A stretch of DNA of 51,826 nt from an uncultured Dysgonomonas sp. (GTDB taxonomy: Bacteria; Bacteroidota; Bacteroidia; Bacteroidales; Dysgonomonadaceae), in the NCBI GenBank assembly GCA_945273835.1, contig CALYPL010000014.1, forward strand, positions 1 to 51,826. The letters are read 5' to 3'. Within the stretch, counting starts at the first letter, position 1. Every line of letters starts with the position of its first letter. The notes under the pieces were generated by a model. The model made no database searches. It had not been told where the DNA came from and saw nothing but the letters and a program-made list of their open reading frames with translations. Both the position numbers and the translations under genes were made by a program. Shown piece after piece: positions 1-51,826 of this stretch.

Positions 1-2
1 AT

Positions 3-341
3 CCGACTTATATTAACAAAATTATCTTCTTTCCGTCTAAAAAAATATACGGATGATATGATCTCGCAACCTCCGACAACTTTTTTAAGTTCGACCTCGT
101 CATCTATCAATTCAATTTTGCAATATAGATTTAATTCGTAAGGTTTTGTATAGAAAAAACTTTCTATTGCTCTCGAATAGGCTATTGGGGCATTGTATGA
201 TTTTAATTCGTCAATTATATTATACAATGTCGCTCTACTCACTCCAATTCGCTTCGATAATAACTCCGGATTGCCGGTTTTTCTTTCCTTAATCAACTTA
301 TGTAAAACATTGATTCGTTCCATTGTTTTGAAAAAATCCAT
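3..341 (-). CDS. Small HTH-domain protein with a double-glycine leader-type motif (3' end outside window)
   Basis: The open frame starts at the ATG complementary to 339-341 and is still open at base 3, so 113 residues are visible and the C-terminus is missing. Residues 1-65 look like a small winged HTH (MDFFKTMERINVLHKLIKER, then KRIGVSRATLYNIIDELK as recognition region), followed by SFFYTKPYEL. Residues 84-91 read ELKKVVGG, with E at -8, L at -7, V at -4 and GG at -2/-1. This is the classical leader pattern cut by C39 peptidases, and it is followed by CEIISSVYFF. The gene begins 17 bp after the C39 exporter on the same strand, so it probably belongs to that operon. Similar small HTH proteins are known to me beside Bacteroidota peptide exporters. 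Whether this one is a regulator, a secreted substrate or both is inference. A second start at Met7 is possible. Confidence 0.65.
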   Translation of the reverse strand, partial: MDFFKTMERINVLHKLIKERKTGNPELLSKRIGVSRATLYNIIDELKSYNAPIAYSRAIESFFYTKPYELNLYCKIELIDDEVELKKVVGGCEIISSVYFFRRKEDNFVNISR

Positions 342-358
342 AGCTGTAATTCTTTTAG

Positions 359-2509
359 TTAAACTATCGGTATTTGTTTTTGCCACATGGCATAATATCG
401 CGTGCCTTCACGGTACAATTCTATATGTGTGCCTTCCTCAATAAGTTTTCCTTGTTCCAGTATCACAATTTTATCGGCCGTCATAACTGTGCTCAACCGA
501 TGGGCTATAATAATAACGGTTTTACCTTGCCTGTTAAAATCAAGTATAGCCTGTTGTACCTGATGTTCGGATTGCGAATCGAGCGAAGATGTGGCTTCAT
601 CGAGAATCAATATTTCCGGGTTTCGATATAAGGCACGGGCTATAGCTATGCGCTGCTTCTCTCCTCCCGACAGACCGACACCGTGTTCGCCTACATGCGT
701 GGTAAATCCTTTTGGCAATTTTTCTATAAAAGGAAGTATTCCTAAATTCTTACATATAGTTACGATTCGCTCCATATCGGGGTTGAACTCGCCCAACGCG
801 ATGTTCTCAATCAGCGTTCCTGAAAACAAATCGAGCTGCTGGGGGACAGTCGCCACATGTTCGCGCATACTGTTGTTACTGAAATAGTCGAGGTTATGCT
901 CTCCAATGTATATTTTCCCGCCATTAAGGTTATATAGCTTCTGTAACAATACGGCGAGCGTAGTTTTTCCCGAACCGCTTTCGCCTATCATAGCTGTTAT
1001 TTTGTTTTTAGGTATTGTCAGGCTAAAATCATCAAAAACCTTGGTACGAGTGCCATAACAAAACGATATATGTTCAAAACTGATATCTCCGTTCATTTTT
1101 GCCGAAAATTCAATCTTGTTTTCTTCATCTTCGCGTTCCAAATCCATAATCTCGAACAGACGGTCGGCGGCAATCAGAGCATTCTGCACTGTTTTGTTCG
1201 CCCCTATCAGGGACGTCACAGGCCCGGTAAAATAACCGATAACAGCATAGAAAGAGAATAATGCTCCAGGAGTTATTTCGTTATCGATAACAAAGTATGA
1301 ACCAATCCATAATAGTATAATTGTGAACAGGAATGTTACAAAAGCGGTACTTTCATTCGAAAAAATAGAGTTTACACCTGAACAATATATGGTATTCAAC
1401 AATTTAATAAAACGGGTTTCGGTTTTTAAGTTAGCAAAATCCTCAATTCCGAATTGTTTGATTGTCTTAACCGAGTTTAAAGACTCTACTAACTGGCTTT
1501 CCAAATCAGCAGAGTCTTCCATTACTTTGCGTTCTTGTTTTTTATTAAGTCTGTTTATTGTTAAATAAATAATTAGATAAAAAGGGATAATGATAAGCAT
1601 TATAAGTGCCAGCTTCCAACTAAATACAAACATTAGTATAAAAGAGAATACAACGATCATTAAATTTACTATTAACGAAATAGACACATCGTTAATAAAT
1701 ACCCTTATTTTAACAGCATCGTTAACTCTTGAAATAATTTCACCCACACGCATGGTATCGAAAAAGCGTTGGGGAAGTCTGAGTAAATGTTTATAATAAC
1801 CCAATATCAAACGAGCATCTATCTGTTGTCCTGTATTGAGCATAAACAGATTTTGCAAGCTCCCCAGCACTAAACGCAAGAGCAGAATAATAAGCATGCC
1901 TACACTCATCAGGTTGAGCAGATTCTTATTCCCATCAACAAGTACGAAGTCTGTTATCTTCCCGATATATATGGATGTTGACAAACCCAGCGCCGTGTAT
2001 ATGGCTGCACCCACAAGGCATTGTATAAGAATACTTCGATGAGGTTTGATCAGGTAAATGAAACGGGCAATATTAGATACCTTATCATTCTTCACAGCGA
2101 AATCTTCACCCGGAACAAGTAAAATGAGTACACCTGTCCATATTTTAGCAAAATCATCAATCGAAATCTTATGTATCTGTCCGTCTCCGGGGTCCATATA
2201 TCGCACCAACTTATCTGAAACAGCATATATAACTACATAATGTTGTAATACGTCTTTTACTAAAACATGGGCTATTGCGGGTAACGGAATTTTAGGTAAT
2301 GAATCTACGCCTCCCTTTACTCCTTTAGCTGTAAAACCGAGCTGCTCGGCTGCTTTAACAAGCCCCAAAGCATTTGTTCCTTTTTGGTCTGTTCCGGCTA
2401 ACTGACGAATTCGGGCAACTGGTAGCCTTAATTTATAGTGTTCGGAAATCGATGCAAGACAAGCTGCTCCACAATCAGTTATATCTCGTTGTTTAATCTT
2501 TATTCCCAT
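359..2509 (-). CDS. Peptidase-containing ABC exporter (C39 peptidase, TMD, NBD; PCAT type)
   Basis: Of 716 residues, 1-130 form a C39 peptidase that should remove double-glycine leaders: QRDITDCGAAC carries the catalytic Cys13 and the oxyanion Gln7, and QHYVVIYA plus the following RYMDP supply His and Asp. Residues ~150-430 are the transmembrane domain, with several hydrophobic helices. The C-terminal ATPase has Walker A GESGSGKTT, signature LSGGEKQRIAIARAL, Walker B ILILDEATSSLD and H-loop AHRLS. All key residues are present, so the protein should cut and export peptides through the inner membrane. It overlaps the upstream HlyD gene by 17 bp and precedes the HTH/GG gene by 17 bp. No obvious short precursor gene is visible in the window, so the substrate is unknown. 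The family call is certain. Confidence 0.96.
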   Translation of the reverse strand: MGIKIKQRDITDCGAACLASISEHYKLRLPVARIRQLAGTDQKGTNALGLVKAAEQLGFTAKGVKGGVDSLPKIPLPAIAHVLVKDVLQHYVVIYAVSDKLVRYMDPGDGQIHKISIDDFAKIWTGVLILLVPGEDFAVKNDKVSNIARFIYLIKPHRSILIQCLVGAAIYTALGLSTSIYIGKITDFVLVDGNKNLLNLMSVGMLIILLLRLVLGSLQNLFMLNTGQQIDARLILGYYKHLLRLPQRFFDTMRVGEIISRVNDAVKIRVFINDVSISLIVNLMIVVFSFILMFVFSWKLALIMLIIIPFYLIIYLTINRLNKKQERKVMEDSADLESQLVESLNSVKTIKQFGIEDFANLKTETRFIKLLNTIYCSGVNSIFSNESTAFVTFLFTIILLWIGSYFVIDNEITPGALFSFYAVIGYFTGPVTSLIGANKTVQNALIAADRLFEIMDLEREDEENKIEFSAKMNGDISFEHISFCYGTRTKVFDDFSLTIPKNKITAMIGESGSGKTTLAVLLQKLYNLNGGKIYIGEHNLDYFSNNSMREHVATVPQQLDLFSGTLIENIALGEFNPDMERIVTICKNLGILPFIEKLPKGFTTHVGEHGVGLSGGEKQRIAIARALYRNPEILILDEATSSLDSQSEHQVQQAILDFNRQGKTVIIIAHRLSTVMTADKIVILEQGKLIEEGTHIELYREGTRYYAMWQKQIPIV

Positions 2510-3647
2510 CTGTTATTATTTTAGGATTTATCCAGTTATCAATCTTATCAAATAATAGCTGCCATAGGCTGCGTCGTGATAGGTAAAAACGAGCTGTTGT
2601 TGTCATTCCTTTTTTTATATTACCTCTGTATCCGTTTGGTAATTCTAAATAATGCTTATCTAACAAACATCTTACTCTAAAAAAGGGCTGTTCATTAATC
2701 TGCACTATATCGGGAATAATTTCTGTTACCTTGCCATGTAGTAAGCCCCATTGCTGATAATTAAAGGCATCCATCTGAAAGTTTACATCCTGAAATATCC
2801 GCATATAGCCGATATCGGCTGGATTAACGTAACATTCAACCAAAAGGCTGTCAGAAGATGTTATCTGCGCAATTGATTGTCCCGGAGTAATAAAGTTACC
2901 TACCTGCATACCTATATATTGAACAATTGTGCCGGATACAGGGGCAGTTATTACGTATTGGCTTTTTCGTTTTTCTAATTGTAGAAGTTGTGACAATAAA
3001 TCCCGATTCTCATATTCAAGCCGTGTTTTTTCTGCTTGCCAAAGGTTAGCTTGTTGTTGCTTTATCAAGCTCACTTGTGATTCTGCTGTTTTATAGCGAC
3101 TCTCAGCTTGCTGAAATTCAAATTTAGTTTCTACCCCTTTATCATAGAGTTTCTTTGACACTTTATATTCATTGTCAGCCTGTCTGAATGAAATTATTTG
3201 CTCTGACAGCTTTGCTTCATAATGTGCTTTTTCGGTACGGTATTTGGGTGTTTCAATTAAACTGCTACCTGCCAACAATTTATCTATATCTGTGATAAAT
3301 TGATTATTCTCAAATTGTTTTTGTTCAAGCCTGTATATTTGTTCGTCTATTTCGTCTGTTTTTAACCTGATAAGGGTGTCTCCACTGTTAACGGTTTTAT
3401 TTTCACAAAGGTATATTTCTGCAACTTCTGCATATATTGCTGATTGTAAGCTATTATTTTCGTTAGGGCTGCGTATTGTGCCTCTGCTTTGTGAAGTTAC
3501 ATCTATATTAATGAAGGGTAAACAAACGAAGAAAGCCAGTAAAGAAATAATTATTATTAGATAAATACCTTTAGATTTGATTTGACGTTTTACCCAATGT
3601 TTCTGGACCGTGTTTTCTTGTATCTCAACAGGGAATAATTCTTTCAT
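2493..3647 (-). CDS. HlyD-family periplasmic adaptor of peptide exporter
   Basis: The 384-residue protein has a cytoplasmic N-terminus, one membrane helix at about residues 28-48 (GIYLIIIISLLAFFVCLPF), a biotinyl-lipoyl-like half, a long coiled-coil hairpin at ~105-225 rich in Glu, Gln and Lys, a second lipoyl half (ITAPVSGTIVQY) and a beta-barrel region. This is the usual adaptor that links an inner-membrane ABC exporter to an outer-membrane TolC channel. It is the first gene of the cassette and its stop overlaps the C39 exporter. No TolC gene sits with it, so the outer-membrane partner must be elsewhere, possibly one of the two TolC-family genes in this window. A candidate promoter box lies 55 bp upstream. 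Confidence 0.93.
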   Translation of the reverse strand: MKELFPVEIQENTVQKHWVKRQIKSKGIYLIIIISLLAFFVCLPFINIDVTSQSRGTIRSPNENNSLQSAIYAEVAEIYLCENKTVNSGDTLIRLKTDEIDEQIYRLEQKQFENNQFITDIDKLLAGSSLIETPKYRTEKAHYEAKLSEQIISFRQADNEYKVSKKLYDKGVETKFEFQQAESRYKTAESQVSLIKQQQANLWQAEKTRLEYENRDLLSQLLQLEKRKSQYVITAPVSGTIVQYIGMQVGNFITPGQSIAQITSSDSLLVECYVNPADIGYMRIFQDVNFQMDAFNYQQWGLLHGKVTEIIPDIVQINEQPFFRVRCLLDKHYLELPNGYRGNIKKGMTTTARFYLSRRSLWQLLFDKIDNWINPKIITDGNKD

Positions 3648-3701
3648 TTTATTTACATACTGTTAAAATTTGTGTTTAAGTGTCAATATACACAAACCTA
3701 T

Positions 3702-3709
3702 CAAATCTA
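3702..3709 (-). promoter_or_regulatory. Candidate -7 box for the peptide-export cassette
   Basis: The minus strand reads TAGATTTG, an exact match to the Bacteroidota -7 element TAnnTTTG. It lies 55 bp before the HlyD start. I do not see a clear -33 TTTG at 19-21 bp, so the call is tentative. Confidence 0.35.
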
Positions 3710-4108
3710 TTTGTCAAATCCAACACTTATAAATAAATTCTATAGCACAATCATACCTCAAGCCAAAAGAAAAATGCTAAAAGCATATTTGCCTGAACGC
3801 TAACTGATATACTGGTAAATATCTTACGTTATCGGTAAATTTCACTAAGACTTTTAAAACTTTGAATCTGAAATATTTTAATTTTTGAGAGATTTCGTTA
3901 AGTTTTATATCCTTTCGGACAGGTGCGGATGATAATTATAATTGCAAAATATTTTCTGTTTATTTACCAATTAATTATAGCATAATCATCCTGATTATTC
4001 ACTAAATGAGAAGATATATCTTAGTATGTAATTTTTATCAAAAGTCGGAATACTTGAAGATTTAACACTTAGCTATTTTAAGGTTTTACCGCAGTAAAAG
4101 TATTTATT

Positions 4109-4336
4109 TTATTGTATTAATATTAACATATCGTTATTATTTATATAAATATACTTCATAAGATACATACGAAGCAAATTAACACATAGCCCTTTAGCAA
4201 GAACTATCTGACCTCTTTGAAGTTGAAGCCAGGATGATACAGATGAGATAGCAAAAATTGAATCATCTTTACCTGTAATTACACCATTCATTGAAATGGT
4301 TTTCTTACAAGTTAAGATGATATATTTTCTAATCAA
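4109..4336 (-). CDS. Doubtful small ORF in AT-rich gap
   Basis: This is an open frame of 75 codons, or 60 from the internal Met16 (MNGVITGKDDSIF). It has no family I recognise, no signal peptide and no double-glycine motif, and no neighbour is close enough for an operon. It lies in the 756-bp gap between hlyD and mscS. I see nothing else in that gap beyond AT-rich sequence and the candidate promoter at 3702-3709. It may be a decayed gene or chance. Confidence 0.2.
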   Translation of the reverse strand: MIRKYIILTCKKTISMNGVITGKDDSIFAISSVSSWLQLQRGQIVLAKGLCVNLLRMYLMKYIYINNNDMLILIQ

Positions 4337-4403
4337 AAAAATGATTTATAGAACTTTAAATAAGCATGTTGTTTAAGTGCAAATGCTATTTTATTCATTA
4401 TTA

Positions 4404-5255
4404 TCAATTGACCATGCGTATGGCAGTAGGCGTAGAAACATATATACCCTTATCTTTAAGTGCACGATACACATCTTCATTTAACGAAACATTAACATCT
4501 GTATTATCTGAATTTTTAGCCCATGCGCGTACAGTTATATCAAAATTACCATTGTTGACAGCAGTCAGACCTACAAATGGCGCAGGGTCTTTTAACACTT
4601 TATCATTAGCCATAACAATACCCATAACCAATTCTTTGAGGCTATCTGCATCATTTCCGTAATTGACATTGAAAGATATATCAACACGACGATTAGGGCT
4701 GGTTGTATAATTAACAATTGAACCTGTTGAAAGAGGTCCGTTAGGTTGATAAACAACCCTTCCATCGGATGTGTTTAAAACTGTGTAAAGAATACCGATT
4801 TCTGAAACTACTCCATCCTGCCCCTGCGCTACAATTCTATCCCCTATTTTGAAGGGCTTATTTATGAGGAGCATAACACCGCCGGCAAAATTTCCAAGAT
4901 TGTCTTTCATTGCCATACCAATGGCAAAACCAGCAGCAGCAAGTATTGCGGCAAACGAGGTTGTTTGTATCCCCAATATACCGATGAGAATGATTACAAG
5001 TATAATATTTAAGGTATATTTGATCAGATTGCGGACGAATCTTTGCACTGTTAAATCTATATTTCTAATATTTAACAATTTGCTTGCAATCCGGTTGAGA
5101 AACTTAATAATCCAGCTGCCAATAAAATATACTATCACAACTATGATAATTTTTTCTCCGAAGTCGACTGCTTTGTCGAAAAGAAGATTAACTACTCGTT
5201 CTACTTTTGATGAAACTTCTGCTTGTAAAAAGCAGTTTAAAATGGATAAAAACAT
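4404..5255 (-). CDS. mscS: Small-conductance mechanosensitive channel MscS
   Basis: At 283 residues it is close to E. coli MscS (286). There are three membrane segments: residues ~30-55, ~75-100, and the pore helix TM3 with the Gly/Ala-rich pattern AILAAAGFAIGMAMKDNLGN. These are followed by the beta domain (FKIGDRIVAQGQDGVV) and an alpha/beta cytoplasmic cage ending at TPTAIRMVN. It should open under membrane tension and release solutes during hypo-osmotic shock. It appears to be a single-gene unit, with 144 bp to the divergent flavin reductase. Confidence 0.95.
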   Translation of the reverse strand: MFLSILNCFLQAEVSSKVERVVNLLFDKAVDFGEKIIIVVIVYFIGSWIIKFLNRIASKLLNIRNIDLTVQRFVRNLIKYTLNIILVIILIGILGIQTTSFAAILAAAGFAIGMAMKDNLGNFAGGVMLLINKPFKIGDRIVAQGQDGVVSEIGILYTVLNTSDGRVVYQPNGPLSTGSIVNYTTSPNRRVDISFNVNYGNDADSLKELVMGIVMANDKVLKDPAPFVGLTAVNNGNFDITVRAWAKNSDNTDVNVSLNEDVYRALKDKGIYVSTPTAIRMVN

Positions 5256-5399
5256 GTTATACTCTATTTAATTTCTTTATTTTAATTAAAACAATCACTA
5301 TTAGCTATTGTTTTTGACTGCTTAGTTATTTTGTTCTTGATCGAAAAAATGTATAACTTCGAGTCACATTATTATTTTAATTTTTTATTTGTCTCTTCA

Positions 5400-5963
5400 A
5401 TGAAACAAGATTGGAAACCCGGAACCTTAATTTACCCCTTACCTGCAGCGATGATCAGTTGCGGAAAAGATGAATCTGAATACAACATCATCACAGCAAG
5501 CTGGGTTGGTACAATCTGTACAAATCCGCCGATGTGTTATATTTCGATTCGCCCCGAAAGATATTCTTACAACATCATCAAAAAGAATATGGAATTTGTA
5601 ATAAATATCACTACCGAAGAATTGGCAAAGGCAACAGATTGGTGTGGAGTTCGTTCGGGTAGCAATTACAACAAGTTTGAAGAAACAGGACTTACTCCTA
5701 TTACCAGCAGCATAGTCAATGCGCCCGCTATTTTAGAATCGCCTCTGAATATTGAGTGCAGAGTGAAAGAAATTCTGAGCCTCGGATCGCATGACATGTT
5801 TATTGCTGACGTGGTTAATATTAAAGCTGATGATAAATATATAGATCCTTCAAGCGGCAAGTTCAACCTTGAGGACGCTCATCCAATTGCATATTCTCAC
5901 GGACAATATTTTACCTTGAGCAAAAGTATCGGTCACTTTGGATGGAGCGTCAAAAAGAAATAA
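5400..5963 (+). CDS. Flavin reductase family protein (FMN-binding split barrel)
   Basis: The 188-residue product starts MKQDWKPGTLIYPLPAAM. An in-frame ATG exists at 5331, but the conserved family N-terminus begins at 5400, so I use that start. The split-barrel FMN-binding pattern is clear: ITASWVGTICTNPPMCYISIRPERYSYNIIKKN, then FVINITTEE and the C-terminal HPIAYSHGQYFTL. Family members reduce flavins with NAD(P)H or bind FMN in related redox roles; the substrate is not known here. It is divergent from mscS and convergent with the next gene. Confidence 0.88.
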   Translation: MKQDWKPGTLIYPLPAAMISCGKDESEYNIITASWVGTICTNPPMCYISIRPERYSYNIIKKNMEFVINITTEELAKATDWCGVRSGSNYNKFEETGLTPITSSIVNAPAILESPLNIECRVKEILSLGSHDMFIADVVNIKADDKYIDPSSGKFNLEDAHPIAYSHGQYFTLSKSIGHFGWSVKKK

Positions 5964-6001
5964 ATGTCACAGAACGTTTCGATTGCTAAGAGCCGAAATG
6001 T

Positions 6002-6919
6002 TTAGAAAAAACCTGCAGCTGTGTTCACATCTTTATAGTAAAACATATTATTCAGCACTGCTTCTTTAATAGAATATTTATAAAAACTTCTTTCTTTTAA
6101 AATCGACTTAAATAGCAATTCTTGCTTTTCCTTATCTGTACCTCCCTGCTTGTTCAAACAATTAAGGTGATTCAACAGCATATCATAATAATGCGTCATA
6201 TAATAAGTTTTATAGCTTTTCTTACCATCTTCTTTAGGAATATTTACACCAAAATCTAAAAACGAAAAATCGGTGTAGTAAAAATAAGGTTTTCCATCAA
6301 ATTTCGGAACTTCCAAAATATATCTATGTGCCAGTCTGGTGTTAGACGGTTTTTGCTCAATGACAAGAGAGTAAATCGGTCCGCAACACTGCTCCATACA
6401 CCGAAGGAAGAGTATACCTTTTTCAGTCGAATCATGCAGATTATACTCCGATGTATTAAAATTATAAGAGGAGTGGCTCGACGGCTTATTCTTGTTGGTT
6501 ATACTATTGAAGAGCATTCCGTAATATGAGTCCACAAGCACATAATGCGTAATCTGCTGATCCATGATAGACTTCAATAAATCTCGATTATTAACAGGAT
6601 TTTTTTTGTTCAGATTGTCACTAATGGATTTAATTGCATAGATGTATTTTAATGTCACCTCATCCGGTAATGTTAAATACTTTTTATTCAACAAAATATT
6701 TTTTGGAGTAACGGTCTGAATAATAAAATCGGAGGCTGACTTTAATTCGTCAGGAAAATTCTTATTCATATCCCGAACTTCTTTTTTTGTCGGATTCTCT
6801 ATTGACTCGTAACTGTTATAAACTTTACCAAGGTTTATTAGCTTATCATTCACTTCCTGCGAAAGTAATTTACCTGTTAAAGCCAACACTAAAATCATTC
6901 CTAATACTATCTTTTTCAT
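6002..6919 (-). CDS. Secreted protein of unknown function
   Basis: The 305-residue protein has a clear Sec signal peptide (MKKIVLGMILVLALTGKLLSQE, cleavage near residue 20), so it should be periplasmic or surface exposed. I do not recognise the family. The mature part is rich in Lys, Asn and Tyr, with a MEQCCGPIYSLVIEQKP segment and many aromatic residues toward the C-terminus. It stands alone, with a plausible promoter upstream and no operon partner. Confidence 0.75.
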   Translation of the reverse strand: MKKIVLGMILVLALTGKLLSQEVNDKLINLGKVYNSYESIENPTKKEVRDMNKNFPDELKSASDFIIQTVTPKNILLNKKYLTLPDEVTLKYIYAIKSISDNLNKKNPVNNRDLLKSIMDQQITHYVLVDSYYGMLFNSITNKNKPSSHSSYNFNTSEYNLHDSTEKGILFLRCMEQCCGPIYSLVIEQKPSNTRLAHRYILEVPKFDGKPYFYYTDFSFLDFGVNIPKEDGKKSYKTYYMTHYYDMLLNHLNCLNKQGGTDKEKQELLFKSILKERSFYKYSIKEAVLNNMFYYKDVNTAAGFF

Positions 6920-6990
6920 TCACTTAAAAATTTAAATTAATAAAATTATTATAGTTTAGAAATGCAATTATGCGATTTAAAGTTTACGAA

Positions 6991-7023
6991 CAAAAGTAAA
7001 ATAATTTTAAAAACTAAAACCAA
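6991..7023 (-). promoter_or_regulatory. Candidate promoter of the secreted protein gene
   Basis: On the minus strand a TTG (7021-7023) is followed after 22 bp by TACTTTTG (6991-6998), which fits the Bacteroidota -33/-7 pattern. It lies 72 bp before the start codon at 6919. Confidence 0.45.
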
Positions 7024-7138
7024 TAGAAAATATCTATAAGTAATAGATGTAAAAAGAACGCAACTATTAACAATATATATTACTAATATTTTGAGGTACA
7101 ATCAGCTAAAACACGAATATTCAGAGAAAGTGAACCAA

Positions 7139-7420
7139 TTAATCTTCATCTTCGACGAATACCCAACGCTTATTTTCCGTGTCACGAACAACAGCTTGTC
7201 CTTGTTGCATATCGGGTAACTTACGCAATGAAGGCTCCATTTCTAATATTTCTTCAACAGAAACGGTATAAGCATCCTCATCTTCAGCAATCTCCTCATC
7301 ACCAAACAATTGCCAATCTCCATCCTCATCATAAAGCACAAAAGTGACCAGTGAATCATTGCATAAAACAAAACGGGTGGTTAAGACCAGCTTGTTTTTA
7401 GGTTCTTCTTTCAATTTCAT
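7139..7420 (-). CDS. Small acidic protein, DUF2185-like
   Basis: I place the start at MKLKEEPKNKLVL (7420; 93 residues) rather than the longer frame from 7495, because an exact -7 box TAATTTTG lies at 7441-7448, inside the longer version. The sequence LYDEDGDWQLFGDEE, VSVEEILEMEPSLRKLPDM and GQAVVRD resembles the DUF2185 pattern, and it is strongly acidic. Function is unknown. Some relatives are described as immunity-like, but nothing here shows a toxin partner. Confidence 0.7.
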   Translation of the reverse strand: MKLKEEPKNKLVLTTRFVLCNDSLVTFVLYDEDGDWQLFGDEEIAEDEDAYTVSVEEILEMEPSLRKLPDMQQGQAVVRDTENKRWVFVEDED

Positions 7421-7440
7421 ATAAATATACCATTTAGTCA

Positions 7441-7448
7441 CAAAATTA
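7441..7448 (-). promoter_or_regulatory. Candidate -7 box that decides the start of the DUF2185-like gene
   Basis: The minus strand reads TAATTTTG, an exact TAnnTTTG match, 21 bp upstream of the ATG at 7420. Transcription from it would exclude the longer reading frame beginning at 7495. Confidence 0.4.
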
Positions 7449-7591
7449 GTCATAATTAGCCATTCCGCTGTTAAAACCACCACTATGTAAAACAATTCTA
7501 AATAGCAAACTTATCGAAAAAATGTGAAAATTATCTACTTACGCCTAAGTTAAATCTTAATTTATTTATTCAAATAATACAAATTATTAAC

Positions 7592-7599
7592 TATATTTG
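7592..7599 (+). promoter_or_regulatory. Candidate -7 box of the NagB/PIG-L gene
   Basis: TATATTTG matches TAnnTTTG exactly and lies 26 bp before the ATG at 7625. The -33 region is AT-rich without a clear TTTG. Confidence 0.45.
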
Positions 7600-7624
7600 A
7601 GGCTTAACGAAAAAAACAATAAAT

Positions 7625-9604
7625 ATGAGACTGGATTTAAGTTCACAAATAGTGTTGGACCGTGTGCCTCAACGCTATTATCGTCCTGAAAACGAGTTCG
7701 AGCTTTCAGTGCTTACGCGCTACGAGAAAGTGCCCACTCACATTTTCGAGTCTGCTGCCGAAGCATCTGTAAAGATTGCCAAAGACATTGCTTCGAAAAT
7801 CAAAGCTAAGCAAACATCCAAAACTCCTTTTGTCCTGGGGCTGCCCGGAGGTCATTCACCTCAAAGCATCTATCAAGAACTCGTGCGCTTGCACAAAGAA
7901 GAAGGGTTGAGTTTCAAAAACGTAATCGTATTCAATATTTACGAGTTCTATCCACTACATCAAAACAACGGTAATCTCAATTTATTAAAAGATTTACTGT
8001 TAGATCACATTGATATAGATCCCAACAACGTTCATTCACCCGACGGAATGGTATCCAAAGATCAGGTTTTGAACCATTGCCGTCAATATGAACAACAGAT
8101 ACGTCAGGCAGGAGGTCTCGATTATGTACTGTTAGGATTAGGTCGCAGCGGTAACATCGGACTTAATATGGCAGGTTCGAGCATGAACTCACAAACACGC
8201 CTTGTGTTACTCGATGTACAATCTAAAAAAGAAGCCGTAAATACGTTCGGATCGTTGGATAAAGTACCTTCAAGTGCCATCACAATGGGTATATCCACCA
8301 TCATGAAAGCAAAAGAAATTGCATTGGTGGCATGGGGCGAAGACAAATCCAAAAGCATTGTAGATGTAGTTGAAGGACCACTTTCAGACTCCATCCCTGC
8401 CTCTTGTTTGCAACACCACGACAATGCCCAAGTTATTATTGATCTGAATGCTGCTTACGGTCTGACTCGCATCAACCGCCCGTGGCTGGTTACCAATTGC
8501 GAATGGAATAACAAACTAATTCGCCGTGCCATTGTTTGGTTATGCCAAAAATTAAACAAGCCAATTCTGAAATTGACCAATAAAGATTATCAGGAGAATG
8601 GATTAGAAGAATTGCTTTCCATTTATGAATCGGCTTACAATGTGAATATCAAAATATTCAACGATTTGCAGCACACCATCACAGGATGGCCGGGAGGAAA
8701 ACCCGATGCTGACGACTCGAACCGTCCCGAAAGAGCTAAACCATACCCTAAACGTATTATTGTATTCAGTCCGCACCCTGACGATGATGTAATCTCCATG
8801 GGAGGAACATTCAAACGTCTTGTGGATCAGAAACACAATGTGCATGTAACTTACGAAACTTCAGGGAATATTGCCGTAGGCGACGAAGAAGTGATCCGAT
8901 ATGTTTCATTGCTTGAGGATGTACGTTCAAAATACGACCCGAACAATGAAACGATGAAAAAGAAATATGCCGAGATATTGAAATTCTTACTTCACGATAA
9001 AAAAGAAGACGATATTGATACGCCGGACGTGCTGTTCCTCAAAGGTCATATACGCCGACAAGAGGCTACCACCGCCGACAGGTATATAGGAATGGACGTT
9101 AAGAACGTAACTTTCCTTGATTTACCATTTTACGAAACAGGTCGCATAAAGAAAAACCCTATTTCGGTAACTGATGTCGAGATCGTGAAAAAACATCTTG
9201 AAAGCATTAAGCCGCACGAAATTTTTGTTGCGGGAGACCTTGCTGACCCGCATGGTACACACAAAGTATGTCTCGATGCCATATTAGCAGCTATTGACGA
9301 ATTGAAAGGTGCTGATTGGCTCAAAGAATGCCGCATCTGGATGTATCGCGGTGCATGGCAGGAGTGGGATATAGACTATATTGAAATGGCAGTACCGTTA
9401 TCGCCCGAAGAATTGCGCTTCAAACGTAATGCCATTCTTAAACACCAATCACAAATGGAAAGCGCACCTTTCCTTGGTAACGACGAACGCTTATTCTGGC
9501 AACGCTCCGAAGAGCGCAACCGTGCCACAGCCGAGGTTTATCGTCAACTGGGATTGGCAAGTTACGAGGCAATAGAAGCCTTTGTGGAATATAAACCGCT
9601 ATAA
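7625..9604 (+). CDS. Fused NagB-like (degenerate) and PIG-L deacetylase protein
   Basis: Of 659 residues, 1-290 have the glucosamine-6-phosphate deaminase fold and ~375-600 a PIG-L/LmbE-type zinc deacetylase: SPHPDDDVISMGG with H384, D386, D387 and D388, and DPHGTH with H543 and H546. This fused architecture is known to me in Bacteroides, where it is annotated as glucosamine-6-phosphate deaminase. In this copy the NagB catalytic residues are gone. Relative to E. coli numbering, Asp72 is Tyr106, Asp141 is Ser175, His143 is Asn177 and Glu148 is Met182, in FNIYEFYPL and GRSGNIGLNMAG. The N-domain may therefore bind sugar phosphate without deaminating it, while the C-domain may deacetylate an N-acetylglucosamine derivative. 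A true nagB follows 77 bp downstream, which suggests a joint amino-sugar role. Substrate is inference. Confidence 0.9.
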   Translation: MRLDLSSQIVLDRVPQRYYRPENEFELSVLTRYEKVPTHIFESAAEASVKIAKDIASKIKAKQTSKTPFVLGLPGGHSPQSIYQELVRLHKEEGLSFKNVIVFNIYEFYPLHQNNGNLNLLKDLLLDHIDIDPNNVHSPDGMVSKDQVLNHCRQYEQQIRQAGGLDYVLLGLGRSGNIGLNMAGSSMNSQTRLVLLDVQSKKEAVNTFGSLDKVPSSAITMGISTIMKAKEIALVAWGEDKSKSIVDVVEGPLSDSIPASCLQHHDNAQVIIDLNAAYGLTRINRPWLVTNCEWNNKLIRRAIVWLCQKLNKPILKLTNKDYQENGLEELLSIYESAYNVNIKIFNDLQHTITGWPGGKPDADDSNRPERAKPYPKRIIVFSPHPDDDVISMGGTFKRLVDQKHNVHVTYETSGNIAVGDEEVIRYVSLLEDVRSKYDPNNETMKKKYAEILKFLLHDKKEDDIDTPDVLFLKGHIRRQEATTADRYIGMDVKNVTFLDLPFYETGRIKKNPISVTDVEIVKKHLESIKPHEIFVAGDLADPHGTHKVCLDAILAAIDELKGADWLKECRIWMYRGAWQEWDIDYIEMAVPLSPEELRFKRNAILKHQSQMESAPFLGNDERLFWQRSEERNRATAEVYRQLGLASYEAIEAFVEYKPL

Positions 9605-9614
9605 CATTTAACAT

Positions 9615-9656
9615 ATCCGATATCGCTACATACCGAACAGTTAGGCGGTATCGGAT
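9615..9656 (+). other. Hairpin between the two NagB-type genes
   Basis: ATCCGATATCGC (9615-9626) pairs with GCGGTATCGGAT (9645-9656) over 12 bp with one G-U pair and an 18-nt loop. No U-tract follows, so it is unlikely to be a simple terminator. It could protect or separate the two messages. Confidence 0.45.
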
Positions 9657-9681
9657 AAATAGTATTTAAACAGCATTATTT

Positions 9682-10494
9682 ATGAGATTAATTATTCAAC
9701 CCGATTATAATCAATTATCACAATGGGCAGCAAATTATGTGGTAGCTAAAATTAATAAAGCGAATCCTACTGCCGATAAACCTTTTGTGTTAGGATTGCC
9801 AACAGGTTCATCGCCGTTAGGCATGTACAGTTGTCTTATTGAGCATTGTCGGGCAAAACGTGTTTCGTTCAAAAATGTAGTCACTTTCAATATGGACGAA
9901 TATGTCGGACTGCCTAAAGAGCATCCGCAAAGCTATCACTCTTTCATGTGGGATAACTTCTTCAACCATATTGATATAAAACCCGAAAACGTTAATATCC
10001 TGAACGGTAACGCAACAGATCTGGATGCAGAATGCGAAGCATACGAAAAAAAGATGAAGGATATGGGCGGTATAGATTTGTTTCTGGGCGGCATTGGACC
10101 TGACGGACATATAGCATTCAACGAACCGGGTTCTTCTCTGGCATCACGCACACGTGTAAAAACGCTGACTAAGGATACGATTATAGCTAATTCCCGCTTT
10201 TTTGACAACGATCTGAACAAAGTTCCCAAAACTGCTGTAACAGTAGGTGTCGGCACAGTATTAGATGCCAAAGAAGTTTTGATTATGGTTAACGGACATA
10301 ATAAGGCTCGAGCATTGGCGCAGGCAGTAGAAGGTGCTGTGAGCCAGCAATGGACTATTACTGCCTTGCAATTACACCCTAAAGGAATCATCGTTTGTGA
10401 CGAAATGGCAACGTATGAACTGAAAGTAGGAACATATCACTATTTCAAAGATATTGAAGCTGATCATCTCAACCCGAATAGTTTATTGAAATAA
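9682..10494 (+). CDS. nagB: Glucosamine-6-phosphate deaminase
   Basis: The 270-residue enzyme converts glucosamine-6-phosphate to fructose-6-phosphate and ammonia in the cytoplasm, feeding amino sugars into glycolysis. All catalytic residues sit at the E. coli positions: Asp72 in FNMDEYVGL, and Asp141, His143 and Glu148 in [12 protein letters not shown]. The phosphate-binding [13 protein letters not shown] near residue 37 is intact. It lies 77 bp after the fused NagB/PIG-L gene on the same strand, probably as an operon, with a strong terminator after it. Confidence 0.97.
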
Positions 10495-10534
10495 TAAGGT
10501 TTTCAATATACGGTTGATGATAACGTACATAATT

Positions 10535-10572
10535 TAAGAGACTGTCTGAAACAGACAGTCTCTTACTTTTTT
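10535..10572 (+). terminator. Rho-independent terminator after nagB
   Basis: A perfect 14-bp stem, TAAGAGACTGTCTG (10535-10548) with its complement (10552-10565), encloses an AAA loop and is followed by CTTTTTT. It ends the nagB operon just before the convergent FAD-protein gene. Confidence 0.9.
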
Positions 10573-10587
10573 ATCGAAGTATGAAAT

Positions 10588-11793
10588 TTATCCGTTCAAG
10601 TTTTTCTGATAACGTTCGTATTCGCTGTGCGAACGGTGTACACAATCTTCGAGAGACAAACCCAAATAATAATTGCCGAGAAGATAAATATTCTTTTCTG
10701 CCAATTTATCAATTTGCTCAGTCAAACCCACATTCTTGACTTTCAAGGCCGGCAAAATATGTTTTGCCTGTGAATGATAAAGCACATCCGATTTATCAAT
10801 ATTCAGTACTTTACAAGCTGTTTCCAATTGCTCATCTGTTGTTTGTTTAGCTTCTTCGAAATGAAAAACCATAGCACGATATTCTTCATCATCGACCGTA
10901 TCGCGCGAAACAACTGAAGTAAATTCATTACCCATCGGTATTATACCCGCTATTTTTTTCAAATCAAGTTTGTTTTTATGTACAACTATACTTAATGTTT
11001 CGGACTGAGATAATTCTATGCCGGACAATATTTCTGCAAAATGTGGATTCAGATTTCTGATAAGTCGAGAGGCTGTTTGAGCATCTGTTGCCACAGCAAT
11101 CTTTCGGGTTAAATACGTTGCCGAACCGATATCTACTGTTATAATACCATCTGTACTTGAAATGGTGTTTACTGATGTTCCGTACTGTATCGTGAATTTA
11201 TTTTTAGCGATAATCTGGTCGAGAAAAGATTGTAGTCCTTCCTGAAATGTGTATTTTCTTGGAAAATCTTTCAGCCTGACTTCTCTCTTTTTCAAAAATA
11301 TATCTGCAGGATATTCATCTGCATCTTGAGAAATTACGGCTCGGAAAAGGTTTGAAAACAGCGGGGTGTAATTGGATTTTCCTACAATCGGTTCAAAATA
11401 TTCCTTCACGGTTTTTCCTGTTTTATCTGCAAAGAATATCCGTGGAAAATGGGTTGCCATGGAAAGTAATTTGAGCTGCGAGAAGACGCTTTTTATCTTG
11501 TTTTTGGCATAGATAACATAGCTGAGTTTATTGGTCTGCTTTATACTGTCTTCTATATGTAAATCTTTTACTATTCCCAATAAGTGCCGATATGAATTAT
11601 AGCAGGTATGTGCACCGAGTTCGCACCAAAAATCCGTTTCGCCCGATTTTTGAGTGAGTATCTGCCCCCCTATCCTATCTTCTTGTTCAAGAATTAAAAT
11701 ATCTTGTTTTTCTTTTGTCAGATAATGGGCAAATGACAATCCGCTGATGCCACCTCCAACAATTATGCAATCATATATTTTCTGTTCTTCCAT
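10588..11793 (-). CDS. FAD-dependent amine oxidase / protoporphyrinogen-oxidase-like protein
   Basis: The 401-residue protein opens with a Rossmann dinucleotide-binding motif (CIIVGGGISGLSFAHYL, residues 9-25) and an ILEQEDRIGGQ second strand motif, and ends with a FAD-contact segment (LLGNYYLGLSLEDCVHRSHSEYERY). The overall layout resembles HemG/HemY-type protoporphyrinogen oxidases and related flavin amine oxidases. A role in haem synthesis would fit the presence of hemN at 35334-36704, but the genes are 24 kb apart and the substrate cannot be read from sequence. It is monocistronic and convergent with nagB. Confidence 0.75.
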   Translation of the reverse strand: MEEQKIYDCIIVGGGISGLSFAHYLTKEKQDILILEQEDRIGGQILTQKSGETDFWCELGAHTCYNSYRHLLGIVKDLHIEDSIKQTNKLSYVIYAKNKIKSVFSQLKLLSMATHFPRIFFADKTGKTVKEYFEPIVGKSNYTPLFSNLFRAVISQDADEYPADIFLKKREVRLKDFPRKYTFQEGLQSFLDQIIAKNKFTIQYGTSVNTISSTDGIITVDIGSATYLTRKIAVATDAQTASRLIRNLNPHFAEILSGIELSQSETLSIVVHKNKLDLKKIAGIIPMGNEFTSVVSRDTVDDEEYRAMVFHFEEAKQTTDEQLETACKVLNIDKSDVLYHSQAKHILPALKVKNVGLTEQIDKLAEKNIYLLGNYYLGLSLEDCVHRSHSEYERYQKNLNG

Positions 11794-11972
11794 CGTTTCG
11801 CTCTGATTACTTTCGGATTCCTAAAATTAAAAAATTAAGTGCTTTGACAGGATATTAATTCTTATAAATTTGAAATTGATTTTATTATTTTAAGTCTTTT
11901 AGTTGTTGATCCATAACACGCCTATAAATTATAGTAATGCCTTTCAGAATTTGTCTGACTGATAAAACAAAA

Positions 11973-12000
11973 AATCCGGAAATTTTTAGGTTTCCGGATT
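11973..12000 (-). terminator. Terminator after the NAD(P)-binding protein gene
   Basis: On the minus strand AATCCGGAAA pairs with TTTCCGGATT over 10 bp with an 8-nt loop, followed by a T-rich run (TTTTTTGTTTT). It lies 15 bp after the stop at 12016. Confidence 0.8.
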
Positions 12001-12015
12001 ATATGATTCTTATTT

Positions 12016-12663
12016 TCAATAACCAATCGTAAAACGTTGATGATGATGTTTCGGTTTATCCAATTCGTCTACCATTGCTTTCGCATAATCTTCTACCGAT
12101 ATATTACTGTTTCCTTCTTTATCGGTAATCAGGTCATCGAGACCCAGCCGATATTTACCTGTACGTTTACCCTTTTCAAATGATCCTGCGGGTGAAAAGA
12201 ACACCCAATCTATTTCTTTCTCGGGGATCAACTGTTCTTTCAGCACCTTTGCCAATGCTTTCACTCCGGGTAGAATATCATTCGGTATAAGCCCGGCGTC
12301 AATCAGCGTTTTCCCTTTTTCCACATAGAGACTGCCCGCCCCTCCGACTATCTGTATCCGTTTTATTCCTGCTTTTTTGGCGGCCGCCAAAATTGATTTA
12401 TATCCTTTCAGCGTATCTTCGGCAATATTCGGATTAGTCCAGCCCGGATTGTAGGCACTTACCACAACATCGCAACCTTTCAGGATTTCCGCAAGTTTAT
12501 TGGTATCAAATATATCTGCTTCAACAACTTTCAGCTTATCGCTTTTTTCTTTCACTTTGTCAGCTGATCGTACTATCGCAATCACGTGATAATTTCTGCT
12601 TAGTAACTCTTTCAACAAATGCGAACCCACGAAGCCCGAAGCTCCTATCAATGCTACTTTCAT
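12016..12663 (-). CDS. NAD(P)H-binding (atypical short-chain reductase) protein
   Basis: I start at MKVALIGASGFVGSHLLKELL (12663; 215 residues), because the Rossmann motif GASGFVG begins the family and a strong Shine-Dalgarno AAAGGAG lies 8 bp upstream, unusual for this genome. The longer frame to 12705 adds only an unconserved tail. The protein belongs to the NAD(P)H-binding YwnB/azoreductase-like SDR group (VVSAYNPGW, WVFFSPAGSFEKGKRTGKYRLG). These act as oxidoreductases or NAD(P)-sensing proteins; the substrate is unknown. An inverted repeat upstream may be its operator. Confidence 0.85.
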   Translation of the reverse strand: MKVALIGASGFVGSHLLKELLSRNYHVIAIVRSADKVKEKSDKLKVVEADIFDTNKLAEILKGCDVVVSAYNPGWTNPNIAEDTLKGYKSILAAAKKAGIKRIQIVGGAGSLYVEKGKTLIDAGLIPNDILPGVKALAKVLKEQLIPEKEIDWVFFSPAGSFEKGKRTGKYRLGLDDLITDKEGNSNISVEDYAKAMVDELDKPKHHHQRFTIGY

Positions 12664-12710
12664 AATCGACACTCCTTTCTTAAAACTGTTTTTATTCACA
12701 CACAATACTG

Positions 12711-12723
12711 ACTACCGTGTAGT
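12711..12723. promoter_or_regulatory. Inverted repeat upstream of the NAD(P)-binding gene
   Basis: ACTAC-cgt-GTAGT is a perfect 5-bp inverted repeat 48 bp before the start codon at 12663. Such TAC/GTA arms are typical of redox-responsive HxlR-type operators, which often control genes of this reductase family. No HxlR gene is visible nearby. Confidence 0.35.
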
Positions 12724-12818
12724 TATAAAAACAAATTAAGAATATCAATAGTTTTCGGCAATAAGGTTAACATAAAGCTTAAACATAAGGGATAGGAGTG
12801 TTTAACAACACAATTACT

Positions 12819-13223
12819 TCAATGAAGCATTTTAATGATAGCTTCGTCAGCCTCTTTCAGATACATGGCTACAAATACAAGGGGTTCGGTCGTAGACATA
12901 TTATCAAAGCGGACAATCGGTTTATCTTTGGGCTCATAAAATGCTGAACCTGCTTTGAGTACAACCCCATCTTTTCCCTCTTCCTGAAAAAATACAGTGC
13001 CTGAAATTATATATCCAATCACCGGACACGGATGTAAGTGGTAACCTGTAATACATCCGGCAGGTATTACAATTTCTTTGATCTCTACGTTAGAGACTTC
13101 TTGTTTCGACATGTAAGCTGTCATCAAGTTCTTGCGTGAAACTTCTTCTTTCTGCTGCGCCATAATTTTGTCACAATTAAATAATGTCAGAATAATCAGT
13201 GTAAACAATGCTGTCTTTTTCAT
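12819..13223 (-). CDS. Secreted cupin-domain protein
   Basis: I start at MKKTALFTLIILTLF (13223; 134 residues); the longer frame needs a TTG at 13265. A signal peptide covers about residues 1-22, ending MAQQ. It is followed by a single cupin: VIPAGCITGYHLHPCPVIGYIISGTVFFQ with the paired His of a metal site, then VLKAGSAFYEPKDKP. The ligand is unknown. It lies 45 bp after the Crp-like gene and probably shares its transcript, so it may be a target or partner of that regulator. Confidence 0.8.
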   Translation of the reverse strand: MKKTALFTLIILTLFNCDKIMAQQKEEVSRKNLMTAYMSKQEVSNVEIKEIVIPAGCITGYHLHPCPVIGYIISGTVFFQEEGKDGVVLKAGSAFYEPKDKPIVRFDNMSTTEPLVFVAMYLKEADEAIIKMLH

Positions 13224-13268
13224 AATCATCTTTTTTTGAAACAAAATTAGAATGCAGTCATGCAATTT

Positions 13269-13841
13269 TCATTGACCTATGTTAAGAGATTTCAAACGAC
13301 TCAATGATTCGGGTTTTATACCCAAATATGAAGCTATATGGTATTGTGCGACATGCTGTTCGATGTGCGGGTAAGTTTTCAACAGCAATTCGTAACGTTC
13401 TTGCGCAGTATCCGTCAAAAGCGAAGTTTCTTTAATACATTTCTTAATGAAAAGGGTATCAATGATGTATTTCCCGAATTTATACCACAACGCCGATTCA
13501 TTAAGAAGCATTTCGTAAGCATCACGCGATATTATTCTGACTCTCGACTCTTCTAATGCTTGTATTGCCCCCACACTTGGCTGTTTGAGCATAAAACTGC
13601 GGTATGAAGTGGTAAATGAACCTGCTACATGAAAGTCGCCGATAAATTCTTCACCGTCTTTTTCCTTGTAATTTCTCAGTACCCCCTCTTCAACGAAACC
13701 GATAAACGTGCATACCTTGCCGATGGTCAGGAGATAATCTTTTTTAGAGTATATCCTTGATTCAGACACTTCTAACAGACGTATGTAAAATTCGTACGGC
13801 ATCTTCAACGTATCCGTAATAATTGATTCAAGCAAATTCAT
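13269..13841 (-). CDS. Crp/Fnr-family regulator (short Bacteroidota type)
   Basis: The 190-residue protein has an N-terminal cyclic-nucleotide-binding-like domain (KDYLLTIGKVCTFIGFVEEGVLRNY), a linker helix and a shortened C-terminal HTH (HIASYLGIKPESLSRLKSLN). This compact form is common in Bacteroidota, and its effector is usually unknown. No Cys cluster for an Fe-S centre is visible, so it is not a classical FNR. It has a good promoter, is followed by a cupin gene, and is divergent from hcp, whose promoter carries a CRP-like palindrome. That makes control of hcp plausible but unproven. Confidence 0.85.
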   Translation of the reverse strand: MNLLESIITDTLKMPYEFYIRLLEVSESRIYSKKDYLLTIGKVCTFIGFVEEGVLRNYKEKDGEEFIGDFHVAGSFTTSYRSFMLKQPSVGAIQALEESRVRIISRDAYEMLLNESALWYKFGKYIIDTLFIKKCIKETSLLTDTAQERYELLLKTYPHIEQHVAQYHIASYLGIKPESLSRLKSLNIGQ

Positions 13842-13913
13842 GTTAACCTTGTATTAATACAAAATATCTTCTCATTTCAACAATTGAGTTCGGAGATATA
13901 TCTTCTTTTTAAA

Positions 13914-13945
13914 CAAATATATATTGCTTAGAAAATATCTGCAAA
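13914..13945 (-). promoter_or_regulatory. Promoter of the crp-like/cupin operon
   Basis: On the minus strand TTTG (13942-13945) and TATATTTG (13914-13921) are separated by 20 bp, which is the standard Bacteroidota spacing. It lies 73 bp before the ATG at 13841. Confidence 0.6.
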
Positions 13946-14002
13946 TGATGTTTAAATTATCCGAACCTGAAAATTACCATTGAATATATAAAAACGAATA
14001 TC

Positions 14003-14018
14003 TGTAACATATGATACA
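14003..14018. promoter_or_regulatory. CRP/FNR-like palindrome upstream of hcp
   Basis: TGTAACATATGATACA is a 16-bp palindrome with 7 of 8 symmetrical pairs. Its centre lies about 45 bp before the expected hcp transcription start, a class II activator position. It sits in the divergent region between the Crp-like gene and hcp. Confidence 0.5.
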
Positions 14019-14020
14019 AA

Positions 14021-14048
14021 TTTGAGGCTTCCGCATAGCCTAATTTTG
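14021..14048 (+). promoter_or_regulatory. Candidate hcp promoter
   Basis: TAATTTTG (14041-14048) is an exact -7 match, 24 bp before the ATG. The upstream TTTG (14021-14024) is 16 bp away, shorter than usual, which would fit a promoter needing an activator. Confidence 0.5.
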
Positions 14049-14072
14049 TTCTAACTAAAAAATATTGAAGTT

Positions 14073-15710
14073 ATGAATATGTTTTGTTATCAGTGTCAGG
14101 AGACATCAAAAGGTATAGGCTGTACCATAAAAGGAGTCTGCGGAAAGACCGCCGAAGTTTCGGATATTCAAGATTTACTGCTTTTTGTTGCAAAAGGCAT
14201 TTCAGTATATAATTCGGTGTTACGTAAACAAGGAAAACCATCGCAAGAGGCAGATATGTTTGTTGTTGATGCACTTTTCACAAGCATAACCAATGCGAAC
14301 TTTGATTTTGAAGTCATAAAAAACAAGGTTACCAAAGGGCTTGCCTTAAAATCAAAACTGGCGGAAATGGTAGGCGACATACCAAATCTACCCGATGCTT
14401 GCACATGGAACGGTAAAGAAAGTGAATATATGGAGAAAGCTAAAACCGTAGGCGTTTTGGCAACAAAAGACGAGGATATACGTTCGCTAAAAGAGCTTAA
14501 TCATTACGGTGTCAAAGGGATGGCCGCTTACGTGGAACATGCCTACAACCTGAATAAAACCGATAATGCTATATTCGCTTTTATGCAACATGCCTTGGCT
14601 GAAATAACAAGGGAAGATATCAGTATAGATGAGTTAATAGCATTATCTCTTGAGACGGGTAAGTATGGGGTGCAAGCTATGGCTTTACTTGATACCGCAA
14701 ACACCGAACATTACGGTAATCCCGAAATATCGGAAGTCAATATAGGTGTACGCAACAATCCGGGAATACTGATCAGTGGTCATGATCTGAAAGATATTGA
14801 AGAGTTGCTTCAACAGACTGAAGGTACAGGCGTTGATGTGTATACACACTGCGAGATGCTTCCGGCTCATTATTACCCTCATCTGAAAAAATATAAACAC
14901 CTTGCAGGTAATTACGGAGGGGCTTGGTGGCAACAAAGAGACGACTTCGCTGCATTTAACGGACCTATTTTATTTACAACCAATTGTATTGTTCCTCCTG
15001 CTGCGAACGCTGTATATAAAGGAAAAATATTTACGACAGGTTCGGCAGGTCTTGAAGGTGCGCAACATATCGCCGCACGTAAAGATGGCAAACCTAAAGA
15101 TTTCAGCCCTATCATAGAAATGGCTAAACGCTGTGATCCTCCTCGTCAAATCGAAAGCGGAACCATTGTCGGAGGTTTTGCGCATAATCAGGTTATAGCA
15201 TTGGCAGACAAAGTTGTGGAAGCCGTTAAGTCGGGAGCAATACGTAAATTCTTTGTCATGGCGGGGTGCGATGGCAGAATGAGTAGTCGTGATTACTACA
15301 CTAAATTTGCTGAAGCACTTCCAAACGATACAATCATCCTAACAGCAGGGTGTGCCAAATACCGCTATAATAAATTGAATCTTGGAAGCATTGGCGGTAT
15401 TCCCCGTGTGCTTGATGCCGGACAATGCAACGACAGTTATTCGTTGGCAGTAATCGCCCTAAAACTGAAAGAGGTATTCGGACTGGACGATATAAATAAA
15501 CTTCCGATAGCTTTTAATATCGCCTGGTATGAACAGAAAGCTGTGATCGTGTTGCTGGCTCTGCTATCGTTAGGCATCAAGAATATTCATCTCGGACCAA
15601 CTTTGCCGGGATTCTTGTCGCCCAATGTAGCAAAAGTTCTGGTCGATAACTTCGGGATAGGCAGTATTAAAACAGTTGATGAAGATATTAAAATGTTTCT
15701 CGCAAGCTAA
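14073..15710 (+). CDS. hcp: Hybrid cluster protein (hydroxylamine reductase)
   Basis: The 545-residue cytoplasmic protein carries an N-terminal Cys5-x2-Cys8-x8-Cys17-x5-Cys23 cluster, the [4Fe-4S] pattern of anaerobes rather than the wider spacing of enterobacteria. Hybrid-cluster ligands are all visible in order: [10 protein letters not shown] (His), [10 protein letters not shown] (Glu), [25 protein letters not shown] and AGQCNDSYS (Cys), and AWYEQKAV (Glu, Lys). The family reduces hydroxylamine in vitro and is thought to act as a nitric oxide reductase in nitrosative stress. No hcr reductase gene follows. It is divergent from a Crp-like regulator. Confidence 0.97.
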
Positions 15711-15737
15711 AGATTACATGCAAAACATTCATAATAC

Positions 15738-15774
15738 AAACCTTCCGGATTTGTTTTCGGGAGGTTTTATTTTT
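15738..15774 (+). terminator. Terminator after hcp
   Basis: AAACCTTCCG (15738-15747) pairs with CGGGAGGTTT (15758-15767) over 10 bp with one G-U pair, and a T-rich stretch follows. It overlaps the end of the convergent efflux gene. Confidence 0.65.
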
Positions 15775-17152
15775 CAAGCCCCCCGCCCAATACTTTGTAA
15801 AGATCAACAACTGCTGTCAACTCTGTGAGGATGGCATTATTCAACGCAATTTCAGCATCAAACAACTGACGTTGTGCATCAAGCACGTCAAGATAGTTGA
15901 CGATACCATTAACATATTGCAGACGAGCCAGTTTATGATAAGATTGCGCCGAGTTGTACAACTTTTCCTGCGATTCTCGCATTTCTTTTGCTTTACGGAA
16001 TGTTGATATAGCGTTGTTCACTTCTTTGAAAACATTCAGGACAGTTTTTTCATAGCTGTAAACTTCCTGCTCGTAAGCCGCTTTAGCCGCATTGTGTTTC
16101 GCCTTGTTTTTTCCGAAGTTAAATACAGGTCCTGTCAAAAATCCCGAAATAAACCATGCAGGACTTTCAAGAAAGTTAGACAGTTCATCGCTCTGTCCGC
16201 CCAGTTTCCCTGTCAGTTGCAGTTTCGGGAACATATCGGTCAAAGCCGCCCCCACCTGAGCGTTTTTCTCGATCAAACGTTGTTCAGCCAAACGCACATC
16301 AGGTCTTCGCCTCAATAACGATGAAGGCAGATCGACAGGTAGCTCATCGGGAATATCCATACTGTATATATCTTCGCCTCGAGGTATAACAGTCGAAGGA
16401 TAATCTCCCACTAAAACAGCAAGGTCATTTTCCTTTAGTTTTATTTGGTTCTCTAAGTTCGGTACTAAAGTTTCGGTACGGGCAAGCTCAACAACACTCT
16501 GCCGATAAGGTATTTCGGAAGTCAATCCGCCCTGATAACGCAATTGAGCAAACCACACACCTTCTTTTCGTGCCTCTAAGGTTTGTCTGACTATTTTCAG
16601 TTGCCGGTCTAATGCCTTCAGCTCGAAATACGATTGTGCCACCTGCGCCACGATAGTCAGACGCAAAGCTTTTTGTGCTTCTACCGATTGCATGTACGCG
16701 GCAACGCCTGCCTCATTTTGCCAGCGCAGGTTTCCCCACAAATCCAGCTCCCACGACACGTTCATATTGCCTTTAATTTTGGGAGTATTCGATTTGTTGT
16801 GTCCGTCATAATTCAGATATTCACGTTGTTCTCCAACCTCAACACCTATCTCGGGAAGCATTCCGGCAAACTGTATCCGTTTATTGGCAACCATTTCCTT
16901 GATGCGGGCAGTTGCGATAAGTATGTCCTTATTATGATCCAAAGCCTTATCAATAAGCTTTGTCAAAACCGTATCTTTATATAACGTCCCCCACCCGATG
17001 TCGGTGATTGACTGATGATTCTCATCTATGGTATCGAACTGTGCGGGCATAGACGACAAATCGGGCGCTTTATACTTCTGACCGACTTTGCAAGATGAGA
17101 AAATCAGTCCGAAAGCGAATGATAAAGCTATTATATAGTTAATTATTTTCAT
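15767..17152 (-). CDS. RND efflux outer-membrane lipoprotein (OprM/NodT type)
   Basis: The 461-residue protein has a lipoprotein signal with lipobox IFSSC (Cys21), followed by two repeats of the TolC/OEP fold. Long helices at ~180-260 and ~360-440 and the AQVGAALTDMFPKLQLTG and NGIVNYLDVLDAQRQLFDAEIAL motifs are typical. It forms the outer-membrane channel of the efflux pump encoded just upstream. Its start overlaps the inner-membrane pump gene by 14 bp, so the three genes form one operon read leftward. Confidence 0.95.
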   Translation of the reverse strand: MKIINYIIALSFAFGLIFSSCKVGQKYKAPDLSSMPAQFDTIDENHQSITDIGWGTLYKDTVLTKLIDKALDHNKDILIATARIKEMVANKRIQFAGMLPEIGVEVGEQREYLNYDGHNKSNTPKIKGNMNVSWELDLWGNLRWQNEAGVAAYMQSVEAQKALRLTIVAQVAQSYFELKALDRQLKIVRQTLEARKEGVWFAQLRYQGGLTSEIPYRQSVVELARTETLVPNLENQIKLKENDLAVLVGDYPSTVIPRGEDIYSMDIPDELPVDLPSSLLRRRPDVRLAEQRLIEKNAQVGAALTDMFPKLQLTGKLGGQSDELSNFLESPAWFISGFLTGPVFNFGKNKAKHNAAKAAYEQEVYSYEKTVLNVFKEVNNAISTFRKAKEMRESQEKLYNSAQSYHKLARLQYVNGIVNYLDVLDAQRQLFDAEIALNNAILTELTAVVDLYKVLGGGLEK

Positions 17153-20100
17153 CTATATTATTTTTCTTATGTATGGCTTTTATCCGTTTTTTTATGCTCG
17201 GCACTCTGAGCCACGCCGGCAGAGTGATGCGGTTCTTGATCTTATATATCAGAACAAAAAAGAACGGAACCATCACTATACCAAATGTTGTGGCAAATAT
17301 CATACCGAAAAACACACCTGTACCTATCGAGTGCCGGCTTGCTGAACCCGGTCCTGAAGCAAGTACCAAAGGAATCAATCCGAGAATAAATGCAAGCGAA
17401 GTCATCAGAATGGGTCTGAAACGCAGTTTAGCGGCAGTAACAGCCGCTTCCAAAGGTCCCATACCGTTATCTACTTGTATCTTGGCAAATTCAACAATCA
17501 GAATAGCATTTTTGGCGGCCAGACCAATAAGGGTTACCAACCCTATCTGAAAATAAACATCGTTTTCAAGCCTTAATACCCATATTCCCAGAAATGCACC
17601 TAAAGTGGCTATCGGGAATGAAAGAAGAACGGCTATCGGGATGCTCCAGCTTTCATACAGTGCCGCCAAAAACAAGAATACAAATAAAAATACAAGCACA
17701 AGTACTATACCTGTCTGCCCGCTTGCTTTCTGTTCCTGAAAAGACAATCCGCTCCATGCAAGACCTATATTACTTGGCAAATGTTCGTCAACGATGTTCT
17801 GTATTGCTTTCATCGCCTGCCCCGAACTTGTACCCGCCGATGGGGTAATCTGCATGGATGCCGAAGTATACATATTGAAGCGTGATATATTGCCGGGGCC
17901 TGTGGTATAACTGGTTGTACCAAGCGAGGTCAGCGGCACCATCGTTCCGTTGGATGCTTTGACGAAAAAGAGGTTTATATCATCGGCTGTGGCACGATAT
18001 GACTGATCGGCCTGAATGTAGACACGGTAGATACGGTTGAACATATTGAAGTCGTTGACATAGACCGAACCGAGATATGCTTTCATTGTTGCAAATATAT
18101 CGGATAGGGGTACTCCTAATGCCATGGCTTTATCACGGTCTACGTCAAAATACAACTGGGGTATCTGGGGTTGTAATGCCGTGGAAACGTTCGCGATTGC
18201 TTTATCTTGTTGAGCATAATAGGTAAATGTATCGGTTGCGGCTATCAGATCGTCTAATGTAGCCCCTGCACGTGCTTGCAACTTCATTTCCACACCTCCG
18301 GCTCCGCCAAGTCCCGGCACAACGGGCGGTTTGCTAACATATGCCCTTATTTCAGGGTAATTATAAAACTCGGCCTGTACGTCTTTGATTACCTGATCTA
18401 CACTCATGTCACGTTTGTTCCATGGTTTGAGCATCACGGTAAGGGTTGTACGTCCTTGGTTAGTACCTACACGTGGGCTTGAACCGATTACATTCTGTAC
18501 ATGATCTACTGCTTTGTGATGATCTAAATAAGCGATTGCACGCTCAGCCACGGCACGCATACGCTCTATGGTTGTTCCTTCGGGCATTTCAAGTTCTACG
18601 GTGAAGAAACCTTGATCTTCTTGCGGAATAAAGCTGGTTGGTATAAACTTGCTCAAGACAAATATGAATACCAATATCATACCAAAACCTGCTAAAACAC
18701 GCCGTGAGTTGTTCATGAATTTCATCAGAATATTGGTATACCACTTGTTGCCTTTGGCAAGCCACGAGTTTATTTTCTGGAAAACCATATTCTTTTTTCC
18801 ATGTTCAGGTTTCAGTATCAACGCACACATGGCAGGACTGAGCGTCAAGGCTACGATTGCTGAAATGAGTACGGAAACGACAATGGTTATCGAGAATTGA
18901 CGGTATAAGGAACCGACTATGCCTTGCAGAAAACTTACGGGAACAAACACGGCCGCCAATACCAACGAGGTGGCTATCAATGCGCCTGCAAGTTCCTTCA
19001 TAGCTATGTGAGTTGCCTCACGAGCTCCTATTTTCTGTTGCTCCATTATACGTTCTACGTTTTCGACTACCACAATGGCATCATCGACGACTATACCAAT
19101 GGCTAAGACTAAGCCTAAAAGTGTTAACATATTGAGCGAGAAACCCATGATAAGCATAAACCCGAATGTCCCGATCAGTGATATGGGAACGGCTATTATC
19201 GGGATCAATGCGGTACGCCAACTTTGTAAGGATAGGAAGACTACCAGAATAACCAAAAACAAGGCTTCAAAAAGGGTATGGATGACTTCGTGTATGGATT
19301 CGGATATATATTTTGTTATATCGAATGGTATAAGGTAATGCAAGCCTTCGGGAAAATCGTGAGAGATGCCGACCATCGCTTCTTTTACTTGTTTGGCAAC
19401 ATCCATCGCATTGGCTCCGGGCAACATGTATATGCTCAATATAGCTGCGTTTTTTCCGTCAAGACCACTTTCGGTACTGTATGATGATGCTTCGAGCGAA
19501 ACTCGTGCCACATCGCCCAAACGGATAAACGAACCATCTACATTAGCTTTTACTACTATATCTTCAAAATCACTTACGGTAGACAATCTACCTCGTGCCG
19601 TGATTGGTATTGCTACGTCTATGTCAGAGATTGGCGGTTTACCCAATTCGCCTGCCGCCGATTCACGGTTCTGATCTTTGAGTGCTGTTTGTAAGTCCTG
19701 AACGGTCAGTCCATAACTTGCCATACGATCGGGATAGACCCAAATCTGCATGCCATAGTACCGGCTGCCCACATTTGAGACCCGTCCCACTCCGGGTATT
19801 CGTCCCAACACGTCAAGCACATTGATAGTAGCATAGTTGCTGAGATATATTTCATCAAATTTGGGATCGTCCGAAACTAAAGCTATTGTTATCAACTGGC
19901 TTGCGGCTTGCTTCTCGACCGAAATTCCATTCTGCAACACTTCTGATGGCAAACGGCTTTCTGCGAGTTTGACACGGTTCTGCACTTCGACTGCGGCTAA
20001 ATCTATATCTGTGTTTACATCAAAAGTGACTGATATTGATAATCCTCCCGAGTTGTTACTGCTCGATTCCATATACAGCATGCCCGGCGTACCGTTCAGC

Positions 20101-20306
20101 TCCTGTTCTATGGGGGTGGCTACCGCCTGCGATACTGTGGTAGCATTTGCTCCTGAATAGGATGCGCTGATTCGCACGATGGGGGGTGTTATCTGCGGAT
20201 ATTGTTCGATGGGCAGCATAATGATACCTATAATACCAACGATAACGATTAGCGATGATATTACGGTCGAGAGTACAGGTCTGTCTATAAATAATCCTGA
20301 CTTCAT
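17139..20306 (-). CDS. RND efflux pump, hydrophobe/amphiphile type (AcrB-like)
   Basis: At 1055 residues it has full AcrB length. The N-terminus MKSGLFIDRPVLSTVISSLIVIVGIIG is TM1 of 12. The proton-relay Asp pair is present in LGLVLAIGIVVDDAIVVVENVER around residue 405, and the second half repeats the fold (FQIGLVTLIGLAAKNAILIVEFA). The porter domain is complete. It is a proton-driven pump for drugs, bile acids or similar amphiphiles; specificity cannot be told from sequence. It overlaps the adaptor by 4 bp and the channel by 14 bp. Confidence 0.97.
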   Translation of the reverse strand: MKSGLFIDRPVLSTVISSLIVIVGIIGIIMLPIEQYPQITPPIVRISASYSGANATTVSQAVATPIEQELNGTPGMLYMESSSNNSGGLSISVTFDVNTDIDLAAVEVQNRVKLAESRLPSEVLQNGISVEKQAASQLITIALVSDDPKFDEIYLSNYATINVLDVLGRIPGVGRVSNVGSRYYGMQIWVYPDRMASYGLTVQDLQTALKDQNRESAAGELGKPPISDIDVAIPITARGRLSTVSDFEDIVVKANVDGSFIRLGDVARVSLEASSYSTESGLDGKNAAILSIYMLPGANAMDVAKQVKEAMVGISHDFPEGLHYLIPFDITKYISESIHEVIHTLFEALFLVILVVFLSLQSWRTALIPIIAVPISLIGTFGFMLIMGFSLNMLTLLGLVLAIGIVVDDAIVVVENVERIMEQQKIGAREATHIAMKELAGALIATSLVLAAVFVPVSFLQGIVGSLYRQFSITIVVSVLISAIVALTLSPAMCALILKPEHGKKNMVFQKINSWLAKGNKWYTNILMKFMNNSRRVLAGFGMILVFIFVLSKFIPTSFIPQEDQGFFTVELEMPEGTTIERMRAVAERAIAYLDHHKAVDHVQNVIGSSPRVGTNQGRTTLTVMLKPWNKRDMSVDQVIKDVQAEFYNYPEIRAYVSKPPVVPGLGGAGGVEMKLQARAGATLDDLIAATDTFTYYAQQDKAIANVSTALQPQIPQLYFDVDRDKAMALGVPLSDIFATMKAYLGSVYVNDFNMFNRIYRVYIQADQSYRATADDINLFFVKASNGTMVPLTSLGTTSYTTGPGNISRFNMYTSASMQITPSAGTSSGQAMKAIQNIVDEHLPSNIGLAWSGLSFQEQKASGQTGIVLVLVFLFVFLFLAALYESWSIPIAVLLSFPIATLGAFLGIWVLRLENDVYFQIGLVTLIGLAAKNAILIVEFAKIQVDNGMGPLEAAVTAAKLRFRPILMTSLAFILGLIPLVLASGPGSASRHSIGTGVFFGMIFATTFGIVMVPFFFVLIYKIKNRITLPAWLRVPSIKKRIKAIHKKNNIDENN

Positions 20307-21475
20307 TTACCTCCCTCCTCTTTTGATTTTTCTTTTTGTTCTATTTTTAGTTGTTCTTCGCTTGTTCGCGGTATTACTTTCTGTCCGTGCGTGAGTTTCT
20401 GATAGCCCTCCGTCACAATACGTTCGTTGGGAGACAATCCTCTGACAATAACTACTTTGTTATTTTGTTCATATCCTGTTTCAACAAAGCGTTTTTCGGC
20501 TACACTATCTGGACGTATTACAAATATGAATGCTCCGCCTTTGTCTATTATCAGCGATTTACGGGGTACTACTACAACATTTTGCAATACATCGAGCAAG
20601 AGGTGTACTCGTGTGAACTGACCGGGCAACAGTACCTGATTGGGGTTGGGTATCTGGGCACGGACACCGAATGTTCCTGTTTTGGGGTCAACAAGGGGCG
20701 ATGCAAAATCGACAATACCTTTTTCTGCATACGTGCTGTTATCCGCCAGTGTTACGGTAACGGTCGGTTGCCATGAGCGAGTTGAATCGAGTTCTCCTAA
20801 ATGCACATTACGACGCTGGCTTCTGAGGTAATCAAGTGCGGTCAGCTTGAAGTCTACAAGTACTGTATCACGTTTTACGACTGTTGCCAACAACGATGAA
20901 TTGGATTTGCCGACTAATGTTCCGACATCTACGTAACGTTCACTGATATATCCGTTCAGCGGCGATCGAACTACTGTATAACTCAGTTCGAGCTGGGCTT
21001 CTGCCAGATCGGCTTTACTCATTGCAACGCTTGCTTCTGCCATATCTTTTGCTGCTATTGCATCATCAAGGTCTAACTGACTGGCTGCGTTTAGTTTGTA
21101 AAGCGGTCTGAGGCGTTCCTCGTCACGCTTTGCTTTGGCGGCCATAGCCTGATCTTTTTTGAGTTGTGCTTTGGCTTTTTCGACCCGAGCTCTATATGAG
21201 GCATTGTTGATATAAAACAGCGGCTCTCCGGCGGTCACTTGTTTTCCTTCTTCAAAGGTCATCTTTTCGAGGTACCCTTCTACTCTGGCATGTATTTCTA
21301 CATTGCGGTAGGCACGTATCGAACCTACGTAATCGCCATATATTTCTATATTGTCACGGGTCACTTTCTCTACTTCTACTACGGGATAGTGTTCTTTTTC
21401 TTTCTTGCATGAGCTTAATGATACAAGAACTGCTCCCGCGATGGTGAGAAATATAATTTTTAGTTTAATCGGCAT
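20303..21475 (-). CDS. RND efflux periplasmic adaptor (AcrA-like lipoprotein)
   Basis: The 390-residue protein has a lipoprotein signal (VLVSLSSC, Cys23), a lipoyl domain split by a helical hairpin (residues ~95-165; IHARVEGYLEKMTFEEGKQV, then VVRSPLNGYISERYVDVGTLV), a beta barrel and a membrane-proximal domain (PRKSLIIDKGGAFIFVIRPD). It joins the pump to the channel. It is the first gene of the efflux operon. No regulator gene is adjacent: the 440 bp upstream (to 21915) show AT-rich sequence and a short direct repeat, with no clear -7 box for this gene. Confidence 0.96.
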   Translation of the reverse strand: MPIKLKIIFLTIAGAVLVSLSSCKKEKEHYPVVEVEKVTRDNIEIYGDYVGSIRAYRNVEIHARVEGYLEKMTFEEGKQVTAGEPLFYINNASYRARVEKAKAQLKKDQAMAAKAKRDEERLRPLYKLNAASQLDLDDAIAAKDMAEASVAMSKADLAEAQLELSYTVVRSPLNGYISERYVDVGTLVGKSNSSLLATVVKRDTVLVDFKLTALDYLRSQRRNVHLGELDSTRSWQPTVTVTLADNSTYAEKGIVDFASPLVDPKTGTFGVRAQIPNPNQVLLPGQFTRVHLLLDVLQNVVVVPRKSLIIDKGGAFIFVIRPDSVAEKRFVETGYEQNNKVVIVRGLSPNERIVTEGYQKLTHGQKVIPRTSEEQLKIEQKEKSKEEGGK

Positions 21476-21915
21476 AGTGTATGTATATTGATCTATTTGT
21501 TTTTGTGTGCAAAATCCTTTGACAGGAATGTAAATTATCGGGGTAAACCGAGTATATTTTTTATCTTTTTAGTAGTTGAATGTACGTATAATAATTTTTC
21601 CGCATTGGTTGCTTAAAGATTTTATAACATATAAAAACATTATTAAGTTTTTTTAAATCAGCCTAAATTCAAGCATCTGTTCAAAACTTATTTATCTTGT
21701 AATTAATCCGTTGTCTCTTTGTAAAGACTCATCTTTATTAATCTTCTGTGATTGATTGATTTTTGAAGTCAAATCGGGGATTTTCAGTGATCTTATCAGC
21801 TTTCGGATCAGCTTTTTAAGTTAGGGCTTATCGGCATATTTATGGAAACAAATAATCCTGTATAGACGTTAATTTATATATTATACTGAAACAAAATTAT
21901 AAAAATCGGACAAAG
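21476..21915. other. Intergenic region between RND operon and lipocalin gene
   Basis: These 440 bases separate divergent genes and must hold both promoters. I see a direct repeat ATCAGCTTT at 21795-21803 and 21807-21815 (12-bp period), but no clear gene, terminator or exact promoter for either neighbour. Confidence 0.5.
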
Positions 21916-22452
21916 ATGAGGTTGAAAAATTTATTGATCGGTGGCTCGGTATTGGCTGTAGGCACGATGCTTGTTTATAAATACAGAAGAACTATTCCGA
22001 ACGGGGTAAAGGCTGTTCGATATTTCGATATAGAAAGGTTTTTGGGTAAATGGTTCGAGATTGCCCGAATGGATTCTATGTTTGAGAAAAATATTGATTA
22101 TGCGACAGCTGAGTATTCGCTGAATGAGGATGGCAGTATAAAAGTGATTAACAGGGGCTATAATTACAAGAAACAGCAGGAACAGAAAAGCGAGGGCAGA
22201 GCTGTTTTTGTTGGTGATGAAAACAAGGCTATGCTCAAAGTCTCATTCTTCGGACCTTTTTATTCGGGATATAATGTAATTGCCATCGACCCGAAATACA
22301 GATATGCGCTTGTTTGCGGACGTAACAGGGATTATTTGTGGATATTATCGAAAGAGAAGCGTGTGCCTGAGAGTATTATATCTGAATATCTGGAATTGGC
22401 TGAAAATCTTGGATTCAACACGGCAAAATTAGTCTGGACAAATTATAAGTAA
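21916..22452 (+). CDS. Bacterial lipocalin (Blc family)
   Basis: The 178-residue protein begins with a hydrophobic segment (residues 5-22) that can anchor it to the membrane. There is no lipobox Cys, unlike E. coli Blc. The lipocalin signature RFLGKWFEIARMDSMFEKN (near residue 45) with invariant Gly-x-Trp, the ATAEYSLNEDGSIKVINRGYN strand region, and the ALVCGRNRDYLWILS motif are clear. Such proteins bind fatty acids or lysophospholipids at the envelope. It is convergent with the TnsA-like gene, only 2 bp away. Confidence 0.92.
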   Translation: MRLKNLLIGGSVLAVGTMLVYKYRRTIPNGVKAVRYFDIERFLGKWFEIARMDSMFEKNIDYATAEYSLNEDGSIKVINRGYNYKKQQEQKSEGRAVFVGDENKAMLKVSFFGPFYSGYNVIAIDPKYRYALVCGRNRDYLWILSKEKRVPESIISEYLELAENLGFNTAKLVWTNYK

Positions 22453-22454
22453 AT

Positions 22455-23186
22455 CTACTTAAACAAAGTCGGATATTTTTCGATACTCAAATCCTGATAT
22501 CGTTTCTTTTCAATAAACACCTGCCTGAATATTTTATTTTTGTTTTCGGGCTGTAATTTGAAAGGAAACGATTTGTATTTCAGATTGTGTTTGATTACAA
22601 CTTTAAGTAATTGGTTTTGTGTATGCGCACAATCACGGGTTATTTCAAGGTATTGTTTTTTACGAAGCGCATCGTTTTCAATAGCTTTCAGCAGTAGCCG
22701 TTCCAACTTGTGGTTATATTTTACTTTGCGCAATTTATCAATCGTCGATTTGCCATCGGTGAGCAATAACCCGAATCCTTTGTTATTGCAAAAATCAAGC
22801 AATGCTTCGGCTTTGGTCTGGACACGGCTTTCAAGCATGCTGGGCAAATCTTTTATCTCGACTAATACAAATTCTTTTGTAGTGAGGTATACTCCGAAAT
22901 CGGGTGTGTAGGTCTGCTTTTTACGACCTCGCCAATAGTCTATCCGAACCGGCTGTTCGTAATAGAATTTTACCCTCTTGTCTTGTTCGAGCCATTTGAT
23001 GAAGGCAAGTTCCAATCCTGATTCGTACTGAATATTACGATTGCATTTCTCGGAATAATAAAGACCGCTTTTGTAACGGTGATGCACCGATACGGTACGT
23101 TGAGGTTGCAAAAACTCGAAGAAGTCTATATCGAATTTTGTGCGTTTATCGAACCAGATTACTTTTTTTAATAAATCCTGTCCCAT
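22455..23186 (-). CDS. TnsA-like endonuclease domain protein in umuDC cassette
   Basis: The 243-residue protein has a TnsA N-terminal-like, restriction-enzyme fold. Glu55 and Glu59 lie in YESGLELAFIKWLE, Asp96 in TYTPDFGVYL, and Glu110 and Lys112 in FVLVEIKD, which together complete a PD-(D/E)xK site. No TnsB, TnsC or other Tn7 gene is near, so it is not part of a visible transposon. It starts 7 bp after umuC and so is the third gene of an SOS-type cassette. It may act on DNA damage intermediates or in mutagenesis; this is inference. The C-terminal ~100 residues are basic and may bind DNA. Confidence 0.75.
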   Translation of the reverse strand: MGQDLLKKVIWFDKRTKFDIDFFEFLQPQRTVSVHHRYKSGLYYSEKCNRNIQYESGLELAFIKWLEQDKRVKFYYEQPVRIDYWRGRKKQTYTPDFGVYLTTKEFVLVEIKDLPSMLESRVQTKAEALLDFCNNKGFGLLLTDGKSTIDKLRKVKYNHKLERLLLKAIENDALRKKQYLEITRDCAHTQNQLLKVVIKHNLKYKSFPFKLQPENKNKIFRQVFIEKKRYQDLSIEKYPTLFK

Positions 23187-23193
23187 ATCATCT

Positions 23194-24453
23194 CTACTTT
23201 ATAATGATTATATCGCTCAACTTGGTGGTATAGCAGGGCGACAGTTTTTCCCGTTTCAATTTCCACTGCTTGTCTGTGCCTTGTACTGCCAGCGATAGCA
23301 TATTGCGTGTAAAACCGCTGTTGAGTTCGTCCACAACTTTCATTATCCTGGCGTGCTTCTTCCTGTCCACTTTGTCGAACAGGTTGGTTTGTATAGCTGT
23401 ATCGGGAACAATCTCGGTAATAATAACTCCTGCTTTTTTGTATCTGTATCCTTTTTTGAAGATGTTATGCAGGGCTTTTAGGGCATAATGCACAATCTCC
23501 ATCGTACTGTTTGTGGGAACAGGCAGTCGTATCAGACTATTGGAAAAATACTGAGGCAAGTCTTCCCTGAAACTATTGGTATGAATAAACACCAACAAGG
23601 AGGTAGCGCATGATTGTTGCGCCCTGAGCTTTTCGGCGCAAATAGAGGCATAGGCGGCAACGGCTTCTTTCAGACCTTCAAGATCGGTTTGCGGTATACC
23701 GAATGATCTTGATGTACATATCTGCTTTTTCTTCGGCGGGATAAGTTCTGACTCAACACAAGGCTCGCCATTTAGTTCAAGCCAAGTACGCTCGCCTGTC
23801 ACGGTCATTTTTTTACGTACCCACGCCCTCGATTTGCAGGCAAAATCGTAAGCCGTTTCGATACCGTTGTATTTCAGCATTTTACTATGCTGTCTACCAA
23901 TACCCCATACATCTCCGATTTCGGTGAGCTTCAATGCTTTCCTGCGTTTATCTTCGTCATCGATAATGCAAACGCTTTGGTAAGCCTTATATTTTTTGGC
24001 AAATTTATTGGCAATCTTGGCGAGTGTCTTGGTAGAAGCTACTCCCATTGAAACAGGAATACCTGTTGAACGGCATACGGTATGGGTGATTTTGGCGGCA
24101 TATGATTTCAGATCGAATAAATCCATCCCCGAAAAGTGCAGGAAGGCTTCGTCTATGGAATAGATCTCCATTTCAGGAACAAAGGATTGCAGGATGTGCA
24201 TTACCCGCCCCGACATATCGCCATACAGGGTATAGTTGGATGAGAATACTGCTATATCGTGCTTTCTGACTTGCTCCTCAATTTGATAGGCAGGTACACC
24301 CATTTTTATGCCTAATGCTTTGGCTTCGTTACTGCGAGCAATGACGCAACCATCGTTGTTGCTGAGCACTATAACCGGCTTGTTTTTTAGATGTGGCTGA
24401 AATACTCTCTCGCATGAGGCATAGAAGTTATTACAATCGACCAACGCGTACAC
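23194..24453 (-). CDS. umuC: Y-family DNA polymerase V catalytic subunit UmuC
   Basis: At 419 residues it matches E. coli UmuC (422). The palm residues are intact: Asp6 in YALVDCNNFYASCERVF, and Asp-Glu in EIYSIDEAFLHF near residue 100. These are followed by GIPVSMGVASTKTLAKIANKFAKK, the helix-hairpin-helix region (IGDVWGIGRQHSKML) and the little finger. It performs error-prone translesion synthesis on damaged DNA together with processed UmuD. It follows umuD by 1 bp and precedes the TnsA-like gene by 7 bp. Confidence 0.97.
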   Translation of the reverse strand: MYALVDCNNFYASCERVFQPHLKNKPVIVLSNNDGCVIARSNEAKALGIKMGVPAYQIEEQVRKHDIAVFSSNYTLYGDMSGRVMHILQSFVPEMEIYSIDEAFLHFSGMDLFDLKSYAAKITHTVCRSTGIPVSMGVASTKTLAKIANKFAKKYKAYQSVCIIDDEDKRRKALKLTEIGDVWGIGRQHSKMLKYNGIETAYDFACKSRAWVRKKMTVTGERTWLELNGEPCVESELIPPKKKQICTSRSFGIPQTDLEGLKEAVAAYASICAEKLRAQQSCATSLLVFIHTNSFREDLPQYFSNSLIRLPVPTNSTMEIVHYALKALHNIFKKGYRYKKAGVIITEIVPDTAIQTNLFDKVDRKKHARIMKVVDELNSGFTRNMLSLAVQGTDKQWKLKREKLSPCYTTKLSDIIIIK

Positions 24454-24454
24454 A

Positions 24455-24904
24455 TTATCCTCGCTTTCTTACATATTGATGTACTGATGCTGTTACAATT
24501 CCCCAAATGATGAAATCATTGTCCGAAGTAACTTTTATAGGCTCGAATGTCTTGTTTGCAGGTACAAGCATAATATAATCGGGATGCAGTTCAATATACT
24601 TGATGGTAAATTCTCCATCTATAAAACAAACCGCCATCGCTCCGTCGTAAGGTGTTATAGATTTGTCGATTACCACAATGTCACCATCGTGCAGCCCTGC
24701 GTCTATCATGCTTTCGCCCGATACACGTCCATAGAAAGTAGATGCGGGATGTCTGACCAGTTCTTTGTTGAGGTCGATTGCCAAATCAAGATAATCTTGC
24801 GCCGGACTGGGAAATCCCGCCTTAATACCTCCTTCGGCATAAGGCAGGGGCAGGCTTTCTGTTGTGTCTGCTCTGAATATTGTTAAATTCTTATTATTAG
24901 TCAT
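24455..24904 (-). CDS. umuD: UmuD-like S24 autoprotease
   Basis: The 149-residue protein has the Ala29-Gly30 cleavage site (GIKAGFPSP), the nucleophile Ser65 in GRVSGESMIDAG and the general base Lys102 in DGEFTIKY, as in UmuD/LexA. With no DNA-binding N-terminal domain it is UmuD rather than LexA. RecA-stimulated self-cleavage would give the active subunit of polymerase V. It is the first gene of the umuD-umuC-nuclease cassette, with a promoter and an inverted repeat directly upstream. Confidence 0.95.
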   Translation of the reverse strand: MTNNKNLTIFRADTTESLPLPYAEGGIKAGFPSPAQDYLDLAIDLNKELVRHPASTFYGRVSGESMIDAGLHDGDIVVIDKSITPYDGAMAVCFIDGEFTIKYIELHPDYIMLVPANKTFEPIKVTSDNDFIIWGIVTASVHQYVRKRG

Positions 24905-24920
24905 TTATATCCTCCGAGTG

Positions 24921-24928
24921 CAAAGATA
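24921..24928 (-). promoter_or_regulatory. Candidate -7 box of the umuDC cassette
   Basis: The minus strand reads TATCTTTG, an exact TAnnTTTG match, 17 bp before the umuD start codon. Only a short 5' leader would remain. Confidence 0.5.
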
Positions 24929-24941
24929 ATAAGGCACGGTG

Positions 24942-24967
24942 TTAAGTGTATTCAGCCTGCAACTTAA
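24942..24967. promoter_or_regulatory. Inverted repeat upstream of umuD, possible SOS operator
   Basis: TTAAGT (24942-24947) and ACTTAA (24962-24967) form 6-bp arms around 14 bp, covering the -20 to -45 region of the umuD promoter. It is not the E. coli CTG-N10-CAG box, and LexA sites differ among Bacteroidota, so the assignment is tentative. Confidence 0.35.
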
Positions 24968-25045
24968 TAGACGTTATATTATATTAATAGAAAGATATAG
25001 ACCACACTGATAACCAACTATATTTTAAACAAATAAGATTTCAAT

Positions 25046-25645
25046 ATGTTAATAACAAAGAGAATAAGTCTTAAAAAAACATTCATGTATATATTAATTC
25101 TCATAAAATTATCGGTGGCGATGATTGGTGTCTTATTTTTCATGCGCTTGGCGGGCAAAACGCAGATGGGCATGATAACTCCACTGGATACGGTAAACTC
25201 ATTTATAATAGGTGCTTTGATTGGAGGGGTTATCTATAATCCGGGATTAAGTGTCTGGCTGATGCTGTTTTCCATCTTCATCTGGGCATTGATCAATATA
25301 GCCGTGCGGCAACTATCAAAAATAAATTTCATCAACCGTCTGATTAACGGATCGTCGGAATACCTGATCAAAAAGGGTGTTCTGATGCTCGGCACGTTGA
25401 AGAAGAATAACATGACCATGCATCAGCTGAAGACAAAGCTTCGTGAACAAGAGGTATTTTGGTTGTTGGATGTGGACGATGTCCGATTTGAAACGAACGG
25501 AGCTATAACGGTTTTCAGGAAAGAGGATGCCATCCTCTCTTATTTGTTGATAAATAAGGGCGAAATTCTGAAAGCAACTCTCAGGGATGCGAAACGTAAT
25601 GAGGACTGGCTGAGAAATGAAATGGATAAGTTGGGGGTTTTCTGA
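25046..25645 (+). CDS. DUF421 (YetF/YcaP-like) membrane protein, C-terminus cut by a frameshift
   Basis: The 199 residues include a hydrophobic N-terminal half with about three membrane helices (KLSVAMIGVLFFMRLAGKTQMG is the conserved DUF421 start, with ITPLDTVNSFIIGALIGGV after it) and a cytoplasmic C-domain (NGSSEYLIKKGVLMLGTLKKNNMTMHQLKTKLREQ). The frame stops at MDKLGVF. One base of the preceding GGGGG run (25633-25637) must be removed to continue into KLGFSDIKKLFCVEW, which is how the family normally goes on. Function of DUF421 proteins is not established; they are envelope proteins. The gene may be damaged, or the base may be a sequencing error. Confidence 0.85.
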   Translation: MLITKRISLKKTFMYILILIKLSVAMIGVLFFMRLAGKTQMGMITPLDTVNSFIIGALIGGVIYNPGLSVWLMLFSIFIWALINIAVRQLSKINFINRLINGSSEYLIKKGVLMLGTLKKNNMTMHQLKTKLREQEVFWLLDVDDVRFETNGAITVFRKEDAILSYLLINKGEILKATLRDAKRNEDWLRNEMDKLGVF

Positions 25646-25775
25646 TATTAAAAAGCTTTTTTGTGTGGAATGGACTCCTCAAAGGGGATTTTATATTGTT
25701 GAAATGGATGGCAAAATCCATGATAAAACAAAGAAAACGATGCCCAATGAACTTAATCAGGACGATTCGGTTTAA
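25638..25775 (+). pseudogene. Out-of-frame C-terminal remainder of the DUF421 gene
   Basis: In the frame shifted relative to the main DUF421 reading, bases after the G5 run encode FSDIKKLFCVEWTPQRGFYI, then VEMDGKIHDKTKKTMPNELN and a short tail, ending at the TAA at 25773-25775. Joined to the main frame it gives a 242-residue product, a plausible full DUF421 length. The coding character of this stretch shows that the gene was, or still is, longer than the intact frame. Confidence 0.65.
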
Positions 25776-25925
25776 TCTGTTCTCTGAATGACGCTTACAT
25801 AATTTAGTACTCTATACAATTCAGGAACCGACTTGGTTTAAGATCGAAAAACTGATCTGTTTTTTCTTGATTCTGATGCGCATCAACCGTTCCCAAACAT
25901 GATGAAAAATAATAATTATTAGGTA

Positions 25926-25956
25926 TTGATTATGTATGCTTAATCATCTAAATTTG
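25926..25956 (+). promoter_or_regulatory. Promoter of fumC
   Basis: TTG (25926-25928) and TAAATTTG (25949-25956) are 20 bp apart, matching the Bacteroidota promoter pattern, 23 bp before the ATG at 25980. Confidence 0.6.
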
Positions 25957-25979
25957 AATAATCTAAAAATTACATAATT

Positions 25980-27374
25980 ATGGAATACCGTATCGAAAAA
26001 GACACCATGGGTGAAGTAAAAGTCCCTGCCGAAAAGTATTGGGGAGCGCAAACCGAACGTTCGCGGAATAACTTCAAAATAGGAGCGCCGGCTTCTATGC
26101 CTAAAGAAATCATTTACGCATTTGCTTATCTGAAAAAAGCCGCTGCTTACACAAATACTGAATTAGGCGTGCTTCCGTCCGAAAAACGAGATCTGATTGC
26201 AAAAGTTTGCGATGAGATATTGGAAGGCAAACTTGACGACCAGTTCCCGCTCGTAATCTGGCAAACAGGATCAGGTACGCAATCAAATATGAACGTCAAC
26301 GAGGTAATCTCCAATCGTGCATTGGTATTGAGCGGCGGTAAATTGGGCGAAAAAAGTCCGATACATCCGAATGACGATGTTAATAAATCCCAGTCATCAA
26401 ACGATACTTTCCCAACTGCTTTACATATAGCTGCTTATAAAAAGATTGTAGATCACACACTACCTTCGGCAGAGAAACTGCAAAAAGCCCTCGATCAAAA
26501 ATCGAAAGAATTCAAAGACATCGTAAAAATAGGTCGTACCCATCTTCAGGACGCTACGCCGCTGACTTTAGGACAGGAGTTCTCCGGCTATGCGGCTCAA
26601 CTTCGTTATGCGATTGATGCGGTTAAAGCCACCCTACCCCACCTCTCGCAATTGGCGTTGGGCGGAACGGCTGTGGGAACGGGTCTGAACACTCCGAAAG
26701 GTTATGATGTAAAGGTAGCGGAATATATCTCCAAATTTACCGGCTTCGAGTTTAAAACTGCACCTAACAAATTCGAGGCACTTGCTTCGAACGATGCTAT
26801 TGTGGGAACGCACGGCGCATTAAATCAAATGGCGGTTGCTTTGTTTAAAATAGCAAATGACATCCGTATGCTGGGATCAGGTCCACGTTCAGGCATCGGA
26901 GAACTGCACCTGCCGGAAAACGAGCCGGGTTCGTCCATCATGCCGGGTAAAGTAAATCCGACACAAAATGAAGCCATGACAATGGTATGCGCCCAAGTGA
27001 TGGGAAACCATACAACTATAACTTTTGCCGGTGCAAGCGGACAGTATGAGCTGAATGTATTCAAACCCGTTCTGGCTGCAAACTTTCTTCAATCAGGGCA
27101 ACTGTTGGGCGATGCTTGCGTATCGTTTACCGATCATTGTGTATCAGGAATTGAACCGAATCTGAAACGCATTAATGAATTAGTCAACAACTCGCTGATG
27201 CTCGTTACTGCTCTCAATACGCATATCGGATACGAAAAGGCAGCACAAATAGCTAAAGCAGCGCATAAAAACGGAACTTCGTTGCGGGAAGAGGCTGTTA
27301 AATCAGGTTTTCTGACTGCCGAGGAATTTGATAAATGGGTAAGACCTGAAGATATGGTAGGCAGTCTTAGATAG
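25980..27374 (+). CDS. fumC: Class II fumarate hydratase
   Basis: The 464-residue, Fe-S-independent enzyme interconverts fumarate and malate in the cytoplasm. Typical FumC segments are [18 protein letters not shown], the [19 protein letters not shown] substrate site, [18 protein letters not shown] with the catalytic His, and the signature [15 protein letters not shown] with the catalytic Ser. The C-terminus [13 protein letters not shown] is complete. In a fumarate-respiring anaerobe it would serve the reductive branch. It has its own promoter and terminator, and no partner gene. Confidence 0.98.
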
Positions 27375-27403
27375 ATCGCTTTATTAATAACGGTAGATAA
27401 ATA

Positions 27404-27449
27404 AAAACTCCATTTCTTTGCGATCACAGAGAAATGGAGTTTTCTTTTC
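27404..27449. terminator. Bidirectional terminator between fumC and nitroreductase gene
   Basis: AAAACTCCATTTCT (27404-27417) pairs perfectly with its complement at 27430-27443 over 14 bp with a 12-nt loop. T-rich bases lie on the right, and A-rich bases on the left serve the opposite strand. It separates two convergent genes. Confidence 0.85.
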
Positions 27450-27461
27450 TGTTTATAAGTG

Positions 27462-28061
27462 TCAGATAGTTTTAATTATATCTTTTATATCCAATCTTGA
27501 TTTGGGTGTTATCGAGGGTTGATTGGTATCTTGAGGGTCTCTGTAACCGATAGCCACCGCAAACAATGGTTTGTAAGCATCAGCCTCTAATATTTTGGCA
27601 TACTCCTCAACGTCGATACCTTCCATTGGCGTTGAATCTATTTCCATGCAAGCGCAAGCACTCAGAAAATAGCCCAATGACAGGTATACTTGTCTGGCAA
27701 ACCATGCCTTGATTGACGGAACACCCTTCGGTTTTACCACATTTCGGTAATAAGCCGCAGTGCTTTCCGGTAATTCGGGAACAATTTCTTTTTCAAATTT
27801 CTCTACATCGTCCAATACGTTAAATACGATTATATGGCTCGCATCTTCAATTTTATGTTCGTTGAAATGAGAAACCTCAGCCAATCGGTTCTTCAACTTT
27901 TTGTCCGATATAAAAATGAATGTCCACGGTTGGCTATTTATGGATGATGGACATAACCGAAGAATTTCTTTCAGCTTTTTGATATTTTCTTCCGATACCT
28001 TCTTTTCAGGATCGTACTTTTTAGTCGTATATCTGTTTTGAGCAATACTTAAAAAGTCCAT
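27462..28061 (-). CDS. Nitroreductase family protein (NfsB-like, FMN)
   Basis: The 199-residue protein has the family's FMN-binding motifs: NRYTTKKYDPEKK near the N-terminus, RLCPSSINSQPWTFIFI at ~35, EIDSTPMEGID at ~142, and the C-terminal AVAIGYRDPQD. It should reduce nitroaromatics or quinones with NAD(P)H; the physiological substrate is unknown. It is the last gene of the leftward redox cluster, 94 bp after the EamA transporter gene, and is followed by a strong terminator. Confidence 0.93.
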   Translation of the reverse strand: MDFLSIAQNRYTTKKYDPEKKVSEENIKKLKEILRLCPSSINSQPWTFIFISDKKLKNRLAEVSHFNEHKIEDASHIIVFNVLDDVEKFEKEIVPELPESTAAYYRNVVKPKGVPSIKAWFARQVYLSLGYFLSACACMEIDSTPMEGIDVEEYAKILEADAYKPLFAVAIGYRDPQDTNQPSITPKSRLDIKDIIKTI

Positions 28062-28155
28062 AATTGTTAATGATTTAATTAAACTGTTTCTAATTATTTG
28101 TTATCAGCCACCGGGGCTTATTGGCAAATCGGATGTATCAGATGTTATTCGTTTT

Positions 28156-29103
28156 TCATGACTTCCATCTGAAATGTTTCAAAAATATACGCTTCACATC
28201 GTCTATTTTCTTGGTTATCATCTGTGGTTTGAACGATTTACTGGCAATTATAATTATCACCCCTAATAATATCATCAGAATACCGATGGCTACACGTGTG
28301 GTCAACACTTCGCCAAATACCAAAACGCCGATCATCACCGCCGTAAGCGGTTCTAAGGCTCCCATAATGGCTGTGGGTGTGGAACCGATATGATGCACGG
28401 CTATCACCATTAATATGAGAGAAACGATGGTCGGGATGAGCGCGAGCATCAATGCCCATCCCCACATAGAAGGGGTAGTCAGCAATTGTATATGGTTGCC
28501 CTCTCCGAAAAAGGAACGGATGATTATTGTCGACACACAGAACAAAAGCACATAGAATGTCAGTTTTACGGACGACATCAGCATCGTTGATTTATTGACA
28601 ATGATGATATAAAGTGCGTATGACAATGATGAAATCATAACAAGCACTACCCCCAACGTACTCAGGGTTGCTCCTGTTTCGTTCTTATAAAGTAAGGCTA
28701 TTCCACCTAAGGCAAGACAGATCGACACGACAGTGGCAAAGGATATTTTTTCTTTAAAGAATATTGCCATTATCACAGCCACCATCACTGGATAGACAAA
28801 CAACAGGGATGAGGCGATGCCTGCGTCTAAATAATTAAAACTTGTGAAAAGCGACAGGGAGGATATGCCGAACACAAGCCCTAAACAGGCTAAAACTCCT
28901 AATTCTTTTTTTGTTACTTTAAACGAAGTCTTCTGAACAAGCATCAGAATACCTAATATTATGGCTGCTAAGGAGAAGCGATAAAACAAAACCGAACTGG
29001 CGTTAACTCCTTCTTTGTATAGGAATAACGCACCGAGGGGATTTGTTCCGTAACTTATCGCCGCAACTACACCGCAAATAATACCTTTCAGTTTTCCATT
29101 CAT
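28156..29103 (-). CDS. EamA-family (drug/metabolite) transporter
   Basis: The 315-residue protein has ten predicted hydrophobic helices in two EamA repeats (GIICGVVAAISYGTNPLGAL at the start, and VVLVMISSLSYALYIIIVNK opening the second repeat), with GALEPLTAVMIGVLVFGE typical of the family. It is an inner-membrane transporter, probably an exporter of a small metabolite. It sits between a CMD-like gene (87 bp) and a nitroreductase gene (94 bp) on the same strand, so export of a product of the redox cluster is possible. Confidence 0.92.
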   Translation of the reverse strand: MNGKLKGIICGVVAAISYGTNPLGALFLYKEGVNASSVLFYRFSLAAIILGILMLVQKTSFKVTKKELGVLACLGLVFGISSLSLFTSFNYLDAGIASSLLFVYPVMVAVIMAIFFKEKISFATVVSICLALGGIALLYKNETGATLSTLGVVLVMISSLSYALYIIIVNKSTMLMSSVKLTFYVLLFCVSTIIIRSFFGEGNHIQLLTTPSMWGWALMLALIPTIVSLILMVIAVHHIGSTPTAIMGALEPLTAVMIGVLVFGEVLTTRVAIGILMILLGVIIIIASKSFKPQMITKKIDDVKRIFLKHFRWKS

Positions 29104-29190
29104 TTTTTACACCTGCATTTATTGTGTAAATTTAAACAAACAAAACTGATTTTCGTTAAAGCAAAATTGTTAAGAATGTTTATAGAGCCT

Positions 29191-29958
29191 TTACTCTTTT
29201 GGAGGCAAAACTTCGTTCAAACAGTTCAGAGCATTCAACGTACGAGGATAGCCTACGTAGGGTAAAAGCTGTGTCACAAGGTCTATCAGCGTATTTCGGT
29301 CGTTACCCACATTGGCATTGGCAGCTATATGCCCTTTCATCTGAGGTTCTACCCCGCCTAAAGCAATCAGGATGGAAAGCGTAACCAGTTCTCTTATTTG
29401 TGGGCTTAAGCCTTTTCGGGAAACATAATCGCCGAAGCAGTTTAATGCCAGAAAATCCTGAAAATGAACCACATCTTTCGCTGATTTTTGGCGCATTTTA
29501 TCAACGGTTTCGGCTCCGACAATTTTTTTCTGCACCGCCAGACCTTTTTCAAAGTGGTCTTCGGAGGTGGTTACAGCCTGCCCTTCTAATGGCAAGGCTA
29601 TGTTTTTTTCCTTAAAAATTTCATTCGTGGTTTTCAGGAAATCTATTACTTTATTTATTCCGCAATAGGGAACGGACTGATATACGACTTCTTTGATCTC
29701 GACTGGCGAAACACCGATGTTCAGTGCCGCATAAAGCATCATCTCAAATTCTGTGAGTGATTGACTGCCAATCGTGGATGCCATGATGACTATCAGACGT
29801 GTCTTCGTATCCATCTTGCTGTGCTGTATAACTTCGTCAAAAGCAAAGTTATCGAAAATAGCTATCAGTTCGGGATCGGTCTTTGCAAATTCTGATTGAT
29901 AGTCAGGCCATAATTGGTCATGATTCTTACGTGCTGTTTCAGATATTTTCAATTTCAT
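29191..29958 (-). CDS. Carboxymuconolactone decarboxylase family protein, two domains
   Basis: The 255-residue protein contains two tandem CMD/AhpD-like helical domains, about residues 30-120 (LIVIMASTIGSQSLTEFEMMLYAALNIGVSPVEIKEVVYQ) and 150-245 (RELVTLSILIALGGVEPQMKGHIAANANVG). The AhpD CxxC redox pair is absent, so a thiol peroxidase role is unlikely. This double form is common in bacterial redox gene clusters with aldo/keto reductases and cupins, and its reaction is usually unknown. The annotation as a muconolactone enzyme should be treated as a family name only. Confidence 0.88.
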   Translation of the reverse strand: MKLKISETARKNHDQLWPDYQSEFAKTDPELIAIFDNFAFDEVIQHSKMDTKTRLIVIMASTIGSQSLTEFEMMLYAALNIGVSPVEIKEVVYQSVPYCGINKVIDFLKTTNEIFKEKNIALPLEGQAVTTSEDHFEKGLAVQKKIVGAETVDKMRQKSAKDVVHFQDFLALNCFGDYVSRKGLSPQIRELVTLSILIALGGVEPQMKGHIAANANVGNDRNTLIDLVTQLLPYVGYPRTLNALNCLNEVLPPKE

Positions 29959-29983
29959 CAGTTACAATTATTTTCGGTTATCT

Positions 29984-30011
29984 GTAGTATAATATATGTA
30001 GTATAATATAT
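29984..30011. repeat. Perfect 14-bp tandem duplication
   Basis: GTAGTATAATATAT occurs twice without a gap (29984-29997 and 29998-30011), between the aldo/keto reductase terminator and the CMD gene. It looks like a recent slippage duplication of a promoter-like AT-rich element. Confidence 0.9.
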
Positions 30012-30043
30012 AAAAAAGCGGTATGAAGCGCTTGCTCCATACC
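30012..30043 (-). terminator. Terminator after aldo/keto reductase gene
   Basis: On the minus strand GGTATGGAGC pairs with GCTTCATACC (one G-U pair, AAGC loop), followed by GC and six T. It closes the cupin-hydrolase-reductase-reductase operon 12 bp after the stop codon. Confidence 0.85.
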
Positions 30044-30055
30044 ACCGATACTTGA

Positions 30056-31084
<1,029 letters not shown>

Positions 31085-31102
31085 CTACACGAATTGAAAC
31101 TG

Positions 31103-31981
<879 letters not shown>

Positions 31982-32056
31982 TCAGGTTGTATCTGATTAT
32001 TTCTAAACTGATTAACCTGCTTCTTTATATTATAACTATTTAATAATGAATTTAGT

Positions 32057-33055
32057 TTAGTTAAATACTTCTTTGAAGAACGATGCTATTTTATCGAAAG
32101 GGATCAAAGCTATCTTGTCATAGAGGTCTACGTGACCGGCATCTGTCACGATATATAGTTCTTTAGGCTCGGATGCCTGCTTGTACGCATCTTCGCTGAA
32201 ATAACGTGAATGGGCATTTTCTCCTGCAATGAATAGAATGTGTCGTGGTGAAATGGTCTTAATAAGATTGAAAGGAAAAAAGTTCATCAATGCAGGGGTA
32301 CTTGTAACAGTCATCCCCGTGGTGGAAGAAGCGACTTGTCCTCTTGGTGTACGGTAATATTCATAAAACTCTCGGCTCACGGCATCGGTGTTTTCGTCTA
32401 TGCAGGCGGGTGTACCATAATTGTATTTAACAGGCGCTCCTTCAAATTCAGCCCAACGTTGTTCTGAGGCTTCCTCAAGAATTTGCCGACGTTGTTCTTC
32501 TGGCATTGTATCATGTAAACCCTGCCGATTGACACGTCCCATGTCATACATGCTTACGGTTACTACTGCTCTGATACGTGGATCAAGTGCTGTGGCATTG
32601 ACGGCGAATCCTCCACTTCCGCAAATTCCGATAACTCCTATTCGTTGTCTGTCTACAAAGGCACGAGTGCCAATATAGTCGACTGTCGCCATAAAATCCT
32701 CTACATATCCTTCAGGACTTGCTATGTGGCGAGGCTGTCCTCCGCTTTCTCCGTTGTACGAAAGATCCGGGGCTATTGTTACAAAACCTCGCAGAGCTAA
32801 TGTCTGGGCATATAGTCCTGACGATTGTTCTTTTACTCCGCCAAAGGGATGTCCCACAATTATTGCCGGATATTTGCGGGAACGGTCGATATTTGCGGGT
32901 AGGTACATATCTGCGACTATCTGTATTCCTAACCGATTGTAATATGCCGCTTTTTCTACAATAACATGCTCGCTAAGGGCAAATGTCTTTTTATTGGGGT
33001 CTGGTGCAACTGATCTCTGATCTGCTATGTGTGACGGTGTGTCTGTCGATTTCAT
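32057..33055 (-). CDS. Alpha/beta hydrolase (YcjY/dienelactone-hydrolase-like)
   Basis: The 332-residue protein shows the fold's early strand YPAIIVGHPFGGVKEQSSGLYA, a nucleophile elbow IGVIGICGSGGFAVNA and a C-terminal His in VTDAGHVDLYDK. The elbow has Cys-Gly-Ser instead of GxSxG, as in the YcjY-like group. There is no signal peptide, so it is cytoplasmic. Substrate is unknown; an ester or lactone is likely. It follows the cupin gene by 23 bp in the same operon as the two aldo/keto reductases. Confidence 0.9.
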   Translation of the reverse strand: MKSTDTPSHIADQRSVAPDPNKKTFALSEHVIVEKAAYYNRLGIQIVADMYLPANIDRSRKYPAIIVGHPFGGVKEQSSGLYAQTLALRGFVTIAPDLSYNGESGGQPRHIASPEGYVEDFMATVDYIGTRAFVDRQRIGVIGICGSGGFAVNATALDPRIRAVVTVSMYDMGRVNRQGLHDTMPEEQRRQILEEASEQRWAEFEGAPVKYNYGTPACIDENTDAVSREFYEYYRTPRGQVASSTTGMTVTSTPALMNFFPFNLIKTISPRHILFIAGENAHSRYFSEDAYKQASEPKELYIVTDAGHVDLYDKIALIPFDKIASFFKEVFN

Positions 33056-33078
33056 TTTTTATGGTTTATCCTGATTGG

Positions 33079-33486
33079 TTATTGTTCACAATTTTTATAT
33101 TCTTCGTCGGTGACGGGTGCTCCCCAAACGGCAGGTCCGAGACTCGTTCTTGTACTAATGGCGATGTGCGTCATTTCACTTCGTGGTGTGGCTCCATGCC
33201 AGTGGATAACATCAGGTTTTATCTCGATAACGTCTCCTGCTTTAATAATTCGGGCGGGGTTACCTTTTTCCTGATAATATCCTTCTCCGTCTGTTACAAG
33301 TAATATTTGCCCTCCAGGATGTGAGTGCCAATTGTTGCGGCAACCTTTTTCGAAAGTAACGTTACCGATTGAACAGTCGAAGTTTTTTTCGTCTGTCATC
33401 AGCATTTGCAAATAGGATATACCTGTGAAATAAGGGATTTCGTTTTTTTTGCCTTTGGGGAAGATTGTTTTTTGTGATGTTTCCAT
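33079..33486 (-). CDS. Cupin-domain protein
   Basis: The 135-residue single cupin has the metal ligands of the family: His-x-His in NNWHSHPGGQILLVTDGEGYYQE and a third His in IKPDVIHWHGATP. This form is usual beside carboxymuconolactone-decarboxylase-like and aldo/keto reductase genes. It is the first gene of the operon and starts 113 bp after a promoter that carries the same element as the ribD-like/araC promoter. A role as small-molecule isomerase, dioxygenase or storage protein cannot be chosen from sequence. Confidence 0.9.
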   Translation of the reverse strand: METSQKTIFPKGKKNEIPYFTGISYLQMLMTDEKNFDCSIGNVTFEKGCRNNWHSHPGGQILLVTDGEGYYQEKGNPARIIKAGDVIEIKPDVIHWHGATPRSEMTHIAISTRTSLGPAVWGAPVTDEEYKNCEQ

Positions 33487-33604
33487 ATTCTCCGTGCTTT
33501 AATATTAATTGATGTTTTTACGGATCAACTTGTCATCAAGTCGGTCATAATAAACGTGACTTTGTCGGAAAGGTTATTTTTTAAATACCATCCGAAATGT
33601 TATA

Positions 33605-33668
33605 ACAAAGATAGGTTGTATGCTGTGGGAGTGTTTTTCGCTACGGCTCAAAAAGTTTTGTTGTGAAG
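33605..33668 (-). promoter_or_regulatory. AraC-type composite promoter of the cupin operon
   Basis: On the minus strand the order is CTT-nn-CA-n-CAAAA, then TTTGAGCCGTAGCGAAAAA (33634-33652), 19 bp, and CTATCTTTGT (33605-33614) containing the -7 box TATCTTTG (33606-33613). The same parts in the same spacing occur at 35246-35309, in front of the ribD-like/araC pair. The upstream part occupies the -33 region, as expected for an AraC-family activator. Confidence 0.65.
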
Positions 33669-33674
33669 TCCGTT

Positions 33675-34496
33675 TTATTTTGACGGAGAAAATCCATATT
33701 TGCGCTTGAAAGCGGTCGAAAAGTGGGAGAAATTCTTAAATCCTACTTCTAAATATACATCCGATACTTTTTTGTTTTCGTTTTTAAGCAAATCGTAAGC
33801 AATTGACAGGCGCTTGTCTATCAGCCATTTTTGAGGTGAAAGCTGACTTATTTTCTTAAAGTCTCGTTTAAAGGTGGCTAAACTGCGACCTGTGAAGTGC
33901 GCTAATTCTTCAACGGACAGATCGCACATGTAATTGTTGTCCAGAAAGTCCAGTATATCCATTCTCCAGCTGGCGGTGAAATCGAATAAGCAGGGGTAAA
34001 ACCGTTCGTCAATATTAAGCAATGAATATATTCCTTCCAGCAATTTAAGCCTCATCAGTTCTTCCATCGGTTTTTCTTCTGAATCGAAATAGGGTGTCAT
34101 AGACTGGAACAGGCTTGTTATGGCTGAGCTTTTGGGTAATTTTATTACGCTTTGTTTTGGTTTATCTACATTGGATGGTATTTTATTTTTGTCGAGCGTC
34201 TGATAGAATTCTCGTAAAAAATTACGATTGAATACCATGAATATTCCACTGAATTGTTCTTTGCCTTTGGGCTGCTTGGTCATATTCACTCTGTTGTCTT
34301 TACGCAGGAACACACATTCTCCCTTATGTATCTTGGTCAGATTTTTATCTTCTTCCAACAGTAATTCGCCGGAGTAAATGAAAACCAGCATGTGGTCTTT
34401 TATCATGTCACGACAGATACGTTCGTTATTGAAATAATACGAAAAAAAGATATTTGAATAACTGAATTTCAGTGCGTCTCTGCCTTTGTTTTCCAT
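33675..34496 (-). CDS. AraC-family transcriptional regulator
   Basis: The 273-residue protein has an N-terminal effector region (residues 1-160, EELFIYSGELLLEEDK-type cupin-like sequence without clear ligand residues) and a C-terminal double HTH (DNNYMCDLSVEELAHFTGRSLATFKRDFKKISQLSPQKWL, then VSDVYLEVGFKNFSHFSTAFKRKYGFSP). It lies 8 bp after the ribD-like gene and so is co-transcribed with it. Two matching composite sites, in front of its own operon and of the cupin operon, make it the likely local regulator. The inducer is unknown. Confidence 0.93.
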   Translation of the reverse strand: MENKGRDALKFSYSNIFFSYYFNNERICRDMIKDHMLVFIYSGELLLEEDKNLTKIHKGECVFLRKDNRVNMTKQPKGKEQFSGIFMVFNRNFLREFYQTLDKNKIPSNVDKPKQSVIKLPKSSAITSLFQSMTPYFDSEEKPMEELMRLKLLEGIYSLLNIDERFYPCLFDFTASWRMDILDFLDNNYMCDLSVEELAHFTGRSLATFKRDFKKISQLSPQKWLIDKRLSIAYDLLKNENKKVSDVYLEVGFKNFSHFSTAFKRKYGFSPSK

Positions 34497-34504
34497 GTTG
34501 TTTG

Positions 34505-35218
34505 CTATTTGTTTTTAATGTTATAACGTAACCACACTGCATCGCCTTCTAATTTCTCGACGCTTTGCAATGAAAACTCAACGGGTGGTTTTGCGGGCAG
34601 ATAATCTGCCTGCTCGAATAATGATACGGTGTCTGACCGGCTATCGGTGACAGGGATGATAATCAGACTGAGTTCGTCAATTAATCCTTCGTTGAGAAAC
34701 GAGCCATTTATATAGCCTCCGCCCGAAAGCATCAGTGTTTTTATCCCGAATAATTGATATAGCTTTTCAGTCGCTAATTTACAATCAAGTCGTTCTTTGC
34801 CTGCTATTATATATGATATATTGAGCTTACGCAAAAGTCCTTTGTATGCTTCGGATGCTTTTTCTGACAATATTTCAACGATGTGTGCTTCGGGACGTTC
34901 TTCGTACTTCAAAGTGTTGGACTGCCAGCCTATTTTTCCCGCGGCATCAATTGATATATAATACATCGGTGCATCATTGACTGCTATATAGTCTCCTTCA
35001 GGTACTTTGTCGAAACCCGCTTCTAATTGAGGTTTACGATAGTATGTAAAATTCTCTTCAGTAGTAACACGCCCGCATAACCATGCCTGCGGTTTATATA
35101 TGGCGTTGATGCGCTCATATTCTTTGCCCGCAAGCTCAGCCGATTTTGTTTCCATAAATGAGCCGGTAATTTTACCGTCTACCGAGGTCATCATATGACA
35201 GATTATTTGAGGTCGCAT
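34505..35218 (-). CDS. RibD C-terminal-like (dihydrofolate reductase fold) reductase
   Basis: The 237-residue protein begins MRPQIICHMMTSVDGKITGSFM, the first strand of the RibD/DHFR-like reductase fold, with the NADPH-binding LMLSGGGYINGSFLNEGLIDE near residue 165. It lacks the RibD deaminase domain, so it is not a full riboflavin enzyme. Many such single-domain proteins are of unknown function and occur with AraC or other stress regulators. It is first in the operon with araC and has the AraC-type promoter. Confidence 0.88.
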   Translation of the reverse strand: MRPQIICHMMTSVDGKITGSFMETKSAELAGKEYERINAIYKPQAWLCGRVTTEENFTYYRKPQLEAGFDKVPEGDYIAVNDAPMYYISIDAAGKIGWQSNTLKYEERPEAHIVEILSEKASEAYKGLLRKLNISYIIAGKERLDCKLATEKLYQLFGIKTLMLSGGGYINGSFLNEGLIDELSLIIIPVTDSRSDTVSLFEQADYLPAKPPVEFSLQSVEKLEGDAVWLRYNIKNK

Positions 35219-35245
35219 AATTTCTACCTTTTTCTTATAATTCTG

Positions 35246-35309
35246 ACAAAGATAGTGTCTCGTTCTTTATTTTATTTTTCGGTATGGCTCAAATTATTTT
35301 GCTGAAAAG
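35246..35309 (-). promoter_or_regulatory. AraC-type composite promoter of the ribD-like/araC operon
   Basis: The minus strand carries CTT-nn-CA-n-CAAAA, TTTGAGCCATACCGAAAAA (35275-35293), 19 bp and CTATCTTTGT (35246-35255) with the -7 box at 35247-35254. Compared with 33605-33668, the 19-base core has two substitutions and the spacing is identical, while the 19-bp spacer itself is unrelated, so it is conserved by function rather than by a recent copy. Confidence 0.65.
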
Positions 35310-35333
35310 CTCAATTACAAATATCCTGATTGG

Positions 35334-36704
35334 TTACAGGCTTCGAGAGAAGTGTTTGTCTGTTTTCTTCATCAGTTTATCCATCGAGGCAGCCACCATT
35401 CGGACAAATGGTCTTGCTTCGGGAAGTACCGTCAAGCTATCTTCATTAAATTCTATTATGCCATCTTCTCTGAATTCTTTGAACTGTTGTTCGTTATAAA
35501 TGAGTGATGATTTAACTGAACCGACTGTCATGTTCAGGTCTTTGGCTATATCTGCCCAATTGATAGTATAGTTACACATCAGGCGTGTTATGACTTCTCT
35601 GGTTACTTGTTCCTGATGGTTCAGTTTATAACCTCTCATTATGGGCAGTTTGTTATTCTCTACCGCCGTTATATAAGTTGGTATATCTCTGACGTTCTGA
35701 CTGTATGCCGAGGCTAACTGGCTTATTCCCGTGATTCCGAAAGCATAGACCTGCCCTGTTGTCCGACGTGTGCAATAGCCCTGAAAGTTACGATGCAGGG
35801 CTTTGTTCTGTTGAGCTTCGTACAATTCATCGCCGGGCAGCACGAAATGATCCATTCCCACAGTTTCATATCCTGCTTCTACGAGCATCTTCTTGGCTTT
35901 CTCAAACATCAGGTCTTTATCTTTAGCTTGAGGTAAGCCAATCGGCTCAAGATTTTTTTGCAGTTCGTTGACCCATGGCACATGCGCATATGAGAATGTT
36001 ACAAGCCTGTCAGGACGTAATTGTATGGCTTTTTGTATGGTATGTGAAAATGATTGTTCTGTCTGCAAAGGTAGTCCGAACATAAAATCCATATTGACTG
36101 AAACATTGTTTGCCCTCAGAATATGCATGATCTCGTGTTCGGGCATCCGCGAAGGTTTGCGATGGGAAGCGTGTAAGACATCCTGATCAAAATCCTGTAT
36201 GCCGAGACTTATTCTGTTGAATCCGGCTTTTGTTAGTCCTATCCAATATTCTTCGTCTAAATATCCGGGATGGCACTCGATTGCGATCTCGGGGTTGTCG
36301 ATACATTGAAATTCGGACAGTATCTGATCGTTCAGCGCACGGATTACTTCAATGGGTTGCGAGGTAGGGCTTCCGCCTCCGTAATGTATCTGCGATATTT
36401 TGCGGTCTTTGTTCAACATGGGAAGAACAAGTTTCAACTCTTTTTTGAGAGCTGAAATGTAATCTGCGACCTCGTATTTGTTTCTTAACAGCATCGAGTT
36501 GCATCCGCAGTAGTAACAAAGGCTATGACAAAACGGAATATGAATATAAACCGATATGTGTTGCGGATGTTGGTTGTTTGAATCTATGATTGCTGTTCTG
36601 TAATTTTCAGGAGTGAATTGTTCCGTAAAAAAATTTGCAGGCGGATAACTTGTGTAACGGGGAGCGGGTTTATTATATTTATTTATTATTTCTTCTGTAA
36701 GCAT
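35334..36704 (-). CDS. hemN: Oxygen-independent coproporphyrinogen III oxidase
   Basis: The 456-residue radical SAM enzyme converts coproporphyrinogen III to protoporphyrinogen IX without oxygen. The cluster is Cys59-x3-Cys63-x2-Cys66 with Cys68 in PFCHSLCYYCGCN, as in E. coli HemN (CHKLCYFCGCN). SAM and substrate segments YGGGSPTSQP, ISLGIQDFDQDVL and GYCTRRTTGQVYAFGITG are conserved, and the C-terminal HTH-like HemN domain is complete. It appears to be a single gene. Together with the FAD protein at 10588 it could serve haem synthesis. Confidence 0.97.
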   Translation of the reverse strand: MLTEEIINKYNKPAPRYTSYPPANFFTEQFTPENYRTAIIDSNNQHPQHISVYIHIPFCHSLCYYCGCNSMLLRNKYEVADYISALKKELKLVLPMLNKDRKISQIHYGGGSPTSQPIEVIRALNDQILSEFQCIDNPEIAIECHPGYLDEEYWIGLTKAGFNRISLGIQDFDQDVLHASHRKPSRMPEHEIMHILRANNVSVNMDFMFGLPLQTEQSFSHTIQKAIQLRPDRLVTFSYAHVPWVNELQKNLEPIGLPQAKDKDLMFEKAKKMLVEAGYETVGMDHFVLPGDELYEAQQNKALHRNFQGYCTRRTTGQVYAFGITGISQLASAYSQNVRDIPTYITAVENNKLPIMRGYKLNHQEQVTREVITRLMCNYTINWADIAKDLNMTVGSVKSSLIYNEQQFKEFREDGIIEFNEDSLTVLPEARPFVRMVAASMDKLMKKTDKHFSRSL

Positions 36705-36879
36705 GATTAAAAATATTGTACTATTGTATGAATCTTTGCAATTAAAGTTTCATCTTGTGGCTGACCTATACACGCATCAGCTTATTTATATAGGATAAAT
36801 ATACCACTATTTTTGGTCGGCGCACACTTCATTATGAAACTTTAAAATAAATAATACTACAAAAATAAACATTGCATTG

Positions 36880-36887
36880 TATTTTTG
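36880..36887 (+). promoter_or_regulatory. Candidate -7 box of the unknown membrane protein gene
   Basis: TATTTTTG matches TAnnTTTG exactly, 19 bp before the ATG at 36907. The -33 region has no clear TTTG. Confidence 0.4.
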
Positions 36888-36906
36888 CATTTCTTAAACA
36901 TAACAT

Positions 36907-37503
36907 ATGAATGCAAACAGCCTAATTAAACTCGAGAGCAACCTCTCTTTCAAAAAAGATTATCTGAATAAAACCGGTTGGTGGAAAACGTCTCGTATCA
37001 TACCTCCTATATTTTTTCTTTTTATCGGATTATTCGGTCTGATTTATTTACTTAATTTAAATAAACTGATCAGCCTTAACGCCATCCCTTTTGTTTTATT
37101 ATTTGCTATTGCCACTTTATGGCTCAAAACTGTAAAGAAATATGTGACTGACCTTTCGCTTTCGGTTCCGGGTTCATTTCTGGCTTGTGCCGCTAAGGCT
37201 ATTGAGACAGACGGCAAATATGCTTACGTGGTCTTCGTTACTGATGGTAAACGCCACTATGAACACAATATCAACAAATTAGCAAAAGAGGTAGCTGAAG
37301 AGAAATTGCCTGCCATAAAAGCAGAATGCGTCAAAAAAGCTGTTTTGGTAGAAGATGAAGCCAGTGAAACTAATTTTTATTTTAAAGCTCTAAAAATAAA
37401 AGATATTTTAAAGCAAGATAAAAACTGGTCGGCTGAGAAATGTGTTCCCATCATTTTTATAAACGATGATCACGTTTATGTGATCAAGAAAAAATATTTA
37501 TAA
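36907..37503 (+). CDS. Unknown protein with two membrane helices
   Basis: The 198-residue protein has a short cytoplasmic start, two adjacent membrane segments (residues ~36-55, IPPIFFLFIGLFGLIYLL, and ~62-78, IPFVLLFAIATLWL) and a C-terminal soluble domain of about 115 residues rich in Lys and Glu. I do not recognise the family. It is preceded by a promoter-like box and followed by a terminator-like hairpin, so it is probably a single-gene unit. Confidence 0.7.
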   Translation: MNANSLIKLESNLSFKKDYLNKTGWWKTSRIIPPIFFLFIGLFGLIYLLNLNKLISLNAIPFVLLFAIATLWLKTVKKYVTDLSLSVPGSFLACAAKAIETDGKYAYVVFVTDGKRHYEHNINKLAKEVAEEKLPAIKAECVKKAVLVEDEASETNFYFKALKIKDILKQDKNWSAEKCVPIIFINDDHVYVIKKKYL

Positions 37504-37529
37504 TCTTTATTATTCAATGAATCTTTGAG

Positions 37530-37552
37530 CCGGATATTTTAGCCGGTTTTTT
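37530..37552 (+). terminator. Weak terminator after unknown membrane protein gene
   Basis: CCGGATATTTTAGCCGG can fold into a short stem (4 GC pairs, one mismatch, 2 AT pairs) and is followed by six T. Strength is doubtful. Confidence 0.45.
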
Positions 37553-37585
37553 AATGTCCTGTTATAATTTTAGAAATTTGTTCTG

Positions 37586-38881
37586 ATGAAAGAAGATGAA
37601 GAAAAAAGAATAGTTTTACGTATCGACGAAAAACCTAAGTTTGCGCAATGGTTGCTTTTGAGTATTCAGCACCTGTTCGCTATGTTCGGTTCCACCGTGC
37701 TTGTTCCTGCCTTAACAGGTATGAGTCCTGCCATAGCACTTATTTCGAGCGGATTGGGTACATTGGCTTTCATCGCCATCACAAAGGGCAAAGTACCATC
37801 ATATCTTGGCTCTTCATTTGCATTTATCAATCCGATAATCGCAGTAAAAGCATTTGACGGATATTCGGGCATAATGATTGGAAGTTTGCTTGTGGGTATA
37901 GCTTATGCAATAGTCGCACTCATCATATCCAAAGCCGGAACCAGATGGTTGATGAAGCTTTTACCGCCTGTTGTTGTAGGTCCTGTGATCATGGTTATTG
38001 GTTTAGGACTGGCATCTACCGCAATAAGCATGGTAACAAACAACAGTGCCGGCGAATATGACATCAGATATATATTGGTTGGTCTTGTTACGCTTACCAT
38101 AACCATAATCGTATCTGTTTACACACGTGGTTTTATCAGTGTGATTCCCGTATTGGTTGGCATCATCGGAGGTTACGCGTTCTCTGTCTGGATGGGAATT
38201 GTCGATCTTACTCAGGTTGCTGAAGCTAAATGGTTGGCATTGCCTCCTTTTGAAATACCTTTCTTAACATACACTCCTGATTTCAATTGGAAAGTCGTAT
38301 TTCTGATGGTTCCTGTTGCGATTGTGCCAATTGCAGAACATATCGGGCATCAGTTGGTGCTAAGCAAGGTTGTGAATAAAGATCTGATCGAAGATCCCGG
38401 ACTGCACCGTTCAATGTTAGGCGATGGTATCGCCACAATGATTGCTTCGGTTATTGGAGGTCCGCCTAATACCACTTACGGCGAGAACATTGGTGTACTG
38501 GCTATAACACGTGCTTTCAGCATCTATCTTTTTGTCGGAGCAGCATTTTTCGCCATTTTGTTTGGTTTTTGCGGAAAAATAGCCGCCTTGCTCTCAACCA
38601 TCCCTTCACCTGTAATGGGTGGTGTGTCAATCCTGCTGTTCGGAATAATCGCTTCGAGCGGTTTGCGTATGTTGGTTGAAAATAAAGTTGACTTTGCCCG
38701 CAAACGTAATCTCGTTATTGCATCCGTTATATTAGTTATTGGTATTGGTGGCGCAGCAATTCATATAGGCGAATCGTTCTCGCTCGAAGGTATGGCATTG
38801 GCATCCATCATCGGTATTATACTCAATCAGGTGATACCGGGTAAGGAAGTTGTAGATTTTAAAGAAATGTTTAAAGAATAG
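37586..38881 (+). CDS. NCS2-family uracil/xanthine permease (UraA-like)
   Basis: The 431-residue protein has about 14 membrane segments. NCS2 features are QHLFAMFGSTVLVPALTGMS in TM1, a Glu in PIAEHIGHQ and the NAT-type signature GGPPNTTYGENIG (both bind the nucleobase and protons in UraA), and SSGLRMLVENKVDF after. It imports uracil or another nucleobase with protons. It is the first of three rightward genes with 13-bp spacings, so it is likely co-transcribed with an EamA transporter and a DUF3256 protein. Confidence 0.95.
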   Translation: MKEDEEKRIVLRIDEKPKFAQWLLLSIQHLFAMFGSTVLVPALTGMSPAIALISSGLGTLAFIAITKGKVPSYLGSSFAFINPIIAVKAFDGYSGIMIGSLLVGIAYAIVALIISKAGTRWLMKLLPPVVVGPVIMVIGLGLASTAISMVTNNSAGEYDIRYILVGLVTLTITIIVSVYTRGFISVIPVLVGIIGGYAFSVWMGIVDLTQVAEAKWLALPPFEIPFLTYTPDFNWKVVFLMVPVAIVPIAEHIGHQLVLSKVVNKDLIEDPGLHRSMLGDGIATMIASVIGGPPNTTYGENIGVLAITRAFSIYLFVGAAFFAILFGFCGKIAALLSTIPSPVMGGVSILLFGIIASSGLRMLVENKVDFARKRNLVIASVILVIGIGGAAIHIGESFSLEGMALASIIGIILNQVIPGKEVVDFKEMFKE

Positions 38882-38894
38882 TAAATTTAGATAT

Positions 38895-39791
38895 ATGTGG
38901 TTAGGGCTGGCTTTCCTGTCCGCCTTTTTTCTGGGTTGTTACGACATCAGTAAAAAGGCTTCCGTAAACGGCAATGCGGTAATACCTGTGTTGTTTCTCA
39001 ACACGCTGTTCTGTTCGTTGTTGCTTTTACCTTTGATGCTGGCATCAAGGTTTGAGGGAACTGCTCTGGAAGGCACTATTTTTTACGTTCCGACCATTTC
39101 CGTAGAAACTCATGGCTTTATATTAATAAAATCCGTCATCGTTCTGGCATCCTGGCTGTGCGGCTATTATGCCGTAAAACATCTCCCGCTTACGATCACC
39201 GGGCCGATAAATGCTACTCGTCCCGTAATGACGCTTGTGGGAGCCATGTTGATTTTTGGCGAAAGGCTCAATGTTTATCAATGGATCGGTGTTGGCTTAA
39301 CCATCGTTTCCATATTCTTACTCTCATCATCGGGCAAGAAAGAGGGTATCAGCTTCAGAAGCAATAAGTGGGTTATCTTTTTATTTTTAGCCACTCTTTT
39401 AGGTGCTATCAGCGGATTGTATGATAAATATCTGATGCAACGCTTCAGTTCGACCGCCGTACAATTCTGGTTCAACACGTACCAATGTGTAATGATGGGC
39501 ATAATGCTGTTGACAATCTGGTATCCACGAAAAAAAGAGTCGCCTTTTGAATGGCGATGGAGTATTTTGTTGGTCTCCGTATTCTTAACCGCTGCCGACT
39601 TTGTTTATTTTTATGCGCTGACTGATTCAAATGCTATGATTTCGATTGTATCAATGGTCAGACGTAGTAGCGTACTCGTTTCTTTTGCCGGAGCAATCTT
39701 GTTCTTCCATGAAAAAAACCTGAAAGGCAAAGCAATAGATCTTGTTTTAATAATTATAGGAATGTTTTTCCTATATTTGGGAGCTAAATAA
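38895..39791 (+). CDS. EamA-family transporter
   Basis: The 298-residue protein has about ten hydrophobic helices in two EamA repeats: WLGLAFLSAFFLGCYDISKK, then PLTITGPINATRPVMTLVGAMLIFGERLNVYQWIGVGL, and the second repeat from VIFLFLATLLGAISGLYDKYL. It is related to, but clearly different from, the EamA protein at 28156-29103. It lies 13 bp after the nucleobase permease gene. The substrate is unknown; a nucleobase link is only contextual. Confidence 0.9.
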   Translation: MWLGLAFLSAFFLGCYDISKKASVNGNAVIPVLFLNTLFCSLLLLPLMLASRFEGTALEGTIFYVPTISVETHGFILIKSVIVLASWLCGYYAVKHLPLTITGPINATRPVMTLVGAMLIFGERLNVYQWIGVGLTIVSIFLLSSSGKKEGISFRSNKWVIFLFLATLLGAISGLYDKYLMQRFSSTAVQFWFNTYQCVMMGIMLLTIWYPRKKESPFEWRWSILLVSVFLTAADFVYFYALTDSNAMISIVSMVRRSSVLVSFAGAILFFHEKNLKGKAIDLVLIIIGMFFLYLGAK

Positions 39792-39804
39792 CTAACATTA
39801 CTGA

Positions 39805-40446
39805 ATGAAAAAAACAATTGCCACCCTATTTTTTTTGAGCTTTTTTACAGCAATTTTCGCTCAAGAAAGTATTGATTCGATAGTACTCAATATGCCTGAT
39901 GAAATAATTTTTGGTCTGCAGACTTCACAAAAAGAGTTTCTCTTAACAAACCCTGACGACAGTGCGCAGATTAAAGTAGCAACTAATCTTTATCCTCAGC
40001 TCACAAGATCATCTTTCAGTAAAGATTATATCCGTATCAAAACTTCGGCAGCAGGCGATGTGCAAATTAAACTGCTACCCTTAATTAATAATTCGAAAAT
40101 CGTATGCGTGGTAAAGACTGTTTGCGGACAAATATGCGACAGCCGGATACAATTTTACACCACTAACTGGCAACCAATTGATTCTTCTACTCTTTTTCCT
40201 GAAATATCGATTGAACGATTTATAAACACTGAAAGCGATCACGAAAATTCTTCTTATAAAAATGCTGTATCGGAATTAGACATCAGCCCTATGAAAATTA
40301 CATTGTCAGCTAACGATGACAATGCTACTGTTGAATATGACATAAAACAATATTTGTCTAAAGAAGATTATAAAATTGTTGAACCTTATTTAACTAATAA
40401 GCCGATAATTTTATCGTGGGATAAAAGATCTTTTAAAGAAAAATAA
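39805..40446 (+). CDS. DUF3256 family secreted protein
   Basis: The 213-residue protein has a signal peptide (MKKTIATLFFLSFFTAIFAQES, cleavage near residue 19) and the DUF3256 pattern of Bacteroidales: LNMPDEIIFGLQTSQKEFL, then a paired-Cys segment KTVCGQICDSRIQFYTTNW and a C-terminal SPMKITLSAND motif. Function is unknown. The protein should be periplasmic or outer-membrane associated. It starts 13 bp after the EamA gene. Confidence 0.85.
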   Translation: MKKTIATLFFLSFFTAIFAQESIDSIVLNMPDEIIFGLQTSQKEFLLTNPDDSAQIKVATNLYPQLTRSSFSKDYIRIKTSAAGDVQIKLLPLINNSKIVCVVKTVCGQICDSRIQFYTTNWQPIDSSTLFPEISIERFINTESDHENSSYKNAVSELDISPMKITLSANDDNATVEYDIKQYLSKEDYKIVEPYLTNKPIILSWDKRSFKEK

Positions 40447-40537
40447 TGAGATAACACATCTTTCATAAATTACCAAAATGTTTCATTAAAACTCATAAAA
40501 ATATCTATTATCAAATAATTAATTCGAGAAAAATAAA

Positions 40538-40545
40538 TAACTTTC
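40538..40545 (+). promoter_or_regulatory. Possible -7 box of the export operon
   Basis: TAACTTTC differs from TAnnTTTG only in the last base. Transcription from here would start near 40552, directly before the palindrome at 40565-40582. Confidence 0.3.
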
Positions 40546-40564
40546 GAGCCAATAAAGAAAAGAA

Positions 40565-40582
40565 TAGTTGTTTAGACAACTA
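40565..40582. promoter_or_regulatory. MarR-like operator palindrome
   Basis: TAGTTGT-TTAG-ACAACTA is a perfect 7-bp inverted repeat with a 4-bp centre, close to known MarR-family sites (AGTTGT...ACAACT). It lies 36 bp before the start codon of the TolC-type gene. A repressor bound there would block the operon. No MarR gene is next to it. Confidence 0.55.
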
Positions 40583-40618
40583 AAACATTAAAAGGACTAA
40601 CGCCTAACATTCAAATTT

Positions 40619-42031
40619 ATGATTAGAAAGCAATTAAGTCTGGTTATTTTAAGTCTATGCTTCTTTTTCACAAAAGCTATTTCTCAAGAATACTTAACGC
40701 TTGAAGAATGTAGAGACTTAGCAATACAAAACAACAAAAATATCCAGATGGCTACACAAGAAGAACGTGTGGCATATTACAACAAACAAGAAGCGCTGTC
40801 CAATTTCCTTCCCGAAGTATCTTTTAAGGGAATGTATATGCGTAATCAAAAAGAATTGCATCTGTTCTCGTCGTCAATACCTTCGCAGATACCGATGCCA
40901 AATTTACCAACAATTCCGGGTGTGAATTTACCACCTGCCGGTACTCCAATCGATATCAGCCAGGCAAGGCAAAAACTACTGGATTTAGGTACAGTAGATA
41001 TCCGTAATATCTGGGTAGGCGGTTTCAGCCTGACTCAACCTCTTTTTATGGGTGGTAAGATCATAGCTTATAACGACTTGCGAAGCTATGCTCAAGAATT
41101 GGCTAAAACAATGAAGGATACTAAGCTGACTGATGTTATTGTGCAAACTGATGACACGTATTGGCAAGTAGTATCATTAGCAAGCAAAAAGCAGTTAGCA
41201 CAAGCCTATGTAGACCTATTAAAACAGATGACATCTGATATAACAGAGAAGGAAAATGAGGGAATGGCAACTAAAGCTGATAGGTTAAGTGTTGAAGTTA
41301 AGCTGAATGAGGCTGAAATGACTCTGACCAAAGCGACAAATGGTCTGAGCCTTGCTAAAATGCTTTTATGCCAAATATGCGGGATGGAGATTACGGATAA
41401 AATTAAGCTCAAAGATGAAGATATTGAATCATTAAATATATCACCCGAGCCCGATGTTATGCCGGATGTGAATGAAGCTTTGGCTAACCGTGACGAATTG
41501 AAAAGCCTCGAGCTATTAACTAAAATATCTAAGAAACAAAGTGATATTGAAAGAGCTGGATTTTTACCTTCAGTCGGGCTAATAGCAAACTATTTGTGGA
41601 TGAACCCGAACTCAACAAACGGTTTCCAAAAGAAATTCGATGGTTCGTGGAGTGTCGGAGTTTCAGCCAGTGTACCACTAAGTTTCTGGAAAATATCGCC
41701 AAAATATAAAGCAGCCAAAGTTGAAACGTTAATTAAAAAACTTGAATTGGCTGATGCAAAAGAAAACATTACACTTGAAGTAAACCAATCAGCATACAAA
41801 TTAGCCGAAGCTAATAAAAAGCTGATTATGACCAAGAAAAATGCTGAAAAGGCTGACGAAAACCTCAAATACGCCAATAATGGATTTGATGAAGGTGTAA
41901 TTCCTGCGTCAGATGCGCTTTCAGCACACACAGCGTGGATATCGGCTCATGCAGATATGATTGACGCACAAATTGATGTTAAACTATGTCGTATTTATCT
42001 CGACAAGGCTTTAGGACGTAAAATAAAATAA
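40619..42031 (+). CDS. TolC-family outer-membrane channel
   Basis: The 470-residue protein has a signal peptide (KQLSLVILSLCFFFTKAISQE) and two OEP repeats, with YLTLEECRDLAIQNNKNI at the start of the first and the long-helix segments NKKLIMTKKNAEKADENLKYANNGFDEGVIPASDALSAH typical of TolC. It is not a lipoprotein, unlike the RND channel at 15767. It is the first gene of a four-gene export operon: channel, adaptor and two permeases. Confidence 0.95.
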   Translation: MIRKQLSLVILSLCFFFTKAISQEYLTLEECRDLAIQNNKNIQMATQEERVAYYNKQEALSNFLPEVSFKGMYMRNQKELHLFSSSIPSQIPMPNLPTIPGVNLPPAGTPIDISQARQKLLDLGTVDIRNIWVGGFSLTQPLFMGGKIIAYNDLRSYAQELAKTMKDTKLTDVIVQTDDTYWQVVSLASKKQLAQAYVDLLKQMTSDITEKENEGMATKADRLSVEVKLNEAEMTLTKATNGLSLAKMLLCQICGMEITDKIKLKDEDIESLNISPEPDVMPDVNEALANRDELKSLELLTKISKKQSDIERAGFLPSVGLIANYLWMNPNSTNGFQKKFDGSWSVGVSASVPLSFWKISPKYKAAKVETLIKKLELADAKENITLEVNQSAYKLAEANKKLIMTKKNAEKADENLKYANNGFDEGVIPASDALSAHTAWISAHADMIDAQIDVKLCRIYLDKALGRKIK

Positions 42032-42043
42032 TAAAAAGATATT

Positions 42044-43033
42044 ATGAGTAGTAATGACAACAAATCCGGATCGAAACTTATTCCTATCTTAGGATTCATT
42101 ATTGTAATAGTTTGCGTAGGCTTGTACGGCTTCTTTTTTCTGGGTCACAAAGACAACATAATACAAGGCGAGACCGAAATAACAGAAATCAGAATATCAA
42201 GCAAAGTACCGGGACGTATAGCCAAATTCCTGGTTAAGGAGGGCGACTTTGTACATAAAGGAGATACACTGGCAATACTTAGCGCACCTGACATCGATGC
42301 CAAATTGGCACAAGCCGTGGCTGCTGCCGAAGGTGCTGCTGCGCAGAATGCCAAAGCTATAAAAGGTACTCGTGCTGAACAAATCCAGACAGCTTACGAA
42401 ATGTGGCAAAAAGCTATCGCAGGTGTAGACATCGCACAAAAATCTTACAAACGTGTGAGCAACCTATACGAAAAAGGTGTGGCTACTGCACAGAAAAGAG
42501 ACGAGGCTGAAGCTGATTATAATGCAGCTGTTGCGACTGAAAAATCTGCTCACTCTCAATACAATATGGCTGTAAATGGTGCTGAAAAAGAGGATAAAGA
42601 GACTGCACGCGCTACTTATGAAAGAGCAAAAGGAGCCGTTGAAGAAGCTAAATCATACACTGCAGAAAGTTATCTTATATCACCTGTTGACGGAGAAGTA
42701 TCTGAAAAATTCCCTAACGAAGGCGAATTGGTTGGTACCGGTGCACCGATCATGAACGTAATGGATCTTTCTGACAAATGGGGTGCTTTCAACGTACGTG
42801 AAGACCGAATGCAGAAATTCAAGATGAACGAAATCATAAAAGCATATGTTCCTGCGCTTGATAAAGAAGTGGAAATGAAAATTTACTATCGCAAAGATCT
42901 TGGTTCATATGCGGCATGGAAAGCTACTAAAACTACCGGTGATTATGACAGAAAAACTTTCGAAGTCAGAGCACGTTTCGTCGACAATTCTATCGATATC
43001 ATACCGGGTATGTCTTTAATTTATAAAGAGTAA
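42044..43033 (+). CDS. HlyD/EmrA-type membrane adaptor
   Basis: The 329-residue protein has one N-terminal membrane helix (KLIPILGFIIVIVCVGLYGFFFLG), a split lipoyl domain (ISSKVPGRIAKFLVKEGDFVHKGDTLA), a coiled coil at ~80-190 and a C-terminal barrel (PGMSLIYKE). It links inner-membrane permeases to the TolC-type channel. It follows the channel gene by 12 bp and precedes the first permease by 24 bp. Confidence 0.93.
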   Translation: MSSNDNKSGSKLIPILGFIIVIVCVGLYGFFFLGHKDNIIQGETEITEIRISSKVPGRIAKFLVKEGDFVHKGDTLAILSAPDIDAKLAQAVAAAEGAAAQNAKAIKGTRAEQIQTAYEMWQKAIAGVDIAQKSYKRVSNLYEKGVATAQKRDEAEADYNAAVATEKSAHSQYNMAVNGAEKEDKETARATYERAKGAVEEAKSYTAESYLISPVDGEVSEKFPNEGELVGTGAPIMNVMDLSDKWGAFNVREDRMQKFKMNEIIKAYVPALDKEVEMKIYYRKDLGSYAAWKATKTTGDYDRKTFEVRARFVDNSIDIIPGMSLIYKE

Positions 43034-43057
43034 TTACTTATCTCTGATTGATTTATA

Positions 43058-44227
43058 GTGAAACAGAAAACCGGAATATGGCCTGTATTTATCAGAGAGT
43101 GCTATCGGATAGCCAACTCTAAGATATGTATTTGGGGAATATTAGGAGGCACCTTAATTACGCTATTTACCATTGTGTGGATGATGAATGCCGGGCTTCC
43201 GACCAAGATACCCATTGCTGTCGTAGACTATGATAATACAAGTACATCTCGTAGCCTGATTAGGCAGCTCGATGCATTCCCGAAGACAGACATAAAATTT
43301 AAAAGCCTGTCGTTCAGAGAAGCCCACGAGCGTATGGAAAAATGTGAGGTATATGCCATCTTGACTATACCTAAAGATTTTGCGGCTGACGCGATGTCGA
43401 ATGACAGACCTAAATTGGTGTATTATACCAACAATGCCTTTTTAATTTCGGGGTCGTTGCTCTTCCAAAATCTAAAAACAATATCGACAATGGCTTCTGC
43501 TTCGGTAGGGTTAAAATCAGGAGAAGCAAAAGGTTATACAAGAAATCAGCTTATGCCTGTTATCCGCCCTATTAATGTAGAAGCACACCCTCTAAATAAC
43601 CCATGGCTTAATTACTCGGTATATCTTAGCCCGACAATGATCCCATGTATTTTGCAGTTAATCATATTAATGTTCACCGCTTCAGCATTTGGCAGCGAAG
43701 TGAAAGCCGGTACAGGTAAAGAACTTGTAAAATTATCAGGAAACTCAGCCATCAAGACTGTTTTAGGTAAGATGTTACCATATACCATCCTATACATGAT
43801 AATAGCTTTGCTTTTCATGTCGGTATTTTATTATTACCTGAACTTCCCGATGAACAGCGGTTTCTGGCCCATGTTCTTCGACTACCTGTTCTTAATCTTG
43901 GCATCGCAGTCGCTCGGGATCATCTTCGTTGGAACATTTATGAATTACCGTCTTGCAGTCAGTCTCGGAAGTTTGCTTGGATCAATATCCCTATCGCTTG
44001 TCGGAGTATCATTCTCAATCTATTCAATGAGTCCCGTATTGCAGGCGTTTAGTTCGCTGTTACCTGTTCGTCATTTCTTTATGATATATCTCGATCAGTC
44101 GCTGAACGGATTGCCAATCGGTTATTCAGCCTATCATTATGCCATTCTGTTAGGATTTGTAGCAGTTGGTATGCTTTTGTGGGGGCGTGTCAAAGTATTC
44201 TTAGATGAAAATGTTTACGAACCTTAA
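43058..44227 (+). CDS. ABC-2 type permease (YhhJ/YbhS-like)
   Basis: Translation starts at GTG (43058), with the protein opening MKQKTGIWPVFIRECYRIANSKICIWGIL. The 389 residues have a first membrane helix, a large periplasmic domain (residues ~45-165, IPIAVVDYDNTSTSRSLIRQLDAFP) and five C-terminal helices of the ABC2_membrane_3 type (YSVYLSPTMIPCILQLIILMFTASAFGSEV). It should form a transporter with the next gene. No ATP-binding subunit is encoded in this operon. Confidence 0.92.
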   Translation: MKQKTGIWPVFIRECYRIANSKICIWGILGGTLITLFTIVWMMNAGLPTKIPIAVVDYDNTSTSRSLIRQLDAFPKTDIKFKSLSFREAHERMEKCEVYAILTIPKDFAADAMSNDRPKLVYYTNNAFLISGSLLFQNLKTISTMASASVGLKSGEAKGYTRNQLMPVIRPINVEAHPLNNPWLNYSVYLSPTMIPCILQLIILMFTASAFGSEVKAGTGKELVKLSGNSAIKTVLGKMLPYTILYMIIALLFMSVFYYYLNFPMNSGFWPMFFDYLFLILASQSLGIIFVGTFMNYRLAVSLGSLLGSISLSLVGVSFSIYSMSPVLQAFSSLLPVRHFFMIYLDQSLNGLPIGYSAYHYAILLGFVAVGMLLWGRVKVFLDENVYEP

Positions 44228-44245
44228 GCGTAAGTGTAAATAAAA

Positions 44246-45463
44246 ATGAAGAAACTTTTTTTAGATATATTCTACGTTTGGATTAACGAACTTAAAATCG
44301 TTGTTAAGGATAAAGCCGTTATTCTTGTTTTCTTCCTTGTGCCACTCACCTACCCTCTGTTATATGGTTTCATTTACAACAATGAAGTGCCACGCAAAGT
44401 AACTATGGTTGCCGTAGACGACTCTCATTCATCGTTAGGTCGTGAATTTGTTCGCAATGTAGATGGAAGTCCTGATGTGAGGATAGTCGGATACGCCTCT
44501 AACTTTGAAGAAGCTAAAGAAGCCATGAGAAGAAAAGAGGTTCACGGAATCTTATACATACCGTCCGATTTCAGTCGAAATATCAACACCAAAAAACAAA
44601 CTCAGGTAATGGTATACGCTGATATGAGCAATATGCTCTATTACAAGTCCATGCTTTTGAGTTCGACTGAAGTTTCGTTGAAAATGGGTGCTGATATCCG
44701 AATAAATGAGTCTGGCTTTAACAGCCGTGGAGCTGACGAAGCTACTATGCAGCCAGTCAAGGAAGAATGGATTGCATTATTCAACCCACAGAATGGATTC
44801 GCAAGTTTCCTTGTACCTGCTATCCTAATTATGATTGTCCAACAAACATTGTTATTGGGTATTTCTACCCTTGTGGGTACTCACAACGATGAGAAACGAT
44901 TTACAATTGCCTCTCATACGGCGAAAGGTAAATCCGTAAATGCTTTCAAATTAACATTGGGTAAAGCCTTTTGCTACGCCAGTCTCTATATGCTTATTTG
45001 TATCTGGGTGTTCAGAGTAGTTCCATACTTGTTCCATTTACCACAGATAGGCTCACCAATAACCATCGGTGTGTTCTTGATGCCGTTCTTACTATCGGCA
45101 GTATTTTTCTCGATGACCTTATCATATTTTTCATCACAGCGTGAGTTCGCGATGCTATTATTTGTATTTACCAGCTTGCTATTCGTATTCTTGTCGGGTA
45201 TTTCATGGCCTTGGGCTGCAATCCCCGCACCATTGCAAGCAATAGCATACCTTCTTCCGTCAACAGCCGGCATACATGGTTTTGTTAAAATCAATAGCAT
45301 GGGCGTTGGTTTAAGAGAAGTCTGGTTTGAATACGTGGCATTATGGATACAAACAGGTGTTTATTGGATTACGGCTACCTTAATGTACAAATGGTGGATT
45401 CGCAATTACGATCCAAAATACTTAGGACATGTACCTCCTCATGGCGGATCAAAATCCAATTGA
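44246..45463 (+). CDS. ABC-2 type permease, second subunit
   Basis: The 405-residue protein has the same architecture as the preceding gene: an N-terminal helix (KAVILVFFLVPLTYPLLYGFIYNN), a periplasmic domain with VTMVAVDDSHSSLGREFVRN, and C-terminal helices ending SYFSSQREFAMLLFVFTSLLFVFLSG. The two proteins are paralogues and probably dimerise. It begins 18 bp after the first permease. A strong terminator follows 76 bp after the stop. Specificity may be fatty acids, drugs or lipids; this is open. Confidence 0.92.
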   Translation: MKKLFLDIFYVWINELKIVVKDKAVILVFFLVPLTYPLLYGFIYNNEVPRKVTMVAVDDSHSSLGREFVRNVDGSPDVRIVGYASNFEEAKEAMRRKEVHGILYIPSDFSRNINTKKQTQVMVYADMSNMLYYKSMLLSSTEVSLKMGADIRINESGFNSRGADEATMQPVKEEWIALFNPQNGFASFLVPAILIMIVQQTLLLGISTLVGTHNDEKRFTIASHTAKGKSVNAFKLTLGKAFCYASLYMLICIWVFRVVPYLFHLPQIGSPITIGVFLMPFLLSAVFFSMTLSYFSSQREFAMLLFVFTSLLFVFLSGISWPWAAIPAPLQAIAYLLPSTAGIHGFVKINSMGVGLREVWFEYVALWIQTGVYWITATLMYKWWIRNYDPKYLGHVPPHGGSKSN

Positions 45464-45538
45464 GAAAACTAACTTTAAGCCCTTATTTTCAGATTCAGAT
45501 AAAGAATTAATATAAGTGGCAAACAGTATAAAATAGAG

Positions 45539-45573
45539 AACGAAAGAGTAGCCTAACCTACCCTTTCGTTTTT
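45539..45573 (+). terminator. Terminator of the TolC-HlyD-permease operon
   Basis: AACGAAAGAGTAG (45539-45551) pairs with CTACCCTTTCGTT (45558-45570) over 13 bp with one A-C mismatch and a 6-nt loop; a run of five T follows. Confidence 0.85.
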
Positions 45574-45671
45574 GTTTTATATATCTTATTTACACTTAAT
45601 CAATGATTGTAGTGTATATTTCTTCAAAACCTGATTTTATAGATTAATTTCGTTCGAAATTGAAGTTATTA

Positions 45672-45679
45672 TAACTTTG
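45672..45679 (+). promoter_or_regulatory. Candidate -7 box of the CYTH gene
   Basis: TAACTTTG matches TAnnTTTG exactly, 55 bp before the ATG at 45735. Confidence 0.45.
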
Positions 45680-45734
45680 CCTGTATTAAGCATATTGGAT
45701 TTGGCTGTCTGAAACAAAAAAATATTAAAGTGTC

Positions 45735-46202
45735 ATGGCTCAAGAGATTGAAAGAAAATATTTGGTGAATGGCGAATTTAAGTCGCTTGCTTATGCTAAA
45801 TCACACATCGTTCAAGGCTACATCAGTTCGATTCCCGAACGGACTGTAAGAATTCGTATCAGAGATGATAAAGGATATATTACTATAAAAGGGATGAGCA
45901 GTAAAGATGGTTTATCACGCTATGAATGGGAAAAAGAAATTTCAAAAGAAGAAGCTCTTGAGTTGATTGGATTGTGCGAACCGGGCGTAATTGATAAGGT
46001 ACGTTATCTGGTTAAAGCAGGAAAGCACACTTACGAAGTGGATGTTTTTGGGGGCGATAACAAAGGACTGATTATTGCCGAAATTGAACTTGCCTCGGAA
46101 GACGAGTACTTTGAAAAACCTGATTGGTTGGGTAAAGAGGTTACAGGGGATTTGCGCTATTATAATGCTTGGCTATCTAAAAATCCGTACAAAAAGAGGT
46201 AA
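45735..46202 (+). CDS. CYTH-domain protein (triphosphate tunnel metalloenzyme)
   Basis: The 155-residue protein starts with the signature ExExK in MAQEIERKYLVNGEF (Glu4, Glu6, Lys8). Charged strands line the tunnel: RTVRIRIRDDKGYITIKG, YEWEKEIS, KVRYLVKAGKHTYEVDVFGG and IIAEIELASEDEYFEKPDWLGKEVT. Members hydrolyse inorganic tripolyphosphate or thiamine triphosphate, or act as class IV adenylate cyclases; the choice is not visible here. It is convergent with clpC and monocistronic. Confidence 0.93.
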   Translation: MAQEIERKYLVNGEFKSLAYAKSHIVQGYISSIPERTVRIRIRDDKGYITIKGMSSKDGLSRYEWEKEISKEEALELIGLCEPGVIDKVRYLVKAGKHTYEVDVFGGDNKGLIIAEIELASEDEYFEKPDWLGKEVTGDLRYYNAWLSKNPYKKR

Positions 46203-46239
46203 GTGAATTTTAATGCTATCATCGTATTGTACTTTTCGA

Positions 46240-46279
46240 CAATAAAAAAGCAGTGAAGCTAAATTTATACTTCACTGCT
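46240..46279 (-). terminator. Terminator of clpC
   Basis: On the minus strand AGCAGTGAAG pairs with CTTCACTGCT over 10 bp with an 11-nt loop, followed by TTTTTATTG. It lies 21 bp after the clpC stop and may also serve the converging CYTH gene. Confidence 0.8.
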
Positions 46280-46300
46280 CGTTATTGGATATTGATACTA

Positions 46301-48811
46301 TTATTTAATATTGATCAATAATTTATCGTTTGCTTTATCAACATCGAAAGTCAACGTGTCTCCGGGTTTTACTTTACCTGATAAGATGACTTCAGATATT
46401 TCGTCCTCGACATAAGTCTGTATCGCTCTTTTTAATGGACGTGCTCCGAACTGTATATCGTAACCTCTTTCAGCCAAGAATGTTTTAGCGGCTTTATTGA
46501 GTTTTACTTTATACCCAAGTTCTTCAATACGCTTGTAGAAGTACTTCAATTCTATATCTATAATCTTTTCGATAGAATCTTTTTCTAACTGATCGAAGAT
46601 GATTATATCGTCAACCCTGTTTAAAAATTCGGGAGAAAAAGTTTTATTCAATGCTTTTTGTAATACTCCTCTTGAATAATCTTTTCCTGAAGCTGCATCG
46701 GTGTTGAAGCCGATACCACGTCCGAAGTCTTTTAATTGGCGTGTACCTACGTTAGATGTCATTATCAGAATTGTATTCTTGAAGTCGATCTTCCGTCCGA
46801 GACTGTCTGTGAGATGCCCTTCATCCATGACTTGCAAAAGCAGGTTGAACACATCGGGGTGCGCTTTCTCGATTTCGTCAAGTAGTATGACTGAATATGG
46901 TTTGCGGCGCACTTTCTCAGTCATCAGACCGCCTTCTTCATAGCCTACATATCCTGGAGGCGCTCCTACTAAGCGCGATACATTGAATTTCTCCATGTAT
47001 TCACTCATATCTATCCGGATAAGTGCATCTGCCGAGTCGAACAATTCTTCGGCTATTTTTTTTGCCAAATGGGTTTTACCAACTCCGGTTGGTCCTAAGA
47101 ACATAAATGTTCCGATGGGATGGTTCGGATCTTTCAAACCGATACGGTTCCGTTGAATGGCTTTGACAATCTTGGTAATCGCTTCGTCTTGTCCTATAAC
47201 TAACGATTTCAGATTATCTTTCATTCCCACGAGTTTTATTCCCTCAGCTTTACCAATTCGTTGAACGGGGATACCCGACATCATAGAAACAACTTCGGCA
47301 ACTTTTTCTTCGTCCACCGTTTCAGGATTCTCTTTCAGATTGTTAGTCCAACGAGCGTTTTCTTCATCCAATTTAGTTAAGAGCTGACGTTGTGTATCTC
47401 TGAAACTTGCAGCCAATTCGTATTTCTGGGCTTTTACTGCTTCTGTTTTTTTATCAACAACTTCTTTTAGCTGTGCTTCCAGATTTTCGATTGCTTTAGG
47501 CACTTTCAAGTTAGCAATATGCATACGTGATCCTGCTTCATCTAAAGCATCTATTGCTTTATCCGGAAAATTACGGTCAGTAATATATCTGTCAGCAAGT
47601 TTAACGCACGCTTCTAAAGCTCCGTCTGTATATTTTACATTGTGATGTTCTTCGTACCGTTCTTTGATATTATGCAATATCTGAAGTGTTTCTTCGGCTG
47701 TGGTGGGTTCTACCATCACTTTTTGGAATCGACGTTCTAAAGCTCCGTCTTTTTCGATATTCTTCCGAAATTCTTCTAATGTTGTTGCACCGATACATTG
47801 TATTTCTCCTCTTGCCAACGCAGGTTTCAACATATTGGCAGCATCAAGCGATCCTGTTGCGCCTCCTGCACCCACAATTGTATGTATCTCGTCAATGAAG
47901 AGTATAATATTCGGATTTTTAGACAATTCGTTGAGTATTGCTTTGATACGTTCTTCAAATTGTCCACGGTATTTGGTTCCTGCTACTACTGAAGCCATAT
48001 CAAGTGCAATCACACGTTTATCAAACAATACGCGTGATACTTTCTTTTCAACAATTCGTTTGGCTAATCCTTCTACTATGGCGGATTTCCCAACTCCGGG
48101 TTCTCCTATCAGTATCGGATTGTTTTTCTTCCTACGGCTTAGTATCTGTGCCAAACGTTCTATTTCTTTTTCACGTCCGATGATAGGGTCTAATTTGTTT
48201 TCTAAAGCGGCATGAGTCATATCCGTACCAAAATTGTCTAATACGGGAGTATCTGTTGCCTGGCGCTGTCGTGTGCCAACATCCGCTTTGTTATCGTCTG
48301 TCATTTCGTCATCGTCATCATCTTCAGTGAAATCAGCCCCCATTTTGGGTGAATCCGCATCCAACTTTTTTTGAATTTCATTCACACTTTTGATGTAAGT
48401 GAATGCTCCGCTATAATTGAGATTATATTTTTCTAATAACATAGCTCCAATATTGTTATGGTCTTTTAATATCGCCAACAAAATATGTTCGACATCGGTT
48501 TCTTCACTTTTCGTAAGACGAGCTTCCAAAATACTCATCTTAAGTATTTTTTCGGTGTTCTTATTAAGCACTATTTCGCTGTTGGGATAAACATCTTCTT
48601 GCTGAACCAATATATTGGAGTCTAAATCGGCTTTCAATTCTTCTAAGACAATCCCGAAATCAATTAACGTTTGTACGGCAAGCCCCTCTCCATTACGGAT
48701 AATACCAAGCATCAGATGCTCTGGTGTTAAATAGTTACTCTGAAGACGTCCGGCTTCCTCACGGCTATAAGCCATGATCTTACGAACTTGTTGTGTAAAG
48801 TTATTTTCCAT
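46301..48811 (-). CDS. clpC: ClpC-type AAA+ unfoldase of ATP-dependent Clp protease
   Basis: The 836-residue protein has two Clp_N repeats (residues ~5-145), first AAA+ domain with Walker A GEPGVGKSAIVEGLA, a middle coiled-coil/UVR segment (VKAQKYELAASFRDTQRQLL, ~420-450), second AAA+ domain with GPTGVGKTHLAKKIAEEL and Walker B LLDEIEKA, and a C-terminal D2-small domain. An IGF tripeptide in GRGIGFN, for ClpP docking, is present. It unfolds proteins for ClpP and acts in protein quality control and stress. No clpP is adjacent. A GAGG-type Shine-Dalgarno precedes the start. Confidence 0.95.
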   Translation of the reverse strand: MENNFTQQVRKIMAYSREEAGRLQSNYLTPEHLMLGIIRNGEGLAVQTLIDFGIVLEELKADLDSNILVQQEDVYPNSEIVLNKNTEKILKMSILEARLTKSEETDVEHILLAILKDHNNIGAMLLEKYNLNYSGAFTYIKSVNEIQKKLDADSPKMGADFTEDDDDDEMTDDNKADVGTRQRQATDTPVLDNFGTDMTHAALENKLDPIIGREKEIERLAQILSRRKKNNPILIGEPGVGKSAIVEGLAKRIVEKKVSRVLFDKRVIALDMASVVAGTKYRGQFEERIKAILNELSKNPNIILFIDEIHTIVGAGGATGSLDAANMLKPALARGEIQCIGATTLEEFRKNIEKDGALERRFQKVMVEPTTAEETLQILHNIKERYEEHHNVKYTDGALEACVKLADRYITDRNFPDKAIDALDEAGSRMHIANLKVPKAIENLEAQLKEVVDKKTEAVKAQKYELAASFRDTQRQLLTKLDEENARWTNNLKENPETVDEEKVAEVVSMMSGIPVQRIGKAEGIKLVGMKDNLKSLVIGQDEAITKIVKAIQRNRIGLKDPNHPIGTFMFLGPTGVGKTHLAKKIAEELFDSADALIRIDMSEYMEKFNVSRLVGAPPGYVGYEEGGLMTEKVRRKPYSVILLDEIEKAHPDVFNLLLQVMDEGHLTDSLGRKIDFKNTILIMTSNVGTRQLKDFGRGIGFNTDAASGKDYSRGVLQKALNKTFSPEFLNRVDDIIIFDQLEKDSIEKIIDIELKYFYKRIEELGYKVKLNKAAKTFLAERGYDIQFGARPLKRAIQTYVEDEISEVILSGKVKPGDTLTFDVDKANDKLLINIK

Positions 48812-49234
48812 ATTTACGTCCTCTATTTTCTAAGATATACATCATTATTGTAAATATGCTTCTATGTTGAAGTCATATATTATATTTATCAGTTATACTT
48901 TCATATAACTTTTACAATATAACTTAAACAAAAATAATGCCAAGATGGTTTATTCTTTATTTTTATACATGCATGCTCTTAATTTGGCCGGTGCTGTATT
49001 GTTATGCAATTTTTTATACTCATTCTATTTTAATATTGAATGCAAAATAGTGCGGTTTATCTTTTTTTCCAAGTTTTTCTCACAGATAATAAACTAATTA
49101 AAAAAAATTAATTTTTATTAGAACATCTACGTGAACTGTAAAACCATGTTGCCGCAAAATTTTGAAATTAACCTTTTTGTTTTCGTTGGATGCTACTGAT
49201 AATATAGTTTAATGCTCCTTATACAGGGTGCGGT
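48812..49234. other. AT-rich intergenic region between clpC and spmAB
   Basis: The 423 bases must contain the clpC promoter and the end of the spmAB unit, but no exact -7 box or terminator is visible. A 12-base repeat GTGCGGTTTATC occurs at 49050-49061 and again at 49228-49239, the latter overlapping the spmAB stop. A 37-codon rightward frame (48937-49050, MPRWFILYFYTCMLLIWPVL) could be a small membrane peptide, but support is poor. Confidence 0.4.
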
Positions 49235-50467
49235 TTATCCGAAAAAGAGGTAAGCAAGCAAAACTGAAGCAATCATACCGACTAAGTCGGCAATCAGGGA
49301 ATACGAAAGGACATAGCGTATATTTTTAATCGAAACTGCACCGAAGTAGAGTGCTATTACATAGAATGTTGTATCAGTTGTTCCCTGTACGATACAGCTT
49401 AAGCGTCCGGCGAGAGAATCGGCTCCGAATGTTTGCATAGCATCAATCATCATGCCTCTTGCGCCACTTCCACTCAAAGGCTTCATCAGCATGGTAGGCA
49501 AGGCATCTACCCACATTGTGTCTATTCCACATACTGATATGCAGAACTTTATACCGTCTATGAGATAGTTCATAGCCCCTGACGCACGAAATACACCTAT
49601 CGCCACTAATATAGCTATTAGATAGGGTATTATCTTAACGGCTGTTTTGAAACCGTCTTTGGCTCCGTCTATAAAAGCATCGTAAACATTTATTTTTTTT
49701 CTTAGTCCTGCGATTATAAATCCACAAATCACGCATAGTAAGAGGACGTTGGCGGCTGTTGTTGCGTATGCGGCTACTACTGCCCTGTCCATAGTCATAA
49801 ACAATGCGATAATGCCTATCACAAATGCTAATATTGCCCCGAAAGGTATAAGTATGGCTTTGTTGCACAGACTGATTCGCTGACGTAAAGCAACAAGAAC
49901 GATGGCGGTTATGGTGGAAACTAATGTAGATAACAGGATGGGAACAAATACGTCGGCAGGAGCGGCTGCTCCGAGTTGGGACCTATACATAAGTATTGTT
50001 ACCGGTATGAGCGTCAGACCTGATGCGTTAATTACCAAAAACATTATCATCGAGTTGCTGGCGGTATCTTTATTGGGGTTCAACTCCTGCAACTCGTTCA
50101 TTACATTTAGTCCTATCGGGGTGGCGGCATTATCTAATCCGAGCAGGTTGGCTGAGAAATTCATAAACATCCGACCTATTACCGGGTGATTTTTGGGTAT
50201 CTCAGGAAATAATCGCCCGAAAACGGGTGCAGCTATTCGAGCAAAAGCATTTATAACGCCTCCTTGTTCTCCGATGCGCATAATTCCTAACCAAAGGGAA
50301 AGCACGCCTGTGAGACCTATAGAAATTTCAAATCCGTTACGCGCAGATGTGAATGTAGCATTTATTATATCTGTAAATACTTGTGTATCGCCAAGTATCA
50401 GCAATTTGGCTAAAGCAACAATTAGGGTAATCAGAAAAAATGCGATCCAAATATAATTGAGTGCCAT
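49235..50467 (-). CDS. Fused SpmA-SpmB nucleoside-recognition (gate) domain membrane protein
   Basis: The 410-residue protein joins the two halves known as SpmA and SpmB in Bacillus. The first gate domain spans about residues 40-200 (LTGVLSLWLGIMRIGEQGGVINAFARIAAPVF, then FMNFSANLLGLDNAATPIGL) and the second about 260-400 (DGFKTAVKIIPYLIAILVAIGVFRASGAM, then PLSGSGARGMMIDAMQTFG and VQGTTDTTFYVIALYFGAV). Ten or so membrane helices are present. In Bacillus these proteins affect spore core dehydration, but the fused form occurs in non-sporing Bacteroidota, so its function here is unknown. Transport of a small solute is plausible. It starts 3 bp after the C26/M19 gene ends. Confidence 0.9.
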   Translation of the reverse strand: MALNYIWIAFFLITLIVALAKLLILGDTQVFTDIINATFTSARNGFEISIGLTGVLSLWLGIMRIGEQGGVINAFARIAAPVFGRLFPEIPKNHPVIGRMFMNFSANLLGLDNAATPIGLNVMNELQELNPNKDTASNSMIMFLVINASGLTLIPVTILMYRSQLGAAAPADVFVPILLSTLVSTITAIVLVALRQRISLCNKAILIPFGAILAFVIGIIALFMTMDRAVVAAYATTAANVLLLCVICGFIIAGLRKKINVYDAFIDGAKDGFKTAVKIIPYLIAILVAIGVFRASGAMNYLIDGIKFCISVCGIDTMWVDALPTMLMKPLSGSGARGMMIDAMQTFGADSLAGRLSCIVQGTTDTTFYVIALYFGAVSIKNIRYVLSYSLIADLVGMIASVLLAYLFFG

Positions 50468-50470
50468 CGG

Positions 50471-51826
50471 TTATGATTGTTGTTGCTGAATCTGATTTAT
50501 CGCTCTACGTATATTTCCGCCCCAGATGGCTGCAATTTGTTTTTCATCATATCCTCGACGAATCAACTCGACTGTTATATTTATCAACTCGTTGGCGCTA
50601 CGACATCCTTCGATGCCTCCGCCTCCATCGAAATCTGACCCGATCCCAACGCATTCTATTCCTCCTACACGGATTATATGTTCTATATGGTCAACTGCAT
50701 CCATCAATGTTGCATTGCGTCCTTTCATCAAAAAGCCATCGTATAAACAGACCTGAACGACTCCGCCTTTAGCCGATAAAGCGCGTATCTGATCGTCGGT
50801 GAGATTTCGGGGATGATCGCATATTGCTCTTGCTGATGAATGGGATGCTATTACAGGTACTGTGCTTAGTTCCAACACATCGTAGAAGGTTGATTCTGCT
50901 GCATGTGACAAATCGACTACTATACCAAGTTGGTTCATACGTCTGACCACTTCTTTGCCAAATTCGCTTAATCCTGAGTACAGGGGTTCTCCTACGGCTG
51001 AATCGCAAATGGCATTTGCTCCGTTATGACATAATGTGATATAGGTTACGCCCATACGTTTAAAAAAATCCAACTTATTCAGATCGCCTTGTAATGCATG
51101 CCCATTTTCTATTCCGAGAAAAATAGCTTTTCGACCTTCTCTTTTCAGATTTTCGGCTTCCTTAAATGTTCGTGCCTGACCTACGTATGCTTTATTATGT
51201 TCTATTTGCTTCTGCATTTGCGTTAACAATTCATAGGCATAGTCGGTGGCTTTTTCTGCCGGATATTTCTGCGGAATGTAAGCTACAACAAATACTGAAT
51301 CTAATTTACCTTCGTACATTTTTACTAAATCGACACATGCTACGGGATCTCGTTTACCTATATCGACGGTATGTTCTTCGAAAAGCATGGGGGTATCGCA
51401 ATGTGAATCGACTGAAAGGTGTTTTTGATGTATTTTTTTTGCCTTACTGAATAGCGATGCTTCGTACACGAGGCGACTAAAGAATTGTTGCATTTGTTTG
51501 TTATCACCTTCTGTTGCCATATTTTCGGGGTGCCATTGCACACCAAGCATTCTATAAAGCGGAAATGCTTCAATAGCTTCTGTAATGCCGTCCGATGCGG
51601 TTGCCGTTACTCTGAATCCGGGAGCTATTTCTTTTAATGCCTGATGATGTCGTGAGTTTACTCCGGTTTCGCCACATCCTATTATTTCCGATATGATTGA
51701 TGGCTTTTCTATTTCAACTCCATGTGCAGGCTTCTCTTTGTCGGTTAGTACGCTATGTCTAATCGTATTTGTATGATATTGTGATGGAATATCCTGCCAT
51801 AAACTTCCACCAAAAGCAACATTCAT
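50471..51826 (-). CDS. Class I glutamine amidotransferase (C26) / M19 dipeptidase fusion, 5' end outside window
   Basis: The 451 visible residues begin inside a PuuD-like peptidase C26 domain (MNVAFGGSLWQDIP, with the catalytic His in GVQWHPENM); the first Met here is internal, since the family has the catalytic Cys upstream, beyond the right edge. Residues ~140-450 form an M19 membrane-dipeptidase/renal-dipeptidase domain with zinc ligands in VDSHCDTP, FLGIENGHA and PVIASHSSARAI and VDLSHAAE nearby. The fusion suggests coupled hydrolysis of a gamma-glutamyl or amide bond and a dipeptide. It overlaps no gene but lies 3 bp before spmAB, so the two form an operon. Confidence 0.9.
   Translation of the reverse strand: MNVAFGGSLWQDIPSQYHTNTIRHSVLTDKEKPAHGVEIEKPSIISEIIGCGETGVNSRHHQALKEIAPGFRVTATASDGITEAIEAFPLYRMLGVQWHPENMATEGDNKQMQQFFSRLVYEASLFSKAKKIHQKHLSVDSHCDTPMLFEEHTVDIGKRDPVACVDLVKMYEGKLDSVFVVAYIPQKYPAEKATDYAYELLTQMQKQIEHNKAYVGQARTFKEAENLKREGRKAIFLGIENGHALQGDLNKLDFFKRMGVTYITLCHNGANAICDSAVGEPLYSGLSEFGKEVVRRMNQLGIVVDLSHAAESTFYDVLELSTVPVIASHSSARAICDHPRNLTDDQIRALSAKGGVVQVCLYDGFLMKGRNATLMDAVDHIEHIIRVGGIECVGIGSDFDGGGGIEGCRSANELINITVELIRRGYDEKQIAAIWGGNIRRAINQIQQQQS

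Follow-up and report, generated by a model that had tools for sequence, protein, structure and literature searches.

Can a transcriptional regulator at the same time be a substrate of the exporter that is encoded beside it? This question is raised by one end of a 51,826-nucleotide stretch of DNA from an uncultured Dysgonomonas sp. (contig CALYPL010000014.1; hereafter the window), where the gene of a small helix-turn-helix (HTH) protein follows an ABC exporter with a C39 peptidase domain. An earlier note on this DNA proposed that the HTH protein itself is cut by the exporter. From sequence comparison and structure prediction, we favor, with moderate confidence, the reading that the HTH protein acts as local regulator in a class II bacteriocin-like operon and is also a substrate of the operon's exporter.

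The exporter locus at the contig end

The exporter lies 17 bp before the HTH gene and is complete, which had been noted earlier and is confirmed by the open reading frames (ORFs) and by matches to Peptidase_C39 (E 1.7e-33), ABC_membrane, and ABC_tran. The locus comprises the following features, with the evidence in brackets:

3 to 341, minus strand: HTH protein with a C39-type leader motif and a C-terminal tail (ORF reading, HTH_11 match)
150 to 335, minus strand: winged HTH domain, residues 3–64 (AlphaFold, HTH_11, conservation in GG and non-GG forms)
69 to 92, minus strand: leader motif ELKKVVGG, residues 84–91, with a predicted C39 cut after residue 91 (motif, model, family profile)
3 to 68, minus strand: predicted released tail of at least 22 residues (CEIISSVYFFRRKEDNFVNISR...), its end outside the assembly (ORF; pLDDT below 50)
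342 to 358, minus strand: 17-bp gap from exporter stop to HTH start (ORF coordinates)
359 to 2509, minus strand: peptidase-containing ABC exporter, C39 + TM + ABC, 716 aa (domain matches)
2108 to 2497, minus strand: C39 peptidase domain (no second PF03412 match in this genome at E ≤ 1e-5)
2493 to 3647, minus strand: HlyD-family membrane fusion protein, the likely exporter partner (domain scan)

The HTH ORF starts with an ATG at 341–339 and runs on the minus strand down to base 3, where it is open at the window edge with 113 aa visible. Since base 1 of the window is also the start of contig 14 (the genome comprises 2.19 Mb in 50 contigs), the C terminus of the protein cannot be read from the assembly. 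Apart from the query itself, a search of bases 1–1500 against their own genome returned a single match, 44 bp long and within the exporter. HTH_11 (PF08279) matches residues 11–53 with 26.6 bits (gathering cut-off 25). Farther into the window, at 7625–9604, a single ORF combines glucosamine-6-phosphate isomerase and PIG-L deacetylase domains.

Residues 84–92 of the HTH protein read E-L-K-K-V-V-G-G-C, and the earlier assignment of E to −8, L to −7, V to −4, and G to −2 and −1 is correct. The protein thereby presents the Gly-Gly (or GA/GS) of C39/PCAT substrates in G90–G91, the hydrophobic residue at −4 in V88, Leu at −7 in L85, and Glu at −8 in E84, and its gene directly neighbors a C39 exporter. 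Leu at −12 is missing (D at −12, I at −13), because the protein has one residue more in this region than most relatives. For ComA, the leader positions described are L−12, E−8, and L−7, and the groove of LahT150 takes V−4, L−7, and L−12, with E−8 being replaceable, according to the same account (PMC6363468).

An AlphaFold model from 13 sequences gives a confident winged HTH at residues ~3–64, the blocks that span residues 11–70 averaging a pLDDT above 90. It is followed by a short helix at 84–88 and by a pLDDT below 50 from residue 90 onward—values that, stemming from a 13-row alignment, do not prove disorder. In this model, the GG therefore does not belong to the folded wing; burial of the motif in the wing, named beforehand as grounds against cleavage, is thus not what is predicted. 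A PDB fold search gave 745 matches at E ≤ 10 and none at E ≤ 0.001. The best matches of the N-terminal part are weak and of the HTH_11/BirA-like winged HTH type (best E 0.046), so that both the Pfam match and the best PDB fold matches are held in common with HTH_11/BirA-like regulators. Such regulators are not known to carry a C39-type leader and tail.

A helix-turn-helix family in two forms

Relatives were collected in three rounds—from 11/101 genomes at the family level, 64/393 at the order level, and 60/395 at the phylum level, many weak matches of this last round sitting inside far longer ORFs—together with ten named loci. None was found in viral contigs. By removing rows that exceeded 80% identity or lacked a 3′ end, with the window protein being kept, the 137 sequences were reduced to 118 non-redundant members of one HTH family (labeled L with a number by locus), which comes in two forms. 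As read from the ORFs, many members end soon after the wing. In the other form, the wing is followed by a short acidic or hydrophobic stretch, then GG, and then a short tail. GG followed by at least 10 residues occurs in 49/118 members, a share that is not a prevalence, since A1 held 7/10 GG forms and A4 GG forms only. These 49 constitute the GG class in all context counts; the 69 others include members that end at or are cut near the GG, AG- and GA-type members (e.g., L201, L204, L211), and one truncated GG copy (L107:13595–13819) placed there by the rule.

A GG is found in the tail of 52/118 members, whereas shuffled tails give a mean of 13.8 and a maximum of 28 (2000 shuffles); the strict motif [ED]h..h.G[GA] is found in 24/118, with a mean of 0.31 and a maximum of 4 in the shuffles. 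Aligned on the GG, the 52 members show L/I at −12 in 37 cases, E/D at −8 in 40, L/M at −7 in 23, and I/V at −4 in 35. Leaders were also scored on a matrix from 70 conventional precursors of neighboring loci with the GG columns omitted. On this matrix, whose precursors had themselves been found with a pattern fixing −8, −7, and −4, the 49 HTH leaders reach a mean of 6.6 bits compared with −5.8 (SD 0.64) when segments are shuffled. In 41/49 HTH-GG proteins, the place anchored on the GG scores best, and 5 bits or more are attained by 32/49 HTH-GG leaders versus 8/57 non-GG tails (best place in each). By these sequence statistics, the GG block of the family follows the grammar of C39 leaders more closely than expected by chance. 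The window protein scores 3.9 bits, which is marginal (shuffle p 0.08), and its motif taken alone is only suggestive of something beyond chance. Neither the window protein nor any other protein of its genome matches the leader model TIGR01847, a model that, used as a control, reached its cut-off in just 1/14 control genomes; L107 scores 12.5 against the cut-off of 15.7, and one conventional neighbor, with 13.1, likewise stays below.

The two forms do not differ in how the HTH is maintained. Its column information correlates with 0.94 between GG and non-GG forms, and the recognition helix carries a mean of 2.02 bits in the former and 1.69 bits in the latter; being conserved alike, the HTH shows no decay into a mere leader. 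The tail evolves differently. Pooled pN/pS is ~0.83 for the tail versus ~0.32 for HTH plus leader (14 close pairs that share members and are hence not independent), and the rate of change climbs immediately past the GG. Between L105 and one copy of L106, 83% of the HTH part but 0/13 tail residues are identical, although the 13-residue tail of L105 may be incomplete, as this locus is open at a contig end. Within one genus, by contrast, L196, L198, and L199 have similar tails (RPxLLDGTxISLL, 69–94% identity). Tails of the relatives span 12–39 residues. With the window protein omitted, the median length of 48 tails is 20, compared with 37 for 74 cores of neighboring precursors; [GA]xxx[GA] is present in 15% of these tails and 81% of these cores, and the tails are enriched in F, L, and N relative to the cores. 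At the family level, the tails therefore lack the [GA]xxx[GA]-rich core of class II bacteriocins, and their shortness and different composition suggest that they are not the same kind of peptide as the precursor cores.

Several members deviate from this scheme. L091:9580–9927 and L092:1307–1660 have a common HTH-GG part and tails that diverge after GGVIFR in a way resembling a frame change, which looks like weak constraint on the tail. Extra downstream copies without the first HTH part and with the wing kept are present in L107 (13595–13819), L158 (9906–10187 and 11189–11371), and L159 (9274–9540), those of L107 and L158 also retaining GG and tail; such extra copies could represent duplicates in decay or precursors without the HTH. 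In L206:8758–9048 (G698) and L224:8404–8742 (G595), the HTH matches of family f142 contain two in-frame TAG codons, and the ORFs end early.

Exporters and precursors around the gene

A C39 exporter abuts the HTH gene (≤200 bp, same strand) in 20/49 GG members versus 4/69 non-GG members (p 4e-6). The four exceptions are L088 and L206, which have stop codons within the family match, L223, which diverges past the HTH, and L087, a 90-aa form with no stops reported. The link persists after clustering at 60% (15/36 GG versus 1/52 non-GG) and is gone after clustering at 50% (24 clusters) or 45% (16 clusters). On a tree of the HTH part—built on 66 columns, with a bootstrap that had not settled—no fewer than 27 changes are required for the GG label, and well-supported (starred) branches force at least 12 of them. 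All of 500 shuffles of the label on the tree lie above the observed 27 (mean 37.9), so that the label is partly inherited. In tests on tree-independent pairs, an abutting C39 exporter averages 4.3 in the same and 0 in the opposite direction of 9 (median p 0.125), a precursor nearby 3.3 versus 3.1 of 16, and either of them in the locus 2.0 versus 0.8 of 13. The exporter link is hence consistent, but its independence from ancestry is not significant, the tree-independent pairs being too few to confirm it.

Both HTH forms occur near bacteriocin-like genes, and under the rules applied, C39 and precursor are both missing for 9/49 GG members. The proposal of the earlier note is borne out in part: the GG block does recur as a family feature and is enriched beside C39 exporters, with some non-GG members abutting C39 and some GG members not. 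Approached from the exporter side, 0/20 exporter loci have an HTH neighbor. These loci (9 with C39 match ends in the profile like that of the window, picked by eye, and 11 others) were chosen where no HTH match had been listed nearby; because HTH loci were thereby omitted, the count shows no more than that exporters of this type can occur without the HTH protein beside them.

On the same strand and no farther than 1.5 kb away, 30/49 GG members and 18/69 others have a conventional GG precursor; applied to the opposite strand, this rule finds 0/118. A pattern scan of the whole window detects no short precursor gene. In the five relatives with the shortest tree paths to the window protein (L159, L094, L083, L205, L084), a GG-leader ORF directly follows the HTH gene within ~70 bp, and in each of eight scanned loci (seven distinct: L084, L094 = L157, L096, L158, L159, L160 from Pontibacter, and L161) a precursor is located 7–252 bp past the HTH gene. 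A first look had seen no precursor in L084 and L094, which was overturned by the rule-based scan (70 bp and 51 bp past the HTH gene, respectively). The lack of a precursor in the window is best explained by the contig end lying there. The statement that no short precursor is nearby therefore holds for the window itself; as an argument for cleavage of the HTH protein it is an artefact of the contig end and has to be rejected, with precursors being present in all other loci that were inspected by eye or scan. Judging by the five nearest relatives, a leader gene just to the left of the window, which had been considered evidence against cleavage, probably exists, and the motif in the HTH protein stays regardless. 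Leader residues of HTH proteins and precursors do not covary (30 loci, ten positions, all p > 0.1), which adds no support.

The HTH-GG arrangement recurs across Bacteroidota in bacteriocin-like operons, including those of small plasmids. Two complete named plasmids carry the set. Plasmid 11 of Persicobacter sp. JZB09, an unannotated record whose gene names reflect our reading of the ORFs, has HlyD, C39 exporter, HTH-GG, and two GG-leader ORFs in the order of the window. The annotated pAT7 of Aureibacter tunicatorum has HTH, TolC, HlyD, and a peptidase-domain ABC transporter; its HTH protein contains HINGG and a tail, and the gene is surrounded by four short GG-leader ORFs, three of them on the other strand. 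On a Bacteroides uniformis plasmid, the relative consists of the HTH only, and the annotation of the 9.2-kb stretch examined includes no exporter. In L196, L198, L199, and L201, all of one genus, a conserved block (TGTCTTAT...TTTTTAA..CTTATT-like) is situated ~150 bp upstream of the HTH start in otherwise diverged DNA. It is a possible promoter or operator, the evidence for an operator assignment being too weak to call.

Candidate functions and related systems

Because the GG block is a family feature that lies outside the wing and is enriched beside C39 exporters while the HTH is kept, the proposal that the HTH protein itself is cut by the exporter is well motivated by sequence and model. From the sequence we infer its cleavage, export, DNA binding, and regulatory consequence as follows. 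The operon would consist of HlyD, C39 exporter, HTH protein, and GG-leader precursors. Within the HTH protein, the winged HTH domain of the N-terminal part would serve as the leader, the short helix ELKK plus VVGG would be the C39 recognition and cleavage site, and a presumably flexible, fast-evolving tail would follow. The exporter would bind the helix and cut after G91, whereby the tail would be exported as a peptide and the HTH half would stay in the cytoplasm. Most likely, the use of this would be that exporter activity alters the form or amount of the regulator; the released peptide is possibly a signal. A bolder version, in which the tail acts outside as a species-specific signal, the HTH half remains, and each export event resets transcription of the operon, would be signaling by one polypeptide and is tentative.

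The motif might instead only mimic a leader, with the ELxxIxGG helix docking the regulator on C39 without productive cutting, so that precursors would compete, free the regulator, and let the cell sense its precursor load. The common grammar of HTH leaders and precursors, the retained HTH, and the near precursor in 30/49 GG members agree with this, as does the report that interaction with the substrate depends on the peptidase domain irrespective of cutting (PMC10986499). Docking, however, requires −4, −7, and −12 and not the GG, which is nonetheless kept, and tail change rises straight after it; the idea is considered rather unlikely. Alternatively, HTH genes could have taken a leader from a neighboring precursor gene, with the tail now drifting behind an ordinary regulator. 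The repeated gain and loss of GG on the tree (a minimum of 27 changes, 12 or more of them forced), the high pN/pS of the tail, the differing frames in L091 and L092, and the existence of non-GG members fit such a vestigial fusion. It accounts poorly for leader positions maintained across many genera, for tails about half as long as precursor cores that rarely contain [GA]xxx[GA], and for the similarity among the tails of L196, L198, and L199, and we regard it as unlikely. That DNA binding has been lost and the fold is now a leader alone, as in nitrile-hydratase leaders, would be in line with long leaders from other proteins being known (PMC2887384) and with the truncated copies of L107 and L158 keeping wing, GG, and tail; it is improbable, given that the recognition helix is conserved in GG and non-GG members alike. 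A coincidental GG in a mere regulator, the alternative offered in the earlier note, accords with the marginal score of the window protein but is contradicted at the family level by shuffle and matrix statistics, and a structural GG in the wing conflicts with its place outside the folded part of the model, which makes both exceedingly improbable.

The favored reading, a regulator that is also an exporter substrate, invites comparison with double-glycine (C39/PCAT) precursors such as bacteroidetocins, ComC, and class II bacteriocins. These have the same E−8, L−7, hydrophobic −4, and GG, adjoin a C39 exporter and HlyD, and continue past the GG with a variable peptide; their L−12 is found in most HTH-GG family members and missing in the window protein. 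The HTH-GG leader, however, has ~90 aa and a DNA-binding fold, compared with the 15–24 aa given for bacteroidetocin and class IIa bacteriocin leaders (PMC6671954), and, unlike class II precursors, it is followed by a short tail with few [GA]xxx[GA], with conventional precursors alongside in the relatives. Closest in kind are the NHLP and Nif11 (N11P) leaders, described as long leaders from another protein with a short variable suffix and a link to ABC exporters, their GG falling at around residue 83 or 70 on average (PMC2887384). NHLP is reported to have lost its metal-binding residues (PMC2887384), whereas HTH-GG proteins retain the HTH. Pfam, searched with the window protein, and NCBIfam, searched with six HTH-GG proteins, give no match to nitrile hydratase alpha or Nif11 and no model for the HTH-GG architecture, and six scanned window proteins include no modification enzyme.

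HetC/HetP of Nostoc is similar in having a PCAT beside a differentiation gene, and its authors suggest that the N-terminal part of a substrate is retained intracellularly, where it acts on a transcriptional regulator, the rest being exported (PMC10986499). The available text of that study describes no HTH protein with a GG site and identifies no substrate; as the HTH-GG leader is itself a DNA-binding domain, the idea becomes testable with purified parts. A survey of Bacteroidales RiPPs lists GG precursors together with PCATs and names one HTH gene as potentially regulatory (PMC10352776), and the main text of the bacteroidetocin paper uses neither "HTH" nor "helix-turn-helix" (PMC6671954). A full-text literature search, covering mainly papers outside subscription journals and judged by titles and abstract starts, found no description of an HTH-GG protein. 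What appears to be new is a C39-type precursor whose leader is a DNA-binding domain, seemingly intact. If the HTH protein is cut, export capacity and gene control would be united in one molecule, and Bacteroidota would gain a defined candidate family of peptide signals. The HTH-GG protein would also be of use as a marker for finding bacteriocin-like operons. In L106, whose 15-kb contig lacks a C39 exporter, two HTH-GG genes (2541–2870 and 6247–6558) lie in a lanthipeptide-like locus, one precursor of which matches the class I lanthipeptide leader model.
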